NCBI RefSeq assembly: GCF_018417535.1
Contig: NZ_CP070978.1
Span: 1,426,001-1,490,000 of the forward strand
Reading direction: 5' to 3'
DNA length: 64,000 bases
From: Burkholderia pyrrocinia
Lineage (GTDB): Bacteria; Pseudomonadota; Gammaproteobacteria; Burkholderiales; Burkholderiaceae
The notes beneath the pieces were generated by a model that was not told the DNA's origin, ran no database searches, and saw only the letters and a program-made list of their open reading frames with translations. Both the position numbers and the translations under genes were made by a program. Of this stretch, positions 1 through 64,000 are shown piece after piece. Position 1 is the first letter of the stretch. Every line of letters starts with the position of its first letter.

Positions 1-502
1 CCCATCCGTCGCCGGATTCGCGCGCATCGGCTCCGGCCATCAGCGACAGCACATGCGCATACGACAGCACGCCGGGCATGAAGTCCGCATGCGTATAGGT
101 CGCGAGCTGGTCGTCCTTGCGCTTCACGCGCCGGATCATGGTTCGCACGATATGGCGCAGCAGCGCCGACACGCGCTCGATTTCTTCATCGAGCATGCCG
201 GCCGGCACGACCGTGAGCTGACAGAATGAAAGCGCCTTCGCGGTATGGGCGCGCGGCTCGGCGGCAAGCAATGCCGATTCACCGAAGAACTCGCCACGGC
301 CGAGCGTCGCGACGATGACGCGCTTGTCGTCACATCGCGTGGACAGCTCGACCTTGCCGTCGGTAATCAGAAAGATGACGGGCTCTCCGGCGAAGCCCTC
401 CGAGTAAATGATCTCTCCGGGCGCCGCCGTACGCGTCCACGATTGCTGACGATTCAAGTCGATTCCCCTGCTGCGCTGAATGTTGCGGACTGCGCGTCGC
501 AT
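1..502 (-). CDS. Cyclic nucleotide-binding (Crp/Fnr-type) domain protein, partial
   Basis: The frame is open from an ATG at 502 to the left edge of the window, so the C-terminus is missing. The visible 167 residues contain a cNMP-binding beta-roll: a GEIIYSEG strand, a VIFLITDGKVEL strand, and a GEFFGESALLAAEPRAHTA stretch that resembles the phosphate-binding cassette (FGE...R-T-A). A long helix follows (EEIERVSALLRHIVRTMIRR), as in the C-helix of Crp-like proteins. No DNA-binding helix-turn-helix is reached before the edge, so it could be a regulator or only a cNMP-sensing protein. The ATG was chosen because it is the most upstream methionine giving an uninterrupted domain; no strong ribosome site decides it. 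Confidence 0.7.
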   Translation of the reverse strand, partial: MRRAVRNIQRSRGIDLNRQQSWTRTAAPGEIIYSEGFAGEPVIFLITDGKVELSTRCDDKRVIVATLGRGEFFGESALLAAEPRAHTAKALSFCQLTVVPAGMLDEEIERVSALLRHIVRTMIRRVKRKDDQLATYTHADFMPGVLSYAHVLSLMAGADARESGDGW

Positions 503-695
503 GTCGAAAGCATGCGTGTCACGAGTCGTCCCCGTGACTCGTTTACGTCATCGGGCTCAACATCCTTTAGGGAATTCGCACCCGGTTCGGGGCGAAATCA
601 AAGTAAAACGTTTGCGGGTTGCGCGGCTGTATCGGGAAGTTCATTTCCATGCAGGCGCGTGTAGTGCAATTGAAAGCGCGCTGCGATGATGCGCG

Positions 696-1358
696 TCAAA
701 ACTCCATGTCGAGTTCGTCGATGTCTTCCTGCTCCGCCTTCGCCGCGTCGATCCATTCCGCGACGAACGGATGCGCGAGCACAAGCATGCAGTACTCGGC
801 GATATCCGGCTCCAGCTTCACGTCGTAGGTCAGGAAGCGCGTGACGACCGGCGCATACATCGCGTCGGCAATGCCGATCTCCGCGCCGAACAGCCAGGGC
901 CCACCATACGCGGCCAGACACTCGCGCCAGATCGTCACGATCCGCTGGATGTCGTGCTGCGCGCGCGACCAGATCCGGAAGCCGGGGAAATGAGCGCGCA
1001 GGTTCATCGGCAGCGCGGATCGCAACGCGCTGAAACCGGAATGCATCTCGCCGCAGATCGACCGGCAATGCGCGCGCGCATGCCGGTCCTCAGGCAGCAG
1101 CCGCGCCTGCGGCCGGATTTCGTTCAGGTACTCGGCGATCGCGAGGGTATCCCACACCCGGTTGCCGTCATGTGTCAGGCACGGCACGAGAATCGACGGC
1201 GACAGCAGCAGCAGCTCCGCGCGCGACGCGGCATCGATCGGCACGCTGACCGTCTCGAACGCGAGCCCGCTCAGCTTCGCGAGCAGCCAGCCGCGCATCG
1301 ACCACGACGAGTAATTGCGGCTGCTGATGGTCAGCGTCGTCTGTCCGGTGGATTCCAT
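696..1358 (-). CDS. Glutathione S-transferase family protein
   Basis: A 220-residue protein with the two-domain GST layout. The N-terminal thioredoxin-like domain starts with the SRNYSSWSMRGW motif, the usual active-site loop of this bacterial GST group, and continues through the cis-proline segment ILVPCLTHDG and the glutathione-contacting DTLAIAEYL. The all-helical C-terminal domain runs from about residue 90. It would conjugate glutathione to electrophiles or act as an isomerase in the cytosol; the substrate cannot be read from sequence. The ATG at 1358 follows a GGGGAG ribosome site and gives the normal family length, so the longer in-frame extension upstream was rejected. It is divergent from phaZ. 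Confidence 0.85.
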   Translation of the reverse strand: MESTGQTTLTISSRNYSSWSMRGWLLAKLSGLAFETVSVPIDAASRAELLLLSPSILVPCLTHDGNRVWDTLAIAEYLNEIRPQARLLPEDRHARAHCRSICGEMHSGFSALRSALPMNLRAHFPGFRIWSRAQHDIQRIVTIWRECLAAYGGPWLFGAEIGIADAMYAPVVTRFLTYDVKLEPDIAEYCMLVLAHPFVAEWIDAAKAEQEDIDELDMEF

Positions 1359-1647
1359 GTCACTCCCCTGCTGAAAGCTGTTCGTGCCCCTGCACCGAAA
1401 ACGGACGCCGCACCCGTCACCCGCACCACACCTGTGCAGCTCATTCGCCGAACTGGCGCAGCGCCGCACCGTGTCGCGGCATGGGCCGCTCGCGAGACCG
1501 GCGTGGAAACGCATCGCGTGCGGCCGCCGGTCGTCGGCGTGCCGCCTGAGCCGCCGCGTTACCGAACCGCGTGCAACGCGCGTGCCAGCTACATGCTGGC
1601 ACACGGCTTGCCTCGTTCATTGCAACGCAGCGCAACGAGCGACGGCC

Positions 1648-3003
1648 ATGAACCTGCTTGCCTATCCGTTTTACCAATGGTCTGCAGAATGCCTGCGCCC
1701 GGCGCGCGCATGGGCTGCGACCACGCGCGCGACGATGTCGCTGTGGCCACCCGCCGCGTCGACACCGACAGGCCGCATGCTCGACGCGCTATGCGAACTC
1801 CTCGAATGCTGCGCGTTCTCGCATCAGCGTCCGCCGTTCGGGATCGCGTCGATCGTCGTCGACGGAGAAACGGTGCCGATCGTCGAGGAAGCGGCAGCCG
1901 CCACGCCGTTCGGCACGCTGCTGCATTTCCGCAAGGCGCGGCCGGTCGCGCGCCAGCCGCGCGTGCTGATCGTCGCGCCGATGTCCGGGCATTTCGCGAC
2001 GCTGCTGCGCGGCACGGTGCACACGATGCTGGCCGACCACGACGTGTACATCACCGACTGGCACAACCCGCGCGACATCCCGCTGACGGCCGGGCGCTTC
2101 GGTTTCGACGAATACGTCGCGCACATCATCGATTTCATCCGCCATATCGGTCCGGACGCGCATGTGCTCGCGATCTGCCAGCCGACCGTCGCCGCGCTCG
2201 CGGCAGTCGCACTGATGGCCGCCGGCGGCGATCCGGCGCAGCCCGCGAGCCTGACGCTGATGGCGGGCCCGATCGACTGCCGCGTGAATCCGACGAAGGT
2301 CAACGCGCTCGCCACGAGCCAGCCGATCGAATGGTTTGCGAAGAACCTGATCAGCGTGGTGCCGGCGGGCTTCGTCGGTGCGCAGCGGTGCGTGTATCCG
2401 GGCTTCGTGCAGGTCGGCGCCTTCATGTCGATGAACCCGGACCGGCACGCGGCGTCGTTTGCCGACCTGTATTACGAGCGCGCGAAAGGCGACCCCGCGA
2501 AAGCCGACACGCTGCGGCACTTCTACGACGAATACTTCGCGACGGCCGACCTCACCGCGGAGTTCTATCTGGAAACGGTCGAGAAGGTGTTCCAGCAATA
2601 CGCGCTCGCGCGCGGCGAGCTGACGGTCGGCGACAGGCTCGTCGAACCGGCGGCGATTCACCGCACCGCGCTGCTGACGATCGAAGGCGAGAAGGACGAT
2701 ATCTGCGCCGTGGGCCAGACGGTGGCCGCGCAGGAGCTGTGTTCGGGGTTGCCGTCATATCTGAAGACGCACCACGTGCAGACGGGCGCGGGCCACTACG
2801 GCGTGTTCAACGGCAGCCGCTGGGAAACGCAGATCTATCCGATCGTGCGCGCGACGATCCACGACAACGAACCGTACGATCGCACCGCGGATGTGGAAGG
2901 CAAAGCGAACGGCACGCACTACGTCACGCTGCGGGTATTGCTCGATGCGCGCGCAACCGGGCACGATGCGGCGACCGAAACGCCACCGCATCACGCGCAC
3001 TGA
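1648..3003 (+). CDS. phaZ: Intracellular polyhydroxyalkanoate (PHB) depolymerase
   Basis: A 451-residue enzyme that mobilises stored polyhydroxybutyrate granules. It begins MNLLAYPFYQW, the usual start of this family. The alpha/beta-hydrolase nucleophile is in AICQPTVAAL at about residue 182: as in the Ralstonia-type intracellular depolymerases, the lipase box carries a cysteine rather than a serine. The acid (EGEKDDICA) and histidine (GAGHYGVFNG) of the triad are near the C-terminus. No signal peptide is present, fitting action on granules in the cytosol. The open frame extends upstream to 1384, but only the ATG at 1648 gives the family N-terminus. No PHB synthesis genes are adjacent. Confidence 0.93.
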   Translation: MNLLAYPFYQWSAECLRPARAWAATTRATMSLWPPAASTPTGRMLDALCELLECCAFSHQRPPFGIASIVVDGETVPIVEEAAAATPFGTLLHFRKARPVARQPRVLIVAPMSGHFATLLRGTVHTMLADHDVYITDWHNPRDIPLTAGRFGFDEYVAHIIDFIRHIGPDAHVLAICQPTVAALAAVALMAAGGDPAQPASLTLMAGPIDCRVNPTKVNALATSQPIEWFAKNLISVVPAGFVGAQRCVYPGFVQVGAFMSMNPDRHAASFADLYYERAKGDPAKADTLRHFYDEYFATADLTAEFYLETVEKVFQQYALARGELTVGDRLVEPAAIHRTALLTIEGEKDDICAVGQTVAAQELCSGLPSYLKTHHVQTGAGHYGVFNGSRWETQIYPIVRATIHDNEPYDRTADVEGKANGTHYVTLRVLLDARATGHDAATETPPHHAH

Positions 3004-3042
3004 ACCCATGCGGCAACGCAACCGCCGGCGTTGCAAATGAAT

Positions 3043-3065
3043 CGCCCCGCCGTAGCGGCGGGGCG
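3043..3065. terminator. Bidirectional hairpin between convergent genes
   Basis: CGCCCCGCCG and CGGCGGGGCG form a perfect 10-bp stem with a TAG loop in the gap between phaZ (plus) and the DUF3761 gene (minus). There is no long T-tract, so termination strength is uncertain. Confidence 0.6.
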
Positions 3066-3124
3066 AGATTGACTACAGCCTTCAGACGGCGCGCGAGCGA
3101 ATGAACTCGCGCGCCCCGCCCGCG

Positions 3125-3595
3125 TTACGAGCAGGCCTTGCCGTGCGACGCATGGAAGCCCTTGGCCTTCGCATCCGCTTCCGACATGTAGCTGCCGTGC
3201 TTCGTCTTGCCGTAGTACTTGTCGGTCGAGCAGTGATAGACCTTCGTGCTGTCGTTGGCCCACACCTTGCCCGAGCCGCCGCCCGGCGCTGCAGCCGCGG
3301 TCGTCGCCGGTGCGCTCTTCGCGGGTGCGGCACCCGACGCAGCGGCAGCGGAAGCCGCCGTTGCCGGCGCCATCGCGGCCGGCGCGCTGGCGGCAGCCGC
3401 CGACGATGCGCCGTACCAGGTCTTCACGCCCTTGTGGCCGGCACATGCGCCCTTCTTCGACGCGCCCGAGTAGAACGAACCGTCCTTGCACAGACCGGTC
3501 GTGCCGGCCGGCGCGCTGGCCGGAACCTGCGCGAATGCACCGATCGACACACCCATGCCGGCGACCAGCGCGGCGATCAACATCGTTTTTTTCAT
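3125..3595 (-). CDS. Secreted DUF3761-type protein with Ala/Pro-rich linker
   Basis: A 156-residue exported protein of unknown function. A signal peptide (MKKTMLIAALVAGMGVSIGAFA) ends near residue 22. A first conserved module carries GLCKDGSFYSGASKKGACAG followed by HKGVKTWYG, the DUF3761 signature. An Ala/Pro-rich linker of about 55 residues leads to a second small module with VYHCSTDKYYGKTK and a final cysteine. The four or five cysteines suggest disulfides in the periplasm. The ATG at 3595 has a GGAGAGGAC ribosome site; the longer frame to 3751 overlaps the small upstream gene and has no signal peptide. It follows a 45-codon secreted peptide gene on the same strand and could be co-transcribed with it. 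Confidence 0.85.
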   Translation of the reverse strand: MKKTMLIAALVAGMGVSIGAFAQVPASAPAGTTGLCKDGSFYSGASKKGACAGHKGVKTWYGASSAAAASAPAAMAPATAASAAAASGAAPAKSAPATTAAAAPGGGSGKVWANDSTKVYHCSTDKYYGKTKHGSYMSEADAKAKGFHASHGKACS

Positions 3596-3656
3596 AGTCC
3601 TCTCCTGATTTGCCTGAATGGTCAAAGCGTCCCGGACATCCCGGGGAAAACCACGG

Positions 3657-3794
3657 TTACCGCACCCAGCGGCACACGCGATGGTGGTGATGATCGAAAT
3701 GGCACACGCGGTGCGAATGGGCTTCGGCAAGCGCCGGAGCGAGAACGGCACATGCCACTGCGGTGGCCGTCAGGATCTTCGCGATGCGCTTCAT
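3657..3794 (-). CDS. 45-aa exported His-rich (HHHH) peptide
   Basis: A 45-codon gene. It encodes a signal peptide (MKRIAKILTATAVACAVLAPALA) followed by a mature part of only about 22 residues, EAHSHRVCHFDHHHHRVCRW plus VR. That part holds a run of four histidines, two more histidines and two cysteines, enough to bind a metal ion. The start at 3794 has a GGGAGAG ribosome site seven bases upstream. The frame differs from the overlapping long frame of the next gene, and the clear signal peptide argues for real coding. Related short 'HHHH-motif' proteins are common in Burkholderiaceae; their function is unknown. A metal role is inference. Confidence 0.7.
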   Translation of the reverse strand: MKRIAKILTATAVACAVLAPALAEAHSHRVCHFDHHHHRVCRWVR

Positions 3795-4055
3795 GGAACT
3801 CTCCCGGGTAGGTCAGCCGGTAATCCGGCCGGTACCTCCTTAACGCCGGCCGTCGACAGGCCGTGCACCGCGCAGTCCGCAATTGACGATCTTTGACACC
3901 ACGTAACAATCCGTCACGCGAAGCTGACGAATCTCTTTCTTTTCTTTCCGGATCTTCAGCTTCGCAACCGTTCGGAATTCGAATGAACGGGGCGAAGGGG
4001 AAAGCAGCTCGCTGGTGTCGGCGAGGCACGCGGAAGCGTCCGGGAAGCATCAACG
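3795..4055. other. Gene-free upstream region of the His-rich peptide gene
   Basis: Together with the terminator beyond it, this 343-base gap (3795-4137) separates the His-rich peptide gene from the cupin gene. It presumably holds the promoter of the peptide gene. No gene with a credible start was found. Confidence 0.4.
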
Positions 4056-4075
4056 AAAAACCGCCCGAAGGCGGT
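4056..4075 (-). terminator. Rho-independent terminator of the cupin gene
   Basis: Read on the minus strand, ACCGCC-TTCG-GGCGGT forms a 6-bp stem with a UUCG tetraloop, followed by a run of T. It lies about 60 bases past the stop codon of the cupin gene. Confidence 0.8.
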
Positions 4076-4137
4076 CTGTCGCAAACGTGCGCACGAGGCG
4101 CGTCGATCGGCGCAGCGCACCTCGGGAAACCGGGCAG

Positions 4138-4572
4138 CTACGCGCCCGTCTCGCCCCACGGCGTCGGCGGCGGCACGGCGCACGGCCCTTCGACGTCGAT
4201 CGACTTGAAATCGGCGGGCCCGACGATCTCCAGATACTCCATGTCCGGCGAGTAGTCGAACAGGTAGTGGACGATCCCCGGCGCCTGATGCACGCAGTCG
4301 CCGGCGGCCACCAGCGTTTCCTGCTCGCCGTACATGAAGCGCGCCCAGCCCTTCAGCATGATCACGATATGGAACTCGGCCTCGTGACGGTGCCAGCCGG
4401 TGCCCGCCTCCGGTGCATGATTCGCCCGGACGAGTTGCGCGACGACCTTGCCGTTCGTCGCGGCCGCGATGCCGAGATCGCGATACAGGAAGAAGTCGCG
4501 CAGGCCTTCGCCCCGATACGCGGTGTCCTGCGGCTTGACATGGGAAAAATGGGTCGTGGTCGGCGTGCTCAT
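4138..4572 (-). CDS. Small cupin-domain protein
   Basis: A 144-residue single-domain cupin. The first cupin motif is GTGWHRHEAEFHIVIMLKG (His, His, Glu, His-type metal ligands). The second is GDCVHQAPGIVHYLFDYS, supplying the last histidine. There is no signal peptide or DNA-binding domain. It could be a small dioxygenase, isomerase or sugar/aromatic-binding protein; the substrate is not evident. It is transcribed alone: a terminator lies downstream and about 210 bases separate it from the ABC transporter genes, which run in the same direction. Confidence 0.85.
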   Translation of the reverse strand: MSTPTTTHFSHVKPQDTAYRGEGLRDFFLYRDLGIAAATNGKVVAQLVRANHAPEAGTGWHRHEAEFHIVIMLKGWARFMYGEQETLVAAGDCVHQAPGIVHYLFDYSPDMEYLEIVGPADFKSIDVEGPCAVPPPTPWGETGA

Positions 4573-4782
4573 CGTGGTGCTCCTTCATCGAAAGGATCCA
4601 GCCTGACAAGCATTTAGCGTTCCAGTTTGCGACGGCGCGAAGCCGTGCAAGTTACCGCTCATGCGTGTCGCGCGGCGCGCCTTTGACGGATGCGCCCGCG
4701 CAACTGTAAGCGTACTTCAATCTCCGCATCGCCCGTGACGCCATTACGACTTCACGGGCGATGCGCAATGCTGCCTGCCTTC

Positions 4783-5550
4783 TTACTTCAACCGACCCGA
4801 CAGGAACTGCCCGAGCCGTTCGCTCTTCGGATTCACGAGAATCTCCTGCGGATTCCCTTCCTCCTCGATCTTCCCCTGATGCAGGAAGATCACGTGATTC
4901 GACACGTTGCGCGCGAAGCCCATCTCGTGCGTGACGACGACCATCGTGCGGCCTTCCTCGGCGAGCTTCTGCATCACCTTCAGCACTTCGCCGACGAGTT
5001 CCGGGTCGAGCGCCGACGTCGGCTCGTCGAACAGCATCACTTCCGGCTCCATCGCGAGCGCGCGTGCAATTGCAACACGCTGCTGCTGGCCGCCCGACAG
5101 GTGCGACGGATACATGCCCTCGACGCGCGGTGCGAGGCCGACCTTCTCCAGATACTTGCGGGCCCGCGCGATCGCTTCTTCCTTGCCGATCCCGAGCACG
5201 GCCATCGGCGCCTCGATCACGTTCTCGAGCACGGTCATGTGTGCCCACAGGTTGAAGTGCTGGAACACCATCGACAGCTTCGTGCGCATCCGCTGCAGCT
5301 GCTTCTGGTCGGCCACGCGCAGCGACCCGTTGCGGTCGCGCGCGGTCTGGATCGGCTCGCTGCCGATCGTGATCTGCCCCGAGCACGGCTGCTCGAGGAA
5401 GTTGATGCAGCGCAGGAACGTGCTCTTGCCGGAGCCGCTCGAGCCGATGATGCTGATCACGTCGCCGGCCTTCGCCTTCATCGACACGCCTTTCAACACC
5501 TCGTTGTCGCCGAATTTCTTGTGCAGGTTGTCAACGGTGAGCTTGTACAT
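4783..5550 (-). CDS. hisP: Polar amino acid ABC transporter, ATP-binding subunit (HisP type)
   Basis: A 255-residue ATPase that powers uptake of a basic amino acid or histidine through the two permeases encoded just upstream. Walker A is GSSGSGKST (about residue 37), the signature is LSGGQQQR, Walker B is [12 protein letters not shown], and the switch histidine is in VVVTHEMG. The insertion [16 protein letters not shown] is typical of HisP. It is the last gene of a four-gene operon (binding protein, two permeases, ATPase), 24 bases after the permease. Substrate preference within the histidine/lysine/arginine/ornithine group cannot be fixed from the ATPase. Confidence 0.92.
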
Positions 5551-5574
5551 GCTTGGTCCTTCCTTGCGAATGCA

Positions 5575-6288
5575 TTAGTGGCCGCGCGGCGAGAGGTACG
5601 CGAGCCAGCGCGTCTCGAGCTTGCGGAACGCCCAGATGAGCGTGAACACGACGGCGGCGTACAGCACGGCGGCGATGCCGTAGGCCTGGAACGACATGTA
5701 CGTCGCCGAATTGACGTCGCGCGTGACCTTCAGGATGTCGGGCACGGTCGCGGTGAACGCGAGCGTCGTCGCGTGCAGCATCAGGATCACTTCGTTGCTG
5801 TAGCTCGGCAGCGAGCGGCGCAGCGCGGAAGGCAGGATGATCCGCGTATAGAGCTTGAAGCGCGACATCCCGTAGGCGAGCCCGGCCTCGATCTCGCCGG
5901 CCGACGTCGCCTTGATCGAGCCCGCGAAGATCTCCGTCGCATACGCGCATTCGTTCAGCACGAACGCGAGCAGCGTGCAGTTCATCGCGTTGCGGAAGAA
6001 CGTGTCGAGCAACACGTGGTTGTGCACGACCTGCAGGCTGTAGATGCCCGTGTAGCACATCAGCAGCTGCACGTAGAGCGGCGTGCCGCGGAACACGTAC
6101 GTATAGAGCCACACGGGGCCCGAGATCCAGCGGTTCGACGATGCGCGCGCGATCGCGAGCGGCACCGCCAGCGCGAAGCCGAGCGCGATCGACACGACCA
6201 GCAGCCACAGCGTGATCGCGAGGCCGCTGAAGCGGTAGCCGTCGGTGTAAAGATAGCTTTGCCAGTACTGGCTGACGAGTTCGATCAC
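5575..6288 (-). CDS. hisM: Polar amino acid ABC transporter, permease (HisM type)
   Basis: A 237-residue inner-membrane permease with about five membrane segments and the EAA loop EAGLAYGMSRFKLYTRIILP that contacts the ATPase. I chose the GTG at 6288 as start because it overlaps the TGA stop of the upstream permease by four bases (GTGA), a classic translational-coupling arrangement, and the resulting length matches the family. Upstream in-frame codons lie inside hisQ. Confidence 0.9.
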   Translation of the reverse strand: MIELVSQYWQSYLYTDGYRFSGLAITLWLLVVSIALGFALAVPLAIARASSNRWISGPVWLYTYVFRGTPLYVQLLMCYTGIYSLQVVHNHVLLDTFFRNAMNCTLLAFVLNECAYATEIFAGSIKATSAGEIEAGLAYGMSRFKLYTRIILPSALRRSLPSYSNEVILMLHATTLAFTATVPDILKVTRDVNSATYMSFQAYGIAAVLYAAVVFTLIWAFRKLETRWLAYLSPRGH

Positions 6289-6974
6289 AGTGCGAGCCTC
6301 CGGACGCCGACGGAATAACGCTTCTCGAGGTGATGCAGCACGACGTTGGACACCGTCGTGATCGCGAGGTAGATCGCGCCCGCTGCCAGCGTGAAGAAGA
6401 AGAAATCGAGCGTGCTCTTGCCCGCGTCCTGCGACGCCTTGACGACGTCCGCCAGGCCGATGATCGACACGAGCGCGGTGGCCTTCACGAGCACCTGCCA
6501 GTTGTTGCCGATGCCGGGCAGCGCGAAGCGCATCATCTGCGGGAACAGGATGCGGCGGAACACGCGCCAGCCGCCCATCCCGTACGCGAAGCCGGCTTCG
6601 AGCTGGCCGCGCGGCACCGCGAGGAACGCGCCGCGGAACGTCTCGGTGAAGTACGCGCCGTAGATGAAGCCGAGCGTCACGACGCCGGCCACGAACGGGT
6701 CGATGTCGATCTGGTCCCAGCCGAGCAGGTCGGTCGCGTTGTTCAGCAGGATCTGGATCCCGTAGAACAGCAGCAGCATCAGCACGAGGTCGGGCACCGC
6801 GCGGATCAGCGTCGTATAGAAAGTGCCAATCGACTTGAGCACGCGGTTGGTCGACAGTTTTGCCCCCGCGCCGGCGAGCCCCAGCACGAGCGACGCGGCG
6901 AGCGACAGCACCGCGAGCTTCACGGTCTCGACCGTGCCGGCCCACAGCAGCGGGCCAAATCCCTGGAAAATCAT
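6285..6974 (-). CDS. hisQ: Polar amino acid ABC transporter, permease (HisQ type)
   Basis: A 229-residue permease that pairs with the HisM-type subunit. It starts MIFQGFGPLLWAGTVETVKL and has the EAA loop EAGFAYGMGGWRVFRRILFP near residue 150, with about five hydrophobic helices. It is separated from the binding-protein gene by 68 bases that contain a strong hairpin, so it is probably made in lower amounts than the binding protein. Confidence 0.9.
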   Translation of the reverse strand: MIFQGFGPLLWAGTVETVKLAVLSLAASLVLGLAGAGAKLSTNRVLKSIGTFYTTLIRAVPDLVLMLLLFYGIQILLNNATDLLGWDQIDIDPFVAGVVTLGFIYGAYFTETFRGAFLAVPRGQLEAGFAYGMGGWRVFRRILFPQMMRFALPGIGNNWQVLVKATALVSIIGLADVVKASQDAGKSTLDFFFFTLAAGAIYLAITTVSNVVLHHLEKRYSVGVRRLAL

Positions 6975-7002
6975 GTCAGCGTATCCTGATCCTGAAAGAC
7001 AG

Positions 7003-7035
7003 GCGGCGCAGCGCGGCCGAAGCCGCGTGCGCCGC
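7003..7035 (-). promoter_or_regulatory. Intra-operon hairpin between binding-protein and permease genes
   Basis: GCGGCGCA pairs with TGCGCCGC, and CGCGGC pairs with GCCGCG, leaving one bulged base and a loop that reads UUCG in the minus-strand RNA (a C-UUCG-G tetraloop). Hairpins here in ABC operons usually stabilise the upstream binding-protein mRNA or partly attenuate transcription. No T-tract follows. Confidence 0.6.
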
Positions 7036-7042
7036 GAAAGCG

Positions 7043-7816
7043 TCAGCCGCCGTAGACGTCGAACGCGAAGTACTTCTTCTCGAGCTTCTGGTACGTACCG
7101 TCCTTCAGCATCGCGGCGATGGCTGCGTCGATCTTCGCCTTCAGGTCGGCGTCGTCCTTGCGCAAGCCAATGCCCGCACCGTTGCCGAGCGTCTTCGGAT
7201 CGTCGATATCCTTGCCGGCGAAATCGAAGTTCGCGCCGCGCGCCGTCTTCAGGAAGCCGATGTCGGCCTGCACGGCATCCTGCAGCGCCGCGTCGAGACG
7301 GCCGGACGTCAGGTCCTGGTACACGCCGTCCTGGTTCTGGTAAGGCACGACCTGCACGCCCTTCGGCGCCCAGTAGGTCTTCGCGTAGGTTTCCTGGATG
7401 GTGCCCTGCTCGACGCCGACCGTCTTGCCCTTCAGCGATTCGGCCGTCGGCTGCAGGTTCGCGCCCTTCTTCGCGACGAGGCGCGTCGGCGTATTGAACA
7501 GCTTGTCGGAGAACGCGATCTGCTCGGCACGCGCCGGCGTCATCGACATCGACGACAGCACGCCGTCGAACTTCTTCGCCTTCAGCGCCGGGATCATCCC
7601 GTCGAAGTCGTTCTCGATCCACACGCATTTCGCCTTCAGGCGGGCGCAGATCTCGTTGCCGAGATCGACGTCGAAGCCGACGACCTTGCCGCTTGTGTCC
7701 TTCGATTCGAACGGCGGATAGCTGGCGTCGACGCCGAACCGGATCGTCGACCAATCCTTGGCGTGGGCACCGACCGCGATGCAGGCAAGGGCAATACTGA
7801 GCGCGAGTTTCTTCAT
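7043..7816 (-). CDS. hisJ: Periplasmic lysine/arginine/ornithine- or histidine-binding protein
   Basis: A 257-residue solute-binding protein with signal peptide MKKLALSIALACIAVGAHA. The mature fold has the HisJ/ArgT hallmarks: IRFGVDASYPPFESKD, GKVVGFDVDLGNEICARL, NDFDGMIPALKAKKFD and SSMSMTPAR(A)EQIAFSDK. It captures substrate in the periplasm and delivers it to the HisQM-type permeases. The gene is first in the operon. About 125 bases upstream is an 18-bp palindrome identical at its core to the HutC site, and a HutC-family regulator is encoded 2.6 kb away, so histidine is a reasonable substrate guess. ArgT/HisJ symbols are interchangeable here. Confidence 0.9.
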   Translation of the reverse strand: MKKLALSIALACIAVGAHAKDWSTIRFGVDASYPPFESKDTSGKVVGFDVDLGNEICARLKAKCVWIENDFDGMIPALKAKKFDGVLSSMSMTPARAEQIAFSDKLFNTPTRLVAKKGANLQPTAESLKGKTVGVEQGTIQETYAKTYWAPKGVQVVPYQNQDGVYQDLTSGRLDAALQDAVQADIGFLKTARGANFDFAGKDIDDPKTLGNGAGIGLRKDDADLKAKIDAAIAAMLKDGTYQKLEKKYFAFDVYGG

Positions 7817-7939
7817 GGCGTTCCTGTCAGAGGCGAACTGGGCCGGGGTCCCGTCGGGCGGCCTGCACCGGCGCTGCCGGCACGGCGGCTCCGCCGCGAC
7901 CCCTTCCAACCTGGAAACCGCTCTGTTTGGCGACGCTCC

Positions 7940-7957
7940 AAGTTGTACATACAACTT
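7940..7957. promoter_or_regulatory. Candidate HutC operator upstream of hisJQMP
   Basis: AAGTTGT-ACAT-ACAACTT is a perfect 7-4-7 palindrome. Its minus-strand core, TTGTATGTACAA, is the sequence I recall for the HutC site of Pseudomonas and enteric bacteria. It sits 124 bases upstream of the binding-protein start codon. The match is seen directly; regulation by the HutC-family protein encoded from 10399 is inferred. Confidence 0.6.
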
Positions 7958-8125
7958 TGCCTTTGCAGGGGCATCACCGGCAATCCGTGTTTATCTCTAA
8001 TTGTCGGTGGATTATGACCGTGGGCCGTGAATTTCCTTAAATTTCAATTAATTATGGATTACGCTGCACTGAATTCCAGCTTTCTCGATGCGTACGAAAG
8101 CGGCCGGATGGCAGGTTGAACCTGT

Positions 8126-8290
8126 CTATACCTCGCGGGCCGTACCGACCGTTTCCAGACCGACCAGCCGGTAGCCGAACTGCAGTTCCGTCAGCAGGTG
8201 CCGCGGGCGCGCCGGCACGGGTTCGAGTTTCCGCCGCAGATTCGTCATGTACACGCGCACGTAGTGCGCGCGATCCGCGTCTGGAATGCC
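8126..8290 (-). pseudogene. kdpE: C-terminal fragment of a KdpE-like response regulator
   Basis: On the minus strand one frame reads HYVRVYMTNLRRKLEP, then ARPRHLLTEL and FGYRLVG, ending at a TAG at 8126. This is the recognition helix and wing of the winged-helix domain of KdpE (compare HYLRIYMGHLRQKLE...PRHFITETGIGYRF in E. coli). Upstream of about 8290 the similarity stops. There is no receiver domain, and no kdpD or kdpFABC nearby. It is therefore the last 50 or so codons of a deleted gene. In-frame start codons are lacking, so I do not expect a product. Confidence 0.7.
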
Positions 8291-8593
8291 CCTGGCCTCG
8301 GCCAGCCGTTGCCGCGCACGCGCGCCGCGAGCTGGCCGGTCGCATCACGACGTTCTACCGTTCGAACACGCGCAGCCGTGCGCTCACCGCGAGCGTCGCC
8401 ATCGCACGGATTTCCTTGCAGGCAATAAAAAGGCAGTCAAGACGAAAGCCGGCGGCCGTTGGGTCTTTATGCGTTCTTTTCAACGCCGGTGCGAGTCTAT
8501 ACACCGTATCGTCACCGCGATTCCTAGAATGGGCGCCATGTCCAAGACGAAATCTCCGCGGTGCGGAGCACGATGCGACCCGGGGATGAAAGC
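8291..8593. other. Gene-free stretch after the kdpE remnant
   Basis: A 90-codon minus-strand frame here (8355-8627) has no recognisable domain and no ribosome site. The region probably holds the promoter of the 104-aa gene that starts at 8594. Nothing else is supported. Confidence 0.4.
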
Positions 8594-8908
8594 ATGAAAC
8601 CGACCAGAACCGAATCCGCTGCTTCACGCGATCTGCCGCCCGTTCGTTCGCGGCGCCGGTACCCCGCGGACGAACTCGTGCTGCTGTCGATCCGCGTCGA
8701 ATCGGACAACCTCGCGGTCGTACGGCGCCGGCTGCATCAGGCTGTCGGCGCCGCGCTCAATTTCTATACGGCCGCGCTCGACAAGCGCACCGGGCGCGCG
8801 TGCATCGAGCTCGAAGTCGCGCGGTCGCAGGCATCGCCGGCCATCATGGCGATCCTCCGCCTGCTGCCGGCCGCCGAGTTCGGCACGATCCGCCTGTTGC
8901 AGCACTAG
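8594..8908 (+). CDS. Hypothetical 104-aa protein, ACT-like fold possible
   Basis: I do not recognise the family. After a charged N-terminus (MKPTRTESAASRDLPP) the sequence alternates strands and helices: ELVLLSIRVESD, a helix NLAVVRRRLHQAVG, FYTAALDKRTGR, CIELEVARS, a helix PAIMAILRLLPAAEF and a last strand TIRLLQH. This beta-alpha-beta-beta-alpha-beta order resembles ACT-type small-molecule-binding domains, but no ligand motif is visible. The ATG at 8594 lies a few bases after GGGGATGAAAG. It is 180 bases before, and in the same direction as, the porin gene. Confidence 0.6.
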   Translation: MKPTRTESAASRDLPPVRSRRRYPADELVLLSIRVESDNLAVVRRRLHQAVGAALNFYTAALDKRTGRACIELEVARSQASPAIMAILRLLPAAEFGTIRLLQH

Positions 8909-9088
8909 CCGGCGTTCGTCGCGGCCGCACGCGACGCGCGTCACGCGGCCAACCCCCTTTTATCGATTCGAACGCACGCAGCCGACACGAACGCGCGCGG
9001 TTCTTCACGGACCCATGCGAGTCCGCGCGCCGGCGCGCACGACGGATCGTCGTTCCCGTCGTTACGGGCCTTTCCAGGAAGTCACTCA

Positions 9089-10216
9089 ATGAAAAAAACA
9101 GTCGTCGGTACCCTCTCCCTCGCGTTCTTCGGCGCCGCCGCGCATGCGCAAAGCAGCGTCACGCTCTACGGGATGCTGGATGCCGGTATCGCCTATACGA
9201 ACAACCAGTCGGGCAAGAGCGCGTGGCAGCAAGGGAGCGGCCTGCTGTCGAACACGGTGTTCGGCCTGAGCGGCAACGAGGATCTCGGCGGCGGCCTGCA
9301 CGCGCTGTTCCGCCTTGAAAACGGCTTCAACCTGAACAACGGTACGCAGTCCTACCGGAACACGATGTTCGGGCGCCGCGCGTACGTCGGCCTGCAGAGC
9401 GACCGATACGGCGCGCTGACGCTTGGCCGCCAGTACGACGCCGTCGTCGACTATCTCGGCCCGCTCGCGATGGCGAACAACGGCGACGGCAACAACCTCG
9501 CGTCGCATCCGTTCGACAACGACAACATCGACGATTCGTTCTACATCGACAACGCGGTGAAATACACGAGCCCGACGCTCGCCGGCTGGCAGATCGACGG
9601 CCTGTACGGGTTCAGCAACGCGGCCGGCGGCTTCGCGAACAATCGTGCGTACAGTGCGGGCGTGTCGTACGCGAACGGGCCGGTCAACTTCGGCGCCGCG
9701 TATCTGCAGCTCAACCGCGGCGGGCTGACGGCCGGCGGTGCGCTGTCGACGAACGACGGGCCGAACTTCCCGGCCGTGCGCCAGCGCGTGATGGGCGTCG
9801 GCGGCAGCTATGCGTTCGACCGGCTGACGGTCGGCGCGCTGTGGACGCATTCGATGTTCGACGAGACGGCCGCGTCGTCGCTGCCCGGCGCGCTGAACGC
9901 GCTGCGGTTCGACAACTACGAGGTCAATGCGCGCTATGCGCTGACACCGGCGGTCTCGTTCGCGGGCGCCTATACGTTCACCGAAGGCCGCTACGACGAC
10001 GCAGCCGGCAGCCACCGGCCGAAATGGCACCAGGCGACGCTGATGGCCGACTACGCGCTGAGCAAACGCACCGACGTGTATGCGCAAACCGTGTACCAGC
10101 ACCAGTTCGGCGTGCGGTCGGGCGCAACGCTCGGGTTCGCGAACGTCACGGGGCTCGCCGCTTCGTCGACGAACACGCAGGTGGTCGCAACGGTCGGCAT
10201 CCGGCATCGATTCTGA
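9089..10216 (+). CDS. Outer-membrane general porin (Gram-negative, OmpC/Opc type)
   Basis: A 375-residue trimeric-porin-family protein. The signal peptide MKKTVVGTLSLAFFGAAAHA precedes SSVTLYGMLDAGIAYTNN, the standard first strand of Burkholderia porins. Signature elements follow: GNEDLGGGLHALFRLENGF, the constriction-loop start GRRAYVGLQSDRYGALTLGR, and the C-terminal VATVGIRHRF ending in phenylalanine, which is recognised by the BAM complex. It would allow passive diffusion of small hydrophilic solutes. It stands between the ABC transporter and a HutC-family regulator, so a link to amino-acid uptake is possible but unproven. Confidence 0.93.
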   Translation: MKKTVVGTLSLAFFGAAAHAQSSVTLYGMLDAGIAYTNNQSGKSAWQQGSGLLSNTVFGLSGNEDLGGGLHALFRLENGFNLNNGTQSYRNTMFGRRAYVGLQSDRYGALTLGRQYDAVVDYLGPLAMANNGDGNNLASHPFDNDNIDDSFYIDNAVKYTSPTLAGWQIDGLYGFSNAAGGFANNRAYSAGVSYANGPVNFGAAYLQLNRGGLTAGGALSTNDGPNFPAVRQRVMGVGGSYAFDRLTVGALWTHSMFDETAASSLPGALNALRFDNYEVNARYALTPAVSFAGAYTFTEGRYDDAAGSHRPKWHQATLMADYALSKRTDVYAQTVYQHQFGVRSGATLGFANVTGLAASSTNTQVVATVGIRHRF

Positions 10217-10398
10217 CCTCGCGCAGGCCATCGACGGCCGGCCGCTCTGTGCAATCCCGCATGGACGCGCGCCGGCCGAACAGGGATCATTCGGGGAATC
10301 CGGGCCCGCGCGCCCGCGAAACCGGTACACTCGGCGCCGGGCGCGCGCCGGATCGGCATTCGGCGGCGGGCCGCTGCCGACTCTCGAATCGTGATCCC

Positions 10399-11094
10399 AT
10401 GACCACACCGATCTATCAGGAAATCAAGGACTTCATCCTCGCGCGCATTCATGCCGGCGAATGGGCGGAAGGCGACCAGGTGCCGTCGGAGAACGAGCTC
10501 GCGCGCGAATTCAACGTCGCGCGGATGACCGTCAACCGCGCGCTGCGCGAGCTGACGGCCGAACAGGTGCTCACGCGTACGCGCGGCTCGGGCACCTACG
10601 TCGCGTCGCCGAAGTACGAATCGACGCTCGTCGCAATCCGCAGCATCTCGGACGAAGTCGCCGCGCGCGGCCACGGCTATCGCGCGCAGGTGCTGCAGGT
10701 CGGCGCGGCCGTCGCCGATGTGAAGCTCGCCGACGAGCTGCAGCTCGATACGGGCGGCCCGATCTTCCATTCGCGCGTGCTGCACTTCGAGAACGACACG
10801 CCCGTGCAGCTCGAGGAACGCTGGGTCAATCCGGCCTGCGCACCCGAATACGCGTTGCAGGACTTCACGACGACGACGCCGAACCAGTACCTGACGCGCG
10901 TCGCGCCGCTGCAGCGCGTCGAATACCGGATCGAAGCCGCGATGCCCGACACCGAAACGCGCCGCCATCTGACGATGGACGACCGCGAGCCGTGCCTGCT
11001 GCTGCATCGGCGCACGTGGTCGCAGGGGATGGTCGCGTCGGTGGCCAATCTGTGGCACCCGGGCAGCCGTTACCGGTTCACCGGGCATTTCTGA
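10399..11094 (+). CDS. hutC: GntR-family transcriptional regulator, HutC subfamily
   Basis: A 231-residue repressor. The N-terminal winged helix-turn-helix covers residues 1-70 (MTTPIYQEIKDFILARI, then SENELAREFNVARMTVNRAL and the wing TRTRGSGTYV). The C-terminal UTRA ligand domain has LQLEERWVNP-type and TPNQYLTRVAPLQRVEY segments seen in HutC, which binds urocanate. No hut catabolic genes are adjacent, so it may regulate something else. The nearby transporter operon with a HutC-like operator is the obvious candidate. The ATG at 10399 gives the family start; the longer frame overlaps the porin gene. Confidence 0.82.
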   Translation: MTTPIYQEIKDFILARIHAGEWAEGDQVPSENELAREFNVARMTVNRALRELTAEQVLTRTRGSGTYVASPKYESTLVAIRSISDEVAARGHGYRAQVLQVGAAVADVKLADELQLDTGGPIFHSRVLHFENDTPVQLEERWVNPACAPEYALQDFTTTTPNQYLTRVAPLQRVEYRIEAAMPDTETRRHLTMDDREPCLLLHRRTWSQGMVASVANLWHPGSRYRFTGHF

Positions 11095-11101
11095 CGCGGC
11101 C

Positions 11102-12343
11102 TCACCGCGCGCCGGGGCGCCCCCATCGCTCGATCGCGCCGACCGCCCGCTTCAAGCCGTCCTCCTGCGCGATGCGCGCGCCGAGTTCCGTTGCGCGCGC
11201 CTTCGTCTCGCCACGTTCGGCAAACGCGATCGCCCGCGCAAGCGCGGCGGCGTTCACGCGCCGCCCCGCGACCGGCGCATCCGTGACGCCGAGCCGTTGC
11301 AGCCGGTTCGCCCAGAAGAACTGATCGCCCGCGAACGGCACGACGACCGACGGAATGCCGGCTCGCGCGGCCGAATGCGTGGTGCCCGATCCGCCGTGAT
11401 GAATCGCCATCGATACGCGCGGGAACAGCCAGTCGTGCGGCGTGTCGCCGATCACGCATACGTGCGCCGGCAGCATCGACGCATCGATGCCGCTCCAGCC
11501 CGGATAGAACAGCGCGCGCCGGCCGTCGAGCGCACGCACCAGCGCATCGGCCATCGCGGCCCGGTCGAAACCGGCCATGCTGCCGAAGCCGATGTATACC
11601 GGCGGATCGCCCGAATCGAGAAAGTCCGAAAGTTCAGGCGGCGGCGCCCATGCGTGCGCATCGATACGCCACTGCCCGCATGCGAGCACCTGCGACGGCC
11701 AGTCGGCCGGACCGGACAGCAGCGCCGGCGACACGCCGTACAGCATCGGATGATCGGTCCACACGTGCTTGCGCGGCGGCAATCCGCACACGCTTGCGCG
11801 CGCCGCATTCGTTGCCTTCCTGAACGCTTGCCACAGCAGCGCGTTGACGCACCGGTGGCTTGCGCGGTTCAGCCAACACGGCAACTTCCCCGGCGGCAGG
11901 AACGGCGACGCGAACCCGGCGGTTGGCGTGATCGGGATCATGCCCGTACCGATTGCCGGCACTCGGCGATATTCAGCGACCGACAACCCGACGAACGACG
12001 CGAGCCCCGATACGAGGATCGCGTCGCAACCGGCCGACGCGTTCGCGACTTCGCGCATCCAAACGGCCGTGTTCGCATTTGCGATCGCCGCAAGCGCCTT
12101 CGACGTGTCGCTGAAACCGCCGCGCCCACGCACCGCGTCCGACAACGCGCCGTCCGGTGCGATCGCGCGGCGGATATCGCCGGACAACGGCGCCGACGGC
12201 ACGCCGAGCGCGTCAGCCGAACCGAGCGTCGCGGCATCGGCCAGCAGCCGGACTTCGTGACCGGCATCCAGCAACGCACGGCCGAGCGCCGCGAGCGGGC
12301 GTGTGTCGCCTTCGGTGCCGTAGGTGGCGATGACGAGCTTCAT
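11102..12343 (-). CDS. UGT-like glycosyltransferase (family 1 / MGT type)
   Basis: A 413-residue GT-B enzyme resembling erythromycin/flavonoid and rhamnosyl transferases. The N-terminal Rossmann domain begins MKLVIATYGTEGDTRPLAAL, a strong match to this class. The C-terminal nucleotide-sugar domain contains PPVYIGFGSM, HDWLFPRVSMAIHHGGSGTTHSA and GIPSVVVPFAGDQFFWANR, the latter two contacting the donor diphosphate and sugar. The acceptor may be a lipid, macrolide-like metabolite or sterol. The ATG at 12343 is preceded by GAGGAG. The gene is divergent from a TetR regulator, a layout typical of a self-contained detoxification or modification switch. Confidence 0.87.
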   Translation of the reverse strand: MKLVIATYGTEGDTRPLAALGRALLDAGHEVRLLADAATLGSADALGVPSAPLSGDIRRAIAPDGALSDAVRGRGGFSDTSKALAAIANANTAVWMREVANASAGCDAILVSGLASFVGLSVAEYRRVPAIGTGMIPITPTAGFASPFLPPGKLPCWLNRASHRCVNALLWQAFRKATNAARASVCGLPPRKHVWTDHPMLYGVSPALLSGPADWPSQVLACGQWRIDAHAWAPPPELSDFLDSGDPPVYIGFGSMAGFDRAAMADALVRALDGRRALFYPGWSGIDASMLPAHVCVIGDTPHDWLFPRVSMAIHHGGSGTTHSAARAGIPSVVVPFAGDQFFWANRLQRLGVTDAPVAGRRVNAAALARAIAFAERGETKARATELGARIAQEDGLKRAVGAIERWGRPGAR

Positions 12344-12386
12344 GCATGACTCCTCGTGCATGGCGGAAACGGGTGGATTCGGAAAA

Positions 12387-12401
12387 GTACACGTCGTATA
12401 C
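12387..12401. promoter_or_regulatory. Candidate TetR operator in divergent promoter
   Basis: GTACACGTCGTATAC is an imperfect palindrome (arms GTAyACG/CGTrTAC) lying 44 bases upstream of the glycosyltransferase start and 38 bases upstream of the TetR start. It is the only palindrome I see in the divergent gap. Confidence 0.5.
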
Positions 12402-12438
12402 TAATGCAATTCGTTCACTTTCAGTCGACACCGCCGCC

Positions 12439-13059
12439 ATGCCGATTCCGACCGACGATCCGGGCCGCCGCGCGCGCAAGCGCATCCAGATGCTCGCGCA
12501 TCTCGCCGCCACCGGCGCGCGCCTGTTCGATGCGCACGGCTACGATGCCGTCACGATGGAGCAGATCGCCGCGCAGGCCGATGTCGCGAAGCGCACGCTG
12601 TACAACCATTTCCCGACGAAGGAAGCCGTGCTCGCGCACTGGCTCGAAGGCGAACTCGCGCGCGACCTCGCGCATCTGCAGCGCGACGTCGCGCGACGCA
12701 AGACCTTCGCGTCGCGCGTCGGCTGCGTGCTCGATGCGTCGGCCGCGTGGTGCGAGCAGCATCCGGTATACCTGCTCGCGTATCTGCGGCACCGCTTCCT
12801 GAGCATCGGTGCAGCCGAACCGGAACATGGCGGGGAGAACGGCAGCGATATCGCGCTGGTGTGGCAGCAACTGATCGCCGCGGGGCAGCAATCCGGCGAA
12901 CTGAACGGAGCGCTGCGGGCCGACCAGCTCGCGACGTGGTTCCATCACCTGTATCTCGCGGCGATGCTGCGCTGGCTGACGGTGCCGGGGCTGTCGCTGA
13001 AACGGGAGTTTCAGTCGGTCGCGAAGTTGTTTGTCGAAGGCGCGGCAGCGAAACGCTGA
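12439..13059 (+). CDS. TetR-family regulator divergent from glycosyltransferase
   Basis: A 206-residue regulator. The HTH is ARLFDAHGYDAVTMEQIAAQ followed by DVAKRTLYNHFPTKEAVLAHWL, residues about 22-70. The remaining helical part is a ligand-binding domain with no family assignment. The start at 12439 (MPIPTDDPGRRARKR) places about 12 residues before the first HTH helix, normal for TetR; the longer frame reaches back into the divergent gap and over the putative operator. It most likely represses the adjacent glycosyltransferase and itself. Confidence 0.85.
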   Translation: MPIPTDDPGRRARKRIQMLAHLAATGARLFDAHGYDAVTMEQIAAQADVAKRTLYNHFPTKEAVLAHWLEGELARDLAHLQRDVARRKTFASRVGCVLDASAAWCEQHPVYLLAYLRHRFLSIGAAEPEHGGENGSDIALVWQQLIAAGQQSGELNGALRADQLATWFHHLYLAAMLRWLTVPGLSLKREFQSVAKLFVEGAAAKR

Positions 13060-13138
13060 GCGGTGCAAGGCGCGGGTCGGTCAGGCGCCCGCAAGCTCGC
13101 AAACTCACAACCGCCCGAGCACGACCGCGAGCAGCGAG

Positions 13139-13153
13139 CGCCCGAAACGGGCG
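13139..13153. terminator. Short hairpin between convergent tetR genes
   Basis: CGCCCG-AAA-CGGGCG forms a 6-bp stem in the gap between two convergent TetR genes. There is no T-tract, so the terminator role is tentative. Confidence 0.35.
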
Positions 13154-13184
13154 ACCGCCGCACCGCATGCGACAAATGCACGCT

Positions 13185-13799
13185 TCATTTCTTCCGCGAC
13201 GATTTCGCCGCCGGCGCATCGCGCTTCGCGGCATTACCGCCACCCGACGGCCATTGCGTCTCGTCGAGCAGCCGGTCGAACAACCGCGCGCGCTCGTCGG
13301 CCGACAGCGGACACAGCCCGAACATCGCCGATAGCGCGAGCCCCCAGGCCGCCTTCCATCGCAACAGTGCAAGATCGGGATCGCCGGATTCGGCCGCGAT
13401 GCGCTTCGCGCTCTCGCCGTCGATATCCCGCACCATCTGCAACGGCGCGGGATCCTCGACCAGCGCCGCCATGATCGCGAGCGCCGCCGACGGCTGCTGG
13501 TCGATCACTTCGCGCATCGTCGCAATCTGCGCGGACAGCGTCGGCTGCGCTTCGCCCGGATCGCGCGCGGCCAGATAGTCGCGCTGGAATCGTTGGTAGT
13601 AGTCATGCTGATGCTCCATCAGCGCGTTCAGCACCTCGCCTTTCGTGCGGAACTGATGCATCAGCCCGCCCTTGCTGATGCCGCTTTCGCGCGAGATCGC
13701 ATCGAACGTGAGCTTGCCCGGGCCGTCGCGCTCGAGGATCGCGAGCGCCGCCTGGATCGCGGCAGTGCGCGTTCGCTCGGAACGCGTCGGGTTATCCAT
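13185..13799 (-). CDS. TetR/AcrR-family regulator with twin operators
   Basis: A 204-residue regulator. The N-terminal HTH covers RTAAIQAALAILERDGPGKL, then FDAISRESGISKGGLMHQFRTKGEVLNALM. The C-terminal half (LDRLLDETQWPSGGG at its end) is a helical ligand domain; the tail is lysine-rich. A 18-bp palindrome 88 bases upstream of its start recurs, nearly identical, 89 bases upstream of the divergent DUF3313 lipoprotein gene. It therefore probably represses itself and that lipoprotein-pqiB unit. The ATG at 13799 gives the standard spacing to the HTH; the frame upstream covers the operator. Confidence 0.87.
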   Translation of the reverse strand: MDNPTRSERTRTAAIQAALAILERDGPGKLTFDAISRESGISKGGLMHQFRTKGEVLNALMEHQHDYYQRFQRDYLAARDPGEAQPTLSAQIATMREVIDQQPSAALAIMAALVEDPAPLQMVRDIDGESAKRIAAESGDPDLALLRWKAAWGLALSAMFGLCPLSADERARLFDRLLDETQWPSGGGNAAKRDAPAAKSSRKK

Positions 13800-13886
13800 G
13801 AACTTTCCCCGGTATCGAGTCATGCAACGCGACCGCGCCGAACCGGCACGATCGCATGAAGGAAGTGCGCGGAGTCTATCACAAAC

Positions 13887-13904
13887 AAACCGCCTGGTCG
13901 GTTT
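13887..13904. promoter_or_regulatory. TetR operator copy 1 (regulator promoter)
   Basis: AAACCGCCTGGTCGGTTT, flanked on the left by AAAC, is an inverted repeat (AAACCG/CGGTTT). It matches the copy at 14084 in 16 of 18 bases and lies in the promoter region of the minus-strand tetR gene. Confidence 0.7.
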
Positions 13905-14083
13905 ACATCCGGAAATGGCGGTGCTACGATCGGCTCCCGCATCGGCCCCGGTCGAATGACGGACCGCGTCGCGCACCGCATGGCGCGACGCGAGCGCCAC
14001 CTGTGGCGCGGCTGCCCGGCCGATGACCGCTGCCGGACGGCTTGCCGCCCTCGAAATTCATGCGGTTCTTGCGCCCCAAAAAC

Positions 14084-14101
14084 AAACCGTCTGGTTGGTT
14101 T
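14084..14101. promoter_or_regulatory. TetR operator copy 2 (lipoprotein promoter)
   Basis: AAACCGTCTGGTTGGTTT, also preceded by AAAC, lies 89 bases upstream of the DUF3313 lipoprotein start. Conservation of both arms and centre between two sites 197 bases apart makes a shared repressor very likely. Confidence 0.7.
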
Positions 14102-14189
14102 TTTTCATAAACCCCGAACGGCGATGCCGCCCCTGTTGCACCACGCTTCGCACCGGCTCCACCGGCGCGAACCCGACCCGGAGAGTCAA

Positions 14190-14852
14190 ATGAAACGAAC
14201 GATCAAGTCCAGCCACCTGCTCAACGCCGCGCTTTGCGTCGCGCTTGCCGGATGCGCCGGCGTCCAGCCCACCCGCTATGGCGGCATCGAATCGTCGCCG
14301 TACCTGCGCAGCGATCCGCAGGACAAATCCGGCCGCGTGCCCTACCGCTACGCGCTGCCGGCGGACTGGCACAAGTACCGGAAGCTGATCCTCGACCCGG
14401 TGGCCGTCTATCGCGGCACCGATCACCAGTTCGGCGACCTGAGCGACCAGGACAAGTCGACGCTCGCGACGTACATGGGCGACACGTTCGCGAAGAAGCT
14501 CGGCAAGCGCTTCGAACTGACAAGCGCACCGGGCCCCGACACGCTGCGCGTGAAGCTGACGCTGACGGGCGCCGTGACGACGACGACATTTGCCGGCGCA
14601 TTCGCGCATTTCGATCTCGCGGGCAACGTGTACAACGGCGTGCAGGCAATCCGCGGCCGCGAAGGCGCATTCACGGGCTCGGTCATCTATGCAGTGGAGA
14701 TCCGCGATGCATCGACGAACCGGCTGATCAGCGCATACGTGACGAAGCAGTATCCGAATGCGATGAACATCGGTGCGAGTTTCGGTGCGCTCAGCGCGGC
14801 AAAAACCGGCATCGACAAGGGCGCGGATGCACTCGTCGCGCAATTCGACTGA
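14190..14852 (+). CDS. DUF3313-family lipoprotein
   Basis: A 220-residue putative outer-membrane lipoprotein of unknown function. The signal peptide ends in the lipobox LAGC (cysteine about residue 22). The body has YLRSDPQDKSGRVPYRY, LDPVAVYRGTDHQFGDLS and NAMNIGASFGALSAAKTGID, typical of DUF3313 proteins. The start has GGAGAG eight bases upstream. Its last 26 bases overlap the start of the pqiB-like gene, so the two are translationally linked, and the pair is preceded by a TetR operator. Envelope maintenance or lipid transport is inferred from the partner. Confidence 0.82.
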   Translation: MKRTIKSSHLLNAALCVALAGCAGVQPTRYGGIESSPYLRSDPQDKSGRVPYRYALPADWHKYRKLILDPVAVYRGTDHQFGDLSDQDKSTLATYMGDTFAKKLGKRFELTSAPGPDTLRVKLTLTGAVTTTTFAGAFAHFDLAGNVYNGVQAIRGREGAFTGSVIYAVEIRDASTNRLISAYVTKQYPNAMNIGASFGALSAAKTGIDKGADALVAQFD

Positions 14853-16479
14853 AACCGGTCGGCACACGTTGGTGCGTGTTGCGCAGATGTGTGCCTGCTG
14901 GCCGCGAGCCGCGATCGTCTGGATCGTTCCGCTCGCGGCCGCCGCGTTCTGTATCGCTTGGGGCGTCTCGTCGCTCGGCAGCCGCGGACCGACCATCACG
15001 ATCGCATTCGCGACAGCCGACGGACTGGAAGCAGGCCGATCGACGCTGCGGCTGCGCAACGTCGAGATCGGCCGCGTCACGCGCGTTCGCGCGTTGCGCG
15101 GGCAACCCGGCGTGATGATCGACGTGCGACTGGACACCGCCGCGCAGGCACTGGCGGTTGCGGACACACGCTTCTGGATCGTGCGGCCGCGCATCGGGCC
15201 CGGCGGCCTCTCCGGTCTCGATTCGATGCTGTCCGGTGCGTATATCGCGGCCGCACTCGGCAGTTCGCGCGAATCGCGCACGACATTCACCGGGCTCGAT
15301 ACACCGCCGGTGACTGACGACCGCGGCCGTCACTACACACTGCGCGCGACGTCGCTCGGCTCGGTCGCGATCGGTTCACCGGTCTATCACCGGCGCGCAC
15401 GCGTCGGCCAGGTCGCCGGTTATACGCTCGATGTCGACGGACATGGCGTATCGATCGACGTGTTCGTCGCCGCGCCGTTCGATCGATACGTCGATGTCGA
15501 TGCGCGCTGGTGGCAGGCCGGCGGCCTCGGGCTGCGGCTCGACGCAGGCGGCATGAAGCTCGGCACACCGTCGATTGCCGCGCTGCTTGCCGGTGCACTC
15601 GCGTTCGCATCGCCGCCCGGGCGCGCATCCATCGTCGCGGCACCGACCGGTGCGCGCTTTCGCGTGGCCGACGACGAAATCGACGCGATGCGCACGCCGA
15701 ACGCACCGGCCGCGCCCGTCGTGATGCGTTTCGACCGCTCGCTGCGCGGCCTCGAGGTCGGCGCGCCGGTGGATTTTCGCGGCATCGAACTCGGCAACGT
15801 GACGGCCGTCGGCACCGAATACGACGCCGCACGCGGTGACGTCACGATGCGCGTGACGATGGCGCTCTACCCCGATCGCCTCGGCCAGCGCTATCGCGAC
15901 GTGCTCGGCAACGGCGACACCGATGCCGGCAAGGCGCTGCTGCGCACGCTCGTCGCGCGCGGTTTGCGCGGCCAGTTGCGCGTCGGCAACCCGATCGCGA
16001 ATCGCTCGTATGTCGCGCTCGACATGTTCCCGCACGCGCCGCCCGCCTCGGTCGATACGGATCGGCTGCCGATCGTGTTGCCGACCGTGCCCGGCACGCT
16101 CGACGTGCTGCGCGTACAAGTTGCCGATATCGCCGGAACACTTTCCCGGTTGCCGCTCGACCGCATGGGCACGGAGCTGAGCGCAGCGCTTGTGAACACC
16201 AATGCGCTGTTTGCGCAACTCGATACCGAACTCGCGCCGCATGCGCGCGATGCGCTCGGCGCCGCGCGACGGGCGTTCACGGCCGCGCAGGCAATGCTCG
16301 CGCAACAGGGCGCGCCCACATCGAACGTTCATCGCACGCTGACGCAATTCGCGCGCACGTCGAGCGCACTGCGCGCATTGGCCGGCGATCTGGAACAGCA
16401 TCCGGAGTGGTTGCTGCCGAATGCATCGGGTGCCACGCAACCGGCCGACACACCGCGTCCGGCGAGTGCATCACGGTAA
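14827..16479 (+). CDS. pqiB: MCE-domain paraquat-inducible protein PqiB-like
   Basis: A 550-residue membrane-anchored protein of the MCE/MlaD superfamily, thought to form hollow tubes carrying lipids between inner and outer membranes. One N-terminal transmembrane segment (IVWIVPLAAAAFCIAWGVSS) is followed by three MCE repeats: GPTITIAFATADGLEAGRST, then RHYTLRATSLGSVAIGSPVY, then VVMRFDRSLRGLEVGAPVDFR. A helical C-terminal tail follows. The ATG at 14827 overlaps the lipoprotein gene and gives the E. coli PqiB length (546); 14887 is an alternative. There is no pqiA permease upstream: a DUF3313 lipoprotein takes its place. Confidence 0.85.
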   Translation: MHSSRNSTETGRHTLVRVAQMCACWPRAAIVWIVPLAAAAFCIAWGVSSLGSRGPTITIAFATADGLEAGRSTLRLRNVEIGRVTRVRALRGQPGVMIDVRLDTAAQALAVADTRFWIVRPRIGPGGLSGLDSMLSGAYIAAALGSSRESRTTFTGLDTPPVTDDRGRHYTLRATSLGSVAIGSPVYHRRARVGQVAGYTLDVDGHGVSIDVFVAAPFDRYVDVDARWWQAGGLGLRLDAGGMKLGTPSIAALLAGALAFASPPGRASIVAAPTGARFRVADDEIDAMRTPNAPAAPVVMRFDRSLRGLEVGAPVDFRGIELGNVTAVGTEYDAARGDVTMRVTMALYPDRLGQRYRDVLGNGDTDAGKALLRTLVARGLRGQLRVGNPIANRSYVALDMFPHAPPASVDTDRLPIVLPTVPGTLDVLRVQVADIAGTLSRLPLDRMGTELSAALVNTNALFAQLDTELAPHARDALGAARRAFTAAQAMLAQQGAPTSNVHRTLTQFARTSSALRALAGDLEQHPEWLLPNASGATQPADTPRPASASR

Positions 16480-16658
16480 GCGCGTCGCGCAGCGCATACG
16501 GATTTTCACGACAAATGCACGCACCGCATGCCAAATTTCCCGCGCAGCAGTATGCTGATGTCGTACGGTTGCGCACGGTGCATCGGGTAATCCCGCGATT
16601 CGCACGTTGTCGCGCCGCCGTCGCGACCGCAATCATGCGTTGCAAGGAGGGATTCGTG

Positions 16659-17012
16659 ATGACTACCACGCATCAGCACTTCCACCTCGAACTACGGCAC
16701 GCCACCGCACCGACTTATTTCATCAGCTACCTGTTTCCCGCCTTGCTGTTCGCATACGAACTGCTGCGCGTCGGCCAGTGGATCCGCGATCACGGGATGC
16801 AATTCGCCGCGTTCAAGCAGATGGGTTATGAATATCTGCTGATGCTGCTGTTCGTCGGGCTGCAGATCGTCGTCGAGGCGATCTTCCTGCTCGGCGCCGC
16901 GATGCGTCGCGACAATCGCGACTTCGAACACCGGCTGCCGAACGTGATCCTCGGCATCGGCTGCTCGATCGCGCTGCTCGCGATCGATCTCGCGATCCAG
17001 CTGGCGTTCTGA
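16659..17012 (+). CDS. Small inner-membrane protein of unknown function
   Basis: A 117-residue protein with three hydrophobic helices: FISYLFPALLFAYELLRVG, YLLMLLFVGLQIVVEAIFLL and VILGIGCSIALLAIDLAIQL. The N-terminus is His-rich (TTTHQHFHLELRH). A perfect AAGGAGG ribosome site ends eight bases before the ATG at 16659 and decides the start; a GTG one codon earlier is possible. It follows pqiB by 180 bases with no visible terminator. I do not recognise the family. Confidence 0.75.
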   Translation: MTTTHQHFHLELRHATAPTYFISYLFPALLFAYELLRVGQWIRDHGMQFAAFKQMGYEYLLMLLFVGLQIVVEAIFLLGAAMRRDNRDFEHRLPNVILGIGCSIALLAIDLAIQLAF

Positions 17013-17048
17013 CCGCCAGCGGGCACATGCCCGCCGGTTGCCGGGCGC

Positions 17049-17894
17049 TCAGGCGCCCGCGTCGCGCAGGAACGTCGTCACGGCGGCCAGTACGTCGTCC
17101 GTCCGCTCGCGGTGCGGCATGTGCCCGCATCGGGCGAGCAACAGGAACGACGACGGCCCCGCGACACGCGCGGCGATCCGCTTCGGATGCACGTCCGATC
17201 CGTATTCGTCGTCTTCGCCGTGAATCGCGAGCGTCGCGCATTGCACGCGCGGCAAGTCGTCGTCGAGATTCCAGTCGCGAAACGCGGGCGACAGCCACGT
17301 GTCGACCCACGCGCGCAGCACCCACTCGGCCTTGTCGCCGTGATAGCGCGCGAGCCGGTCGAGCTGGCCCGGTTCGTCGAACTGCAGCCCCGCGTCGCGA
17401 ATGCCGGCCAGCGTGCGATCCTCGACGAACGCCTGCGCGGCGACCGTCACGAGCGCGCGGCAACGATCCGGATGCGCGGCGGCACAGCCCACCGCCATCC
17501 CGCCGCCGACGCTGTGCCCGAACGCGACGAATGCATCGACACCAAGTTGCTCGAGCACGGCATCGAACGCATGACCGGCCTCGTCGCGCACGAACGTCGA
17601 GCCGAGCTTCCCCGGATGACGATCCGAACGGCCGAAGCCGAGGCGGTCGTATGCGATCACGTCGCGTTGCGTGGCGCGTGCCAGCAAGGCGGGGAAGTCG
17701 CGCCACAAGTCGACGCATCCGAGCGAATCGTGCAGCAGCACGATGGGGGCGGCCGGCCCAGGTGCGGCCGGCTCAGGTGCTGTCGGCCTGGACGTGCCCG
17801 CCGCGTCTTGCACCGGACGAGCGCGCCAGCGTTTCGCAAAGAGGCGCCCTTGCGGCATCTCGACGGTTGTCTCGTCGATCAGGCTATCGGTCAT
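17049..17894 (-). CDS. Alpha/beta-hydrolase
   Basis: A 281-residue hydrolase. The nucleophile elbow is GHSVGGG (serine about residue 134), the oxyanion loop is VLLHDSLGCVDLWRDFP, the acid is in AIHGEDDEYG, and the catalytic histidine is in LARCGHMPHRE near the C-terminus. A Pro/Ala-rich insertion (about residues 30-50) precedes the core. Substrate unknown: esterase, lactonase or C-C hydrolase are all possible. The ATG at 17894 gives the compact domain; the frame open to 17951 adds no conserved sequence. Its 3' end converges on the small membrane protein gene. Confidence 0.85.
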   Translation of the reverse strand: MTDSLIDETTVEMPQGRLFAKRWRARPVQDAAGTSRPTAPEPAAPGPAAPIVLLHDSLGCVDLWRDFPALLARATQRDVIAYDRLGFGRSDRHPGKLGSTFVRDEAGHAFDAVLEQLGVDAFVAFGHSVGGGMAVGCAAAHPDRCRALVTVAAQAFVEDRTLAGIRDAGLQFDEPGQLDRLARYHGDKAEWVLRAWVDTWLSPAFRDWNLDDDLPRVQCATLAIHGEDDEYGSDVHPKRIAARVAGPSSFLLLARCGHMPHRERTDDVLAAVTTFLRDAGA

Positions 17895-18002
17895 GTGTGG
17901 GTCGTCTGCATGAAAGCGGCCGCACGTCGGCGGCCCGATTGGATCCCGCATGTTGGCCCGCCGGCGCGCGCAGCGTCAAGCAAGCCCCCATCGCCCGCGC
18001 GC

Positions 18003-18920
18003 TCATTCCGGCTGCGGCGGCAGATATTCCATCTGCGCCTCGTCGTACAGCCGGTAGATCAGCGCCTGCATCGCGCGAATGTCCTCCGATTCGTCGAGCA
18101 TCCGCATGCTCATGATGATCGGCGACACGAGGTTCGGATCGTCGAGCGGCTTGTAGCTGATGTCGTCGCGCTTCAGCCCGTACACGCTTTGCGGCACGAC
18201 CGACACGCCCTCGCCCATCGCGACGAGGCCGAGCGCGATCTGCAGTTCGCGCGTCTCGTAGATCCGCCGCGGTTGCAACGCGCGATCGTGAAAGGCCGCG
18301 AGCACCTGGTCCGCATAACTCGGGCGCGGCGCCTTCGGGAAGATGATCAGCGTGTCGTTCACGAGATCGTGCAGCGACAGCACGGGCTTCGCGCTGTCGA
18401 GCACGTGGCCGACCGGCAGCGCGACGATCATCCGCTCCTCGCGCAGCACGACGCGCCGCACGCTCGGGTCCTCGTGACGGATGCGCCCGAACCCGACATC
18501 GATGCGCCCTTCCTTCAGCGCCTTGATCTGGTCCATCGTCGACATCTCGTGCAGGCTCAGCTCGACGGCCGGATATTCGCTGCGAAAGCGCCGGATGATC
18601 TTCGGCAGCATCCCGTACAGCGTCGAGCCGACGAAGCCGACCGACATGCTGCGCTCGATCTTGCCGACCCGCTTCGTCATCGATTCGAGCTCCGTCGTCT
18701 GCGCGAGCAACTGCACCGCATGCGAATAGAAGAAGCGTCCCGCATCGGTCAGTTTCAGCGGTCGCGCGCTGCGCTCGAACAGCGGCACGCCGAGCGCTTC
18801 CTCGAGCTGCTGGATCTGCCGGCTCAGCGGCGGCTGCGCGATATGCAGCCGTTCCGCCGCGCGCGTGAAATTCCGCTCCTCGGCAACCGCGACGAAGTAG
18901 CGGAGGTGTCTCAACTCCAT
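18003..18920 (-). CDS. LysR-family regulator (BenM/CatM-like)
   Basis: A 305-residue regulator with HTH MELRHLRYFVAVAEERNFTR-AAERLHIAQPPLSRQIQQLE at the N-terminus, the exact pattern of the BenM/CatR/CbnR group controlling aromatic degradation. The effector domain follows (MSVGFVGSTLYGMLPKI, then VGFGRIRHED and the C-terminal EGVSVVPQSV). No catabolic genes adjoin it; the divergent side holds only a short DUF3717 gene whose transcript runs toward it. The target is therefore unknown. Confidence 0.88.
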   Translation of the reverse strand: MELRHLRYFVAVAEERNFTRAAERLHIAQPPLSRQIQQLEEALGVPLFERSARPLKLTDAGRFFYSHAVQLLAQTTELESMTKRVGKIERSMSVGFVGSTLYGMLPKIIRRFRSEYPAVELSLHEMSTMDQIKALKEGRIDVGFGRIRHEDPSVRRVVLREERMIVALPVGHVLDSAKPVLSLHDLVNDTLIIFPKAPRPSYADQVLAAFHDRALQPRRIYETRELQIALGLVAMGEGVSVVPQSVYGLKRDDISYKPLDDPNLVSPIIMSMRMLDESEDIRAMQALIYRLYDEAQMEYLPPQPE

Positions 18921-19022
18921 TTTCGATGCCTCCCGGACAGCGACCCGACGTCAAACCACGGCCGGATGATGTCATCACGATACCCCAGGCGGCGCAAACC
19001 GCCACGCGCACGGCCCAAAGCA

Positions 19023-19050
19023 AAACGGGAAGCCTTCAGGCTTCCCGTTT
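19023..19050 (-). terminator. Terminator after the DUF3717 gene
   Basis: AAACGGGAAGCC-TTCA-GGCTTCCCGTTT forms a perfect 12-bp stem 34 bases past the DUF3717 stop, flanked by short A/T runs on both sides. It shares its stem with the terminator at 19525. Confidence 0.75.
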
Positions 19051-19083
19051 CCCGATCGACGCCGGTCGCGTCGCGACCGTCGA

Positions 19084-19329
19084 TCACACCTCGGTCGCGT
19101 AGAGCGCGTCGCGCTGCGCGTGGCTCAATGAGTCGAGCGGCACGTCCGGCAACCGATAGCAGATCATCGTGCCGTACAGCTCGGCGAGGCAGTTGCTGCC
19201 GGCGTCGAGCGCGTAGCCGTCCTCGCCGTCCGGAGCCGGCGGGTACACTTCGCGCCACGCGTTGATCGCGGCTTCGATTCGCACGATGGAAACGGGTCCG
19301 GCCTTCCGCTCGGCGGGTGATGCGCTCAT
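19084..19329 (-). CDS. DUF3717-family small protein
   Basis: An 81-residue cytosolic protein. The diagnostic stretch is VSIVRIEAAINAWREVYP followed by CLAELYGTMIC, as in the DUF3717 family, found mainly in Burkholderiales. Function unknown. AGAGGA lies eight bases before the ATG at 19329; the longer frame upstream is not supported. It is bracketed by terminators of similar sequence on both sides, so it is transcribed alone. Confidence 0.8.
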   Translation of the reverse strand: MSASPAERKAGPVSIVRIEAAINAWREVYPPAPDGEDGYALDAGSNCLAELYGTMICYRLPDVPLDSLSHAQRDALYATEV

Positions 19330-19524
19330 GGATTCCTCTGGGTTGCGCGCTCCGCGGGCCGTGCCGGCCCGGATGGAACGATGAAAACGCCGGGCGCCGC
19401 CGGCCGCCGCGCGCCGCGCGCGCCGGATGCCGATCCGCGCTGCGCCTGTCGCGCCGGCCGGGCCGTGGCCCGGTAGGGTCGGGCAATATAACCGGCTTTG
19501 ACCCCGTGCAGGCAAAAGCCGGGC

Positions 19525-19556
19525 AAAAAAAACGGGAAGCGCAACGCTTCCCGTTT
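19525..19556 (-). terminator. Terminator of lysP
   Basis: Minus-strand AAACGGGAAGCG-TTG-CGCTTCCCGTTT stem (12 bp) followed by eight T residues. It begins about 36 bases past the lysP stop codon; a textbook intrinsic terminator. Confidence 0.85.
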
Positions 19557-19591
19557 CATCGCACATCGCGCGGCCACCTGCCGCACGCGCG

Positions 19592-21127
19592 TCAGCCCAC
19601 GGTTTCGCGATTCGCCACCGGCTGCGGCTGCGCACCACGGCTCGCGGCAATCCACGGCGCGATCTCCATGTCTTCGTAGCGCACGAAGCGGCTCTTGTTC
19701 AGGAGCCGGAAACCGAGCCACACGACGAGGAACAGCGGAATGCCGACATAGGTCGCGGTCACGCCGGCCCAGTCGATCCGGTTCGCGAGGAACGCCTGAT
19801 AGTCCTGCCCGAGCGCGATCACGAGGCACAGCACGAACGCGAACAGCGGGCCGAACGGGAACCACTTCGACTGGTACGGCAGTTGATCGAGCGAATAGCC
19901 CTGCTTCACGTAGCCCTTGCGGAACCGGTAGTGGCTGACCGCGATGCCGAGCCATGCGATGAAGCCCGTCATCCCCGACGTATTCAGCAGCCACAGGTAC
20001 ACCGTCTTGTCGCCGTACAGCGACGTGAAGAAGCACAGCGCGCCGACGGCCGTCGTCGCGTACAGCGCATTGCGCGGCACGCCGCCCGGCGACAGCTTCG
20101 CGAACACCTTCGGCGCGCGGCCTTCGGTCGCGAGGTTGTAGAGCATCCGCGTCGACGCGTACATGCCCGAGTTGCCGGCCGACAGCACGGCCGTCAGGAT
20201 CACCGCGTTCATCACGCCGGCCGCGAATGCGAGGCCCGCGTGGCGGAACACGAGCGTGAACGGGCTCACGCCGATGTCGGTCACGTCCGTCTTCAGCAGG
20301 CTCGGGTCGGTATACGGAATCAGCACGCCGATCACGAAGATCGCGAACACATAGAACAACAGGATCCGCCAGAACACCTGGCGCACCGCGCGCGGGATCG
20401 TCGTCCGCGGGTTTTCCGATTCGCCGGCCGCGACGCCGATCAGCTCGGTGCCCTGGAACGAGAAGCCCGCGATCATCGCGACGCCCATCAGCGCCGGCAG
20501 GCCGCCCGCGAACGGCGCGTCGCCGATCGTCAGGTTGCCCCAGCCGTTGCTCGGCGCGCCCTTCAGAATGCCGAAGATCATCAGCAGGCCGACGCCGATG
20601 AACGCGACCACGGTGACGACCTTGATCAGCGCGAACCAGTACTCGGCCTCGCCGAAACCGCGCACGGTGAGCGCGTTGAGCAGGAACATCACGCCGAGGA
20701 ATGCCGCGCTCCACCACACGCCCGGCACGTCCGGAAACCAGTAATGCATCACGAGCTGCGCGGCGACGAGCTCCACCGCGATCGTCACGGCCCAGTTGTA
20801 CCAGTAGTTCCAGCCGAGCGCGAAGCCGAAACCTTCGTCCACGTATTTCGCGCCGTAGGTCGCGAACGAACCCGACACCGGCATGAACGCGGCCATCTCG
20901 CCCAAGCTCGTCATCAGGAAGTAGACCATCAGGCCGATCAGCATGTACGCGACCATCGCGCCGCCGGGGCCGGCCTGCGAGATCGACGCGCCGGACGCGA
21001 CGAACAGGCCCGTGCCGATCGAGCCGCCGATGGCGATCATCGTCAGGTGGCGCGCCTTCAGCGCGCGATGAAGCTTGGGTGGGTTCGCGGACGAACCGGG
21101 TTGGTCGGAATTCGGAATTGCGGACAT
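19592..21127 (-). CDS. lysP: Lysine-specific permease
   Basis: A 511-residue APC-superfamily transporter with about 12 membrane helices. Long stretches match E. coli LysP almost residue for residue, for example LKARHLTMIAIGGSIGTGLF, the TM3 region LGWNYWYNWAVTIAVELVAA and LSAGNSGMYASTRMLYNLA. It imports L-lysine by proton symport; in E. coli the protein also restrains the acid regulator CadC. The start at 21127 (MSAIPNSDQPG) puts about 30 hydrophilic residues before TM1, as in the family. A frame running upstream to 21301 is GC-driven. It is monocistronic, with a strong terminator. Confidence 0.93.
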   Translation of the reverse strand: MSAIPNSDQPGSSANPPKLHRALKARHLTMIAIGGSIGTGLFVASGASISQAGPGGAMVAYMLIGLMVYFLMTSLGEMAAFMPVSGSFATYGAKYVDEGFGFALGWNYWYNWAVTIAVELVAAQLVMHYWFPDVPGVWWSAAFLGVMFLLNALTVRGFGEAEYWFALIKVVTVVAFIGVGLLMIFGILKGAPSNGWGNLTIGDAPFAGGLPALMGVAMIAGFSFQGTELIGVAAGESENPRTTIPRAVRQVFWRILLFYVFAIFVIGVLIPYTDPSLLKTDVTDIGVSPFTLVFRHAGLAFAAGVMNAVILTAVLSAGNSGMYASTRMLYNLATEGRAPKVFAKLSPGGVPRNALYATTAVGALCFFTSLYGDKTVYLWLLNTSGMTGFIAWLGIAVSHYRFRKGYVKQGYSLDQLPYQSKWFPFGPLFAFVLCLVIALGQDYQAFLANRIDWAGVTATYVGIPLFLVVWLGFRLLNKSRFVRYEDMEIAPWIAASRGAQPQPVANRETVG

Positions 21128-21523
21128 AAACGAGACGAACGTTGAGCGGGCCGGCATCCGTAGCCGGCGCATGCGGAATCGGAGCGCGGGGCGCGTCCTG
21201 CGATGCATTCGATGCGGCCCCGATACGCGTTGCGCGGCGGGCGCCTGCGGCGAAGCGCGGATTCTACCTGATTCGCCACGGGGGGCAGCTCGGGTGCACA
21301 CGCCCGCCGCGGCCGGGGAGATTTCGCGGAATCAACGCGTTGGCAGCGTCGGCGGGCCGCGGCCGCATGCCGGCGCAAAAGCCACAACTGCCACGAGGTT
21401 ATTCGGCTTTACATTCCGCCCGGTAAGCGGGCAATCCTGTCTCAATCCGCCAAATATCGCGCCGATACGCAAAATCGACCGGCGATCGCGTCATTAATCA
21501 GACAAAACGACCGACACTGATAA
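21128..21523. other. Gene-free half of the lysP / cyclase divergent gap
   Basis: The gap between lysP and the diguanylate cyclase is 587 bases. GC is high up to about 21420 and much lower beyond it. No gene is supported. It should contain the lysP promoter; the FNR-type box lies at its right end. Confidence 0.45.
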
Positions 21524-21537
21524 TTGATTCAAATCAA
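21524..21537. promoter_or_regulatory. Perfect FNR/ANR-type box
   Basis: TTGAT-TCAA-ATCAA matches the FNR consensus TTGAT-N4-ATCAA at every defined base. It lies in an AT-rich segment 178 bases before the cyclase ATG. An inverted repeat GCATGC-ATGTTTT-GCATGC follows at about 21593-21611. Confidence 0.65.
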
Positions 21538-21714
21538 ATCGGCCGCGCGCAATGCGGTAATGATGCGTAACAGTTTAGAATCGCCATTTCCGCATGCATG
21601 TTTTGCATGCGCACGCGAAATTCAGGAATTCGCGAGATAATGCGGGTTAATTCGAAATAATCAGCGCGCGGAACCGTCGACGACGCGAATATCCGCCGCC
21701 CGTCACCCCCGAGG

Positions 21715-23247
21715 ATGAAGCCACTCCCGCTGCCCGCCGCGCTGCGCCGTCATACCGCGTCGATCGTGGCACGCATTCTGTCGCCCCGCGGCGTGCTCGT
21801 TGCGGGCATCGTCCTGCTGATGTTCAGTTGGGGCCTTTCCACGTCGCTTTTAATCGAGGCGCGGCGCGACGCGCATGACCATGCGGTCGAAAATGCGCGC
21901 AACCTGATGCTGCTGATCGAACGCGATATCGCACGCAATATCGAACTCTACGATTTGTCGCTGCAAAACGTCGTCGACGGCATCGCCGATCCGGAACTGA
22001 TGACATTGCCGCCGCGCCAGCGCCACCGGCTGCTGTTCGACCGTGCGGCGACCGGCGAGTATCTCGGGTCGCTTTTCGTGATGGACGCGCACGGCAATAT
22101 CGTGATCGATTCGAGCGCGTCGCCTGCGCCGCAAGGCAACTTTGCGGACCGCGACTATTTCACCGTCCACCGCAACGGGCTCGCGCAGGGCCTCTACATC
22201 AGTCGGCCATACGCGTCCCGGCTGCGCGGCGGCGCACTGACGATCGCGCTCAGCCGGCGGATCACGCTGTCCGACGGCACGTTCGGCGGCGTGGTCGTCG
22301 GTACGCTCAGCATCGACTACTTCCGCGCGCTGCTCGACGGCCTCGCGGTCGGCAAGCACGGCAGCGCGGCGATCGCCGAGCTCAACGGCATGCTCGTGAG
22401 CCGCCTGCCGTACGACGCGCGCGTGGTCGGCCTCGACCTGCGCAATTCGCCGCTGTTCATCGAGGCGCTGCGCAGCCGCGAAGGCGTGCTGGCGGGCACC
22501 GGCAGCATCGACGGCGTGCGGCGCATCTATGTTTACAAGCATCTCTCCGGCCTGCCGCTGATCGTCGACGTCGCGCCGGCCGAGATCGACGTCTACGCGT
22601 CGTGGCACCACCGCGCGGTCTGGACCGTCGTGCTGATGTGCCTGTTCACCGGGTTCATCGCGTGGGGCTCGCTGGCGCTGTCGCGCGAGCTGAAGCGCCG
22701 GCAGATCGCCGAATCGAAGCTGTACCGGCTCGCGCATACCGATTCGCTGACGGGCCTCGACAACCGCGGCACATTCGACACGGTGCTCGCGAAAGAGTCG
22801 CAGCGTGCGTCGCGCAGCGGCCGCCCGCTGTCCGTGCTGTTCGTCGACGTCGATCACTTCAAGGCGTTCAACGACTACTACGGCCACCTGGCCGGCGACG
22901 ACGTGCTGCGCCGCGTCGCGCAATCCGCGTCGCGCTGCCTGCGCCGCGACGGCGACCACGTGGCGCGCTACGGCGGCGAGGAATTCGTCGTCACGCTGCC
23001 CGACACCGACGCGCAAGGCGCGGCGACCGTTGCCGAAAACATCCGGCACGCGATCGCGGAGCTCGGCATCGAGCACGTGAAAAGCCCGTACCGGCACGTC
23101 ACGGCGAGCATCGGCACGGCGACCGCCGCCGACGGCCGCATGAATGCCGCGACGCTGCTGCGGCGCGCCGACGAGGCGCTGTACCGCGCGAAGTCCGGCG
23201 GACGCAACCGCGTGTCGGACGCGCAGCCGAGCGCGGCCGGCGTGTAA
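21715..23247 (+). CDS. Membrane diguanylate cyclase with dCache sensor
   Basis: A 510-residue enzyme that makes cyclic di-GMP. TM1 is about residues 23-43 (GVLVAGIVLLMFSWGLSTSL). A periplasmic double-Cache-type sensor follows (FADRDYFTVHRNG, ALSRRITLSDG), then TM2 near residue 305. The C-terminal GGDEF domain holds the catalytic signature GGEEF (about residue 420) and SVLFVDVDHFKAFNDYYGH. RDGD, five residues before GGEEF, is an intact RxxD product-inhibition site. There is no EAL domain. The input ligand is unknown; Cache domains often bind amino acids or organic acids. A perfect FNR-type box upstream suggests oxygen-responsive expression. Confidence 0.92.
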   Translation: MKPLPLPAALRRHTASIVARILSPRGVLVAGIVLLMFSWGLSTSLLIEARRDAHDHAVENARNLMLLIERDIARNIELYDLSLQNVVDGIADPELMTLPPRQRHRLLFDRAATGEYLGSLFVMDAHGNIVIDSSASPAPQGNFADRDYFTVHRNGLAQGLYISRPYASRLRGGALTIALSRRITLSDGTFGGVVVGTLSIDYFRALLDGLAVGKHGSAAIAELNGMLVSRLPYDARVVGLDLRNSPLFIEALRSREGVLAGTGSIDGVRRIYVYKHLSGLPLIVDVAPAEIDVYASWHHRAVWTVVLMCLFTGFIAWGSLALSRELKRRQIAESKLYRLAHTDSLTGLDNRGTFDTVLAKESQRASRSGRPLSVLFVDVDHFKAFNDYYGHLAGDDVLRRVAQSASRCLRRDGDHVARYGGEEFVVTLPDTDAQGAATVAENIRHAIAELGIEHVKSPYRHVTASIGTATAADGRMNAATLLRRADEALYRAKSGGRNRVSDAQPSAAGV

Positions 23248-23388
23248 CGCGTTGCGGCGGCCGGCCAGGCCGGACCGCCGCGCCGTGGACAGCCCGCGCG
23301 CGTTCGGCTAGCGTTACGTCTGCTGCGCATGCGGCTTGCGCCGGCCCGCGCAAGCCGCCGTGCGCGTTCCGGCCACTCCAGCTCCGTC

Positions 23389-24459
23389 ATGAACGCCCCG
23401 CTCCCTACCCGGCTGCCGCCACTCCTGCGCCACGCGCTCCGCCCGCTGCTCGATCCGTACCGCCGCTACCGGCACGCGAAGCTGATCCATGCGGCGCGCG
23501 TCGCGCTCGCGATTCTCGTGTCGATCGGCCTGTCCACCGGCCTGCGCGTGCCGCACGGCGAGTGGTCGACGATCACCGTGCTGATCGTCGTCGGCGGGCT
23601 GCAGCACCACGGCAACATCCGCAAGAAGGCGGCCGAGCGCGCGCTCGGCACGTCGATCGGCGCGCTCGCGGGGCTCGGGCTGATCCTGCTGTATTCCTTC
23701 CTGCATGCGCCGCTCGCGATCTACCTGCTGATGGCGATCGCGTGCGGCTTCTGCGCGTATCACGCGATCGGCAAGGCCGGCTATATCGCGCTGCTGTCGG
23801 CGATCACGATGGTGATCGTCGCGGGGCACGGCGACAACGAGATCGTCGACGGCCTGTGGCGCGCGGTGAACGTGCTGACCGGGATCGCGATCGCGCTGGC
23901 GTTCTCGTTCGCGCTGCCGCTCTATGCGACCTACTCGTGGCGCTACAAGCTCGCCGACGCGCTGCGCGCATGCGCGGCCGTGCACGCGCGGCTCGCGGGC
24001 GACCGCCACGTCAGCGACGACGCGCACCTGAAGGAAATGGCCGCGCTGAGCACGCTGCTCGTGCAATTGCGTTCGCTGATGCCGTCGGTATCGAAGGAAT
24101 GCGAGACGTCGATGACGCAGCTCGAGGCGATCCAGCGCAGCCTGCGCCTGTGCATCGGCTATCTGGAGATCCTGTCGAGCGCGGTGCCGGCCCGCGACGA
24201 CGTCGCGGGCCGCGAATACATGCGCGTCGAGATGAAGGCCGCGAACCGACGCATCCGCGACACGCTGGTCGGCGCGAGCCGCGCGCTCAAGTTCGGCACG
24301 CTAAGCCGGCTCGCGCCGCGCCGCCGGCCGGCCGACCCGCCGCACGACGCGCCGCCGCCGCAGATGTCCGGCTACGTGTCGATCACGGCCAAGCTGGCCG
24401 GCGAAGTCGATCAATTGCGCGAGAAGCTGCTCGATACTGCGCGGTCGTGGAATATCTGA
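23389..24459 (+). CDS. FUSC / aromatic-acid-exporter family membrane protein
   Basis: A 356-residue inner-membrane protein. The N-terminal half has about six hydrophobic helices including VALAILVSIGLSTGLRVPHG and EWSTITVLIVVGGLQHHGNI, then RKKAAERALGTSIGALAGL, a pattern of the FUSC/ArAE exporters (AaeB, YccS). The C-terminal half is cytoplasmic and partly coiled (MTQLEAIQRSLRLCIGYLEIL). It may export aromatic carboxylic acids or fusaric acid-like compounds, but the AaeA/membrane-fusion partner is absent. The ATG at 23389 gives the compact start; it follows the cyclase by 141 bases, same direction. Confidence 0.83.
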   Translation: MNAPLPTRLPPLLRHALRPLLDPYRRYRHAKLIHAARVALAILVSIGLSTGLRVPHGEWSTITVLIVVGGLQHHGNIRKKAAERALGTSIGALAGLGLILLYSFLHAPLAIYLLMAIACGFCAYHAIGKAGYIALLSAITMVIVAGHGDNEIVDGLWRAVNVLTGIAIALAFSFALPLYATYSWRYKLADALRACAAVHARLAGDRHVSDDAHLKEMAALSTLLVQLRSLMPSVSKECETSMTQLEAIQRSLRLCIGYLEILSSAVPARDDVAGREYMRVEMKAANRRIRDTLVGASRALKFGTLSRLAPRRRPADPPHDAPPPQMSGYVSITAKLAGEVDQLREKLLDTARSWNI

Positions 24460-26120
<1,661 letters not shown>

Positions 26121-26135
26121 GTCGCTTCGTTCGAC

Positions 26136-26165
26136 GCCGTGCCGCATCGCTGAATGCGGCACGGC
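26136..26165 (+). terminator. Terminator of argG
   Basis: GCCGTGCCGCAT-CGCTGA-ATGCGGCACGGC is a perfect 12-bp stem-loop 16 bases after argG. The T-tract is missing, so read-through into the next gene is possible. Confidence 0.7.
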
Positions 26166-26346
26166 CGGGCAGGCTGTGTGGGCCGATCATCGCGCACGCA
26201 GCCTGCTGCTCCTTCCGCTTTTCCCCGCCTCCCCGGCCTTTCCGCTTTTCGTCCGCAATCGCGCCACGCTGCGCGACGCGCAAACGGCACTGCAGCGCCG
26301 CACCAGTCATGGCAAGCTGCGAGTCGTTCGATTCCTGCCTGTCCTT

Positions 26347-26844
26347 ATGACTGCCCTTACCGTCATCCACCTGAACGGCCCGATCAACAGCGGCAAGACG
26401 ACGATCGGTCTCGCACTGGCACGCGTGCTGCCCGATGCGCGCTTCATCGACGGCGACGATCACGATGCGCCCGAAGATGCACCGTTCGACGTGCAATGGG
26501 CGATCGCGCTGGAACGCCTCGTCACGCAGATCGCCGATGCGCGCGAGCGCCATCTGGTCATTGCCTATCCGATCGGCGAAGCGGAATTCGAACGACTGCG
26601 CGCGGCTTGCGATGCGCGTGATGCGCGGTTGTTCGTCGTCACGCTCGCGCCGCCGGAAGCGGTCGCGGCGTCGGATCGCGGTTCGCGGGCACTGACGGAC
26701 TGGGAGCGGCAACGTATCGCCGAGATGTATCGGGAAGGCTATGCGTCGCGGGCATTCAGCCAGATCGTGCTGGATACGTCCGACGCAACGCCCGATGCAT
26801 GTGCGGCACACATTGCGCAGCACGTTGCGGCAACGGCGTCGTAA
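26347..26844 (+). CDS. Small P-loop kinase-like protein
   Basis: A 165-residue protein with Walker A GPINSGKTTIG at residues 11-21 directly after the first strand, an acidic FIDGDDHDAPEDAPFDVQWA segment and a lid-like SRALTDWERQRIAEMYREGY. This is the layout of shikimate kinase, gluconate kinase and chloramphenicol phosphotransferase-like proteins, but none of their substrate motifs is clear. The ATG at 26347 starts right before the P-loop strand; longer frames upstream are unsupported. It lies alone between argG and the PL7 gene. Confidence 0.75.
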   Translation: MTALTVIHLNGPINSGKTTIGLALARVLPDARFIDGDDHDAPEDAPFDVQWAIALERLVTQIADARERHLVIAYPIGEAEFERLRAACDARDARLFVVTLAPPEAVAASDRGSRALTDWERQRIAEMYREGYASRAFSQIVLDTSDATPDACAAHIAQHVAATAS

Positions 26845-26923
26845 CGCCTACGCCTGCACGCGCTCCTCAAGCCAACACCCGAACGGCTCGCGGCGACCGG
26901 TTGCAAGCAGCTTTGTCGGCCCG

Positions 26924-27149
26924 AAAAGGAAAACGTTTACTCTTCTGAAACTTCTTGCTAGCATCACCCTCGATCGGCCCGGTCAGTCGCCTGGAAAGCC
27001 GATCGCAAGCATCGCAATCTCCGTGCCTTCCGTAATTTTCTGCATCGCATCTCCAGCCGTCGAGACATACCTGCTTTCTGCATTTTGGAGTGCTTTCTAC
27101 AGGCGACCGATCTCCACTCGGCGATCACACGCCAAAAAAGGAAAACGTT
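26924..27149. repeat. Direct repeat AAAAGGAAAACGTT upstream of PL7 gene
   Basis: The 14-mer AAAAGGAAAACGTT occurs at 26924-26937 and 27136-27149, 212 bases apart, in the 350-base gene-free gap before the alginate-lyase-like gene. The first copy extends to AAACGTTT, an 8-bp palindrome with a central CG of the kind used by LacI-family repressors. The second copy is 46 bases before the ATG. Nothing else was found in the gap. Confidence 0.55.
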
Positions 27150-27194
27150 ATCCAACAATGTGGCGCCAGCCACGGTCCATCAGAGAGAGACACC

Positions 27195-27989
27195 ATGAAG
27201 AACAGGATCATCCCGTGCGTCGTCGCCGTTCTGTCCGTTGCCTGTCTTTCCGCCTGCGGCGGAGATGACCCGGCCAGCCCGGCCGCCGTCGCCCGCCAGC
27301 AAACTACGGCGATGGCGCTCAACCCATCGAACCCGCCCGGCTCGAACTTCAACCTCGCGCCGTTCACGCTGCAATTGCCGACCGGCTCGTCAGGCAACAT
27401 CGACACGGTGAGCGGTTCGTCGCTCGCGAGCGGCTACGTGAACCCGACGTATTTCTACACGGACGGCAGCGATGGCTCGATGGTGATGATGGACCCGACG
27501 CAGGGCTGGACGACGTCCGGCTCGCTGCATCCGCGCACGGAGTTACGCGAGAACGCGATCTGGCCGACCTCCGGCACCAACCGGCTGAATGCGACGGTGG
27601 CCGTCACGCAGGTGCCCGGACACACGACGATCGGCCAGATCTTCCAGGGCACCGGCCCGAGCAAGCCGCTGTGCGAGCTGCAGTTCACGTCCGGCGGTGT
27701 CGTTCAACTGCTGCTCGAAAGCACCAACCAGGGCGGCAAGTCGACAACCACGCCGATCGCGACGGTCGGCGTCGGCAAGCAGTTCAACTATGCGCTGAGC
27801 CTGAGCGGCACGACGATCACCGTCACGGTGAACGGCACGACCAAGACCTTCACGATGGATTCGAGCTTCGACGGCGAGCGCTTCTACTTCAAGGCGGGCG
27901 ACTACGACCAGACGGCCGTGTCCGGCACGCCGCTGACGACGCCCGGCACCGTCGTGAAGTTCTATGCGCTGACGCTGACGCACGGCTGA
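27195..27989 (+). CDS. Polysaccharide lyase family 7 (alginate lyase-like) lipoprotein
   Basis: A 264-residue exported protein. The signal peptide ends in the lipobox LSAC (cysteine about residue 20), so it should be lipid-anchored. Three PL7 blocks are visible: RTELRE near residue 117, QIFQG near residue 143 (normally QIH or QIV), and YFKAGDYDQ near residue 236 with the catalytic tyrosine. The jelly-roll strands in between (LQLPTG, GTTITVTVNG) fit the family. The position usually held by His or Val in QIx is Phe. It would cleave alginate or another uronate polymer by beta-elimination; activity with the Phe variant is uncertain. The ATG has GAGAGA upstream. Confidence 0.85.
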   Translation: MKNRIIPCVVAVLSVACLSACGGDDPASPAAVARQQTTAMALNPSNPPGSNFNLAPFTLQLPTGSSGNIDTVSGSSLASGYVNPTYFYTDGSDGSMVMMDPTQGWTTSGSLHPRTELRENAIWPTSGTNRLNATVAVTQVPGHTTIGQIFQGTGPSKPLCELQFTSGGVVQLLLESTNQGGKSTTTPIATVGVGKQFNYALSLSGTTITVTVNGTTKTFTMDSSFDGERFYFKAGDYDQTAVSGTPLTTPGTVVKFYALTLTHG

Positions 27990-28009
27990 TCGCACGCAGC
28001 GCCACATGG

Positions 28010-28047
28010 CGCCGGACGGGCACGCGACGCGCGCCGGTCCGGCGTTT
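28010..28047. terminator. Hairpin between PL7 and MFS genes
   Basis: CGCCGGAC pairs with GTCCGGCG across a 19-base loop and is followed by TTT on the plus strand, between two convergent genes. Confidence 0.55.
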
Positions 28048-28064
28048 CGATGCAAACGCCGTGC

Positions 28065-29375
28065 TTACGGGTGATGCCGCACGCCCGCCACGGCCTCTTC
28101 CCGCGCCCCCTTCCGGCTCAGCATCAGCGTGACGACCGCCGACACCGCGAGCGTGCCCGCCACCACATAGAGCCCCGCCGCATACCCGCCCGTCGCGTTC
28201 TTCAGCCAGCCGATCGCGAACGGCCCGACGAACCCGCCGAGATTGCCGATCGAGTTGATCATCGCGATCCCCGCAGCCGCGCCGGCGCCCGACAGGAACG
28301 CGCTCGGCATCGCCCACAGCGGCGCCTTCGCGGCGCTGATCCCGATGTTGACGACGACCAGCGCGAGCACGGTCAGCAGCGCGGTGCTCGCCTGCCCCGC
28401 GAACACGAAGCCGATGCACGCGAGCACGCACGGAATCACGACGTGCCACGTGCGCTCGCCGGTGCGATCCGAATGCCGCGCCCAGACGATCATCGCGACG
28501 ACGGCGGCGATGCTCGGGATCCCGGTCAGCAGGCCCGTCTGCAACGCGGTGAAGCCGAACTGCTTGACCATCAGCGGCGCCCACAGCCCGAGCGTGTACA
28601 ACCCGGCCGACGTGCCGAAGTAGATCAGCGCAAGCGCCAGCACGCGCGGATCGCGCAGCGCCTGCCACGCGCCGGCCGTATGCCCGGCATGCGTATGGCG
28701 CACGTCGGCTTCGGCCTTCAGCTTCGCGATCAGCCAGTCGCGCTCGTCCGGCTGCAGCCACACGGCCTTCGACGGCGAATCGGTCAGGCACTTGAGCACG
28801 ACGAAGCCGAGCGCGACGGCCGGCAGCGCTTCGACGATGTACAGCATCTGCCAGTCGGCGAGCCCGAACAGCGGCGGCATCTGCATGATCGCGCCGGACA
28901 GCGGCGAACCGATCGCGGTCGAGATCGGCGCGGCCGCCATGAACCATGCGGCCGCCACCGCGCGCTGCTTCGCGGGGAACCACAGGCTCAGGTACAGGAT
29001 GACGCCGGGGAAGAACCCGGCTTCGGCCACACCGAGCAGGAAGCGCAACACGTAGAAGCTCGTCGGCCCGGCCGCGAACGCGGAGACGGCCGACACGAGG
29101 CCCCACGTGATCATCACGCGCGCGATCCAGATGCGCGCACCGACACGATGGAGTATCAGGTTGGACGGCACCTCGAACAGGAAGTAGCCGATGAAGAACA
29201 GACCGCCGCCGAACCCGAACGCGGTCGGCGACAGGCCGATCGCCTTGTTCATCGTCATCGCGGCAAAGCCGACGTTGACGCGATCGAGAAAGCTGACGAA
29301 GTAAAGCAGCATCACGAACGGAATGATCCGCCACATCAGTTTCCGCGCGACGCGTGTTTCCAGATCCGCTTGCAT
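28065..29375 (-). CDS. MFS transporter, anion:cation symporter family (tartrate/D-malate type)
   Basis: A 436-residue major-facilitator protein with 12 predicted helices. The ACS-family loop motif is seen in LMWRIIPFVMLLYFVSFLDR at the N-terminus, then NVGFAAMTMNKAIGLS and LRFLLGVAEAGFFPGVILYL. Members import tartrate, phthalate, glucarate or similar organic acids with protons. It is 212 bases downstream of, and co-directional with, a D-malate/tartrate dehydrogenase gene, so it probably imports that substrate. The ATG at 29375 begins just before the usual MxxxLETRVARKLMWR start. Confidence 0.9.
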   Translation of the reverse strand: MQADLETRVARKLMWRIIPFVMLLYFVSFLDRVNVGFAAMTMNKAIGLSPTAFGFGGGLFFIGYFLFEVPSNLILHRVGARIWIARVMITWGLVSAVSAFAAGPTSFYVLRFLLGVAEAGFFPGVILYLSLWFPAKQRAVAAAWFMAAAPISTAIGSPLSGAIMQMPPLFGLADWQMLYIVEALPAVALGFVVLKCLTDSPSKAVWLQPDERDWLIAKLKAEADVRHTHAGHTAGAWQALRDPRVLALALIYFGTSAGLYTLGLWAPLMVKQFGFTALQTGLLTGIPSIAAVVAMIVWARHSDRTGERTWHVVIPCVLACIGFVFAGQASTALLTVLALVVVNIGISAAKAPLWAMPSAFLSGAGAAAGIAMINSIGNLGGFVGPFAIGWLKNATGGYAAGLYVVAGTLAVSAVVTLMLSRKGAREEAVAGVRHHP

Positions 29376-29587
29376 GTGTCTCCTCCTTCGAGGTCGAGCC
29401 GTGCTCTGTCTGTGAATACTCGCCGGCGCCGCGACGAAGCGCGCGGGCCGGCGCCCGGCTCGCGTCGGACGCGCGAGTCGCGGGCATGAAAAACCGCGGG
29501 GACGATGAACGGGCGGCGCCCGGCTACCGGTTGCGCACACGCGCCGCCGCTACGTTGCGGCCCGCATGCGCAGCGCCGCCTCGATCG

Positions 29588-30670
29588 TCAGGCCGCAACC
29601 GCCGCGTTCGCGACGCGCTCGCACACAGCCGCCGTCACCTGCGCGGTCGTCGCGCTGCCGCCGAGGTCGCGCGTATGCAGCGACGGGTCGGCCGTCACGG
29701 CCTCGATCGCCTGCATCACGCGCGCGGCGGCTTCCGTCTCGCCGAGATGCTCGAGCAGCATCACGACCGACCAGAACGTGCCGACCGGATTCGCGAGCCC
29801 CTTGCCCATGATGTCGAACGCGGAGCCGTGGATCGGCTCGAACATCGACGGATAACGACGCTCGGGATCGATGTTGCCGGTCGGCGCGATGCCGAGGCTG
29901 CCGGCGAGCGCGGCGGCGAGATCGCTGAGGATGTCCGCGTGCAGGTTGGTCGCGACGATCGTGTCGAGCGACGCCGGCCGGTTAACCATGCGCGCGGTCG
30001 CCGCGTCGACGAGTTCCTTGTCCCACGTGACGTCGGGGAATTCCTGCGCGACCTGCTTCGCGATCTCGTCCCACATCACCATCGCGTGCCGCTGCGCGTT
30101 GCTCTTCGTGATCACGGTCAGCAGCTTGCGCGGACGCGACTGCGCGAGCCGGAACGCGAAGCGCATGATGCGTTCGACGCCGGCGCGCGTGAGGATCGAC
30201 ACGTCGGTCGCGGCCTCGATCGGATGGCCCTGGTGCACGCGGCCGCCGACACCCGCGTATTCGCCTTCGGAGTTCTCGCGGACGATGACCCAGTTCAGGT
30301 CGTCCGGCCCGCAGCGCTTCAGCGGCGCGTCGATGCCGGGCAGGATGCGCGTCGGGCGCACGTTCGCGTACTGGTCGAAGCCCTGGCAGATCTTCAGGCG
30401 CAGCCCCCACAGCGTCACGTGGTCGGGCACGTCGGGGTCGCCCGCCGAGCCGAACAGGATCGCGTCCTTGCCGCGCAGCGCGTCCAGGCCGTCGGCCGGC
30501 ATCATCGCGCCGTGCTGGCGGTAATAATCGGCGCCCCAGTCGAAATCCTCGAACTCGAACGCGAAGCGGTCGCTGCCACGGGCCAGCGCTTCCAGCACCT
30601 GCTTGCCGGCCGGCACCACTTCCTTGCCGATGCCGTCGCCGGGAATCGTTGCGATACGGTAGGTCTTCAT
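29588..30670 (-). CDS. dmlA: D-malate / tartrate dehydrogenase (decarboxylating)
   Basis: A 360-residue enzyme of the isopropylmalate/isocitrate dehydrogenase superfamily. It starts MKTYRIATIPGDGIGKEVVP; substrate-loop arginines lie in TLWGLRLKICQGFDQYANVRP; the tyrosine-containing RENSEGEYAGVGGR and metal-binding LDTIVATNLHADILSD, then PTGNIDPERRYPSMFEPIHG complete the active site. The pattern fits TtuC tartrate dehydrogenase / DmlA D-malate dehydrogenase: NAD-linked oxidation and decarboxylation of D-malate to pyruvate. It is divergent from a DmlR-like LysR regulator and upstream of a matching transporter, as a compact catabolic unit. D-malate and tartrate cannot be separated from sequence. 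Confidence 0.88.
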   Translation of the reverse strand: MKTYRIATIPGDGIGKEVVPAGKQVLEALARGSDRFAFEFEDFDWGADYYRQHGAMMPADGLDALRGKDAILFGSAGDPDVPDHVTLWGLRLKICQGFDQYANVRPTRILPGIDAPLKRCGPDDLNWVIVRENSEGEYAGVGGRVHQGHPIEAATDVSILTRAGVERIMRFAFRLAQSRPRKLLTVITKSNAQRHAMVMWDEIAKQVAQEFPDVTWDKELVDAATARMVNRPASLDTIVATNLHADILSDLAAALAGSLGIAPTGNIDPERRYPSMFEPIHGSAFDIMGKGLANPVGTFWSVVMLLEHLGETEAAARVMQAIEAVTADPSLHTRDLGGSATTAQVTAAVCERVANAAVAA

Positions 30671-30778
30671 GCGGACATCCTCGATTGATCGTGAGCGTGA
30701 ACGCACTTTACCGAACCAGGAGTGCGGGAACCGGTGCTAGACTCAAAGCATCTTTAACTTCAATTCACGAATCCCGTC

Positions 30779-31699
30779 ATGACGGATACCGTCCAGCCGG
30801 CCGATCTCGGCTTCTTCTCGACGCTGGCCGCGTCGGGTAGCCTGAGCGCGGCCGCGCGCGAACTCGGGCTGACCGCAGCGGCCGTCAGCAAGCGGCTCAC
30901 GCAGATGGAGCGGCGCGCGGGCGTGACGCTCGTCAACCGCACGACGCGGCGGATGATGCTGACGCCCGAAGGCGACGTGTATCTCGACTACGCGCGCCGG
31001 ATCCTCGACCAGATGGACGAACTCGGCGAGTTGCTCGGCAGCGCGAAACAGCGTCCGAAGGGGCTGCTGCGCGTGAACGCGACGCTCGGTTTCGGGCGCA
31101 GCCACGTCGGCCCCGCGATCTCGCGTTTCGTCGCGCGCTATCCGGAGGTGTCGGTGCAATTGCAGTTGTCGGTGATGCCGCCGCCGCTCACCGACGACGC
31201 GTTCGATGTGTGCATCCGCTTCGGCGAGCCGCCCGACACGCGCGTCGTCGCGCGGCGGCTCGCGCCGAACCGCCGGCTGCTGTGCGCGGCGCCCGCGTAT
31301 CTCGCGCGGCACGGGATGCCCGGCACGCCGCACGACCTGACGCGGCACAACTGCATCGGCATCCGGCAAGGCGACGAAGGTTACGGGATCTGGCGCCTGA
31401 CCAGCGGGCGCGGCGCGGCACGCAACACGGAAGCCGTGCGGATCAACGGCAACCTGACGACGAACGACGGCGAGATCGCCGTGAAGTGGGCGCTCGACGG
31501 GCACGGGATCCTGATGCGCGCCGAATGGGACCTCCGCGACTATCTCGCCGACGGTCGCCTCGTCGTCGTGCTGCCCGACCACGAAACGCCGAGCGCGGAC
31601 ATCTATGCGGTGTATGCACAGCGTCACCAGATGTCCGCGCGGATTCGTGCGTTCGTCGATTTTCTGGCGGATGAATTGGGGCGGTTGAGGGCCGTCTAG
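30779..31699 (+). CDS. dmlR: LysR-family regulator, DmlR-like
   Basis: A 306-residue regulator. The HTH reads FFSTLAASGSLSAAARELGL then TAAAVSKRLTQMERRAGVTL, residues 10-50, followed by NRTTRRMMLTPEG, standard for the DmlR/Crg-like branch. The effector domain starts at LLRVNATLGFGRSHVGPAI. It is divergent from dmlA across a 108-base gap and should activate the dehydrogenase-transporter unit when substrate is present, as E. coli DmlR does for dmlA. Confidence 0.85.
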   Translation: MTDTVQPADLGFFSTLAASGSLSAAARELGLTAAAVSKRLTQMERRAGVTLVNRTTRRMMLTPEGDVYLDYARRILDQMDELGELLGSAKQRPKGLLRVNATLGFGRSHVGPAISRFVARYPEVSVQLQLSVMPPPLTDDAFDVCIRFGEPPDTRVVARRLAPNRRLLCAAPAYLARHGMPGTPHDLTRHNCIGIRQGDEGYGIWRLTSGRGAARNTEAVRINGNLTTNDGEIAVKWALDGHGILMRAEWDLRDYLADGRLVVVLPDHETPSADIYAVYAQRHQMSARIRAFVDFLADELGRLRAV

Positions 31700-31805
31700 G
31701 AAACGGTTTGGATCGCGCAAGCCGCGATCGTCGCGCGCAGCCGCGCCGACGCTACCCGACCGCCGAATTGCGTTGCACACGGAGGAACGGCCATAAAAAT
31801 GCTAT

Positions 31806-31840
31806 TATTTTGGCTAAATTTCATAATAATCGCCAAAATA
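31806..31840. repeat. Inverted repeat 1 in AT-rich hip leader
   Basis: TATTTTGGC and GCCAAAATA form perfect 9-bp inverted arms with a 17-base spacer, in the unusually AT-rich segment before the hip operon. Candidate operator for the HipB-like antitoxin. Confidence 0.55.
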
Positions 31841-31896
31841 CTTACATCACAACATACCAAGCAGACCGAAAGGCGCTCACGCTCCGCATCGATTGT

Positions 31897-31941
31897 GCTA
31901 ATATTTTGACACCTTTGTTAGAAAAACATTGAAATATTAGC
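31897..31941. repeat. Inverted repeat 2 overlapping the hip promoter
   Basis: GCTAATATTT and AAATATTAGC are perfect 10-bp inverted arms, 25-base spacer, ending three bases before the antitoxin ATG. This position fits an autorepression site covering the promoter and ribosome-binding region. Confidence 0.6.
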
Positions 31942-31944
31942 CTC

Positions 31945-32457
31945 ATGGCACAAAAGACAGCCCCGCTCCTACCGGTATCGAGCCAGCTACTCGCCGAATT
32001 CGGCGAGCGGCTGAAGCTTGCTCGCCTGCGCCGGAAGCTGACGGCCAAGCAGGTCGCGGAACGCGCCGGCATGTCGCCGATGACGCTTCGTTCGCTGGAA
32101 GCCGGCGGATCGGGCGTCACCATCGGCGCCTATCTGTCCGTCATGCAGGTGCTGGGGCTCCAGAGCGATCTGGAAAAGCTGGCCGCCACGGACGAATTCG
32201 GCCGCCAGCTTCAGGACGCCCGCCTCGTCAAACCACGATCCGCCCGACGCATCGCGCCAGCCCTCTCCTCCGCCACGTCGTCCACGCCCGGTCGGCGCAT
32301 GCGCGCAAGCGCGCCCTCCGCCACGAAAGCGGCCGGAGCAGGCACGCCGGCGTCCGGAACCACCGAACCCGGCGATGCCCGCGGCACGACAGCAGCCGAT
32401 CTGGTCGCGTTGCTGAAGCCGGCAAGAAAACGGCATGGGGAGCATCGCGGGAAATGA
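31945..32457 (+). CDS. hipB: HipB-like XRE-family antitoxin
   Basis: A 170-residue protein. The XRE helix-turn-helix covers residues 14-65 ([40 protein letters not shown]). A long, low-complexity Ala/Ser/Thr tail rich in basic residues follows, making it about twice the length of E. coli HipB. It should bind and neutralise the HipA-type kinase and repress the operon. Its stop codon overlaps the hipA start by four bases (ATGA). The leader is far more AT-rich than the surrounding DNA, a sign of acquisition. Confidence 0.85.
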
Positions 32458-33725
32458 CGACGATCGGCGTCTACGCGGATTGGGACGGCTTGCCTGAACC
32501 GCGAAAGATCGGACTCCTGCACAGCCGCAAGACGCGGGCGAGCGAGCGGTTCGAGTTCCAGTACGCGTCTGCTGCACTGGCGGCTCCCGAATTCGCAAAC
32601 GTGCAGATCGACCCGGCAATCGGTCTCTTTGAAGGCCCCCAATATCCGGCCCCGCCACGGGACGCGTTCGGCGCCTTCGCCGACTCCAGCCCCGATCGGT
32701 GGGGCCGCATGCTGATGGATCGCCGGCTGGAGCGAGACATTCGTGCCGGCCTGCGACCGAAAGGCACCCGACTCCACGAATCGGACTACCTGCTTGGCGT
32801 TCACGACCTTTATCGCGTCGGCGCATTGCGCTACAAGCTCGACGACGCCGGAGAATTTCTCGACGACCGTCTTGATCTCGCTGCGCCGCCGTTTGCAGAG
32901 ATTCGCGAACTGGAACACGCGAGTCGCGCACTGGAGGAAGACGTCGACAACACCGCTCCGAATGGCCGCGACTGGCTAGCGATGCTCATCGCCCCCGGCG
33001 GCTCGCTCGGTGGCGCAAGACCCAAGGCAAGCGTCGCCGACGATCGAGGCCGTCTCTATATTGCGAAGTTTCCGAGCGCACGGGACGACTACGACGTGGG
33101 TGGCTGGGAAATGGTCGTCAATGCGCTGGCGGTGGGTTGCGGCCTGAACGTCGCCCACGCCGAGGCACGAAAGTTCGCCAGCGATCACCACTGCTTCCTG
33201 GTCCGGCGTTTCGATCGGACAGCCGAGGGCCGACGTCTGCATTTCGCGTCGGCAATGACGATGACCGGCCATGTCGACGGCGACGATGCGTCGACGGGTG
33301 TCAGCTACCTGGAATTGGCCGAAGTCCTCATGCGGCACGGCGCACAACCGAATGCCGACTTGCGCGAGTTATGGGCCCGAATCGTCTTCAACCTCCTGGT
33401 CTCGAACACTGACGATCATCTCCGCAATCATGGATTCATCCTGGTGCCGGGTGCGGGCTGGCGGCTTTCGGCGGCCTACGACATGAATCCTGTCGCCGTC
33501 GCCGACGGTCTCAAGCTCAATATCACCGAAGCCGACAACGCGCTGAACCTCGAACTCGCCCGCGAGGTATGCGAATACTTCCGGCTCAAGCTGCAGGATG
33601 CCGACGAGATCATCGACGACTTCCGCAGCATCGTCAGCCAATGGAGAACGCTTGCGACGCGACTCGCGTTGCCCGCACGGGAGCAGGAGCGGATGGCCGG
33701 CGCGTTCCATCTCGCGGGCGATTGA
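32454..33725 (+). CDS. hipA: HipA-family serine/threonine kinase toxin
   Basis: A 423-residue kinase. The N-terminal subdomain includes [17 protein letters not shown] (the SxPDxWG block). The ATP loop is [14 protein letters not shown] near residue 180, whose serine corresponds to the autophosphorylated loop of HipA. The catalytic loop [12 protein letters not shown] (Asp and Asn, about residue 322) and the metal-binding AAYDMNP follow. E. coli HipA phosphorylates GltX and triggers growth arrest and persistence; the target here is unknown. All key residues are present, so it should be active and needs the adjacent antitoxin. Confidence 0.9.
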
Positions 33726-33753
33726 GCGCCCTTCGTTCAACGCCCCTCCTCGT

Positions 33754-34746
33754 TCACGCCATCGCCACCTGACTGCCCTCGCGATCGTTCGTCTCGACGG
33801 CTTCCGGCACCGGCCGTCGCGCCATGGCCCCCGCGACGACCACGCCCTCCCGTTCCTGCGCAAACCGCTCGACAATCCACTCGACGAATGCACGTACGCC
33901 GGGCGACACATGCGGGCGCTTCACGTAGACGGCCGACACCGCGACCGCATCGGGCCGCCAGCGCGGCAGCACTTCCCGCAACCGCCCCGCGTCGATCAAC
34001 GGCTGCGCGGCGACACGCGGCGGCTGGATCAGCCCGAGGCCGTGCACGCCGCACGCGAGATACGCGTGCTCGTCGTCCACGCTGACGATGCCGTCGAGCC
34101 GCACCTTGCGCACCGCGCCATCCACCGTGAAATCGAGTTCGGCCGTGCGCTGACCGAAAAGGGACGATCCGCATACCGCGCGATGCGCGGCGAGATCGTC
34201 GAGCGTGCGCGGGACGCCGTGGCGATCGAGATACGCGGGGCTCGCGCACGTCACCCGCTCGAACATGCCGAGCCGGCGCGCGACGAGCGACGAATCGGGC
34301 AGCTCGCCGAGCCGGATACTGCAGTCGATCGCGTCGCCGACACGGTCGGCTGCGCGCCCGGACACGCCGAGCATCAGCACGAGATCGGGATGCCGCGCAT
34401 GAAATTCGCCAAGCGCGGGCAGCACGATCGCGCCCGCCACCGATCCCGGCAGCTCGACGCGCAACGGCCCGCTCGGATGCAGCGCGGCGCCGCGGATGCT
34501 GGCTTCGAGATCGTCGACATCCGCCGTGATGCGCAGGCAGCGGCGGTAATACGCGTCGCCTTCGGGCGTCGCACGCAGCGCGCGCGTCGTGCGCACCAGC
34601 AGCGGCATGCCGAGCGCCGCTTCGAGCTCCTGCACGGTCCGCGTCGCGGTCGCGCGCGAAATGCCGAGTGCCTGCGCCGCGCGCGTAAAGCTGTTCATTT
34701 CGACGATGCGCGTGAAGATGCGCATCGCGCGGATCGGATTGTCCAC
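33754..34746 (-). CDS. LysR-family regulator
   Basis: A 330-residue regulator. I chose the GTG at 34746 because it gives VDNPIRAMRIFTRIVEMNSF, the usual start of this branch, and has GGGGTG upstream; an ATG eight codons on is the alternative. The HTH is AAQALGISRATATRTVQELE and the effector domain begins LRVELPGSVAGAIVLPAL. The C-terminal tail after VEWIVERFAQ is unusually long and poorly conserved. Neighbours give no clear target. Confidence 0.82.
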   Translation of the reverse strand: MDNPIRAMRIFTRIVEMNSFTRAAQALGISRATATRTVQELEAALGMPLLVRTTRALRATPEGDAYYRRCLRITADVDDLEASIRGAALHPSGPLRVELPGSVAGAIVLPALGEFHARHPDLVLMLGVSGRAADRVGDAIDCSIRLGELPDSSLVARRLGMFERVTCASPAYLDRHGVPRTLDDLAAHRAVCGSSLFGQRTAELDFTVDGAVRKVRLDGIVSVDDEHAYLACGVHGLGLIQPPRVAAQPLIDAGRLREVLPRWRPDAVAVSAVYVKRPHVSPGVRAFVEWIVERFAQEREGVVVAGAMARRPVPEAVETNDREGSQVAMA

Positions 34747-34841
34747 CGGACACCCCTGCGTGGTTGCAGCATGCCGCGGCGCGCATTCGCGCGCCGTGCA
34801 TGCGTGTCGAGGAAAGCCGCGCCGCCGGCGCGGCGGCCGGT

Positions 34842-35261
34842 TCAGCCGTTCGCGGCCGCGGCGCCACGCGCCGGTTCGTCGAGCAGCCGTTGCGCGAGCG
34901 CAAGCGCATCGTCGCGGCTCGCCGCCGCGTTCAACGGATAACCCCAGACTTTCTCGAACGCGCCCGAGAATGCGTCGAGCGCCGCGCGCCGCGACGCGTC
35001 GGGCTCGATCGCGATCATCGCGGGAATCCATTCGCGCGACTGCGCGCGGTTGGCCTTGCTCCACTTCGCGAGCTGCTTGCGCATTTCGTGATCGCCGGCC
35101 CCACGATCGTCGCCGGACGGCGCGTCGTCGGTCAGAAGAACGAAGCGTTCGCGGCGCGCCAGCAACGCATCGAGTTCGGCGAGCAGGTGGGCGGGATCGG
35201 TGTACGTCGAACCGCTGTAACGCAACCAGACAAACGGGAATTCAGTCGTGACGATCTGCAT
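34842..35261 (-). CDS. Hypothetical protein downstream of a 17-bp palindrome
   Basis: A 139-residue soluble protein I cannot assign. It begins MQIVTTEFPFVWLRYSG, then LLAELDALLARRERFVLLTD, a strand-helix-strand pattern, and ends in helices (WSKANRAQSREWIPAMIAIE, EKVWGYPLNAAAS). That order is reminiscent of STAS/SpoIIAA-like folds, as a guess only. The ATG sits just after a perfect palindrome at 35274-35290 whose 7-1-7 form resembles a diverged Fur box, so expression is probably tightly controlled. Confidence 0.65.
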   Translation of the reverse strand: MQIVTTEFPFVWLRYSGSTYTDPAHLLAELDALLARRERFVLLTDDAPSGDDRGAGDHEMRKQLAKWSKANRAQSREWIPAMIAIEPDASRRAALDAFSGAFEKVWGYPLNAAASRDDALALAQRLLDEPARGAAAANG

Positions 35262-35273
35262 GTCGACCTCCAG

Positions 35274-35290
35274 ATGAGAACGGTTCTCAT
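35274..35290. promoter_or_regulatory. Perfect 17-bp palindromic operator (7-1-7, Fur-like)
   Basis: ATGAGAAC-G-GTTCTCAT is a perfect palindrome 12 bases before the ATG of the 139-aa gene. TGAGAAC-G-GTTCTCA fits the 7-1-7 geometry of Fur sites, although the sequence differs from TGATAAT-N-ATTATCA. Confidence 0.6.
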
Positions 35291-35381
35291 TTTATGGATC
35301 GAGGTCAAACGCGTCATTTCTCATCCCGGCCAACTGCTTTTTCAATCCGGCCAAACGCGCGCGCCGGCACGAACCGCGTGT

Positions 35382-36182
35382 TCAGCGTTGCCGGTCGGTC
35401 AGGAACTGCGTCGGCGACTTGCCGGTCGCCTTGCGAAACATCGTCACGAAGCTGCTCGCGCTCTCGTAGCCGAGGTCGATCGCGATCTGGTGCACGCGGC
35501 GGCCGGTCGTCAGCATCCGCAGCGACAACGCGACGTGCAGCCGCCGGCGCCAGTCGCCGAGGCTCATCCCGAGCTCCTTGGTGGCGAGCCGCGTCAGGCT
35601 GCGCTCGCTGACGCCCGCACGCCGCGCGAGTTCGGGCAGCGACGACTTGTCGGCCGGATCGTCGAGCAGATGGTCGATCAGCTTGCGCAGCCGGCGGTCG
35701 GCCGGCATCGGCAGGTACAGGTCCTCGACCGGCGCCGCGACGAGCTCGTCGAGCAGCGTCGCCATCAGCCGCCCCTGTGGGCCGTCGACGTCGTACAGGT
35801 TCGGGAAGCTCGCGGCCTTCAGCAGCAGCTCGCGCAACAGCGGCGACATCGACAACGTGCAGCAGTGCGCGGGCAAATCCAGCGCGGCGTCGGGTTCGAC
35901 CAGCACCGCATAGAAGGTCGCGCCGGCCGAGCCGCGCGCCGCATGCGGGACGTCGCCCGGAATCCACACCGTGCATTGCGGCGGCGCGCTCCACACGCCG
36001 CCGTCGATCTCGCAATAGATGACGCCGCTCAGCGTGTAGAGCAATTGCGCCTGGCGATGGCTGTGCCGCTCCAGCCGCCACTCGGGCTCGACGACCGAGC
36101 CGCCGAACACGACGAGCGGACGCGGCACGTGGTAGACGGCGGCGTCCGCTGCGGGATCGGTGGTCGATGGAAGCTTGCGCAT
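35382..36182 (-). CDS. AraC-family regulator with N-terminal cupin
   Basis: A 266-residue regulator. The N-terminal sensing cupin includes RLERHSHRQAQLLYTLSGVI. The C-terminal pair of helix-turn-helices is SLPELARRAGVSERSLTRLA and HQIAIDLGYESASSFVTMFR, ending FRKATGKSPTQFL. It is divergent from a LysE-type exporter gene across about 170 bases and probably controls it. The ATG at 36182 was chosen over a TTG one codon upstream. Confidence 0.88.
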   Translation of the reverse strand: MRKLPSTTDPAADAAVYHVPRPLVVFGGSVVEPEWRLERHSHRQAQLLYTLSGVIYCEIDGGVWSAPPQCTVWIPGDVPHAARGSAGATFYAVLVEPDAALDLPAHCCTLSMSPLLRELLLKAASFPNLYDVDGPQGRLMATLLDELVAAPVEDLYLPMPADRRLRKLIDHLLDDPADKSSLPELARRAGVSERSLTRLATKELGMSLGDWRRRLHVALSLRMLTTGRRVHQIAIDLGYESASSFVTMFRKATGKSPTQFLTDRQR

Positions 36183-36352
36183 CAAACGGTAGGCGGTGGA
36201 GGAAGCCGGACGCCGTGCCCGCGCGTCCTTTCGTGCTTATACCAGAAAGGCGCCGGCACAACCGGGCGGTTTGCGCGCGCGTCTGCGGCCGCGCGCCGAA
36301 CCGAATACAATGCCCCGATCCCCCGCCGCTGCACCAACCTGCCGGAGCCGCC

Positions 36353-36979
36353 ATGTTCGACCTGACCACGCTGACCACCTTCACGGCCGTCGTTCTGGGC
36401 CTGTTCCTGATCCCCGGCCCCGCCGTGCTGCTCGTGCTCAGCCGCACCGTGCAGGGCGGCCGCAAGACCGGCATCCTGACCGGCCTCGGCGTCGCGAGCG
36501 GCGACTTCGTGCACACGCTGTTCGCGGCCGTCGGGCTGTCGGCGCTGCTGATGACGTCGGCGCTCGCGTTCAACGTCGTGAAGCTGGTGGGTGCCGCGTA
36601 CCTGATCTATCTCGGCGTGCGCGCGCTGCTCGACAAACCGTCCGATCCGTCGCTGCCGACGGTGTCGCCCGTCACGCCGCTCAAGGCGTACCTGCAGGCG
36701 ATTCCCGCCGAAGTGCTGAATCCGAAGACCGCGCTGTTCTTCCTCGCGTTCATGCCGCAGTTCGTGCATCCGGAACGCGGCTCGACGTTCGTGCAGTTCG
36801 CGGTGCTCGGGCTGATCTTCGTCGTGCTCAGTTCGCTCTATACGACGCTGATCGCATGCTCGATCCGCCCGCTCGGCCGCATCGTGAAGCGGCTCACGTG
36901 GCTCACGCGCTGGCAGGGGAAGATCATCGGCTCGATCTTCATCGCGCTCGGGCTGCGCGTGGCCGTGCAGCAGCGCTGA
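36353..36979 (+). CDS. LysE/RhtB-family amino acid exporter
   Basis: A 208-residue inner-membrane exporter with about six helices. Family motifs are LGLFLIPGPAVLLVLSRTVQ, the loop GGRKTGILTGLGVASGDFVH and LNPKTALFFLAFMPQFV. Members export homoserine, threonine, lysine, arginine or azetidine-type compounds. Substrate unknown. The start MFDLTTLTTF is normal for the family. It is divergent from an AraC regulator and 13 bases from the methyltransferase gene, so those two may be an operon. Confidence 0.88.
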   Translation: MFDLTTLTTFTAVVLGLFLIPGPAVLLVLSRTVQGGRKTGILTGLGVASGDFVHTLFAAVGLSALLMTSALAFNVVKLVGAAYLIYLGVRALLDKPSDPSLPTVSPVTPLKAYLQAIPAEVLNPKTALFFLAFMPQFVHPERGSTFVQFAVLGLIFVVLSSLYTTLIACSIRPLGRIVKRLTWLTRWQGKIIGSIFIALGLRVAVQQR

Positions 36980-36992
36980 TGCACGCGGCGGC

Positions 36993-37754
36993 ATGACGTC
37001 CCGCGCGGCGCCCGCCGGCGAAGCCCTCTACACCGACCCGCGCCTCGTAGCGGTCTACGACCTGTTCAACGCGGGCGATCGCGACTTCGCGTTCTACGCA
37101 TCGCAGATCGGCACCGCGCGGCAACGCATTCTCGATCTCGGCTGCGGCACCGGCATGTTCGCGCGCCGGCTCGCGGCGGCCGGGCACGACGTCGTCGCGA
37201 TCGACCCCGCGCCGGCGATGATCGATTACGCCCGACGCCAGCCGGGCGGCGACACCGTGCGCTGGCACGCGTGCGGGCTCGGCGGCCTGCCGCCCGATGC
37301 CCCGTTCGATGCGGTCGTGATGACCGGACACGCATTCCAGTGCCTGCTGACCGATGACGACATCGACGCGACGTTACGCGGCGTGCGGCGCGTGCTCGCC
37401 GACGGCGGCCGCTTCCTGTTCGATACCCGCAACCCGCGCGTCGAGCCGTGGCGCGCATGGACGCCCGAGCATTCGGCACGCAGCGTCGAGTCGCGCGAAA
37501 CCGGCATCGTCGATCTCCATCATGCGGTGTGCGCGGTAAGCGACGGGATCGTGACGTTCGACACGCACTACCGTTTCCACCACGACGATGCGTTGCTGAC
37601 GAACACGAGCCGGCTGCGCTTCGTCGCGCAACCCGAATTGCAGGCGCGCGTAGCCGCCGCCGGATTTTCGTCGGCCGACTGGTGCGGCGACTGGCAACGC
37701 GCACCGTTCGACGACGCGACGAGCGCGGAGATCATCGCGATCTGCCGCGCCTGA
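36993..37754 (+). CDS. SAM-dependent methyltransferase (class I)
   Basis: A 253-residue enzyme. SAM-binding motif I is ILDLGCGTGMFARRLA (about residue 47), motif II VVAIDPAPAMIDYAR, then FDAVVMTGHAFQCLLTD and LADGGRFLFDTRNP. It resembles small-molecule methyltransferases of the Methyltransf_11/25 type; the acceptor is not predictable. It begins 13 bases after the exporter stop codon and is likely co-transcribed with it. Confidence 0.86.
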   Translation: MTSRAAPAGEALYTDPRLVAVYDLFNAGDRDFAFYASQIGTARQRILDLGCGTGMFARRLAAAGHDVVAIDPAPAMIDYARRQPGGDTVRWHACGLGGLPPDAPFDAVVMTGHAFQCLLTDDDIDATLRGVRRVLADGGRFLFDTRNPRVEPWRAWTPEHSARSVESRETGIVDLHHAVCAVSDGIVTFDTHYRFHHDDALLTNTSRLRFVAQPELQARVAAAGFSSADWCGDWQRAPFDDATSAEIIAICRA

Positions 37755-37771
37755 TTGCGCGCTCGACCGCG

Positions 37772-38460
37772 TCAACCCGCAACGGGCAGCGTGTCCACCG
37801 CATACGCATGCCGGATCGTGCGGCCCAGCACCGGATCTTCCAGCTCGACCTCGAACCGCTCGGCCGGCCGGATCCCGCCGATCGCGGCCAGCGTGCCGCA
37901 TAGCATCGCGGTGCCGTCGACGAAGCGGCCGTCATGGCGCGCGAACTGCACGAGCAGATCGTCCGGCGCGCGCATCGCGGTCACGTTGCCTTCCTGATAC
38001 AGCACGCGCTCGCCGTCGATCGTCGCGTACGCGCGCAGCACGAGCTGATCCCAGTGGCCGGCCACGTCGTCGAACTTCCACAGCGTGTTCCCGCAGGCTT
38101 GCCGCACATCTGCTTCGACACGGTGATCCCGTAGGTCTCGACCTCGCGGTCGGTGTGGTCGGACGCGATGCCGACGAAGGTCTCGCCGCCGTCGCGCACC
38201 AGCACGAATTCCGCTTCGCCGCTGCTCTGCCCGCCCGACACCTGGATCGCGGGCGCCGGATCGAGGCGGTCGGCCGCGACGCGGTAAAACACCGGCGTCG
38301 TGGCCGGGCGCTTGACACCGAGCGCCTCCAGCTCGCGGATGTGCTGCTCCATGGCGACCGTGTCGCGGCCGGTCCAGCCCGCGATCACGAGCGTGTCGAT
38401 CGCGATCGCACGCTCGGTGCGGCCGTCGCGACCGTCGATCGCGAACGTGATGGTTTTCAT
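37772..38460 (-). pseudogene. DUF2848-family protein, frameshifted
   Basis: The N-terminal part (MKTITFAIDGRDG, then GGQSSGEAEFVLVRDGGETF and VETYGITVSKQMCGK) and the C-terminal part (TLWKFDDVAGHWDQLVLRAY, VDGTAMLCGTLAAIGGIRPA) are both good DUF2848 sequence but lie in different frames. The junction is at about 38096-38098, where AAG-CC-TGC on the minus strand lacks one base, most simply a G, that would restore K-A-C-G-N-T-L-W. With it the protein would be 229 residues. It is either real decay or a sequencing error. The upstream cupin gene is broken in a similar way. Confidence 0.8.
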
Positions 38461-38526
38461 CGAATGCTCCTGGCGGGCAGCGCACGCCGCGCGGCACTGC
38501 CCGCGATGTGCCGTGAATGGGCGGGC

Positions 38527-38836
38527 TCAGGCCGGGTCGTAGTAGTGGATCCAGCAGCACGCAGCCGCCGTTCGACTTGAACGGGCCGTACCATGCACCG
38601 GGCGGTCGCACCGCGTACGTATAGCCCTTGAACGGCGTGCCGCCGTTGCCGTGCTCGTCGTTGCCGACGGTCAGGTCGCCCTCGACGAGAAACACCTCCT
38701 CCCAGTAGTCGTGCACGAATGGCTTCTTCGCGTGCAGTCCGGCCGGCAAGCGCAGCAGGCGCGTGCGGCTGCCGCGTTTGCGCTCGGTATCGAGCGCGCC
38801 GAACTGTAATCGCGTGTAATCGATTCGTGCGCCCAT
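38527..38836 (-). pseudogene. Cupin-domain protein, frameshifted near its end
   Basis: MGARIDYTRLQFGALDTERK, then HDYWEEVFLVEGDLTVGND and RPPGAWYGPFKSNGGCVLL form a compact cupin. The expected end, E-I-H-Y-Y-D-P-A and stop, is encoded just downstream in another frame (IHYYDPA, TGA at 38527). The sequence GGATCC at 38549-38551 lacks two bases relative to GGAGATCC. The present frame instead runs on into the DUF2848 region. Only the last few residues are affected, so some function may survive. Confidence 0.7.
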
Positions 38837-38963
38837 TCCGCCTACGCTGCCAGCACCCCTTCACCCGATTCGGATTCTTCGACGGAGAAGACAATCGACC
38901 TGAAAGGGGAGCAGGCGCCGCAGGCGCCCTCACTTGGCACATCATTTCTCTTCGGAGCGAATC

Positions 38964-39539
38964 ATGGGACACCGCGAAATTCTGGCCGGCGCACCGGCGA
39001 CCATCGAAATCATCTCGCTGTTCGACGTCGAGCTGATTCTGCACGACTTCAAACCCGTGGGTAACAAGACGCCTGAGAAGGCAATCTGGCTCCCTCACGG
39101 GCCGACCTCGGTGAAATATGCGTACATGGTTGCGCCCGAGGAATATGTGAAACCCTCGACGAACGCGACGCCGGACATCTCGATCTACGGCCTCACCGGC
39201 GACACCGTTCGCTGGCGCGGCCTCTCGTTCAGCGGGAACATCAATCATGCGGGAGCGCTGGTTTCGGTCGAACCGAACGGCACCTCCAAAGTCCTCAAGT
39301 TCCAGGGCCCGCCGAACGATGTTCCGGGATCCTATCTTGCGTACAACATCGACAAGAAGGAACCCTACGATCTCAAGAACTTCCTGGACAACCGCGTCAG
39401 CGCTTCGGTTGTCGGTTACGGCACCGATCAATACATCGTGACCTTCTACGCAATGGAGGTCGACCGCAGGACCGGGGAGATCGATTACGCAAACTCCGGA
39501 TACTACAAGTGGGATCCGGAAGTGACCTGCCTCGCCTGA
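38964..39539 (+). CDS. aidA: AidA/PixA-family inclusion-body protein
   Basis: A 191-residue soluble protein of the PixA/AidA family (PF12306). The family marks are ISLFDVELILHDFKPVG near residue 14, ISIYGLTGDTVRWRGLSFSG in the middle, and QYIVTFYAMEVDRRTGEIDY at the end. In B. cenocepacia AidA is strongly induced by CepIR quorum sensing and matters for killing nematodes; in Xenorhabdus PixA forms crystalline inclusions. I see no clear cep box upstream. The ATG at 38964 has GGAGCG; ten extra codons upstream are less likely. Confidence 0.82.
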   Translation: MGHREILAGAPATIEIISLFDVELILHDFKPVGNKTPEKAIWLPHGPTSVKYAYMVAPEEYVKPSTNATPDISIYGLTGDTVRWRGLSFSGNINHAGALVSVEPNGTSKVLKFQGPPNDVPGSYLAYNIDKKEPYDLKNFLDNRVSASVVGYGTDQYIVTFYAMEVDRRTGEIDYANSGYYKWDPEVTCLA

Positions 39540-39624
39540 AGCGATATCCGATAGACGCGGGGGGATGATGCTTCTCCAATCGCTGCTGCGGATGAATCAG
39601 CCCCTTTTTGAGCGAGAAGGTTCC

Positions 39625-39660
39625 CTGCGGCCAGCCGCCCTGACGGGCGGCTGGCCGCAG
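39625..39660. terminator. Very strong hairpin between aidA and rtcR
   Basis: CTGCGGCCAGCCGCCC-TGAC-GGGCGGCTGGCCGCAG, a perfect 16-bp stem with a four-base loop, between convergent genes. It should insulate both transcripts. Confidence 0.75.
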
Positions 39661-39718
39661 ACCGTTCGGGACGGCCGCTCCGATGGCTCGCGCAACGAGC
39701 ACTTGCAATGTGACGTCG

Positions 39719-41356
39719 CTAACGCCCACCGGTCGACGGTACGCCCCTGTCGAGCACCTGCCGCACTGCCTCCCAATCCAGCCCGAACCGTGCAAGGTAT
39801 TTGCGCAGCCGGTCCGCATCGTTCGGCTGCTTCTTGCTCTGCCGCGACACCGCGAACAGCGTGCGCCCGGCTTCCGACAGGCTCGCCGACACGCGGCACA
39901 CATCGAGCACGCGTTCGAGCTGCGCGCGGTCGAACAGGTCGAGTTCCGCCGCACGCGCACCGAACACCGCATCGACCCACGTATCGGACGCGCCCGCGCC
40001 GCCCGGCGACGACCACGTGCGCGTCAGCCGCTCGACTTCCTGCTCGGCCAGGTCCTCGGTAATCCGTCCCGCATCGGCCAGTGTCGCCATCCGCGTGACC
40101 GAGGCCGACAACTCGCGGAAGTTGCCGGCCCACGCCGCGCGCGGCGACGCCGCGAACGCGAGATAGCGCCGTTTTGCTTCCACGTTGAAACGCACCTGCT
40201 CGCCCTGCTCGCGGCCAAAACGGTCGAGCTCGAATTCAAGGTTCGGCTCGATGTCCTCGCGGCGTTCGGCGAGCCCCGGCAATTCGTACGTCCACAGATT
40301 GATCCGCGCATAGAGATCCTCGCGGAACGTGCCGGCCGCCACCATCTGCCGCAGGTCGCGGTGCGTGCCCGCGATCAGCTCGAAATCGCTGGCCGCCTCG
40401 ACATCCGCGCCGACCGGCAGGAAGCGCTTCTCCTCGATCGCCTTCAGCAGCATCGCCTGCTCGTCGAGCCCGAGTTCGCCGATTTCGTCGAGAAACAGCA
40501 GGCCGCCGTCCGCCGCGCGCAACAGCCCCGCGCGGGCCGACTGCGCACCCGTGAATGCGCCCTTCACGTGGCCGAACAGCGTCGACATCGCCGCGTCGCC
40601 GCGCAGCGTCGCGCAGTTGATCTCGATGAACGGCCCCGCGAGCCGATGGCGGCCGCGCTTCAGCTCGTACACGCGTTTCGCGAGAAACGACTTGCCGGCG
40701 CCGGTCGGCCCGACGAGCAGCATCGGCGCGCGCGAACGCACGGCCACGCGCTCCAGTTGCTCGATCAGCGTATTGAAGCGCGCGTTGCGCGTTGCGATGC
40801 CGGCCTTCAGGAACGACACCGTTTCGTCGCGTTCGCGCGTGAAGCGCTGCGCGATCCGGTTGTAACGCGACAGGTCGAGATCGATCACCGACACCGTGCC
40901 CGGCCCGCTCGGCCCTTCGTCGGTCTGCTGCGGCGGCCCCGTCTGCACGAGGCGCGCGGGCAGGTAGCGCGCTTCCGCCAGCAGGAACCAGCAGATCTGC
41001 GCGACGTGCGTGCCGGTCGTGATGTGGATCAGGTAATCCTCGTGTTCGAGGTCGAACGGGTACGCGCGCGCGTAGTCATGCAGCGTCGCATAGACCTCCT
41101 CGAAATCCCACGGGTCGTGGATCGTGAGCGGCGTGAGCCGCACGTCGGTGTGCGGCGACAGCCGCGCGAGATCGTCCCGCACCTGGTTGGCGAGGCGCGT
41201 GTAGCTCAGCGGATGCAGCAACTCGAGCCGGTCGATCGGCAGGTCGGGTTGCTCGCACAGCGAGATCGTCGGCCGCCATTTGCGGTAGCGGCGCGGCGCG
41301 CGGCCGCCCTGGTCGAGCACGGTGCCGAGAAAACCGATCGCGACTGTCTTTCGCAT
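39719..41356 (-). CDS. rtcR: Sigma-54-dependent activator of RNA repair, RtcR
   Basis: A 545-residue activator. Residues 1-180 form the CARF domain that senses RNA ends (MRKTVAIGFLGTVLDQGG, then EDYLIHITTGTHVAQICWFL). The AAA+ domain has Walker A GPTGAGKS, the sigma-54 contact loop GAFTGA, Walker B LLFLDEIGEL and the arginine fingers (FREDLYARINLWTYELPGL). The C-terminal HTH includes RVSASLSEAGRTLFAVSRQS. RNA with 2',3'-cyclic phosphate ends is the reported trigger. It is divergent from the operon it should control. The ATG at 41356 gives the exact RtcR start; the frame beyond it covers the binding sites. Confidence 0.95.
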   Translation of the reverse strand: MRKTVAIGFLGTVLDQGGRAPRRYRKWRPTISLCEQPDLPIDRLELLHPLSYTRLANQVRDDLARLSPHTDVRLTPLTIHDPWDFEEVYATLHDYARAYPFDLEHEDYLIHITTGTHVAQICWFLLAEARYLPARLVQTGPPQQTDEGPSGPGTVSVIDLDLSRYNRIAQRFTRERDETVSFLKAGIATRNARFNTLIEQLERVAVRSRAPMLLVGPTGAGKSFLAKRVYELKRGRHRLAGPFIEINCATLRGDAAMSTLFGHVKGAFTGAQSARAGLLRAADGGLLFLDEIGELGLDEQAMLLKAIEEKRFLPVGADVEAASDFELIAGTHRDLRQMVAAGTFREDLYARINLWTYELPGLAERREDIEPNLEFELDRFGREQGEQVRFNVEAKRRYLAFAASPRAAWAGNFRELSASVTRMATLADAGRITEDLAEQEVERLTRTWSSPGGAGASDTWVDAVFGARAAELDLFDRAQLERVLDVCRVSASLSEAGRTLFAVSRQSKKQPNDADRLRKYLARFGLDWEAVRQVLDRGVPSTGGR

Positions 41357-41365
41357 GTTTATCTC

Positions 41366-41397
41366 ATCGGATAAGAAGCGATCCGATTGTATCGGAT
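41366..41397. promoter_or_regulatory. Triple ATCGGAT element, probable RtcR enhancer
   Basis: ATCGGAT (41366), its inverse ATCCGAT (41381) and ATCGGAT (41391) form overlapping inverted repeats. The right pair makes the perfect palindrome ATCCGATTGTATCGGAT. They start ten bases upstream of the rtcR ATG and lie 108-139 bases before the sigma-54 promoter, a normal enhancer distance, so RtcR may also control its own gene from here. Confidence 0.7.
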
Positions 41398-41504
41398 TTT
41401 CTCGATCCATTCGTGCAGGCAAGGTCGACGCGAATCAACACGACGCAAAAAATCCTGTTTATTTTCAATGAACTAGGAATTTCTTCGAGCACTGAAGCCC
41501 CCAC

Positions 41505-41520
41505 TGGCACGCTCCTCGCT
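41505..41520 (+). promoter_or_regulatory. Sigma-54 promoter of the rtc operon
   Basis: TGGCAC-GCTCC-TCGCT matches the -24/-12 consensus TGGCAC-N5-TTGCW with one mismatch and correct GG/GC spacing. Initiation would be near 41531, just before the structured RNA segment. The DNA between the enhancer and this promoter is AT-rich, and AATCAA at 41433 could be part of an IHF site. Confidence 0.8.
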
Positions 41521-41528
41521 AAATAGAA

Positions 41529-41644
41529 GGCGCCGGATGTCCCGCTGGCCCGCGAGCCAGGGTTCGCAAAGCCCTGCTGGTGCGCCGTCGCCGAACCTCG
41601 TTCGTCGCGGCAGCGCATGCCGCCATGGACAGACGAAGGCAAAG
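41529..41644 (+). other. 5' structured part of the rtc leader RNA
   Basis: After the predicted start site the leader contains hairpins rather than codons. CTGGC pairs with GCCAG (41545-41560), or alternatively CAGGG pairs with CCCTG (41559-41575). CGAAC-CTC-GTTCG lies at 41592-41604 and GCGGCA-GCGCA-TGCCGC at 41607-41623. GGCGC at 41529 could close the first group with GCGCC at 41582. No tRNA or Y-RNA fold is recognised here. Confidence 0.45.
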
Positions 41645-41689
41645 GGGCGCGCAAGGAGCCACGCCCGGGTTCGAATCCCGGGGCGCCCA
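41645..41689 (+). ncRNA. tRNA acceptor/T-arm minihelix
   Basis: GGGCGC (41645-41650) pairs with GCGCCC (41683-41688). Inside it CCGGG-TTCGAAT-CCCGG (41665-41681) is a canonical T-arm whose 7-base loop carries the invariant TTCGA. C41664 and G41682 can extend the T stem to six pairs, so the two stems stack into the 12-bp top half of a tRNA. Only 13 bases (41651-41663) replace the D and anticodon arms. The base after the acceptor is A (41689), as in a discriminator, but no CCA is encoded. It directly abuts a second tRNA-like unit. Confidence 0.7.
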
Positions 41690-41690
41690 C

Positions 41691-41762
41691 TGTTCGAAAG
41701 CTCATTCAGGTGGAGCAGCCGGCGAAAGCCGGCCGGTGGCGGGTTCGAATCCCGCTCGAACG
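41691..41762 (+). ncRNA. tRNA-like cloverleaf with GAAA tetraloop in place of anticodon
   Basis: A 72-base cloverleaf. The acceptor is TGTTCGA (41691-41697) with TCGAACG (41756-41762), seven pairs, one of them U-G. The D-arm GCTC-ATTCAGGTG-GAGC (41700-41716) is canonical, with A14-like and GG bases. Instead of an anticodon arm there is GCCGGC-GAAA-GCCGGC (41718-41733), a 6-bp stem capped by a GNRA tetraloop. The variable loop is CGGTG. The T-arm GCGGG-TTCGAAT-CCCGC (41739-41755) is perfect. Positions 8-9 are AA rather than U8, and CCA is not encoded. It cannot decode; it is a tRNA mimic transcribed in the RtcR-controlled operon. Confidence 0.8.
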
Positions 41763-41824
41763 CTGTCCGCAAGGACAGTCTCTTGATAGAAGCAGTACCC
41801 GCCGGTGCGGGCCGAAAGGCCCGC
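41763..41824 (+). other. Two further GNRA-capped hairpins after the tRNA-like unit
   Basis: CTGTCC-GCAA-GGACAG (41763-41778) starts at the base after the acceptor stem. GCGGGCC-GAAA-GGCCCGC (41807-41824) follows. Both are perfect stems with GNRA tetraloops, so the leader has three such hairpins in about 110 bases. They could be processing signals or docking elements. Confidence 0.6.
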
Positions 41825-42021
41825 CGCGCGTCGGACCGGTTGCGGTTCCGCGCGATCGGCCGGGCGGCCGGACGGCCCGCGCGAATGCGCACGATGACGC
41901 GATGCAGGATGCGTCGCCGTGCTGCACCCACGCCGGCCTCCGCGCCGCCCGCCCGATTGCGTCGCACCGCGATCCGCACGATGCGCGTCACCCGGCGGCC
42001 ATTAACGAAAAGGACAAGAAT
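41825..42021 (+). other. 3' part of rtc leader, no feature seen
   Basis: High-GC sequence between the last GNRA hairpin and the slipin start. It contains no supported gene; only the slipin ribosome site (AAAAGGA) at its end is clear. Confidence 0.4.
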
Positions 42022-43161
42022 ATGTGGAAGCGTCATGTAGTGAAAAAGAACGAACGCGCGCTGCTGATGAGCGAGGGCGATTTCGTGAAGGTGCTGGAAC
42101 CGGGCGTGTTCAAGGCCTTCGATCCGTTCAAGCGCCTGTCGGTGCAGACCGCGCGTCTCGACGCGCCGCTCGCCGACGAAGCGCTGGCCGACTACCTGCG
42201 TCACGACGCGCAGGACGTGCTCGCGCACTATTTCGTCGCGATGGATCTCGCCGACGACGAAGCGGGCCTGCGCTATGAAGACGACGTGCTCGTCGAGATC
42301 CTGGCGCCGGGCACGCGCCGGCTGTACTGGCGCGGCCTGATCGCGCACCGCCTCGAACGTGTCGATCTCGCGCAGGACAGCATGCTGCCGGCCGCGCTCG
42401 TGAAACGCATCGCGCAACCGGCACTGCGTGCGCGTGGTGTGGCGGGCCTGACGGGCGTGCTGCTGGCGCAGGTGCCGGCGTATCACGTCGGCATGCTGAA
42501 GATCGACGGCAAGATCGAGCGGCTGCTGGACGCGGGTGTGTCGGCGTTCTGGCGCTTCAACCGCGACGTCGCAGTGGAACTCGTCGACCTGCGCGTGCAG
42601 GCGCTCGAAGTCGGCGGGCAGGAAATCCTGACGCGCGACAAGGTCGCGCTGCGGCTGAACCTGTCGGCGACGTGGTGCTATGCGGACGTGCTGCATGCGT
42701 TCGGCCAGTTGCAGAAGCCGGTCGAACACCTGTATCGCGAGCTGCAGTTCGCATTGCGTGCGGCTGTCGGTACGCGCTCGCTCGACGAGCTGCTGGAGGA
42801 CAAGCAGTCGATCGACGACGTCGTGATCGCGCAGGTGCGTGCACGCCTCGAAAACTCGGGCGTGGACGTGCGCAGCGTCGGCGTGAAGGATATCGTGCTG
42901 CCGGGCGACATGAAGACGATCCTCGCGCAGGTGGTCGAAGCCGAAAAGGCCGCGCAGGCGAACGTGATTCGCCGTCGCGAGGAAACGGCGGCGACGCGTT
43001 CGCTGCTGAACACCGCGAAGGTGATGGAAGAGAACCCGACCGCGCTGCGGCTCAAGGAGCTGGAAACGCTCGAGCGCGTCGCGGAACGGATCGATCGCAT
43101 CTCGGTGTTCGGAGGTCTCGACCAGGTGCTGAACGGACTCGTCAGCATCAAGGGCGCTTGA
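42022..43161 (+). CDS. Slipin (SPFH/band-7) protein of the RNA-repair operon
   Basis: A 379-residue SPFH-domain protein. The band-7 core covers about residues 130-300 (YHVGMLKIDGKIERLLDAGV, then VSAFWRFNRDVAVELVDLRV and QEILTRDKVALRLNLSATW). A coiled C-terminal region follows (VVEAEKAAQANVIRRREETA, then TAATRSLLNTAKVMEENPTA). No clear membrane helix is present, so it may assemble in the cytosol or bind membranes peripherally. Slipins of this kind recur beside rtcB in many Proteobacteria, but their role in RNA repair is unknown. An AAAAGGA ribosome site precedes the ATG. It is 64 bases before rtcB. Confidence 0.88.
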   Translation: MWKRHVVKKNERALLMSEGDFVKVLEPGVFKAFDPFKRLSVQTARLDAPLADEALADYLRHDAQDVLAHYFVAMDLADDEAGLRYEDDVLVEILAPGTRRLYWRGLIAHRLERVDLAQDSMLPAALVKRIAQPALRARGVAGLTGVLLAQVPAYHVGMLKIDGKIERLLDAGVSAFWRFNRDVAVELVDLRVQALEVGGQEILTRDKVALRLNLSATWCYADVLHAFGQLQKPVEHLYRELQFALRAAVGTRSLDELLEDKQSIDDVVIAQVRARLENSGVDVRSVGVKDIVLPGDMKTILAQVVEAEKAAQANVIRRREETAATRSLLNTAKVMEENPTALRLKELETLERVAERIDRISVFGGLDQVLNGLVSIKGA

Positions 43162-43225
43162 TGAGTGCAACAACCGGCGCGGCACACGAGTGCCGCGCCG
43201 GACGAATGAACGAATGGTGAAGCAA

Positions 43226-44449
43226 ATGACCGACATGGATTATCAGGTGATGGAACTGGCGAACGGCAAGCCGGTGAAGATGTGGACGCAAGGCGTCGCC
43301 GTCGAGGACGAAGCGCGCGCGCAACTGCGCAACACCGCGCAGATGCCGTTCATCTTCCGCCACGTCGCGGTGATGCCGGACGTGCACCTCGGCAAGGGCT
43401 CGACGATCGGCAGCGTGATTCCGACGAAGGGCGCGATCATTCCTGCCGCGGTCGGCGTCGATATCGGCTGCGGGATGATGGCCGCGCGCACGACGCTGAC
43501 GGCGTCCGACCTGCCGGACTCGCTCGCCGGGCTGCGCAGCGCGATCGAACGCGCGGTGCCGCACGGCCGCGCGCCGGGCCGCCGCGATCCGGGCGCGTGG
43601 GGCGATCGCACGCCGGCCGCCGTGACCGAATCGTGGAAAGCGCTGCTGCCGGGTTTCCAGCGCATCGTCGACAAGTATCCGAAGCTGGAAAAGACCAACC
43701 ACTACGCGCATCTCGGCACGCTCGGCACCGGCAACCACTTCATCGAAGTGTGCGTCGATGAAGCGGGCCACGTGTGGTTCATGCTGCACAGCGGCTCGCG
43801 CGGCGTCGGCAACGCGATCGGCAGCCTGTTCATCGAACTCGCGCAGGCCGACATGCGGCAACACATCGCGAACCTGCCGGATCGCAACCTCGCATATTTC
43901 ACCGAGGGCAGCCGGCATTTCGACGACTACGTCGAAGCGGTCGGCTGGGCGCAGGACTACGCGCGGCGCAACCGGCAGGCGATGATGGACGCGGTGATCG
44001 GCGCAGCGCGCGGCGTGATCGGCAAGCCGTTCGCGGTCGACGAACACGCGGTGAACTGCCACCACAACTACGTGCAGCGCGAACGCCATTTCGGTGAGGA
44101 CGTGCTCGTGACGCGCAAGGGCGCGGTGTCCGCGCAGAAGGGGCAGCTCGGGATCATTCCGGGTTCGATGGGTGCGAAGAGCTTCATCGTGCGCGGGCTC
44201 GGCAATCCGGAAAGCTTCTGCTCGTGCAGCCACGGCGCGGGCCGGACGATGAGCCGCACCGAAGCGAAGCGCCGCTTCACGGCCGACGACCAGGCGAAGG
44301 CGACGCAAGGCGTCGAATGCCGGAAGGACGCGGGTGTCGTCGACGAAATCCCGATGGCCTACAAGGACATCGACGCGGTGATGGCGGCCCAGCGCAGCCT
44401 CGTCGAAGTGGTGCATACGCTGCGCCAGGTGGTGTGCGTGAAAGGATAG
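43226..44449 (+). CDS. rtcB: RNA-splicing ligase RtcB
   Basis: A 407-residue GTP- and Mn-dependent ligase that joins RNA 2',3'-cyclic phosphate (or 3'-phosphate) ends to 5'-OH ends. Near-identity to E. coli RtcB is visible: FIFRHVAVMPDVHLGKGSTI, metal site VGVDIGCGM, LGTLGTGNHFIE, NCHHNYVQ, IIPGSMGAKSFIVRGLGN and SCSHGAGRTMSR with the GMP-accepting histidine; it ends QVVCVKG. I chose the ATG at 43226; 43214 and 43235 are also possible. It follows the slipin gene in the putative RtcR regulon. No rtcA cyclase gene is present in the window. Confidence 0.96.
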   Translation: MTDMDYQVMELANGKPVKMWTQGVAVEDEARAQLRNTAQMPFIFRHVAVMPDVHLGKGSTIGSVIPTKGAIIPAAVGVDIGCGMMAARTTLTASDLPDSLAGLRSAIERAVPHGRAPGRRDPGAWGDRTPAAVTESWKALLPGFQRIVDKYPKLEKTNHYAHLGTLGTGNHFIEVCVDEAGHVWFMLHSGSRGVGNAIGSLFIELAQADMRQHIANLPDRNLAYFTEGSRHFDDYVEAVGWAQDYARRNRQAMMDAVIGAARGVIGKPFAVDEHAVNCHHNYVQRERHFGEDVLVTRKGAVSAQKGQLGIIPGSMGAKSFIVRGLGNPESFCSCSHGAGRTMSRTEAKRRFTADDQAKATQGVECRKDAGVVDEIPMAYKDIDAVMAAQRSLVEVVHTLRQVVCVKG

Positions 44450-44464
44450 CGCGGTGCGCGGCCG

Positions 44465-44593
44465 ATGGCCGGCGGCCGCGCGCTCGTCGAGACGATGCTC
44501 GCCGATGCCGAACACGATCGCGAATACAAGCGGCCGTGGGGCGACGTGGCAATGCTCGATACGTTCTTGCGCGACGTGGTCGACAGTCGATGA
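44465..44593 (+). pseudogene. Short ORF after rtcB, probable remnant of a nucleotidyltransferase
   Basis: A 42-codon frame starting MAGGRALVETMLADAEHDRE and ending LDTFLRDVVDSR. It is in the same frame as rtcB and begins 15 bases after its stop. The composition and the final 'WGDVAMLDTFLRDVV' look like the C-terminus of the predicted nucleotidyltransferases (COG3541-like) often found in rtc operons. That assignment is from memory and weak. No start with a good ribosome site is seen, so I take it as the tail of a deleted gene. Confidence 0.4.
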
Positions 44594-44598
44594 AAGAC

Positions 44599-44632
44599 AA
44601 ACGGCGCGATGCCTGCGGGCATCGCGCCGTTT
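44599..44632 (+). terminator. Terminator of the rtc operon
   Basis: AAACGGCGCGATGCC-TGCG-GGCATCGCGCCGTTT is a perfect 15-bp stem-loop just after the remnant ORF, ending the operon. Confidence 0.8.
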
Positions 44633-44852
44633 CCACGTCTGCACGCGCCCGGCCGCTGCCGGTCAGCAACGTGCATGCCCGCGCATTACGCGTCGTCGCA
44701 TCGAACGCAGCCCGTTGCGGCGGTATACTTGATCCCGTTCGGCAAAGCGCCTCCGCGTCACGCGCCGCTGCACTCGACGTGCACCGCTTGCTGACGATGC
44801 GCTTGCAGTCCGACGTCTTCCGCCCGCCCATTCACAGCCGATACGAACCGTC

Positions 44853-46001
44853 ATGTCGCACCGCCTTTCGCTCGCCCTCGCCGCCCTTCTCGCCGCTTCC
44901 CCGCTCGCCGCGCAGGCTCGCCCGCTTTCGCGGCCGCCGGTCGAGCGCGACTTCAAGAGCTGGTCGGTCGTCTGCGACAACGGCAACCGCTGCATTGCCG
45001 AAAGCAACGCCGACGACATCGACGATGCACGCGCCGACCTCATCCTGCGCGTGACGCGCGATGCCGGCCCCGATGCGCAACCGTCGCTCGACATCTTCGC
45101 GTCGGCGCCACTGGATCTGCGCACGGCACGCGTCGACGGCCGCCCGTTCGACGCGATGCCGGCCCAATGGCATGCGTTCGGCGACAAGCCGGACAATAAC
45201 GACGCGCATCCGTTCCGGATCCGGACGAGCGATCCGGCAACGGTTGCCGCGTGGCTCGCCGCGTCGCGCAATGCGCAACTGCTGAGCTTCGGCGATCCGG
45301 CGTCGGCGCAAACATCTCGCACGCCGCTGTCGGGATTGAATGCCGCGCTGCTGCTGATCGACGACACGCAGGGCCGCGTCGGCACGGTCACGGCGCTGCT
45401 GCGCCCCGGCAACCGGCCCGCGTCGTCGGTGCCGCCCGCGCCGGCCCTGCCGCCCGCCGTCGTTCCGGCGCCGCCCGTCGCGAACCTGTCGGCCGCCGAA
45501 CAGCGCCCGCTCGTCGACGCGGTGCTCGCGAAATTCGGCGCCGACGTGAAGCAATGTGCCGCCGATGTCGAAGACGAAATGTCGGCCGGCGATCGCAGAA
45601 AGGCGTCGCATGCCGTGGCGATCTCGGCCGACGAGGCGCTCGTCGCGATACCATGCCAGACCAGCAGCATGTATAACCACACCGACCTGTGGTACCGCGT
45701 GCGACGTACGGCGCCGTATGCGCCGACGGCGATGAACTTCGGCGAGAACGCGAACGCGGGCCTCGATTCGGCGTCGTTCACGAACGAACTGACCGACGCC
45801 GGCTACGCTGCCGCCAGCGCGATGCTGTCGAGCAAGGTCCGCTTGCGCAGCGCCGGCGATTGCGGCTCGACCGCATCGTGGATCTTCGACGGCCGGCGCT
45901 TCCTGCTCTCCGACATCGCGACGCACGGCACGTGCAACGGCCTGTTCCAGGATCAATGGCCGCGCCTGTATCGCCGGGCCGACGCGTCGGGAAACCGCTG
46001 A
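44853..46001 (+). CDS. DUF1176-family exported protein
   Basis: A 382-residue periplasmic protein of unknown function. The signal peptide is MSHRLSLALAALLAASPLAAQA. DUF1176 marks are RDFKSWSVVCDNGNRCIAES near residue 33, the middle ALLLIDDTQGRVGTVTAL, and the C-terminal GLDSASFTNELTDAGY and WIFDGRRFLLSDIATHGTCN. Six cysteines suggest disulfides. A Pro/Ala linker (SSVPPAPALPPAVVPAPPVA) separates two halves. Transcribed alone. Confidence 0.85.
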   Translation: MSHRLSLALAALLAASPLAAQARPLSRPPVERDFKSWSVVCDNGNRCIAESNADDIDDARADLILRVTRDAGPDAQPSLDIFASAPLDLRTARVDGRPFDAMPAQWHAFGDKPDNNDAHPFRIRTSDPATVAAWLAASRNAQLLSFGDPASAQTSRTPLSGLNAALLLIDDTQGRVGTVTALLRPGNRPASSVPPAPALPPAVVPAPPVANLSAAEQRPLVDAVLAKFGADVKQCAADVEDEMSAGDRRKASHAVAISADEALVAIPCQTSSMYNHTDLWYRVRRTAPYAPTAMNFGENANAGLDSASFTNELTDAGYAAASAMLSSKVRLRSAGDCGSTASWIFDGRRFLLSDIATHGTCNGLFQDQWPRLYRRADASGNR

Positions 46002-46077
46002 CGCTCGTAGCGCGCCGATTGCGGATCCCGTCACGAACCAGCGTACGGCACGCCCGCACTCGCGTACCGCCGACACG

Positions 46078-46746
46078 TCACTCGCCGACGATCGAGATCG
46101 AGAATCCGTCCCAGCCCTTCAGCCCGACCGTCTGCACGGCCGTCGTCGCGAGCTTCGGCTCGGCCACCAGACGCGCGAACCCTTCCCGCACGCCGACCAC
46201 ATCGGGCTCGCGATTGTCCGGATCGGCCACGCGCCCGCCGCGCACGACGTTGTCGACGACGATCACCGTGCCGGGCCTCGACAGCTTCAGCGCCGCATCG
46301 AGATAGACCGGATTGTTGTCCTTGTCCGCATCGATGAAGATGAAATCGAACGGCGCGTCACCCGCATCGACGAGCCGCGCAAGGCTGTCCTTCGCGTTGC
46401 CGACGATCACCGACACGACCTCCGCGAACCCGGCGCGCGCGATGTTCTGCGTCGCGACCTTCGCATGCTCGGGGCTCAGTTCGAGCGTCACGAGCGTGCC
46501 GCCCGGCGGCAACGCGCGCGCAAGCCAGATCGTGCTGTAGCCGCCGAGCGTGCCGACTTCGAGGATGCGCCGCGCGCCGCGTATCGTCGCGAGCAGTTGC
46601 AGCAGCTTGCCCTGATTCGGCGCGACGTTGATCGCGGGCAGCCCGGCCGCGTCGCTGGCCGCCAGCGCTGCATCGAGCGCATCGTCGGACGGCACGAGCG
46701 TCGCGGAAAAATACGCATCCACCTGGTTCCACTGATCCTGATCCAT
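46078..46746 (-). CDS. O-methyltransferase (MdmC/caffeoyl-CoA type)
   Basis: A 222-residue class I methyltransferase. Motif I is ILEVGTLGGYSTIWLARALP (about residue 61). The metal-binding and catalytic segment is FIFIDADKDNNPVYLDAALK, and VIVVDNVVRGGRVAD supplies the next ligands; these are marks of the cation-dependent catechol-type O-methyltransferases. The acceptor is presumably a small catechol-like molecule. The ATG at 46746 has AGGGGTG upstream; a start ten codons earlier is less likely. It is divergent from metY. Confidence 0.87.
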   Translation of the reverse strand: MDQDQWNQVDAYFSATLVPSDDALDAALAASDAAGLPAINVAPNQGKLLQLLATIRGARRILEVGTLGGYSTIWLARALPPGGTLVTLELSPEHAKVATQNIARAGFAEVVSVIVGNAKDSLARLVDAGDAPFDFIFIDADKDNNPVYLDAALKLSRPGTVIVVDNVVRGGRVADPDNREPDVVGVREGFARLVAEPKLATTAVQTVGLKGWDGFSISIVGE

Positions 46747-46879
46747 TGCGCACCCCTGGTCTGCGGAAAAAGGCATTCTATGCGCGGCGTCCCCATAAGC
46801 AACAAACCAATCGTTCTAAGGACAGCAGCACACGTGCTCCTATAATCCGTCGACCATCACAACAACAGACGGAGCACCC

Positions 46880-48175
46880 ATGACCGATCAGGCCTCTTCG
46901 AACTGGCGCCTCGAAACCATCGCCGTGCACGGCGGTTATCGTCCCGACCCGACCACGCGCGCGGTCGCCGTACCGATCTACCAGACCGTTGCGTACGCAT
47001 TCGACGACACCCAGCACGGCGCCGACCTGTTCGACCTGAAGGTCCAGGGCAACATCTACACGCGGATCATGAACCCGACGACGGACGTGCTCGAGCAGCG
47101 GATCGCCGCGCTCGAGGGCGGCATCGGCGCGCTCGCCCTTGCGTCGGGGCAATCCGCGGTCACGTACGCGATCCAGACGATCGCCGAGGCCGGCGACAAC
47201 ATCGTGTCCGCGAGTTCGCTGTACGGCGGCACCTACAACCTGTTCGCGCATACGCTGCCGCAATACGGGATCACGACGCGCTTCGCCGATCCGCGCGACC
47301 CCGCATCGTTCGCGCCGCTGATCGACGCGCGCACGAAGGCGATCTTCGCGGAATCGGTCGGCAACCCGCTCGGCAACATCACCGATATCGCCGCGCTCGC
47401 GGAAGTCGCGCATCGCCACGGCATCCCGCTGATCGTCGACAACACGGTGCCGTCGCCGTACCTGCTGCGCCCGTTCGAGCACGGCGCGGACATCGTCGTG
47501 CACTCGCTGACGAAGTATCTCGGCGGGCACGGCACGAGCCTCGGCGGCGCGATCGTCGATTCGGGCAAGTTCCCGTGGGCCGAGCACGCGGACCGCTTCA
47601 AGAGGCTGAACGAGCCGGACGTCAGCTATCACGGCGTCGTCTATACGGAAGCGTTCGGGCCGGCCGCCTATATCGGCCGCGCGCGCGTGGTGCCGCTGCG
47701 CAACATGGGCGCGGCGATCTCGCCGTTCAACGCATTCCAGATCCTGCAGGGCATCGAAACGCTCGCGCTGCGCGTCGAACGGATCAGCGACAACGCACTG
47801 AAGGTCGCGCAGCATCTCGCACGCCACGAGCGCGTCGAATGGGTGAACTACGCGGGCCTGCCCGATCACCCGGACCATCCGCTCGTCGCACGCTACCTGT
47901 CGGGCCGCGCGCCGGGCATCCTGACGTTCGGCGTAAAGGGCGGCCGCGACGGCGGCGCGAAGTTCCAGGACGCGCTGAAGCTGTTCACGCGGCTCGTGAA
48001 CATCGGCGATACGAAGTCGCTCGCGACGCACCCGGCATCGACGACGCACCGGCAGTTGTCGCCGGCCGAACTCGCGAAGGCCGGCGTGAAGGAGGAAACG
48101 GTGCGGCTGTCGATCGGCATCGAGCATATCGACGACCTGCTCGCCGATCTCGACCAGGCGCTCGCGCAGCTTTGA
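46880..48175 (+). CDS. metY: O-acetylhomoserine sulfhydrylase
   Basis: A 431-residue PLP enzyme that makes homocysteine from O-acetylhomoserine and sulfide. It starts with LETIAVHGGYRPDPTTRAVA; the PLP lysine is in VHSLTKYLGGHGTSLGG (about residue 211); the SATHPASTTH-like block is SLATHPASTTHRQL; it ends with LSIGIEHIDDLLADLDQAL. Length and motifs separate it from MetB/MetZ. A TATAAT at 46841-46846 lies 33 bases before the ATG, too close for a SAM riboswitch in the leader. Confidence 0.94.
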   Translation: MTDQASSNWRLETIAVHGGYRPDPTTRAVAVPIYQTVAYAFDDTQHGADLFDLKVQGNIYTRIMNPTTDVLEQRIAALEGGIGALALASGQSAVTYAIQTIAEAGDNIVSASSLYGGTYNLFAHTLPQYGITTRFADPRDPASFAPLIDARTKAIFAESVGNPLGNITDIAALAEVAHRHGIPLIVDNTVPSPYLLRPFEHGADIVVHSLTKYLGGHGTSLGGAIVDSGKFPWAEHADRFKRLNEPDVSYHGVVYTEAFGPAAYIGRARVVPLRNMGAAISPFNAFQILQGIETLALRVERISDNALKVAQHLARHERVEWVNYAGLPDHPDHPLVARYLSGRAPGILTFGVKGGRDGGAKFQDALKLFTRLVNIGDTKSLATHPASTTHRQLSPAELAKAGVKEETVRLSIGIEHIDDLLADLDQALAQL

Positions 48176-48252
48176 CCGCAACGGGTGCGCCGGCTTGCCG
48201 GTGCGCGTTGCATCAAATGCGTTGACCTTGGAGCGGCTTCAAGGTGTTCAAT

Positions 48253-48270
48253 CCCCGGTTGATGCCGGGG
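48253..48270 (+). terminator. Hairpin after metY
   Basis: CCCCGG-TTGATG-CCGGGG forms a 6-bp stem 78 bases past the metY stop. A neighbouring CCTTG/CAAGG repeat adds to it. The T-tract is weak. Confidence 0.45.
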
Positions 48271-48357
48271 CAACGCCCGGCGCGTACGAACCGTGCAATG
48301 CAGCCGGGCTGCGAGATCCCGAGCCCGCTGCGGCACGCCAACCGCGCGAGAGACCTC

Positions 48358-49083
48358 ATGACACCGACCGCGAAGCTTGCGCTGCTCACGTTACCGCCCG
48401 TGCTGGCGGCCTGTTTCGGCGCGCTCGCGGCCGCGTGGCGCGCGCCCGGCCCGAAAACGTCGAGCGTCATCCAGCATTTCACCGGCGGCATCGTGTTCGC
48501 CGCCGCCGCGCTCGAACTGCTGCCGCAGGACCGCGCGCACGCGCTGTTTCCGGTCGTCGTCGGCTTCGTGCTCGGCATCGTGCTGATGCTCGCGATCCGC
48601 GCGCTGTCGGGCGCGATCGAGACGCGCTACGAGGAAGCGCGGTTACCTGTCAGCCTGATCGTAATCACCGCGATCGACCTCGTGGTCGATGGCCTCGTAC
48701 TTGGCATCGCGTTCTCCGCGAGCGACGAAAGCGGCATCATCCTGACCGTCGCGCTGACGCTCGAGGTGCTGTTCCTCGCGCTATCGGTCAGCGCGGCGCT
48801 CGCGGCGGCCGGCATCGGCCGCATGCTGTCGATCGTCGTGCCGGTCGGCCTCGCGGCGCTGCTGAGCATCGCGGCCGTGGCCGGCAATGCGGCATTCGCA
48901 GGGCTGCCGGCGAATATCTACGCGGCGCTGCTGGGGCTCGGCACCGTCGCGCTGCTGTACCTCGTCACCGAGGAATTGCTGGTCGAAGCGCACGAGGTGC
49001 CCGAAACGCCGTTCGCGACCGCCGCGTTCTTCATCGGCTTCATCGTGTTCTTCCTGATCGAAGGGTCGGTGAAGGCCGGCTAA
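48358..49083 (+). CDS. ZIP-family metal transporter
   Basis: A 241-residue membrane protein with about eight helices. The metal path is marked by SVIQHFTGGIVFAAAALELL in TM2, AIDLVVDGLVLGIAFSASDE in TM4 and LYLVTEELLVEAHEVPETPF in TM7, where His, Asp and Glu replace the usual HN...E set. ZIP proteins bring zinc, iron or manganese into the cytosol. The ATG at 48358 comes after GAGAGACC. It lies upstream of a putative metal-resistance regulon but in its own unit. Confidence 0.83.
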   Translation: MTPTAKLALLTLPPVLAACFGALAAAWRAPGPKTSSVIQHFTGGIVFAAAALELLPQDRAHALFPVVVGFVLGIVLMLAIRALSGAIETRYEEARLPVSLIVITAIDLVVDGLVLGIAFSASDESGIILTVALTLEVLFLALSVSAALAAAGIGRMLSIVVPVGLAALLSIAAVAGNAAFAGLPANIYAALLGLGTVALLYLVTEELLVEAHEVPETPFATAAFFIGFIVFFLIEGSVKAG

Positions 49084-49105
49084 GCCGCGCGCGACCGCGC
49101 ACCGG

Positions 49106-49609
49106 CTACCACGTCGTCGCGCCCGACGGATACGTGTCGACGATGCGCGTGCCGTTGACGGGCGTCACGCCTTCGTTGCGCAGCGCGGTCCACAGGTCGA
49201 TCGCATGCTCGCGCGACTTGCGGCTGCCGTCGTCGGTCAGCACGTTCAGCGCGATCACTTCGTCGCGTGTCGTCAGTTGCAGTTGCTCCTTCAACTTGCG
49301 CGACTGATGCGACGCGGTACGAACGTCGCCCAGCACGATCCGTTTCTCCGCGACATTCGGCTCGCCTCCGGCATCGGCCGGCACGAACGTCAGCCGACCG
49401 TTGTCCACCTCGCATTGTCCGCGCGTGAATGGCGCGCTCCACTCGCCTGACGGCACAGCCGCGAACTCGCAGCGCATCCGCTCGTTCGCGCGGCGGCCGA
49501 CGTCGTGCGCCGACGCATGCGACAACGCTCGTTCCGGCCAGCCGGCCGCCGTCGCGGCCGTCGACATCAAACAGACAACCAGCACGATTCCTGTTGCGAT
49601 GGTGCGCAT
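49106..49609 (-). CDS. Hypothetical exported protein
   Basis: A 167-residue protein with signal peptide MRTIATGIVLVVCLMSTAATA. The mature part has two cysteines (RMRCEFAAVPSGEWS, RGQCEVDNGRLTFVP) likely to form a disulfide, and a C-terminal LWTALRNEGVTPVNGTRIVD. I do not recognise a family. It is 66 bases downstream of a DUF4148 gene on the same strand, so the two may be co-transcribed and metal-responsive. Confidence 0.7.
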   Translation of the reverse strand: MRTIATGIVLVVCLMSTAATAAGWPERALSHASAHDVGRRANERMRCEFAAVPSGEWSAPFTRGQCEVDNGRLTFVPADAGGEPNVAEKRIVLGDVRTASHQSRKLKEQLQLTTRDEVIALNVLTDDGSRKSREHAIDLWTALRNEGVTPVNGTRIVDTYPSGATTW

Positions 49610-49675
49610 GGCACGCTCCTTTTCAGATGGGGAACCGGCCGAACCGCGCCATCGCGGCCGGCCGTGATTGACCGA

Positions 49676-49951
49676 TCAACGCACCGCGAAGCGATTGTCG
49701 TGCGCGTCGACCATCGGCGCCTTCTCGCCACGGTGAACCATCGAGCGATGGATTTCCTGATTGCGCGCGACGGCGGCCGGGCTCGCCGGATAGTCATGAT
49801 TCGGGCTCGGAATCACGCCGTCGTGCCACGCGCGCACCAGTTCCTGACGTACTTCCTGCCGGGCCTTCGCCTGTGCGGCTACGGTCTGCGAAAAGGCCGA
49901 AATCGACAGCGCGGCAACGGTCATGGCGATCATCGGTCGCGGAATGTTCAT
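49676..49951 (-). CDS. DUF4148 exported protein (copy 1)
   Basis: A 91-residue secreted protein. The signal peptide MNIPRPMIAMTVAALSISAF-SQTVAA is followed by KARQEVRQELVRAWHDGVIP, then HDYPASPAAVARNQEIHRSM, the DUF4148 pattern. It contains several histidines (HRSMVHRGEKAPMVDAHDN). Small DUF4148 proteins occur in metal-resistance loci of related Burkholderiales. A TGAC-N6-GTCA box lies 79 bases upstream of its start. A second DUF4148 gene with the same arrangement begins at 52168. Confidence 0.83.
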   Translation of the reverse strand: MNIPRPMIAMTVAALSISAFSQTVAAQAKARQEVRQELVRAWHDGVIPSPNHDYPASPAAVARNQEIHRSMVHRGEKAPMVDAHDNRFAVR

Positions 49952-50029
49952 GTTGTTCGCTCCTTGCCGGGAATCCGTGACAGGAGCCTTCACTTTGATC
50001 CTGCGGCGGTGCGGAATCGTGATCGCAGC

Positions 50030-50045
50030 GTGACGGTTTCGTCAC
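50030..50045. promoter_or_regulatory. Metal-regulator box A1 (TGAC-N6-GTCA)
   Basis: GTGACG-GTTT-CGTCAC, a perfect inverted repeat in the divergent gap between DUF4148 copy 1 and the porin. It has the geometry of the CusR/CopR box (TGAC-N6-GTCA). The gap is 315 bases and holds no gene. Confidence 0.6.
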
Positions 50046-50115
50046 GGTTTGCACATGCACTGCGTCGCAGTACGAATGAAATGCTTCGTGGAATTCAGCG
50101 CTCATGACGCCGCGA

Positions 50116-50129
50116 TGACATTTTTCTCA
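50116..50129. promoter_or_regulatory. Metal-regulator box A2 (T-rich)
   Basis: TGAC-ATTTTT-CTCA, followed by T, lies 137 bases before the porin start. It is a near-copy of the box at 52068 and may form a regulatory pair with box A1. Confidence 0.45.
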
Positions 50130-50266
50130 TTTGTCCCTCACCTTCACGATCCGAACGCTTTCCAGAATCGCCAGCGCGATCGCGACATTTCCGCGCCCCG
50201 GCCACAGGCACGGTGCAGGAATCGACCGATGCACGGAACGATCATCTTGAACCTCAGGGACACACC

Positions 50267-51427
50267 ATGAAAACTCCAGTTCGGCTCGTCATGATGTCGG
50301 GTGCGCTGCTCACGACCGCCCACGCGACGTACGCGTCGGAAGTCACGCTGTACGGCCTGTTCGATACGTCGCTGACGTATGTGTGGAACGCCAGCGCGGA
50401 CGGCAGGAATCTCGTCGGCCTCGGCAACGGCAATCTGCTCGGCAACCGCTTCGGGCTGAAAGGCGCGGAGGATCTGGGCGGCGGGCTGAAAGCGATCTTC
50501 ACGCTCGAAAACGGCTTCAATCCGAACACCGGTGCGCTCGGGCAAGGCAACCGGATGTTCGGCCGGCAGGCGTTCGTCGGTCTCGAAAGCGCGCGCTGGG
50601 GCACGCTGACGCTCGGCCGCCAGTACGACGCGCTCGCCGATGTCGCGTGGCCGGTGACGGGCGACTTCTACTTCGGCAGCGTCTATGCGACACCCGGCGA
50701 CGTCGACAACTACGACACGTCGTCGCGAACCGACAACGCTGTGAAGTACTCGTCGCCCTTGATCGCCGGATTCCAGTTCGTCGGCATGGTTGCGCTCGGC
50801 GGCGTGGCCGGCAAGAGCGGCGCCGGGCAAACCTGGTCGGCCGGCCTGTCGTACAGCAACGGTCCGGTCGACGTGGCGGGCGGCTACTACTACACGGCCA
50901 ATCGTTCGTCGCTCGCCAACGGCATCCGGACCGGCTGGAACGGCACCTCCGACGGGACGTTCGACGGGTCGCTGGTCAACGGCGGCTACATCTCGGTGAA
51001 ATCGATCGGCATTGCGCGCGGCGCGTTGCGCTACAACTTCGCACCGTTCGCGGTCGGCATCGACTACAGCAACGCGCTGTACAAGGCCGATGCGATGTCG
51101 GCGTTTCGCAGCACGCAGAAGTACGACACCGCGCGCGGCTTCTTCAACTACCAGGCGACGCCCAGCCTGCTCGTCGGTGTCGGCTACAGCTATACGCGCG
51201 CCCGCGGCGATACGAGCGCGACCTACCACCAGGTGTCCGCCGGCGCCGACTATGTTCTGTCGAAGCGCACCGATCTCTACGCGGTCGGTGCGTGGCAACG
51301 CGCGAACGGCGAACAGCGCACGCTCGACGGCGGCACGCAAACGGCGCAGGCGTCGATCGGCTCCTATGGCTACGGCGGCACGCGCACGCAAGGCATCGTC
51401 AATCTCGGCTTGCGCCACCGGTTCTGA
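50267..51427 (+). CDS. Outer-membrane general porin
   Basis: A 386-residue trimeric porin. Signal peptide MKTPVRLVMMSGALLTTAHA; first strand EVTLYGLFDTSLTYVWNASA; KGAEDLGGGLKAIFTLENGF; GRQAFVGLESARWGTLTLGR; and a C-terminal strand IVNLGLRHRF. It belongs to the same family as the porin at 9089. The ATG at 50267 gives the signal peptide; the frame upstream does not. It is divergent from a DUF4148 gene, sharing a gap with two metal-type boxes, and is ended by a strong terminator. Confidence 0.93.
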   Translation: MKTPVRLVMMSGALLTTAHATYASEVTLYGLFDTSLTYVWNASADGRNLVGLGNGNLLGNRFGLKGAEDLGGGLKAIFTLENGFNPNTGALGQGNRMFGRQAFVGLESARWGTLTLGRQYDALADVAWPVTGDFYFGSVYATPGDVDNYDTSSRTDNAVKYSSPLIAGFQFVGMVALGGVAGKSGAGQTWSAGLSYSNGPVDVAGGYYYTANRSSLANGIRTGWNGTSDGTFDGSLVNGGYISVKSIGIARGALRYNFAPFAVGIDYSNALYKADAMSAFRSTQKYDTARGFFNYQATPSLLVGVGYSYTRARGDTSATYHQVSAGADYVLSKRTDLYAVGAWQRANGEQRTLDGGTQTAQASIGSYGYGGTRTQGIVNLGLRHRF

Positions 51428-51613
51428 TCGCGACGACGGCCCGCTCGCGCCTGCGTGACAAAAATTTCATGTTCCGATCAGGTTCACGATGCGTCGTGTC
51501 GGTACGATCGGAACGGTAGCGGGCCATGCCCGCTCCCATCCACGCAGCGGGTCGCTGTCGCACGACACGATCACGCGTTAGGCCCGGACTCGTCGAGTAC
51601 CGGGCCTTTTTTT
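51428..51613 (+). terminator. Porin 3' region ending in an intrinsic terminator
   Basis: AGGCCCGG (51580-51587) pairs with CCGGGCCT (51600-51607) and is followed by a run of T to 51613, a classic terminator 150 bases past the porin stop. Upstream, GCGGGC-CAT-GCCCGC at about 51520-51534 is another perfect hairpin. The long spacing leaves room for a small RNA using this terminator. Confidence 0.75.
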
Positions 51614-51630
51614 GGTCGCGAACCGGACGA

Positions 51631-51870
51631 TCAGGGCGCCGGATTGCGTTGCGGAAACAGGCACGGATGCGTCTTCACATGCAGGTTCGGATTGCCGCAG
51701 CGATGCCCGGCATAGTCGATCTGCTCGCCGGGCATGAGGTCCGCCGGCACCGGCTTGCGCGCGGCGGCCGACGCGGTCGTGCCAGTGTCGGAACGTGGCG
51801 ATGCGCAGCCCGCAAACAACGGAACGATCAGGACTGCGATAAACGACAGGCGAATGGCGGGACGATGCAC
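51631..51870 (-). CDS. Small lipoprotein
   Basis: A 79-residue lipoprotein starting at a GTG (VHRPAIRLSFIAVLIVPLFAGC). The lipobox FAGC puts the lipidated cysteine at residue 22. The mature part is polar, with RCGNPNLHVKTHPCLFP at the end: two cysteines and two histidines that could bind a metal. I do not recognise the family. No ATG gives a signal peptide, which decides the GTG. It is divergent from DUF4148 copy 2 and shares a gap with two metal-type boxes. Confidence 0.65.
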   Translation of the reverse strand: MHRPAIRLSFIAVLIVPLFAGCASPRSDTGTTASAAARKPVPADLMPGEQIDYAGHRCGNPNLHVKTHPCLFPQRNPAP

Positions 51871-52009
51871 GTTTCGGTCCGGAATGAAAGTCTGAACAGG
51901 ATCGCCCGCTTTCGATGCTGCTGTCGCGAACGGCGCGAATGCCGTCGGCCGCGCGGGCCATTGGCAGACTTCATGTTCCGCTTCCCGCTCATCGCGCCCA
52001 TGACGCGAA

Positions 52010-52027
52010 CATGACGATTGCGTCATG
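52010..52027. promoter_or_regulatory. Metal-regulator box B1 (TGAC-N6-GTCA)
   Basis: CATGACG-ATTG-CGTCATG, a perfect 7-4-7 palindrome midway between the lipoprotein start (140 bases) and the DUF4148 copy 2 start (141 bases). Same geometry as box A1. Confidence 0.65.
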
Positions 52028-52067
52028 TCCATCGAGCGTGCAAGGCGCACCGCCACCTCTCGCAATC

Positions 52068-52081
52068 TGACGTTTTTTTCA
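52068..52081. promoter_or_regulatory. Metal-regulator box B2 (T-rich)
   Basis: TGAC-GTTTTT-TTCA, followed by T, 86 bases before the DUF4148 copy 2 start. It matches box A2 (TGAC-ATTTTT-CTCA) in 11 of 14 bases. Confidence 0.5.
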
Positions 52082-52167
52082 TCTCCCGATCACGGTGACG
52101 CACGACTGCTTTCGCATACTGGGTCCATGGTTCGCCACCCGGCGACCCTGATCAAGGAGAGCGTTCA

Positions 52168-52458
52168 ATGAAATCGGCAAAACTCGCAGCACTGTTCGTT
52201 ACCGCCATGCTGTCGCTCGGCATGGCCACGCAGGCCGCGTTCGCACAGGTGCAAACGCAAACGCAGGGCAAGACCCGCGCACAAGTCGTCAACGAACTGA
52301 AGCAGGCGCAGCACGACGGCATCGTGCCGACGAGCAAGACGCAATACCCGCCGACCAGCGAGATCGTCGCGCGCAACAAGGAGCTTCACGGGATTTCGGT
52401 GCATGGCGGCGAGAAGAAGCCGCAGGCCGACAATCACGACAACCTGGCGACGCGCTGA
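52168..52458 (+). CDS. DUF4148 exported protein (copy 2)
   Basis: A 96-residue secreted protein. Signal peptide MKSAKLAALFVTAMLSLGMA-TQAAFA; then KTRAQVVNELKQAQHDGIVP and QYPPTSEIVARNKELHGISV, the DUF4148 pattern. It ends with a His/Asp-rich DNHDNLATR. AAGGAGAG lies upstream of the ATG. It converges on the czc sensor kinase gene. The paralogue at 49676 has the same type of upstream boxes. Confidence 0.83.
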   Translation: MKSAKLAALFVTAMLSLGMATQAAFAQVQTQTQGKTRAQVVNELKQAQHDGIVPTSKTQYPPTSEIVARNKELHGISVHGGEKKPQADNHDNLATR

Positions 52459-52540
52459 TGCCGCTCGGTCGTGCGACCGCGGGCACCGTGCCGCGCGCAA
52501 ACGCGTTGCGGCGAACGCGCGGGCGTGCCCGCCCGCGATG

Positions 52541-53965
52541 TCAGGTGCGGATGGCGGCCGGCCGTTTCGGCTCGGCCGGCCGTCGCGGAAAGCGCAGCCA
52601 GAACGTCGTGCGCCGGCCGGGGTCGCTATCGACGCCGCATTCGCCGCCGTGATTGTCCATGATCGACCGGACGATCGCGAGACCGAGCCCCGTGCCCGAC
52701 GCCGAATCGTGCCGTGACGGATCGACGCGATAGAAGCGCTCGAAGATCCGCCCGACATGCGCCGCGGCGATGCCGGGGCCCGTATCCGACACGGCGATCG
52801 TCGTCGCACCGCCCTGCTCCACGCAGTCGATCGTCACGACGCTGCCGCGCGGCGCATAGGCGAGCGCATTGGACAGCAGGTTGCTCAACGCGCGCTGGTA
52901 CAGCATGAGATCCGCATCGACCCACGCGTGGCCGTCGACCTTCACCGTCACGCCCGCATCCTCCGCGAGCGGCTCGTAGTAGCCGGCGACACGCCCGGCC
53001 TCCTCCGCCGCATTCAACCGCCGCACGTCGATCGACGTGCCGGCCTGTTCCGAGCGCGCGAGAAACAGCATGTCCTCGATCATCCGCGACAGCCGCTGAT
53101 ACTCGTCGATGCTCGACTCGATCACGTTGCGATATTCATCCGCGCTGCGCGGCTGCGACAGCACGACCTGCGCGGCCGCCTGCAGGTTCGTGAGCGGCGT
53201 GCGCATGTCGTGCGCGAGATTCGACGAGAACTGGCTCAGCCGCGTAAACGATTCGTTCAGCCGCTCGAGCATCCCGTTGAACGCATGCTCGAGCTCCTTC
53301 AGCTCGCCGGACGCATCGAGTTCCGGCAGCGGATGCGCAAGCCGGCTCGACGACATCTGCTCGGCGCGCGCCGCGAACCGCCGCAGCGGGCTCAGCCCGA
53401 GCGCCGCGATCCCATACGCGATCGCGGCCGCGAGCACCACGCCGAACACCTCGATCACGACGATCGTATAAGCATGCGTGCGCAGCAGCAGCACGTCGGC
53501 GCTGCGGTCGTACTGCACCGCGACGCGCACCGCGGGCGCACCCGCGCCGGCGAGCGGCACGGTCGTCACCAGATACTGGTGCCTTGCGCCCGGCGGCGCG
53601 AGGCCGACCGGCACGCGCCCCGCGTCCTGCGACAGCAGCGGCGCGTACGGGCGGAATCCGGGCGTGCCGACGAGGCGCGTGCCCGCTGCATCGTAGATCG
53701 CGAGATCCATGTTCGGATGGCCGTGCAACTGGTCGATCCAGATGTCGGTGTTGCGCGCGACGTCGGCCGTCGTGCGCGCTTCGGCCAGGTGCGTGCCCAA
53801 CGCGGCGGAAATGCCGGCCATCTGCTCGGCGGCCGTCGTTTCGACGCGGTTGCTCAGCGCTTCGTAAAGCGCGACGCCGCTCGACGCGAGGATCACCGAC
53901 GTCGACAGGATGATCAGCACGGTCAGGCGTCCGCGCAGCGTGCGCGGCAACAGGCGCGCGATCAT
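52541..53965 (-). CDS. czcS: Heavy-metal sensor histidine kinase (CzcS/CusS type)
   Basis: A 474-residue membrane kinase. TM1 is about residues 13-33 ([20 protein letters not shown]), a periplasmic sensor of about 150 residues follows, and TM2 is near 187-207 ([20 protein letters not shown]). Then come a HAMP domain, the H-box [16 protein letters not shown]-box [10 protein letters not shown], and G-boxes DTGPGI and GTGLGLAIV. It should sense periplasmic metal and phosphorylate the adjacent regulator. Its ATG at 53965 overlaps the regulator stop by four bases, so it is the last gene of the czc operon. Confidence 0.9.
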
Positions 53966-54644
53966 GCGGCCGCGCCGCCGCGTGCTTCGAGCACGTAGCC
54001 CATCCCGCGCACGGTATGGATCAGCTTCGGTTCGTATGCGTCGTCGATCTTCGAACGCAGCCGCCGGATCGCCGAATCGACGACGTTCGTGTCGCTGTTG
54101 AAGTTCATGTCCCATACCTGCGATGCGATCGTCGCGCGCGGCAGGATCTCGCCCTCGCGGCGCATCAGCAGCCACAGCAGCGCGAATTCCTTCGCGGTCA
54201 GCAGGATCGTGTCGCCTTGCCGCGTGGCCTTGCGGCGCGTCAGGTCGAGTTCGAGGTCGGCCACGCGCAGCGTGTTCGAGTCGCGCGGCTGGCCGCGCCG
54301 CAGGATCGACTTGATGCGCGCGGTGAGTTCGACGAAGTCGAACGGCTTCGCGAGATAGTCGTCCGCGCCGAGTTCGAGCCCCTTCACTCGATCGCCGACG
54401 TCGTCGCGCGCGGTGAGGAACAGCACGGGCGTCGACTTGCTGCGCCGCAGGTTCTGCAGCAGCGTCCAGCCGTCCTGCCCCGGCAGCATCACGTCGAGCA
54501 CGAGCAGGTCGTATTCCTCGGTCTCGGCCTGGTGCTGGCCCGTGATGCCGTCCTCGACCCAGTCGACGACATAGCCGGCCTCCGTCAAGCCCTTGCGCAG
54601 GTAGGCTCCCGTCTTCGGTTCATCCTCGACAATCAGAATTCGCA

Positions 54645-54645
<1 letters not shown>
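53962..54645 (-). CDS. czcR: OmpR-family response regulator (CzcR/CusR/IrlR type)
   Basis: A 227-residue regulator. The receiver domain has the acidic pair EDE at residues 8-10, the phosphorylated aspartate in [14 protein letters not shown] (about 51) and the lysine in [10 protein letters not shown]. The winged helix is at the C-terminus ([20 protein letters not shown], then [20 protein letters not shown]). I chose the ATG at 54645, which overlaps the czcA stop by one base; a GTG one codon earlier is possible. It should bind the TGAC-N6-GTCA-like boxes near czcC and the DUF4148 genes. Confidence 0.92.
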
Positions 54646-57902
<3,257 letters not shown>

Positions 57903-57937
57903 TCACCGGACGGGCCGCCCGACCGGTCACCCGGTGG

Positions 57938-57985
57938 GTCGCATAGCGAGTCGCATAGCGAGCCGCATAGCGGACCGCACATCGC
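57938..57985. repeat. 12-bp tandem repeat between czcB and czcA
   Basis: GTCGCATAGCGA occurs twice exactly (57938-57949, 57950-57961), then as GCCGCATAGCGG and ACCGCACATCGC, four units in all. It sits in the 137-base czcB-czcA gap, outside both frames, and could change copy number by slippage. Confidence 0.75.
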
Positions 57986-58006
57986 ACAACGGTGCGCGCG
58001 TAACGC

Positions 58007-59476
58007 TCATTCATGTTCCGCACTCCCCTTGCCGAGTTCGGCCTTCAGCACGAAGCTGTTCGACGCCGCGTATTCCTGGCCGGGCTTGAGCCCCTTCAGC
58101 ACTTCGGTCGCGCGTTCGTCGCGCCGCCCCGTCTTGACCGCCTGCGCGACGAAGCCCTTCGGCGAGCGCACGAACACCGACGGCGCGCCGTCGACGTCCT
58201 GCAGCGCGTCGCTCGCGATCGCGAGCGGCACGTCCTGCTTGCCTGCGTCGACCGACACGTTCACGAACATGCCCGGCCGCCACACGCCGTCGGGGTTCGG
58301 CAGCACGACGCGCGCCGGTGCGGTGCGCGTCTGTTCGCCGAGCAAGGAGCCCACATACGCGATCGGGCCGCTCGAACGCGACTCGAACGCGGTCGCGCTG
58401 ACGGTCGCGTCGCGGCCGACCCGCACGTCGTTGAGCCGCTGCGCGGGCACGGCCATCTCGGCCCATACCGTCGACAGGTCGGAGATCACGAACATGCTCG
58501 CATCGGCGGCGATCGCTTCGCCGGGCGTCGCATGCTTCTCGACGATCGTGCCCGCGAACGGTGCGCGCAGCGCGTAACGGTTCAGCGCGCCCGCGCCCGC
58601 CGGCGCATTCAGCGCGGCGAGCTTCTGCCGTGCGTTCTGCACGGCGATCTCGGCCTCGCGCAACTGCACCTGTGCCTGCTGGTAGTCCTGTTCCGCCGAG
58701 ATGCGCTCCTGCCACAGCGTGCGTTCGCGCTCGTAGGTTGCGCGCGCGCCTGACAGCCGGCGTTCGGCCGTCAGCAGTTCGCTGCGCCTGTCCGCAAGAT
58801 CGGTACTCGCGATCACGGCCAGCACTTGCCCCTTCTCAACGTTCTGCCCGAGCGACACCGATACCTGCTCGACGATGCCGGCCACGCGCGGCACGACGTG
58901 CGCGGTGCGATCCTCGTTGAACTTGATCTCGCCGGGGAGCTGGAACGGCGTCGCGATCTGCGCGGGGCCGGCCTTCGCGAGCGCGATCTTCGATGTCGCC
59001 AACTGCGCGTCGGTCAGCGCGATCGCGCCGTCGGCGCGCGCGAACGGGAACGATGCCGCGTCGCTGCCCGCCTTGACGTCGATCGTCGCATCGAACACGT
59101 GCGGCTTGGCGATCGGCTGCGCGGACACGAACTTCTGGCCGGCCGCGTCGAAACGCACGGGTTCGTGCGTGCGGTCGTACCGGACCAGCGTGCCGGACAC
59201 CGTCACGCCCTTGTCGGCCGGCTTGCCGTCGACGAACGGATAGACGACGAGGCGCGCATCGCCGGGCTTTTCCGTCATGACGATCTCGACGGACAGCCTG
59301 CCGCGCTTCAGCACGACGCCGCCCCGCGCGCCGGCGCCATCGGCCGACTGTGCGGCTTCGGCGCCCGACGGCGCGGACGCACTGCCCCCGCCCCGCGTGA
59401 CGGCGAGCGCACCGAGCACGATCCCGGCACCGCCGAGCACGGCCGCCGCAATGATGAAGATTCTGCTGCGTGACAT
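58007..59476 (-). CDS. czcB: Periplasmic adaptor of heavy-metal efflux (CzcB type)
   Basis: A 489-residue membrane-fusion protein. N-terminal anchor IFIIAAAVLGGAGIVLGALA. A CzcB-type N-terminal extension of about 100 residues precedes the lipoyl part (HVVPRVAGIVEQVSVSLGQN, then VEKGQVLAVIASTDLADRRS), the alpha-hairpin (RATYERERTLWQERISAEQD) and beta-barrel (APFAGTIVEKHATPGEAIAA). It links CzcA to the CzcC channel across the periplasm. It lies 26 bases after czcC. Confidence 0.9.
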   Translation of the reverse strand: MSRSRIFIIAAAVLGGAGIVLGALAVTRGGGSASAPSGAEAAQSADGAGARGGVVLKRGRLSVEIVMTEKPGDARLVVYPFVDGKPADKGVTVSGTLVRYDRTHEPVRFDAAGQKFVSAQPIAKPHVFDATIDVKAGSDAASFPFARADGAIALTDAQLATSKIALAKAGPAQIATPFQLPGEIKFNEDRTAHVVPRVAGIVEQVSVSLGQNVEKGQVLAVIASTDLADRRSELLTAERRLSGARATYERERTLWQERISAEQDYQQAQVQLREAEIAVQNARQKLAALNAPAGAGALNRYALRAPFAGTIVEKHATPGEAIAADASMFVISDLSTVWAEMAVPAQRLNDVRVGRDATVSATAFESRSSGPIAYVGSLLGEQTRTAPARVVLPNPDGVWRPGMFVNVSVDAGKQDVPLAIASDALQDVDGAPSVFVRSPKGFVAQAVKTGRRDERATEVLKGLKPGQEYAASNSFVLKAELGKGSAEHE

Positions 59477-59502
59477 GATGATCCTTCAGGTAAGAGGGGC
59501 GC

Positions 59503-60804
59503 TTATTGCGCGACAGCCGCGCGCGGCGTGCCGACGAGCCGGCCGATGTCGGCGCGGGCCGCGTGCGCGTCGGCGAGCGCGCGCACGTATTGCGATTGCC
59601 CCTGGAACAGCGTGCGCTGCGCGTCGAGCACGTCGAGGAAGCCGAACTTCCCGAGCTGGTAGCCGCGCGACATCGCATCGAGCGCGGTACGCGCGCCGGG
59701 CAGGATGTCGGTCTTCAGGCGCCGCGCCTCCTGCGCGGCGGCCTCGAAGCTCGCATAGGCCTGCGTCAGCTCCAGCCGCAGCCGCGCGCGTTCGCGATCG
59801 AGATTCGCGTTCGCGCGCTCGGCCTTGTGCGTCGCCTCGAGCAGCGCGCCCTTGTTCGTGTTGAACAGCGGGATCGGGATCGACACGCCGACGACGGCCT
59901 GGTTGTCCGGCACGCCGCTCGTGGTCACGCGTTTCACGCCCGCGCTGACCGTCACGTCCGGCATGCGCCGCGCGCGTTCGAGCGACACGGCGGCGTTCGA
60001 GCGCAGCATCTCGGCGCGCGCGATGCGCGTGAGCGGCGCGTCGTCGAGCCGCTCGACGAGCGCGGGCAGCGGGTCGACCGCCGGCACGACTTCGAGATCG
60101 CCGACCGCATCGCGCCGTTCGGTGCCCGCGCCGCCCATCACCGCATTCAGTTTTTCGCGGGCGACGTCGACGCGGCCGCGTGCGGTCGTGACTTCGATCA
60201 GCACGGCCGCCGCGGCCACCTGCGCCTTGGTCGCCTCGACCGGCGACACCTTGCCGGCCTGCGCGCGCCGCCCGGCGAGATCCGCCGAGCGCGCGGCGAT
60301 CGCCGCCGATTCCTCGGTCACCTGAAGCTGCCGCTGCGCGGCGAGCAAGCCGTAGAACGCGGCGATCACGTCGGCGCGCACGACGGCGCCCTGCTCGTCG
60401 AGCGACGCATCGGCGGATTGCCGCCCGTACGACGCGACGTCGAGCCGCGCGCTGCGCTTGCCGCCCAGCTCGATCGTCTGGTTGAGCAGTACGGTCGACG
60501 TGCGCTCCGCACGACGAAAGCCTTCCTGCAGGAACGACACTTCAGGATTGGGGCGCGCGCCGGCCTGCATCAGCGCGCCCGCGGACGCGTCGACGTCGGC
60601 GCGCGCGCCGCGCAGCGCCGGGTTGTTGCGCGCGGCCGTGTCGAGCGCGTCGGCGAGCGTCAGCGGCACGGTAGCGGCCGCATCGGGCCGCGGCGAAACG
60701 GCTGCGGGCGGCTCGCCTGGCGTGGCGGGTGGCGGGAACGATTGAGCATGGGCTGTCGCCGCCGTCGCAAGGACGGCGAGCGCAACCAGGGTGTGCGTGA
60801 ACAT
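59503..60804 (-). CDS. czcC: Outer-membrane channel of heavy-metal efflux (CzcC type)
   Basis: A 433-residue TolC-like outer-membrane factor. Signal peptide MFTHTLVALAVLATAATAHA; then the two OEP repeats, each with long helices (NPALRGARADVDASAGALMQ; NAAVSLERARRMPDVTVSAG), and the end DAHAARADIGRLVGTP. I chose the start at 60804 because it begins the signal peptide; the ATG at 60864 lies close to the operator and adds a charged stretch. It is the first gene of czcCBARS. Confidence 0.88.
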   Translation of the reverse strand: MFTHTLVALAVLATAATAHAQSFPPPATPGEPPAAVSPRPDAAATVPLTLADALDTAARNNPALRGARADVDASAGALMQAGARPNPEVSFLQEGFRRAERTSTVLLNQTIELGGKRSARLDVASYGRQSADASLDEQGAVVRADVIAAFYGLLAAQRQLQVTEESAAIAARSADLAGRRAQAGKVSPVEATKAQVAAAAVLIEVTTARGRVDVAREKLNAVMGGAGTERRDAVGDLEVVPAVDPLPALVERLDDAPLTRIARAEMLRSNAAVSLERARRMPDVTVSAGVKRVTTSGVPDNQAVVGVSIPIPLFNTNKGALLEATHKAERANANLDRERARLRLELTQAYASFEAAAQEARRLKTDILPGARTALDAMSRGYQLGKFGFLDVLDAQRTLFQGQSQYVRALADAHAARADIGRLVGTPRAAVAQ

Positions 60805-60868
60805 GTACGAGCCTGCGGTTACGGTTTCGCGACCGATGCTACGGAGCAACCGCAGTGCAAACATGAGG

Positions 60869-60894
60869 CGAAGATGATATTTCCGTCATCTTCG
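60869..60894. promoter_or_regulatory. Operator of the czc operon
   Basis: CGAAGATGA-N8-TCATCTTCG is a perfect inverted repeat 65 bases before the czcC start. Read on the minus strand it contains TGAC-GGAAAT-ATCA, a one-mismatch copy of the TGAC-N6-GTCA box seen at 50030 and 52010. Confidence 0.65.
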
Positions 60895-61141
60895 GCGCGA
60901 CAGCGCGTGAGCGCGCAGCAATTGGATGAAGCGGTGTATCACCGCACCGACCCGCTAGGGCAACGTAGTCCGCTCATGAATACGTGGGCGACGCACGTCA
61001 CAAATCAAATGCAGTAGTTATCTAGCAACGCTCACCAGCAAGCGCCGGAACCTATGGCGTCGTGCACGAGCTAACAGCGAGTGTCACGCGCGCGGTGAGC
61101 GACACCAGCGCGAAACGTCTCGGTCTCGTGTTTGGTTTCAA
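60895..61141. other. Gene-free boundary between czc operon and effector cassette
   Basis: No gene or repeat is supported here. The GC content drops sharply just to the right, at about 61.18 kb. It should contain the upstream part of the czc promoter. Confidence 0.4.
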
Positions 61142-61170
61142 GAAAAAGAAGCCCCGCCGATGCGGAGCTT
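61142..61170 (-). terminator. Terminator of the effector cassette
   Basis: Minus-strand AAGCTCCGC-ATCG-GCGGGGCTT (nine pairs, one G-U) followed by CTTTTTC, 15 bases past the last gene of the cassette. Confidence 0.8.
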
Positions 61171-61184
61171 ACACTGCACCGAAA

Positions 61185-61676
61185 TTACTTGATCGCCTTG
61201 CTTGTCGGCGTCACGCGAGGATCATCGCAAAGCCACGCGCAACTGCCCTTACATATCGGCGTCAACTCGATAACGATTTGATGGATAGTCAGCGTGCCGT
61301 CGGGATGCTTAACCACCATCTCATCTGTGAACGTCTTCTTGTCAATCAATATGTTCTCGCTCTTGATGCCAAGTTGCCGCAAATATGCTTTAACGTTCTC
61401 GGCTCTGATTTCCTTCAATCTCTCCACATTTTTTTCACTTTTATATGCACCCGCAATCACAACCGCTTGAATTTCCACATCGGGCCATTTCTTCGCCTCA
61501 ATCACAATATTAGCTATTGCGAGCCTGCCCGTATTGGAAATATCAGCAGCATTGAACGGCAGCTGAACTTGCGCCTCCTCTCCGATAGTACAAGCGACAG
61601 CCAGTCCACCGAAAAATGCGAACACCAAGCTCGTCAGAGCCGACAGGAAAAACTTTAAACACCGCGAGATGATCAT
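61185..61676 (-). CDS. Secreted OmpA-like protein, candidate immunity protein
   Basis: A 163-residue protein with signal peptide (MIISRCLKFFLSALTSLVFA...LAVAC). The mature domain follows the OmpA C-terminal pattern: LPFNAADISNTGRLAIANIV, VEIQAVVIAGAYKSEKNVER and IRAENVKAYLRQLGIKSENI, but the peptidoglycan-binding Asp/Arg motif is not convincing. It ends with Cys-rich ELTPICKGSCAWLCDDP. Its ATG overlaps the stop of the metallopeptidase gene (ATGA). Position after a T6SS-type toxin and export to the periplasm suggest it is the immunity protein. It is much more AT-rich than the surrounding genome. Confidence 0.65.
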   Translation of the reverse strand: MIISRCLKFFLSALTSLVFAFFGGLAVACTIGEEAQVQLPFNAADISNTGRLAIANIVIEAKKWPDVEIQAVVIAGAYKSEKNVERLKEIRAENVKAYLRQLGIKSENILIDKKTFTDEMVVKHPDGTLTIHQIVIELTPICKGSCAWLCDDPRVTPTSKAIK

Positions 61677-62344
61677 TGAATGACAATCCTATCAAATGTC
61701 GCAACATAACCAGTTATGCTATCGGCATTCTTGATCGCACAATCAGAATTATTCATTGCAAAAACCTTCATTCCGATTTCAGTGTCACCATAAATAATAT
61801 CATCCGAATCAAATGTGTCAATGTAATGCGTGCATTCATGAATCAAAACTTTAACTTTTGCAGCGTGAAATAGCTCCCCGTTTGAAGAAGAACAGAATTT
61901 TGAATAGATTGCTATAACTCGCCGTTCGGAATCAGGTTTACATACTCCCGCATGATTTGAGCCGGTATCAGGTACAACGGCGCATGACAGGCTCCTGTTG
62001 AGATCGCTATCCCAGCGAACAATTTTCTCTGGAACAAGCTCTTGCATGGCTTTCAGCAGGCGAGGCAGACCGGCGGCTAGTGTGCTTCTGATCTCTTCAT
62101 CTGCGCGCCCAAAGTAAGTTTTGGCCCGATCCTGCTCGCTTCTGTCCCATCGTGCAACTGCCGCGATACGATCCTTAATCAGGGTAATGCCCGCATCTCG
62201 AGCCCGCATGACCACATCGGCGAATTGCTTATTCGTCATATTCGGACATATCGGCGCCATGTTGACGTCGACATAAACCTTCGAGCCAGGCGTCGTGTTC
62301 GTGGCAGCGGAATCGTGAACGAGTTCGTAACCGTCATTAGGCAT
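61673..62344 (-). CDS. Aspzincin (M35-type) metallopeptidase, probable T6SS effector
   Basis: A 223-residue protein with no signal peptide. The zinc site is HECTHYIDTFDSDDIIYG (about residues 169-186): HExxH plus a downstream Asp in a (S/T)DD..YG block, the mark of aspzincins such as deuterolysin and Lys-specific endopeptidase. The fungal-type N-terminal propeptide is absent. Cysteines at NRSLSCAVVP, HAGVCKPD, KFCSSS and NNSDCAIK could form disulfides after export. It overlaps the PAAR gene by eight bases and the putative immunity gene by four. Delivery on a PAAR spike would let it cut periplasmic or surface proteins of a rival. Confidence 0.82.
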   Translation of the reverse strand: MPNDGYELVHDSAATNTTPGSKVYVDVNMAPICPNMTNKQFADVVMRARDAGITLIKDRIAAVARWDRSEQDRAKTYFGRADEEIRSTLAAGLPRLLKAMQELVPEKIVRWDSDLNRSLSCAVVPDTGSNHAGVCKPDSERRVIAIYSKFCSSSNGELFHAAKVKVLIHECTHYIDTFDSDDIIYGDTEIGMKVFAMNNSDCAIKNADSITGYVATFDRIVIQ

Positions 62345-62885
62345 TTTCGTTTCTCACAATTTCAAGGTAAAGCGATTCGGTATTGGTCGTCGTGACGCGC
62401 TGCGTATGGCCAGTAGCATCCGTGACGCCGCTGAACACCTTCCCGGACGCGGTACGAATTCGGTATTGCAATCTCGCCAATGGTCGGCTGGTATCGGCGT
62501 CGCGCAGAACAAATTGTTCGTCGTGTTCAGTCCGCCCAGTCACCGCAGAACGCGGGACACTTTGCCCCGTCAGCGCCGCCGCTTCCTCTGCCGTGAAAAT
62601 CATCCTCATTTTGCGCTCTGCGTAGAAGACCGGCGGCGGGCTGCAGTCGCACACGTTGATATCGCCGCTCAATGCCCATTGCTTGCCGTTCGGGCCTGTG
62701 CCTGGCCAGCGCGGCCCCTCCGGTGCAATGAATCCTTCTTGCTTGCAGGCCGTGCAGTAGGTTTTCATGCCGAGCGTGGCGATTTGTACTGCCGGCGGCG
62801 GATTAGAACAGGTCACAGTGTCGAGACCTTCGGTGATGATCGCGCTCCCGGCGCGGTCGCCCTTGGCGAGGAAAAACCGGATCAT
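62337..62885 (-). CDS. PAAR-type T6SS spike protein with C-terminal extension
   Basis: A 182-residue protein. The PAAR-like N-terminal half (residues 1-95) has MIRFFLAKGDRAGSAIITEG, CSNPPPAVQIATLGMKTYCT and NGKQWALSGDINVCDCSPPP: the repeated turn-rich strands and cysteine/histidine positions that form the spike tip. The C-terminal part (EQFVLRDADTSRPLARLQYR, then GKVFSGVTDATGHTQRVTTT) resembles the beta-sandwich extensions that hold cargo effectors. It therefore should sharpen a VgrG tip and carry the next gene's product. No vgrG or T6SS core genes are in the window, so it depends on a system elsewhere. Confidence 0.8.
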   Translation of the reverse strand: MIRFFLAKGDRAGSAIITEGLDTVTCSNPPPAVQIATLGMKTYCTACKQEGFIAPEGPRWPGTGPNGKQWALSGDINVCDCSPPPVFYAERKMRMIFTAEEAAALTGQSVPRSAVTGRTEHDEQFVLRDADTSRPLARLQYRIRTASGKVFSGVTDATGHTQRVTTTNTESLYLEIVRNENA

Positions 62886-63085
62886 GCCGCCGCATCTTGG
62901 TCAGCCACGGTCGCCAATTTCACCACCGTGAAGGTATCGGCGAAGCCCCTGTCTTCCCGTTCCGGGAAGTCCGTGATCGTATCTCCGTTCGGGAGTTCGC
63001 TACCACCGAAGGCGAGCGGCGTGCAGTCGGGGGAATCCGCGATGCCAAGGCTACTGATCGCTTTTGCTTCTTGTTCGTTCGTCAT
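62882..63085 (-). CDS. 67-aa first gene of the effector cassette
   Basis: A 67-residue acidic protein, MTNEQEAKAISSLGIADSPD...EREDRGFADTFTVVKLATVA. I do not recognise it. Its stop overlaps the PAAR ATG by four bases, so it is part of the cassette. GGAGAGGGATGCAGG precedes the ATG at 63085. It might be a small chaperone or adaptor for loading the PAAR protein. Confidence 0.6.
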   Translation of the reverse strand: MTNEQEAKAISSLGIADSPDCTPLAFGGSELPNGDTITDFPEREDRGFADTFTVVKLATVADQDAAA

Positions 63086-63676
63086 CCTGCATCCCTCTCC
63101 GGTTAAGTGGGTGAAATGTGCTCCACGCCAACCTAACGCCAACCCGACAGGGGGATCAATCGTCCGTATACGAAAATTCGGCAACGATTATCTGGTATCC
63201 GAATGAATGTCATGAAAAATTATCGGACGCAAAGTTGTGAGCGTGATTTCCGGGCATCGGGCAGCGCGGTGTCGGGCCGGATGCCCGCGCTGTTCGAATT
63301 TTTTGTCCGCAATGCCCACATGTCGCCCCGCTCGTCTAAAACGACTGAACACCGGGATTCGCGAATTCAGACGCCGGACGCACGTTTCCAGCGCTCGTCT
63401 TTATTAGCCGCTCACTCTCGTCCGGATTGGATGGGCGGCGGATTTCGTATTGAAGTTGTGCGGGGGCGCGTGGCGCGATGAAAGGGTCCGCCGTCCGGAG
63501 GCGCGTAGCGCGCTGCTGCAATCGGCCCTCAGGTCGCAACAACCGTTGGCCACGGCGCGGAAACCAGGGGCAATCTCAGGCTTGTGGACGGCCACTCATG
63601 GGGTCAGTTCAGGCGCGATGCCGCCGGCCCGACGCGACAGCACGCGCCATACACGTCCCAGTGCCAAACACATCGC
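63086..63676. other. 591-base stretch without a supported gene
   Basis: Frames at 63203-63481 and 63478-63816 lack ribosome sites and domains. The cassette promoter should lie near 63100-63200. The right half is GC-rich like the core genome and may be decayed sequence. I see no inverted repeats or transposase fragment. Confidence 0.4.
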
Positions 63677-64000
63677 TCACGTTTGCCCGCGCCTCATCGT
63701 CCGGCGACGCTGCAGCCATGCGAGCAACTGTCGCCCATCCGGTTCTCCGAACCAGCGCGCGTGCCCGATCAGGTAACCGTCGTACGCGATGTCGACGATC
63801 GCCGGCGCATCGATGATGCAGCCGAAATACGCGACTTCCGACAGCGCGAACTCGGTATGCACGATCGGCAGCAGCGCGACCAGCGCCGCATAAGCGTCGT
63901 CGCTCAGCGGTGCGAGCGATTCGTAGCCGTCGAGCAGCGCGTCGATCTGTTCGTATTCGATGCGCCGCGCGTCGGCCGGCGCCATCCAGTCGACCGTATT
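63677..64000 (-). CDS. Phosphotransferase (APH/choline kinase type), C-terminal part
   Basis: The frame enters from the right edge (NTVDWMAPADARRIEYEQID) and ends at 63677; only the last 108 residues are seen. The DWMAPADARRIEYEQIDALL stretch and helical tail HARWFGEPDGRQLLAWLQRR resemble the end of aminoglycoside-phosphotransferase-like kinases common in Burkholderia. The catalytic HGD and DFD motifs would lie outside the window, so substrate and activity cannot be judged. Confidence 0.6.
   Translation of the reverse strand, partial: NTVDWMAPADARRIEYEQIDALLDGYESLAPLSDDAYAALVALLPIVHTEFALSEVAYFGCIIDAPAIVDIAYDGYLIGHARWFGEPDGRQLLAWLQRRRTMRRGQT

Follow-up and report, generated by a model that had tools for sequence, protein, structure and literature searches.

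An RNA that imitates tRNA is already known from RtcR-controlled RNA-repair operons. In Salmonella, 5′ tRNA halves bearing a cyclic phosphate were found to be the activator of RtcR (PMC7790460), and RtcAB bind the CARF domain of this regulator (PMC9650030). Operons of the rsr-yrlBA-rtcBA type carry YrlA (RF02553), the closest known counterpart of the RNA described here, a tRNA-mimicking non-coding RNA with tRNA-type D and T arms. The Rfam consensus presents YrlA as a single RNA made of a basal stem and a tRNA-like domain whose T arm comes before its D arm, and the RNA is tied to Rsr/Ro60. Through this domain YrlA bridges Rsr and PNPase, and it is modified by DusA and TruB (PMC8394870); its fragments went undetected when tRNAs were cut (PMC7790460). 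Elsewhere, tRNAOther of Bacillus cereus is tRNA-shaped, stands outside translation and has been proposed to be the tRNA-like part of a larger regulatory RNA; its anticodon is that for Trp and it is located next to a pathogenicity island, and the accessible part of its description mentions no RNA-repair operon (PMC3399842). Furthermore, phage tRNAs have been argued to evade host anticodon nucleases through changes in the anticodon loop, a hypothesis of the authors of that work (PMC10264068).

Herein, an RtcR locus is described from Burkholderia pyrrocinia, within a stretch of 64,000 nucleotides that was analysed as a whole and is called the window (all positions refer to it). The rtcR gene, encoding an RtcR domain and a sigma-54 AAA+ domain (39719..41356, minus strand; Pfam PF06956, 272.8 bits), diverges from a slipin gene (42022..43161, plus strand; SPFH/Band_7, Pfam PF01145, with predicted structures and fold matches in agreement) and from the gene of the RNA ligase RtcB (43214..44449, plus strand; Pfam PF01139, 436.9 bits). 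A sigma-54 promoter of the -24/-12 type, TGGCACGCTCCTCGC (41505..41519, plus strand), was recognised from sequence only; with it, the three marks of an RtcR operon (divergent rtcR, sigma-54 promoter and rtcB) are all found in the window. The promoter pattern occurs in 25 of 25 rtcR-bearing loci vs. none of the seven examined loci without rtcR, and, together with the Pfam assignments of the genes, this bears out the earlier sequence-only reading of the locus as an RtcR/sigma-54 RNA-repair operon with slipin and rtcB. A gene for a PixA-type inclusion body protein adjoins rtcR (window 38934-39539).

The element on which that reading centred, TM2 (41691..41762, plus strand), is the last of three structured elements, A1, TM1 and TM2, that follow the promoter and precede slipin and rtcB; it lies 172 bases from the end of the sigma-54 site. 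The sequence-only reading had noted neither TM1 and A1 nor the link to slipin, and the picture has to be amended, as TM1 (41645..41689, plus strand) ends one to two bases before TM2 and the structured A1 precedes TM1. A1 (41532..41640, ends approximate, plus strand) is closed by a stem, has CYGGTGC...GCATGCCGC as its conserved core, is kept in 30 Burkholderia loci, and in 19 Pseudomonas homologues gives a consensus fold of 28 pairs, 8 of them changed on both sides. TM1 is a reduced tRNA-like element with the acceptor GGGCGC/GCGCCC and the T arm CCCGGG-TTCGAAT-CCCGGG, its D and anticodon arms having shrunk to a tiny hairpin at most. Across 27 distinct homologous acceptors, the 3′ acceptor strand of TM1 formed a mean helix of 5.33 bp in its own upstream sequence vs. 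3.92 bp in swapped ones, and none of 500 swaps reached as high. In the Pseudomonas nitroreducens group, TM1 is a full cloverleaf, and its cap is GNRA or UUCG in six loci (L094, L098, L110, L121, L137, L141), the only clear tetraloops quoted here, given that script-picked hairpins cannot be trusted where TM1 is reduced. Ten loci from several genera share the order sigma-54 site, A1, TM1, TM2. Directly 3′ of TM2, sequence and consensus fold give a hairpin, CTGTCC-GCAA-GGACAG (41763..41778, plus strand), with no clear T-run. Further downstream, a conserved GCAGTACCCGCCGGTGCGGGCC in window 41790-41850 repeats the CCGGTGC motif of A1.

TM2 itself is a cloverleaf of 72 nt, recognised by sequence, ARAGORN, folding, alignment and covariance model. 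Its acceptor (41691-41697/41756-41762) consists of six Watson-Crick pairs and a terminal U-G, the D arm (GCTC/GAGC, 41700-41703/41713-41716) has GG in its loop, and the T arm (41739-41755) reads GCGGG-TTCGAAT-CCCGC after a variable stretch CGGTG. At the anticodon position stands GCCGGC-GAAA-GCCGGC (41718-41733), a 6-bp stem closed by a GAAA tetraloop. The cloverleaf is also the minimum-energy fold (-33.5 kcal/mol, z -2.5), equalled by 4 of 200 shuffles, and ARAGORN labels the element 'tRNA-???' with an incomplete anticodon; the 72-base cloverleaf with a GNRA loop in place of the anticodon, as first read from the sequence, is thereby confirmed. TM2 shares the cloverleaf with its D and T arms, and the T loop UUCGAAU, with tRNA-Sec, ordinary tRNAs and tmRNA, but it has neither a 7-nt U33 anticodon loop with a readable anticodon nor an encoded CCA, positions 41763-41765 being CTG. 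The Rfam search of the window returned no family at its gathering score; under permissive settings the best match of TM2 was tRNA-Sec at 28 bits (cut-off 47), and ARAGORN called no tmRNA gene within the window. In its own genome, a model built from TM2 and its relatives scored TM2 at 103 bits vs. 52 bits for the runner-up, a tRNA-Phe. In addition, the phage tRNAs cited above have mutated loops, whereas the loop of TM2 is gone.

Compared with YrlA, the window RNA is also a tRNA mimic in an RtcR/RtcB operon, but it comprises two tRNA-like elements of normal arm order behind A1 and is tied to slipin. The best YrlA matches in the window reached 21.4 and 17.2 bits vs. a gathering score of 69, and no TROVE protein (PF05731, E ≤ 0.001) was found in the genome, while TROVE was detected in a control genome. 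Membership among the Y RNAs was therefore rejected on three grounds (no YrlA match at the cut-off, no TROVE protein, another arm order); the comparison with Y RNAs made in the sequence-only reading is right as an analogy but does not extend to classing TM2 as one of them. Three slipin loci (L143, L147, L156) contain partial matches to YrlA, at 33-34 bits. One RtcR locus without slipin (L059) has three T-loop motifs and three YrlA-like matches of 39-62 bits, under the cut-off of 69. In the literature searched, of which only parts of the texts were available, no tRNA-like RNA tied to slipin-rtcB was described, and the same holds for the exchange of the anticodon loop for GNRA in this operon, which had been put forward as new. 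The RNA made up of A1 and the TM1-TM2 pair is apparently undescribed.

Comparison among relatives indicates that the structure is maintained. A 321-nt query found matches at E ≤ 0.001 in 42 of 101 genomes, 36 of them nearly full-length, and 30 of these near-full-length loci make up the Burkholderia alignment. Over its 28 distinct rows, 99.8% of TM2 cells are paired, and three pairs show a change of both partners, each in one cell, vs. 0.6 in shuffles; all of them belong to the capped hairpin, suggesting retention of its stem. In the wider set of 68 distinct TM2s, every T-stem pair is intact and three of its positions show double changes, pairing of the inner acceptor holds in 91% of cells vs. 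77% when shuffled, and the stem at the anticodon position, itself chosen for pairing, shows double changes at all four outer pairs; pairing of the D stem, and in part of the T-stem ends, was set by the search pattern. The expectation of a tRNA mimic with compensatory stem changes among relatives is thus borne out both within Burkholderia and across the 68 distinct TM2s. These observations bear on the possibility that the elements are decaying, functionless tRNA genes. TM2 is lost or degenerate in L082, L089 and L133 and in six Pseudomonas loci, as decay would have it, but the compensatory changes, the order kept behind the sigma-54 promoter, the narrow spacing and the linkage to slipin make decay the most improbable of the explanations considered. 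For the window element, a decayed tRNA or scar was set aside on the grounds of covariation and operon context.

The loop at the anticodon position varies widely. Out of 90 loci, 79 were parsed, giving 68 distinct TM2s after duplicates were merged; the 11 unparsed loci are L082, L089, L093, L096, L097, L099, L101, L107, L123, L131 and L133, L123 being almost without upstream sequence. Loops of 3-6 nt were found in 48 of the 68 (33 GNRA, 5 UNCG and 10 other), 7-nt loops without U33 in 8 and 7-nt loops with U33 in 12, with L115 and L135 counted as short although they are also readable as U33 loops. The GNRA cap singled out in the sequence-only reading stands as the rule in Burkholderia, where 28 of 30 aligned loci carry it (L002 has AAAA and L030 a 7-nt CCACAAA); elsewhere it is one among several loop types. 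A quick tree of slipin (61 rows) is unrooted and so gives no direction of change; it counts L115 and L135 with the canonical loops, for 14 rows in all, and treats some 3-nt loops as 7-nt. On this tree the GNRA state requires six changes, at least three of them forced by well-supported branches, and likewise the canonical state. The Burkholderia/Paraburkholderia, Acidovorax/Delftia and Aquabacterium/BURC groups have GNRA caps, and UNCG caps are found in Pseudomonas and L041; the two tetraloop types fall in separate groups of the slipin tree, and the D and T arms are kept while loops vary. Four of the 12 U33 TM2s lie in rtcR-bearing loci (L091, L109, L111, L113). As 12 of 68 keep such a loop, four of them with rtcR, sealing of the anticodon end is not required everywhere; it is recurrent, not universal. 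A role of rtcR presence in causing sealed loops is not claimed, since behind the raw correlation there is just one independent contrast.

Some members of the family stand closer to tRNA than the TM2 of the window, as the Rfam tRNA cut-off is passed by TM1 of L143 and L147 and by two elements of L156. Nearby encoded CCA was found for 11 of 79 TM2s and 23 of 67 TM1s; given CCA and the Rfam passes, some mimics may be processed or charged like tRNAs. Acceptor runs of at most five pairs occur in 30 of 67 rows, and some of the shortest of these runs reflect register slips in parsing. In PA7 (L090), TM2 alone was recognised; L082, L089 and L133 have a degenerate TM2 or none. Neither a T loop nor a recognisable TM pair was found in six Pseudomonas loci (L093, L096, L097, L099, L101, L107), which keep the sigma-54 site, the A1 motif, rtcR, slipin and rtcB. 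Altogether, and as far as comparison of sequences reaches, these data show a conserved structured RNA in which the elbow formed by the D and T arms is kept, the acceptor is often short and mostly without CCA, and the anticodon loop is replaced or highly variable.

The loci with tRNA-like loops raise the question of whether TM2 could be a spare or emergency tRNA, functional in at least some lineages, with reserve sets kept beside RtcB. Where rtcR was not found, 8 of 13 parsed TM2s have a U33 loop and two more are ambiguous, and ordinary-looking tRNA arrays lie upstream; with the Rfam passes of L143, L147 and L156, these are the points in its favour. They are outweighed by the 56 of 68 TM2s (two ambiguous) that lack a 7-nt U33 loop, the short acceptor runs, even allowing for the register slips, and the missing anticodon loop and CCA in the window, so that this explanation is very unlikely. 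The arrays are an observation in their own right: six slipin-rtcB loci in which rtcR was not found (L114, L116, L119, L120, L137, L141) have 5-14 apparently normal tRNA genes upstream of slipin. Over ten such loci, 54 array tRNAs were counted, 53 with CCA and 46 with U before the anticodon, and six of seven tested loci (L114, L115, L116, L119, L137, L141) have a gene with an HNH domain placed between the array and the mimics. A reserve tRNA set linked to RNA repair is a possible interpretation of these arrays.

The distribution of the mimics follows that of slipin. In a sample of 300 genomes of the window's order, RtcR was present in 36, with 38 places of which 30 loci were taken. Slipin adjoins rtcR in ten of these 30, and in every one TM2 was matched at 45 bits or more and two T loops were spaced by 69-75 nt, so that the covariance-model search suggested for other rtcR-slipin-rtcB loci came out positive throughout. 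The 20 loci without slipin in the examined stretch had no TM2 match above 15 bits; among them, L038 and L053 have one T-loop motif each, and the three motifs of L059 match YrlA below its cut-off. In a phylum sample, scored by T-loop motifs, ARAGORN and Rfam instead of the covariance model, RtcR was found in 28 of 398 genomes and 20 new loci were obtained, reduced to 19 by leaving out L162, which fell below the cut-off. Four of the 19 have slipin (L143, L147, L152, L156), with 2, 2, 1 and 3 T loops, and none of the 15 others has mimics, the single T loop of L155 belonging to a normal-looking tRNA-Pro. Taken together, elements beside rtcR were found in 14 of 14 slipin loci (at least two in 13) vs. 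0 of 35 loci without slipin. Neither slipin nor rtcB lay in the examined stretch in 11 of the 20 (order) and 8 of the 15 (phylum) slipin-less loci, so a slipin further away would be missed there; L048 offered only about 540 bases upstream, and T loops were counted by a regular expression that misses variants. On this evidence, the tRNA-like pairs are found mostly where slipin is in the operon.

The named loci of the complementary survey are the best 80 of 329 slipin relatives. Among these best 80, rtcR was found in 65 and not found in 15, a count affected by short upstream stretches in L117, L118, L123, L131 and L142, and T-loop pairs 60-85 nt apart occur in 67. Three side observations belong here. 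In L086, the slipin match covers 1587 vs. 1137 bases, which suggests an interrupted gene in that strain. In L155, which has no slipin, the tRNA-Pro(UGG) gene follows a possible sigma-54 site in the interval that separates rtcR from rtcB. In L156, the rtcR-slipin intergenic region has three tandem tRNA-like elements behind an A1-like motif, and its slipin is only about 30% identical; this arrangement with so distant a slipin implies that the mimic family reaches further than the loci studied.

Stomatin, HflK/C and the major vault protein form rings or cages. The window slipin is up to 98% identical to the slipin of B. cepacia LK29, and its predicted model (pLDDT 82, pTM 0.61) has three beta domains (2-45, 71-115, 146-189), after which come the remainder of the SPFH domain and a long helix. 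In fold matches, the model resembles stomatin and HflK/C, and the major vault protein less well. An assignment as a vault protein, for which MVP-type repeats ahead of an SPFH-like shoulder domain would be expected, is not favoured, since the matches of the full model to the major vault protein rest mainly on the SPFH part and the N-terminal domains alone match the first domains of erlin and HflK better. That slipin binds RNA is a guess.

As 5′ tRNA halves activate RtcR, synthesis of the mimic RNA is expected while tRNAs are undergoing cleavage, and it is probably produced when cells mend cut RNA. The reading preferred here, still tentatively, is that A1-TM1-TM2 is the leader of RtcR/sigma-54 slipin-rtcB operons and an elbow-mimicking platform that works with slipin and RtcB, its decoding end sealed. 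The elbow would serve as a docking platform, and through it A1-TM1-TM2 would recruit tRNA-handling partners that bind elbows (RtcB or cleaved tRNA, and possibly PNPase or modifying enzymes) to a slipin assembly, by analogy with the way in which YrlA links Rsr to PNPase. The decoding end, sealed in several lineages, would let the mimic escape the nucleases active at that moment and would yield no new 5′ halves to re-trigger RtcR. It is reasonable to expect that sealed loops cannot be cut by anticodon nucleases, but nuclease resistance would not be the whole story, given the 12 of 68 relatives that keep a U33 loop.

The position of the mimics allows a reading confined to the mRNA. In the best 80 of 329 slipin relatives, the T loop of TM2, where found, is on the slipin strand and precedes that gene by about 230-343 nt, which agrees with a cis-acting leader whose mimics act within the mRNA only. 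They would be sites for RNase P, RNase Z, the CCA enzyme or a tRNA-binding protein, and would control how stable the slipin-rtcB message is or how well it is translated. A drop in cellular tRNAs would then free the binding protein to occupy the leader. The CCA encoded after TM1 in 23 of 67 cases and the proposal made for tRNAOther (PMC3399842) lean the same way, but stable tetraloop caps in several groups and the presence of two copies are left unexplained, and we regard this as a possible though doubtful account, one that is compatible with the platform model. An unlikely third account makes the RNA a decoy or competitive inhibitor, its abundant uncuttable tRNA bodies titrating anticodon nucleases or other tRNA-handling enzymes. 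Hughes et al. raised such a role for the tRNA-like domain of YrlA (PMC7790460), and the phage tRNAs give a parallel (PMC10264068). It can be argued against it that a decoy without an anticodon loop would titrate only nucleases that read the tRNA body, that the loop types point to no common target, and that an mRNA leader would be a poor source of excess decoy unless processed.

A broader proposal, to be held with considerable doubt, extends the platform reading: RtcR operons would hold two interchangeable ribonucleoproteins, each a cage with a tRNA-mimicking RNA. In one, Rsr as a TROVE ring would pair with YrlA; in the other, slipin, as an SPFH cage with additional beta domains, would pair with A1-TM1-TM2. 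The slipin-linked RNA would then be a bacterial analogue of Y or vault RNA, tethering tRNA-repair enzymes inside or on the SPFH cage, with tRNA bodies sealed at the decoding end against the nucleases that trigger its synthesis. Independently of this proposal, an apparently undescribed RNA is added to the RNA-repair operons of many Beta- and Gammaproteobacteria, slipin predicts which of these operons carry the mimic, and RtcB biology gains a concrete RNA to test. Furthermore, the repeated change of the anticodon loop with the elbow kept amounts to a natural experiment that could show which features of a tRNA nucleases and repair enzymes recognise.

There is an apparent counterpart in Pseudomonas aeruginosa. 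In PAO1, PA4581 is RtcR (PMC8694187) and PA4582-PA4584 are part of the rtcB operon (PMC8619066), so that PA4581.1, annotated as a 'tRNA gene', lies between them by number. ARAGORN reads the TM2 of PA7 (L090) as tRNA-Arg, a call that supports the view that PA4581.1 is apparently the TM2 of P. aeruginosa; its label as a tRNA in that species is suggested to be a mis-annotation. PA4581.1 was reported as one of two genes named among the highest expression increases in a later isolate (PMC8743555), and this increase makes it likely that the mimic RNA is expressed. In addition, PA4581-4585 are among the genes changed in a pmrB mutant (PMC6325167).
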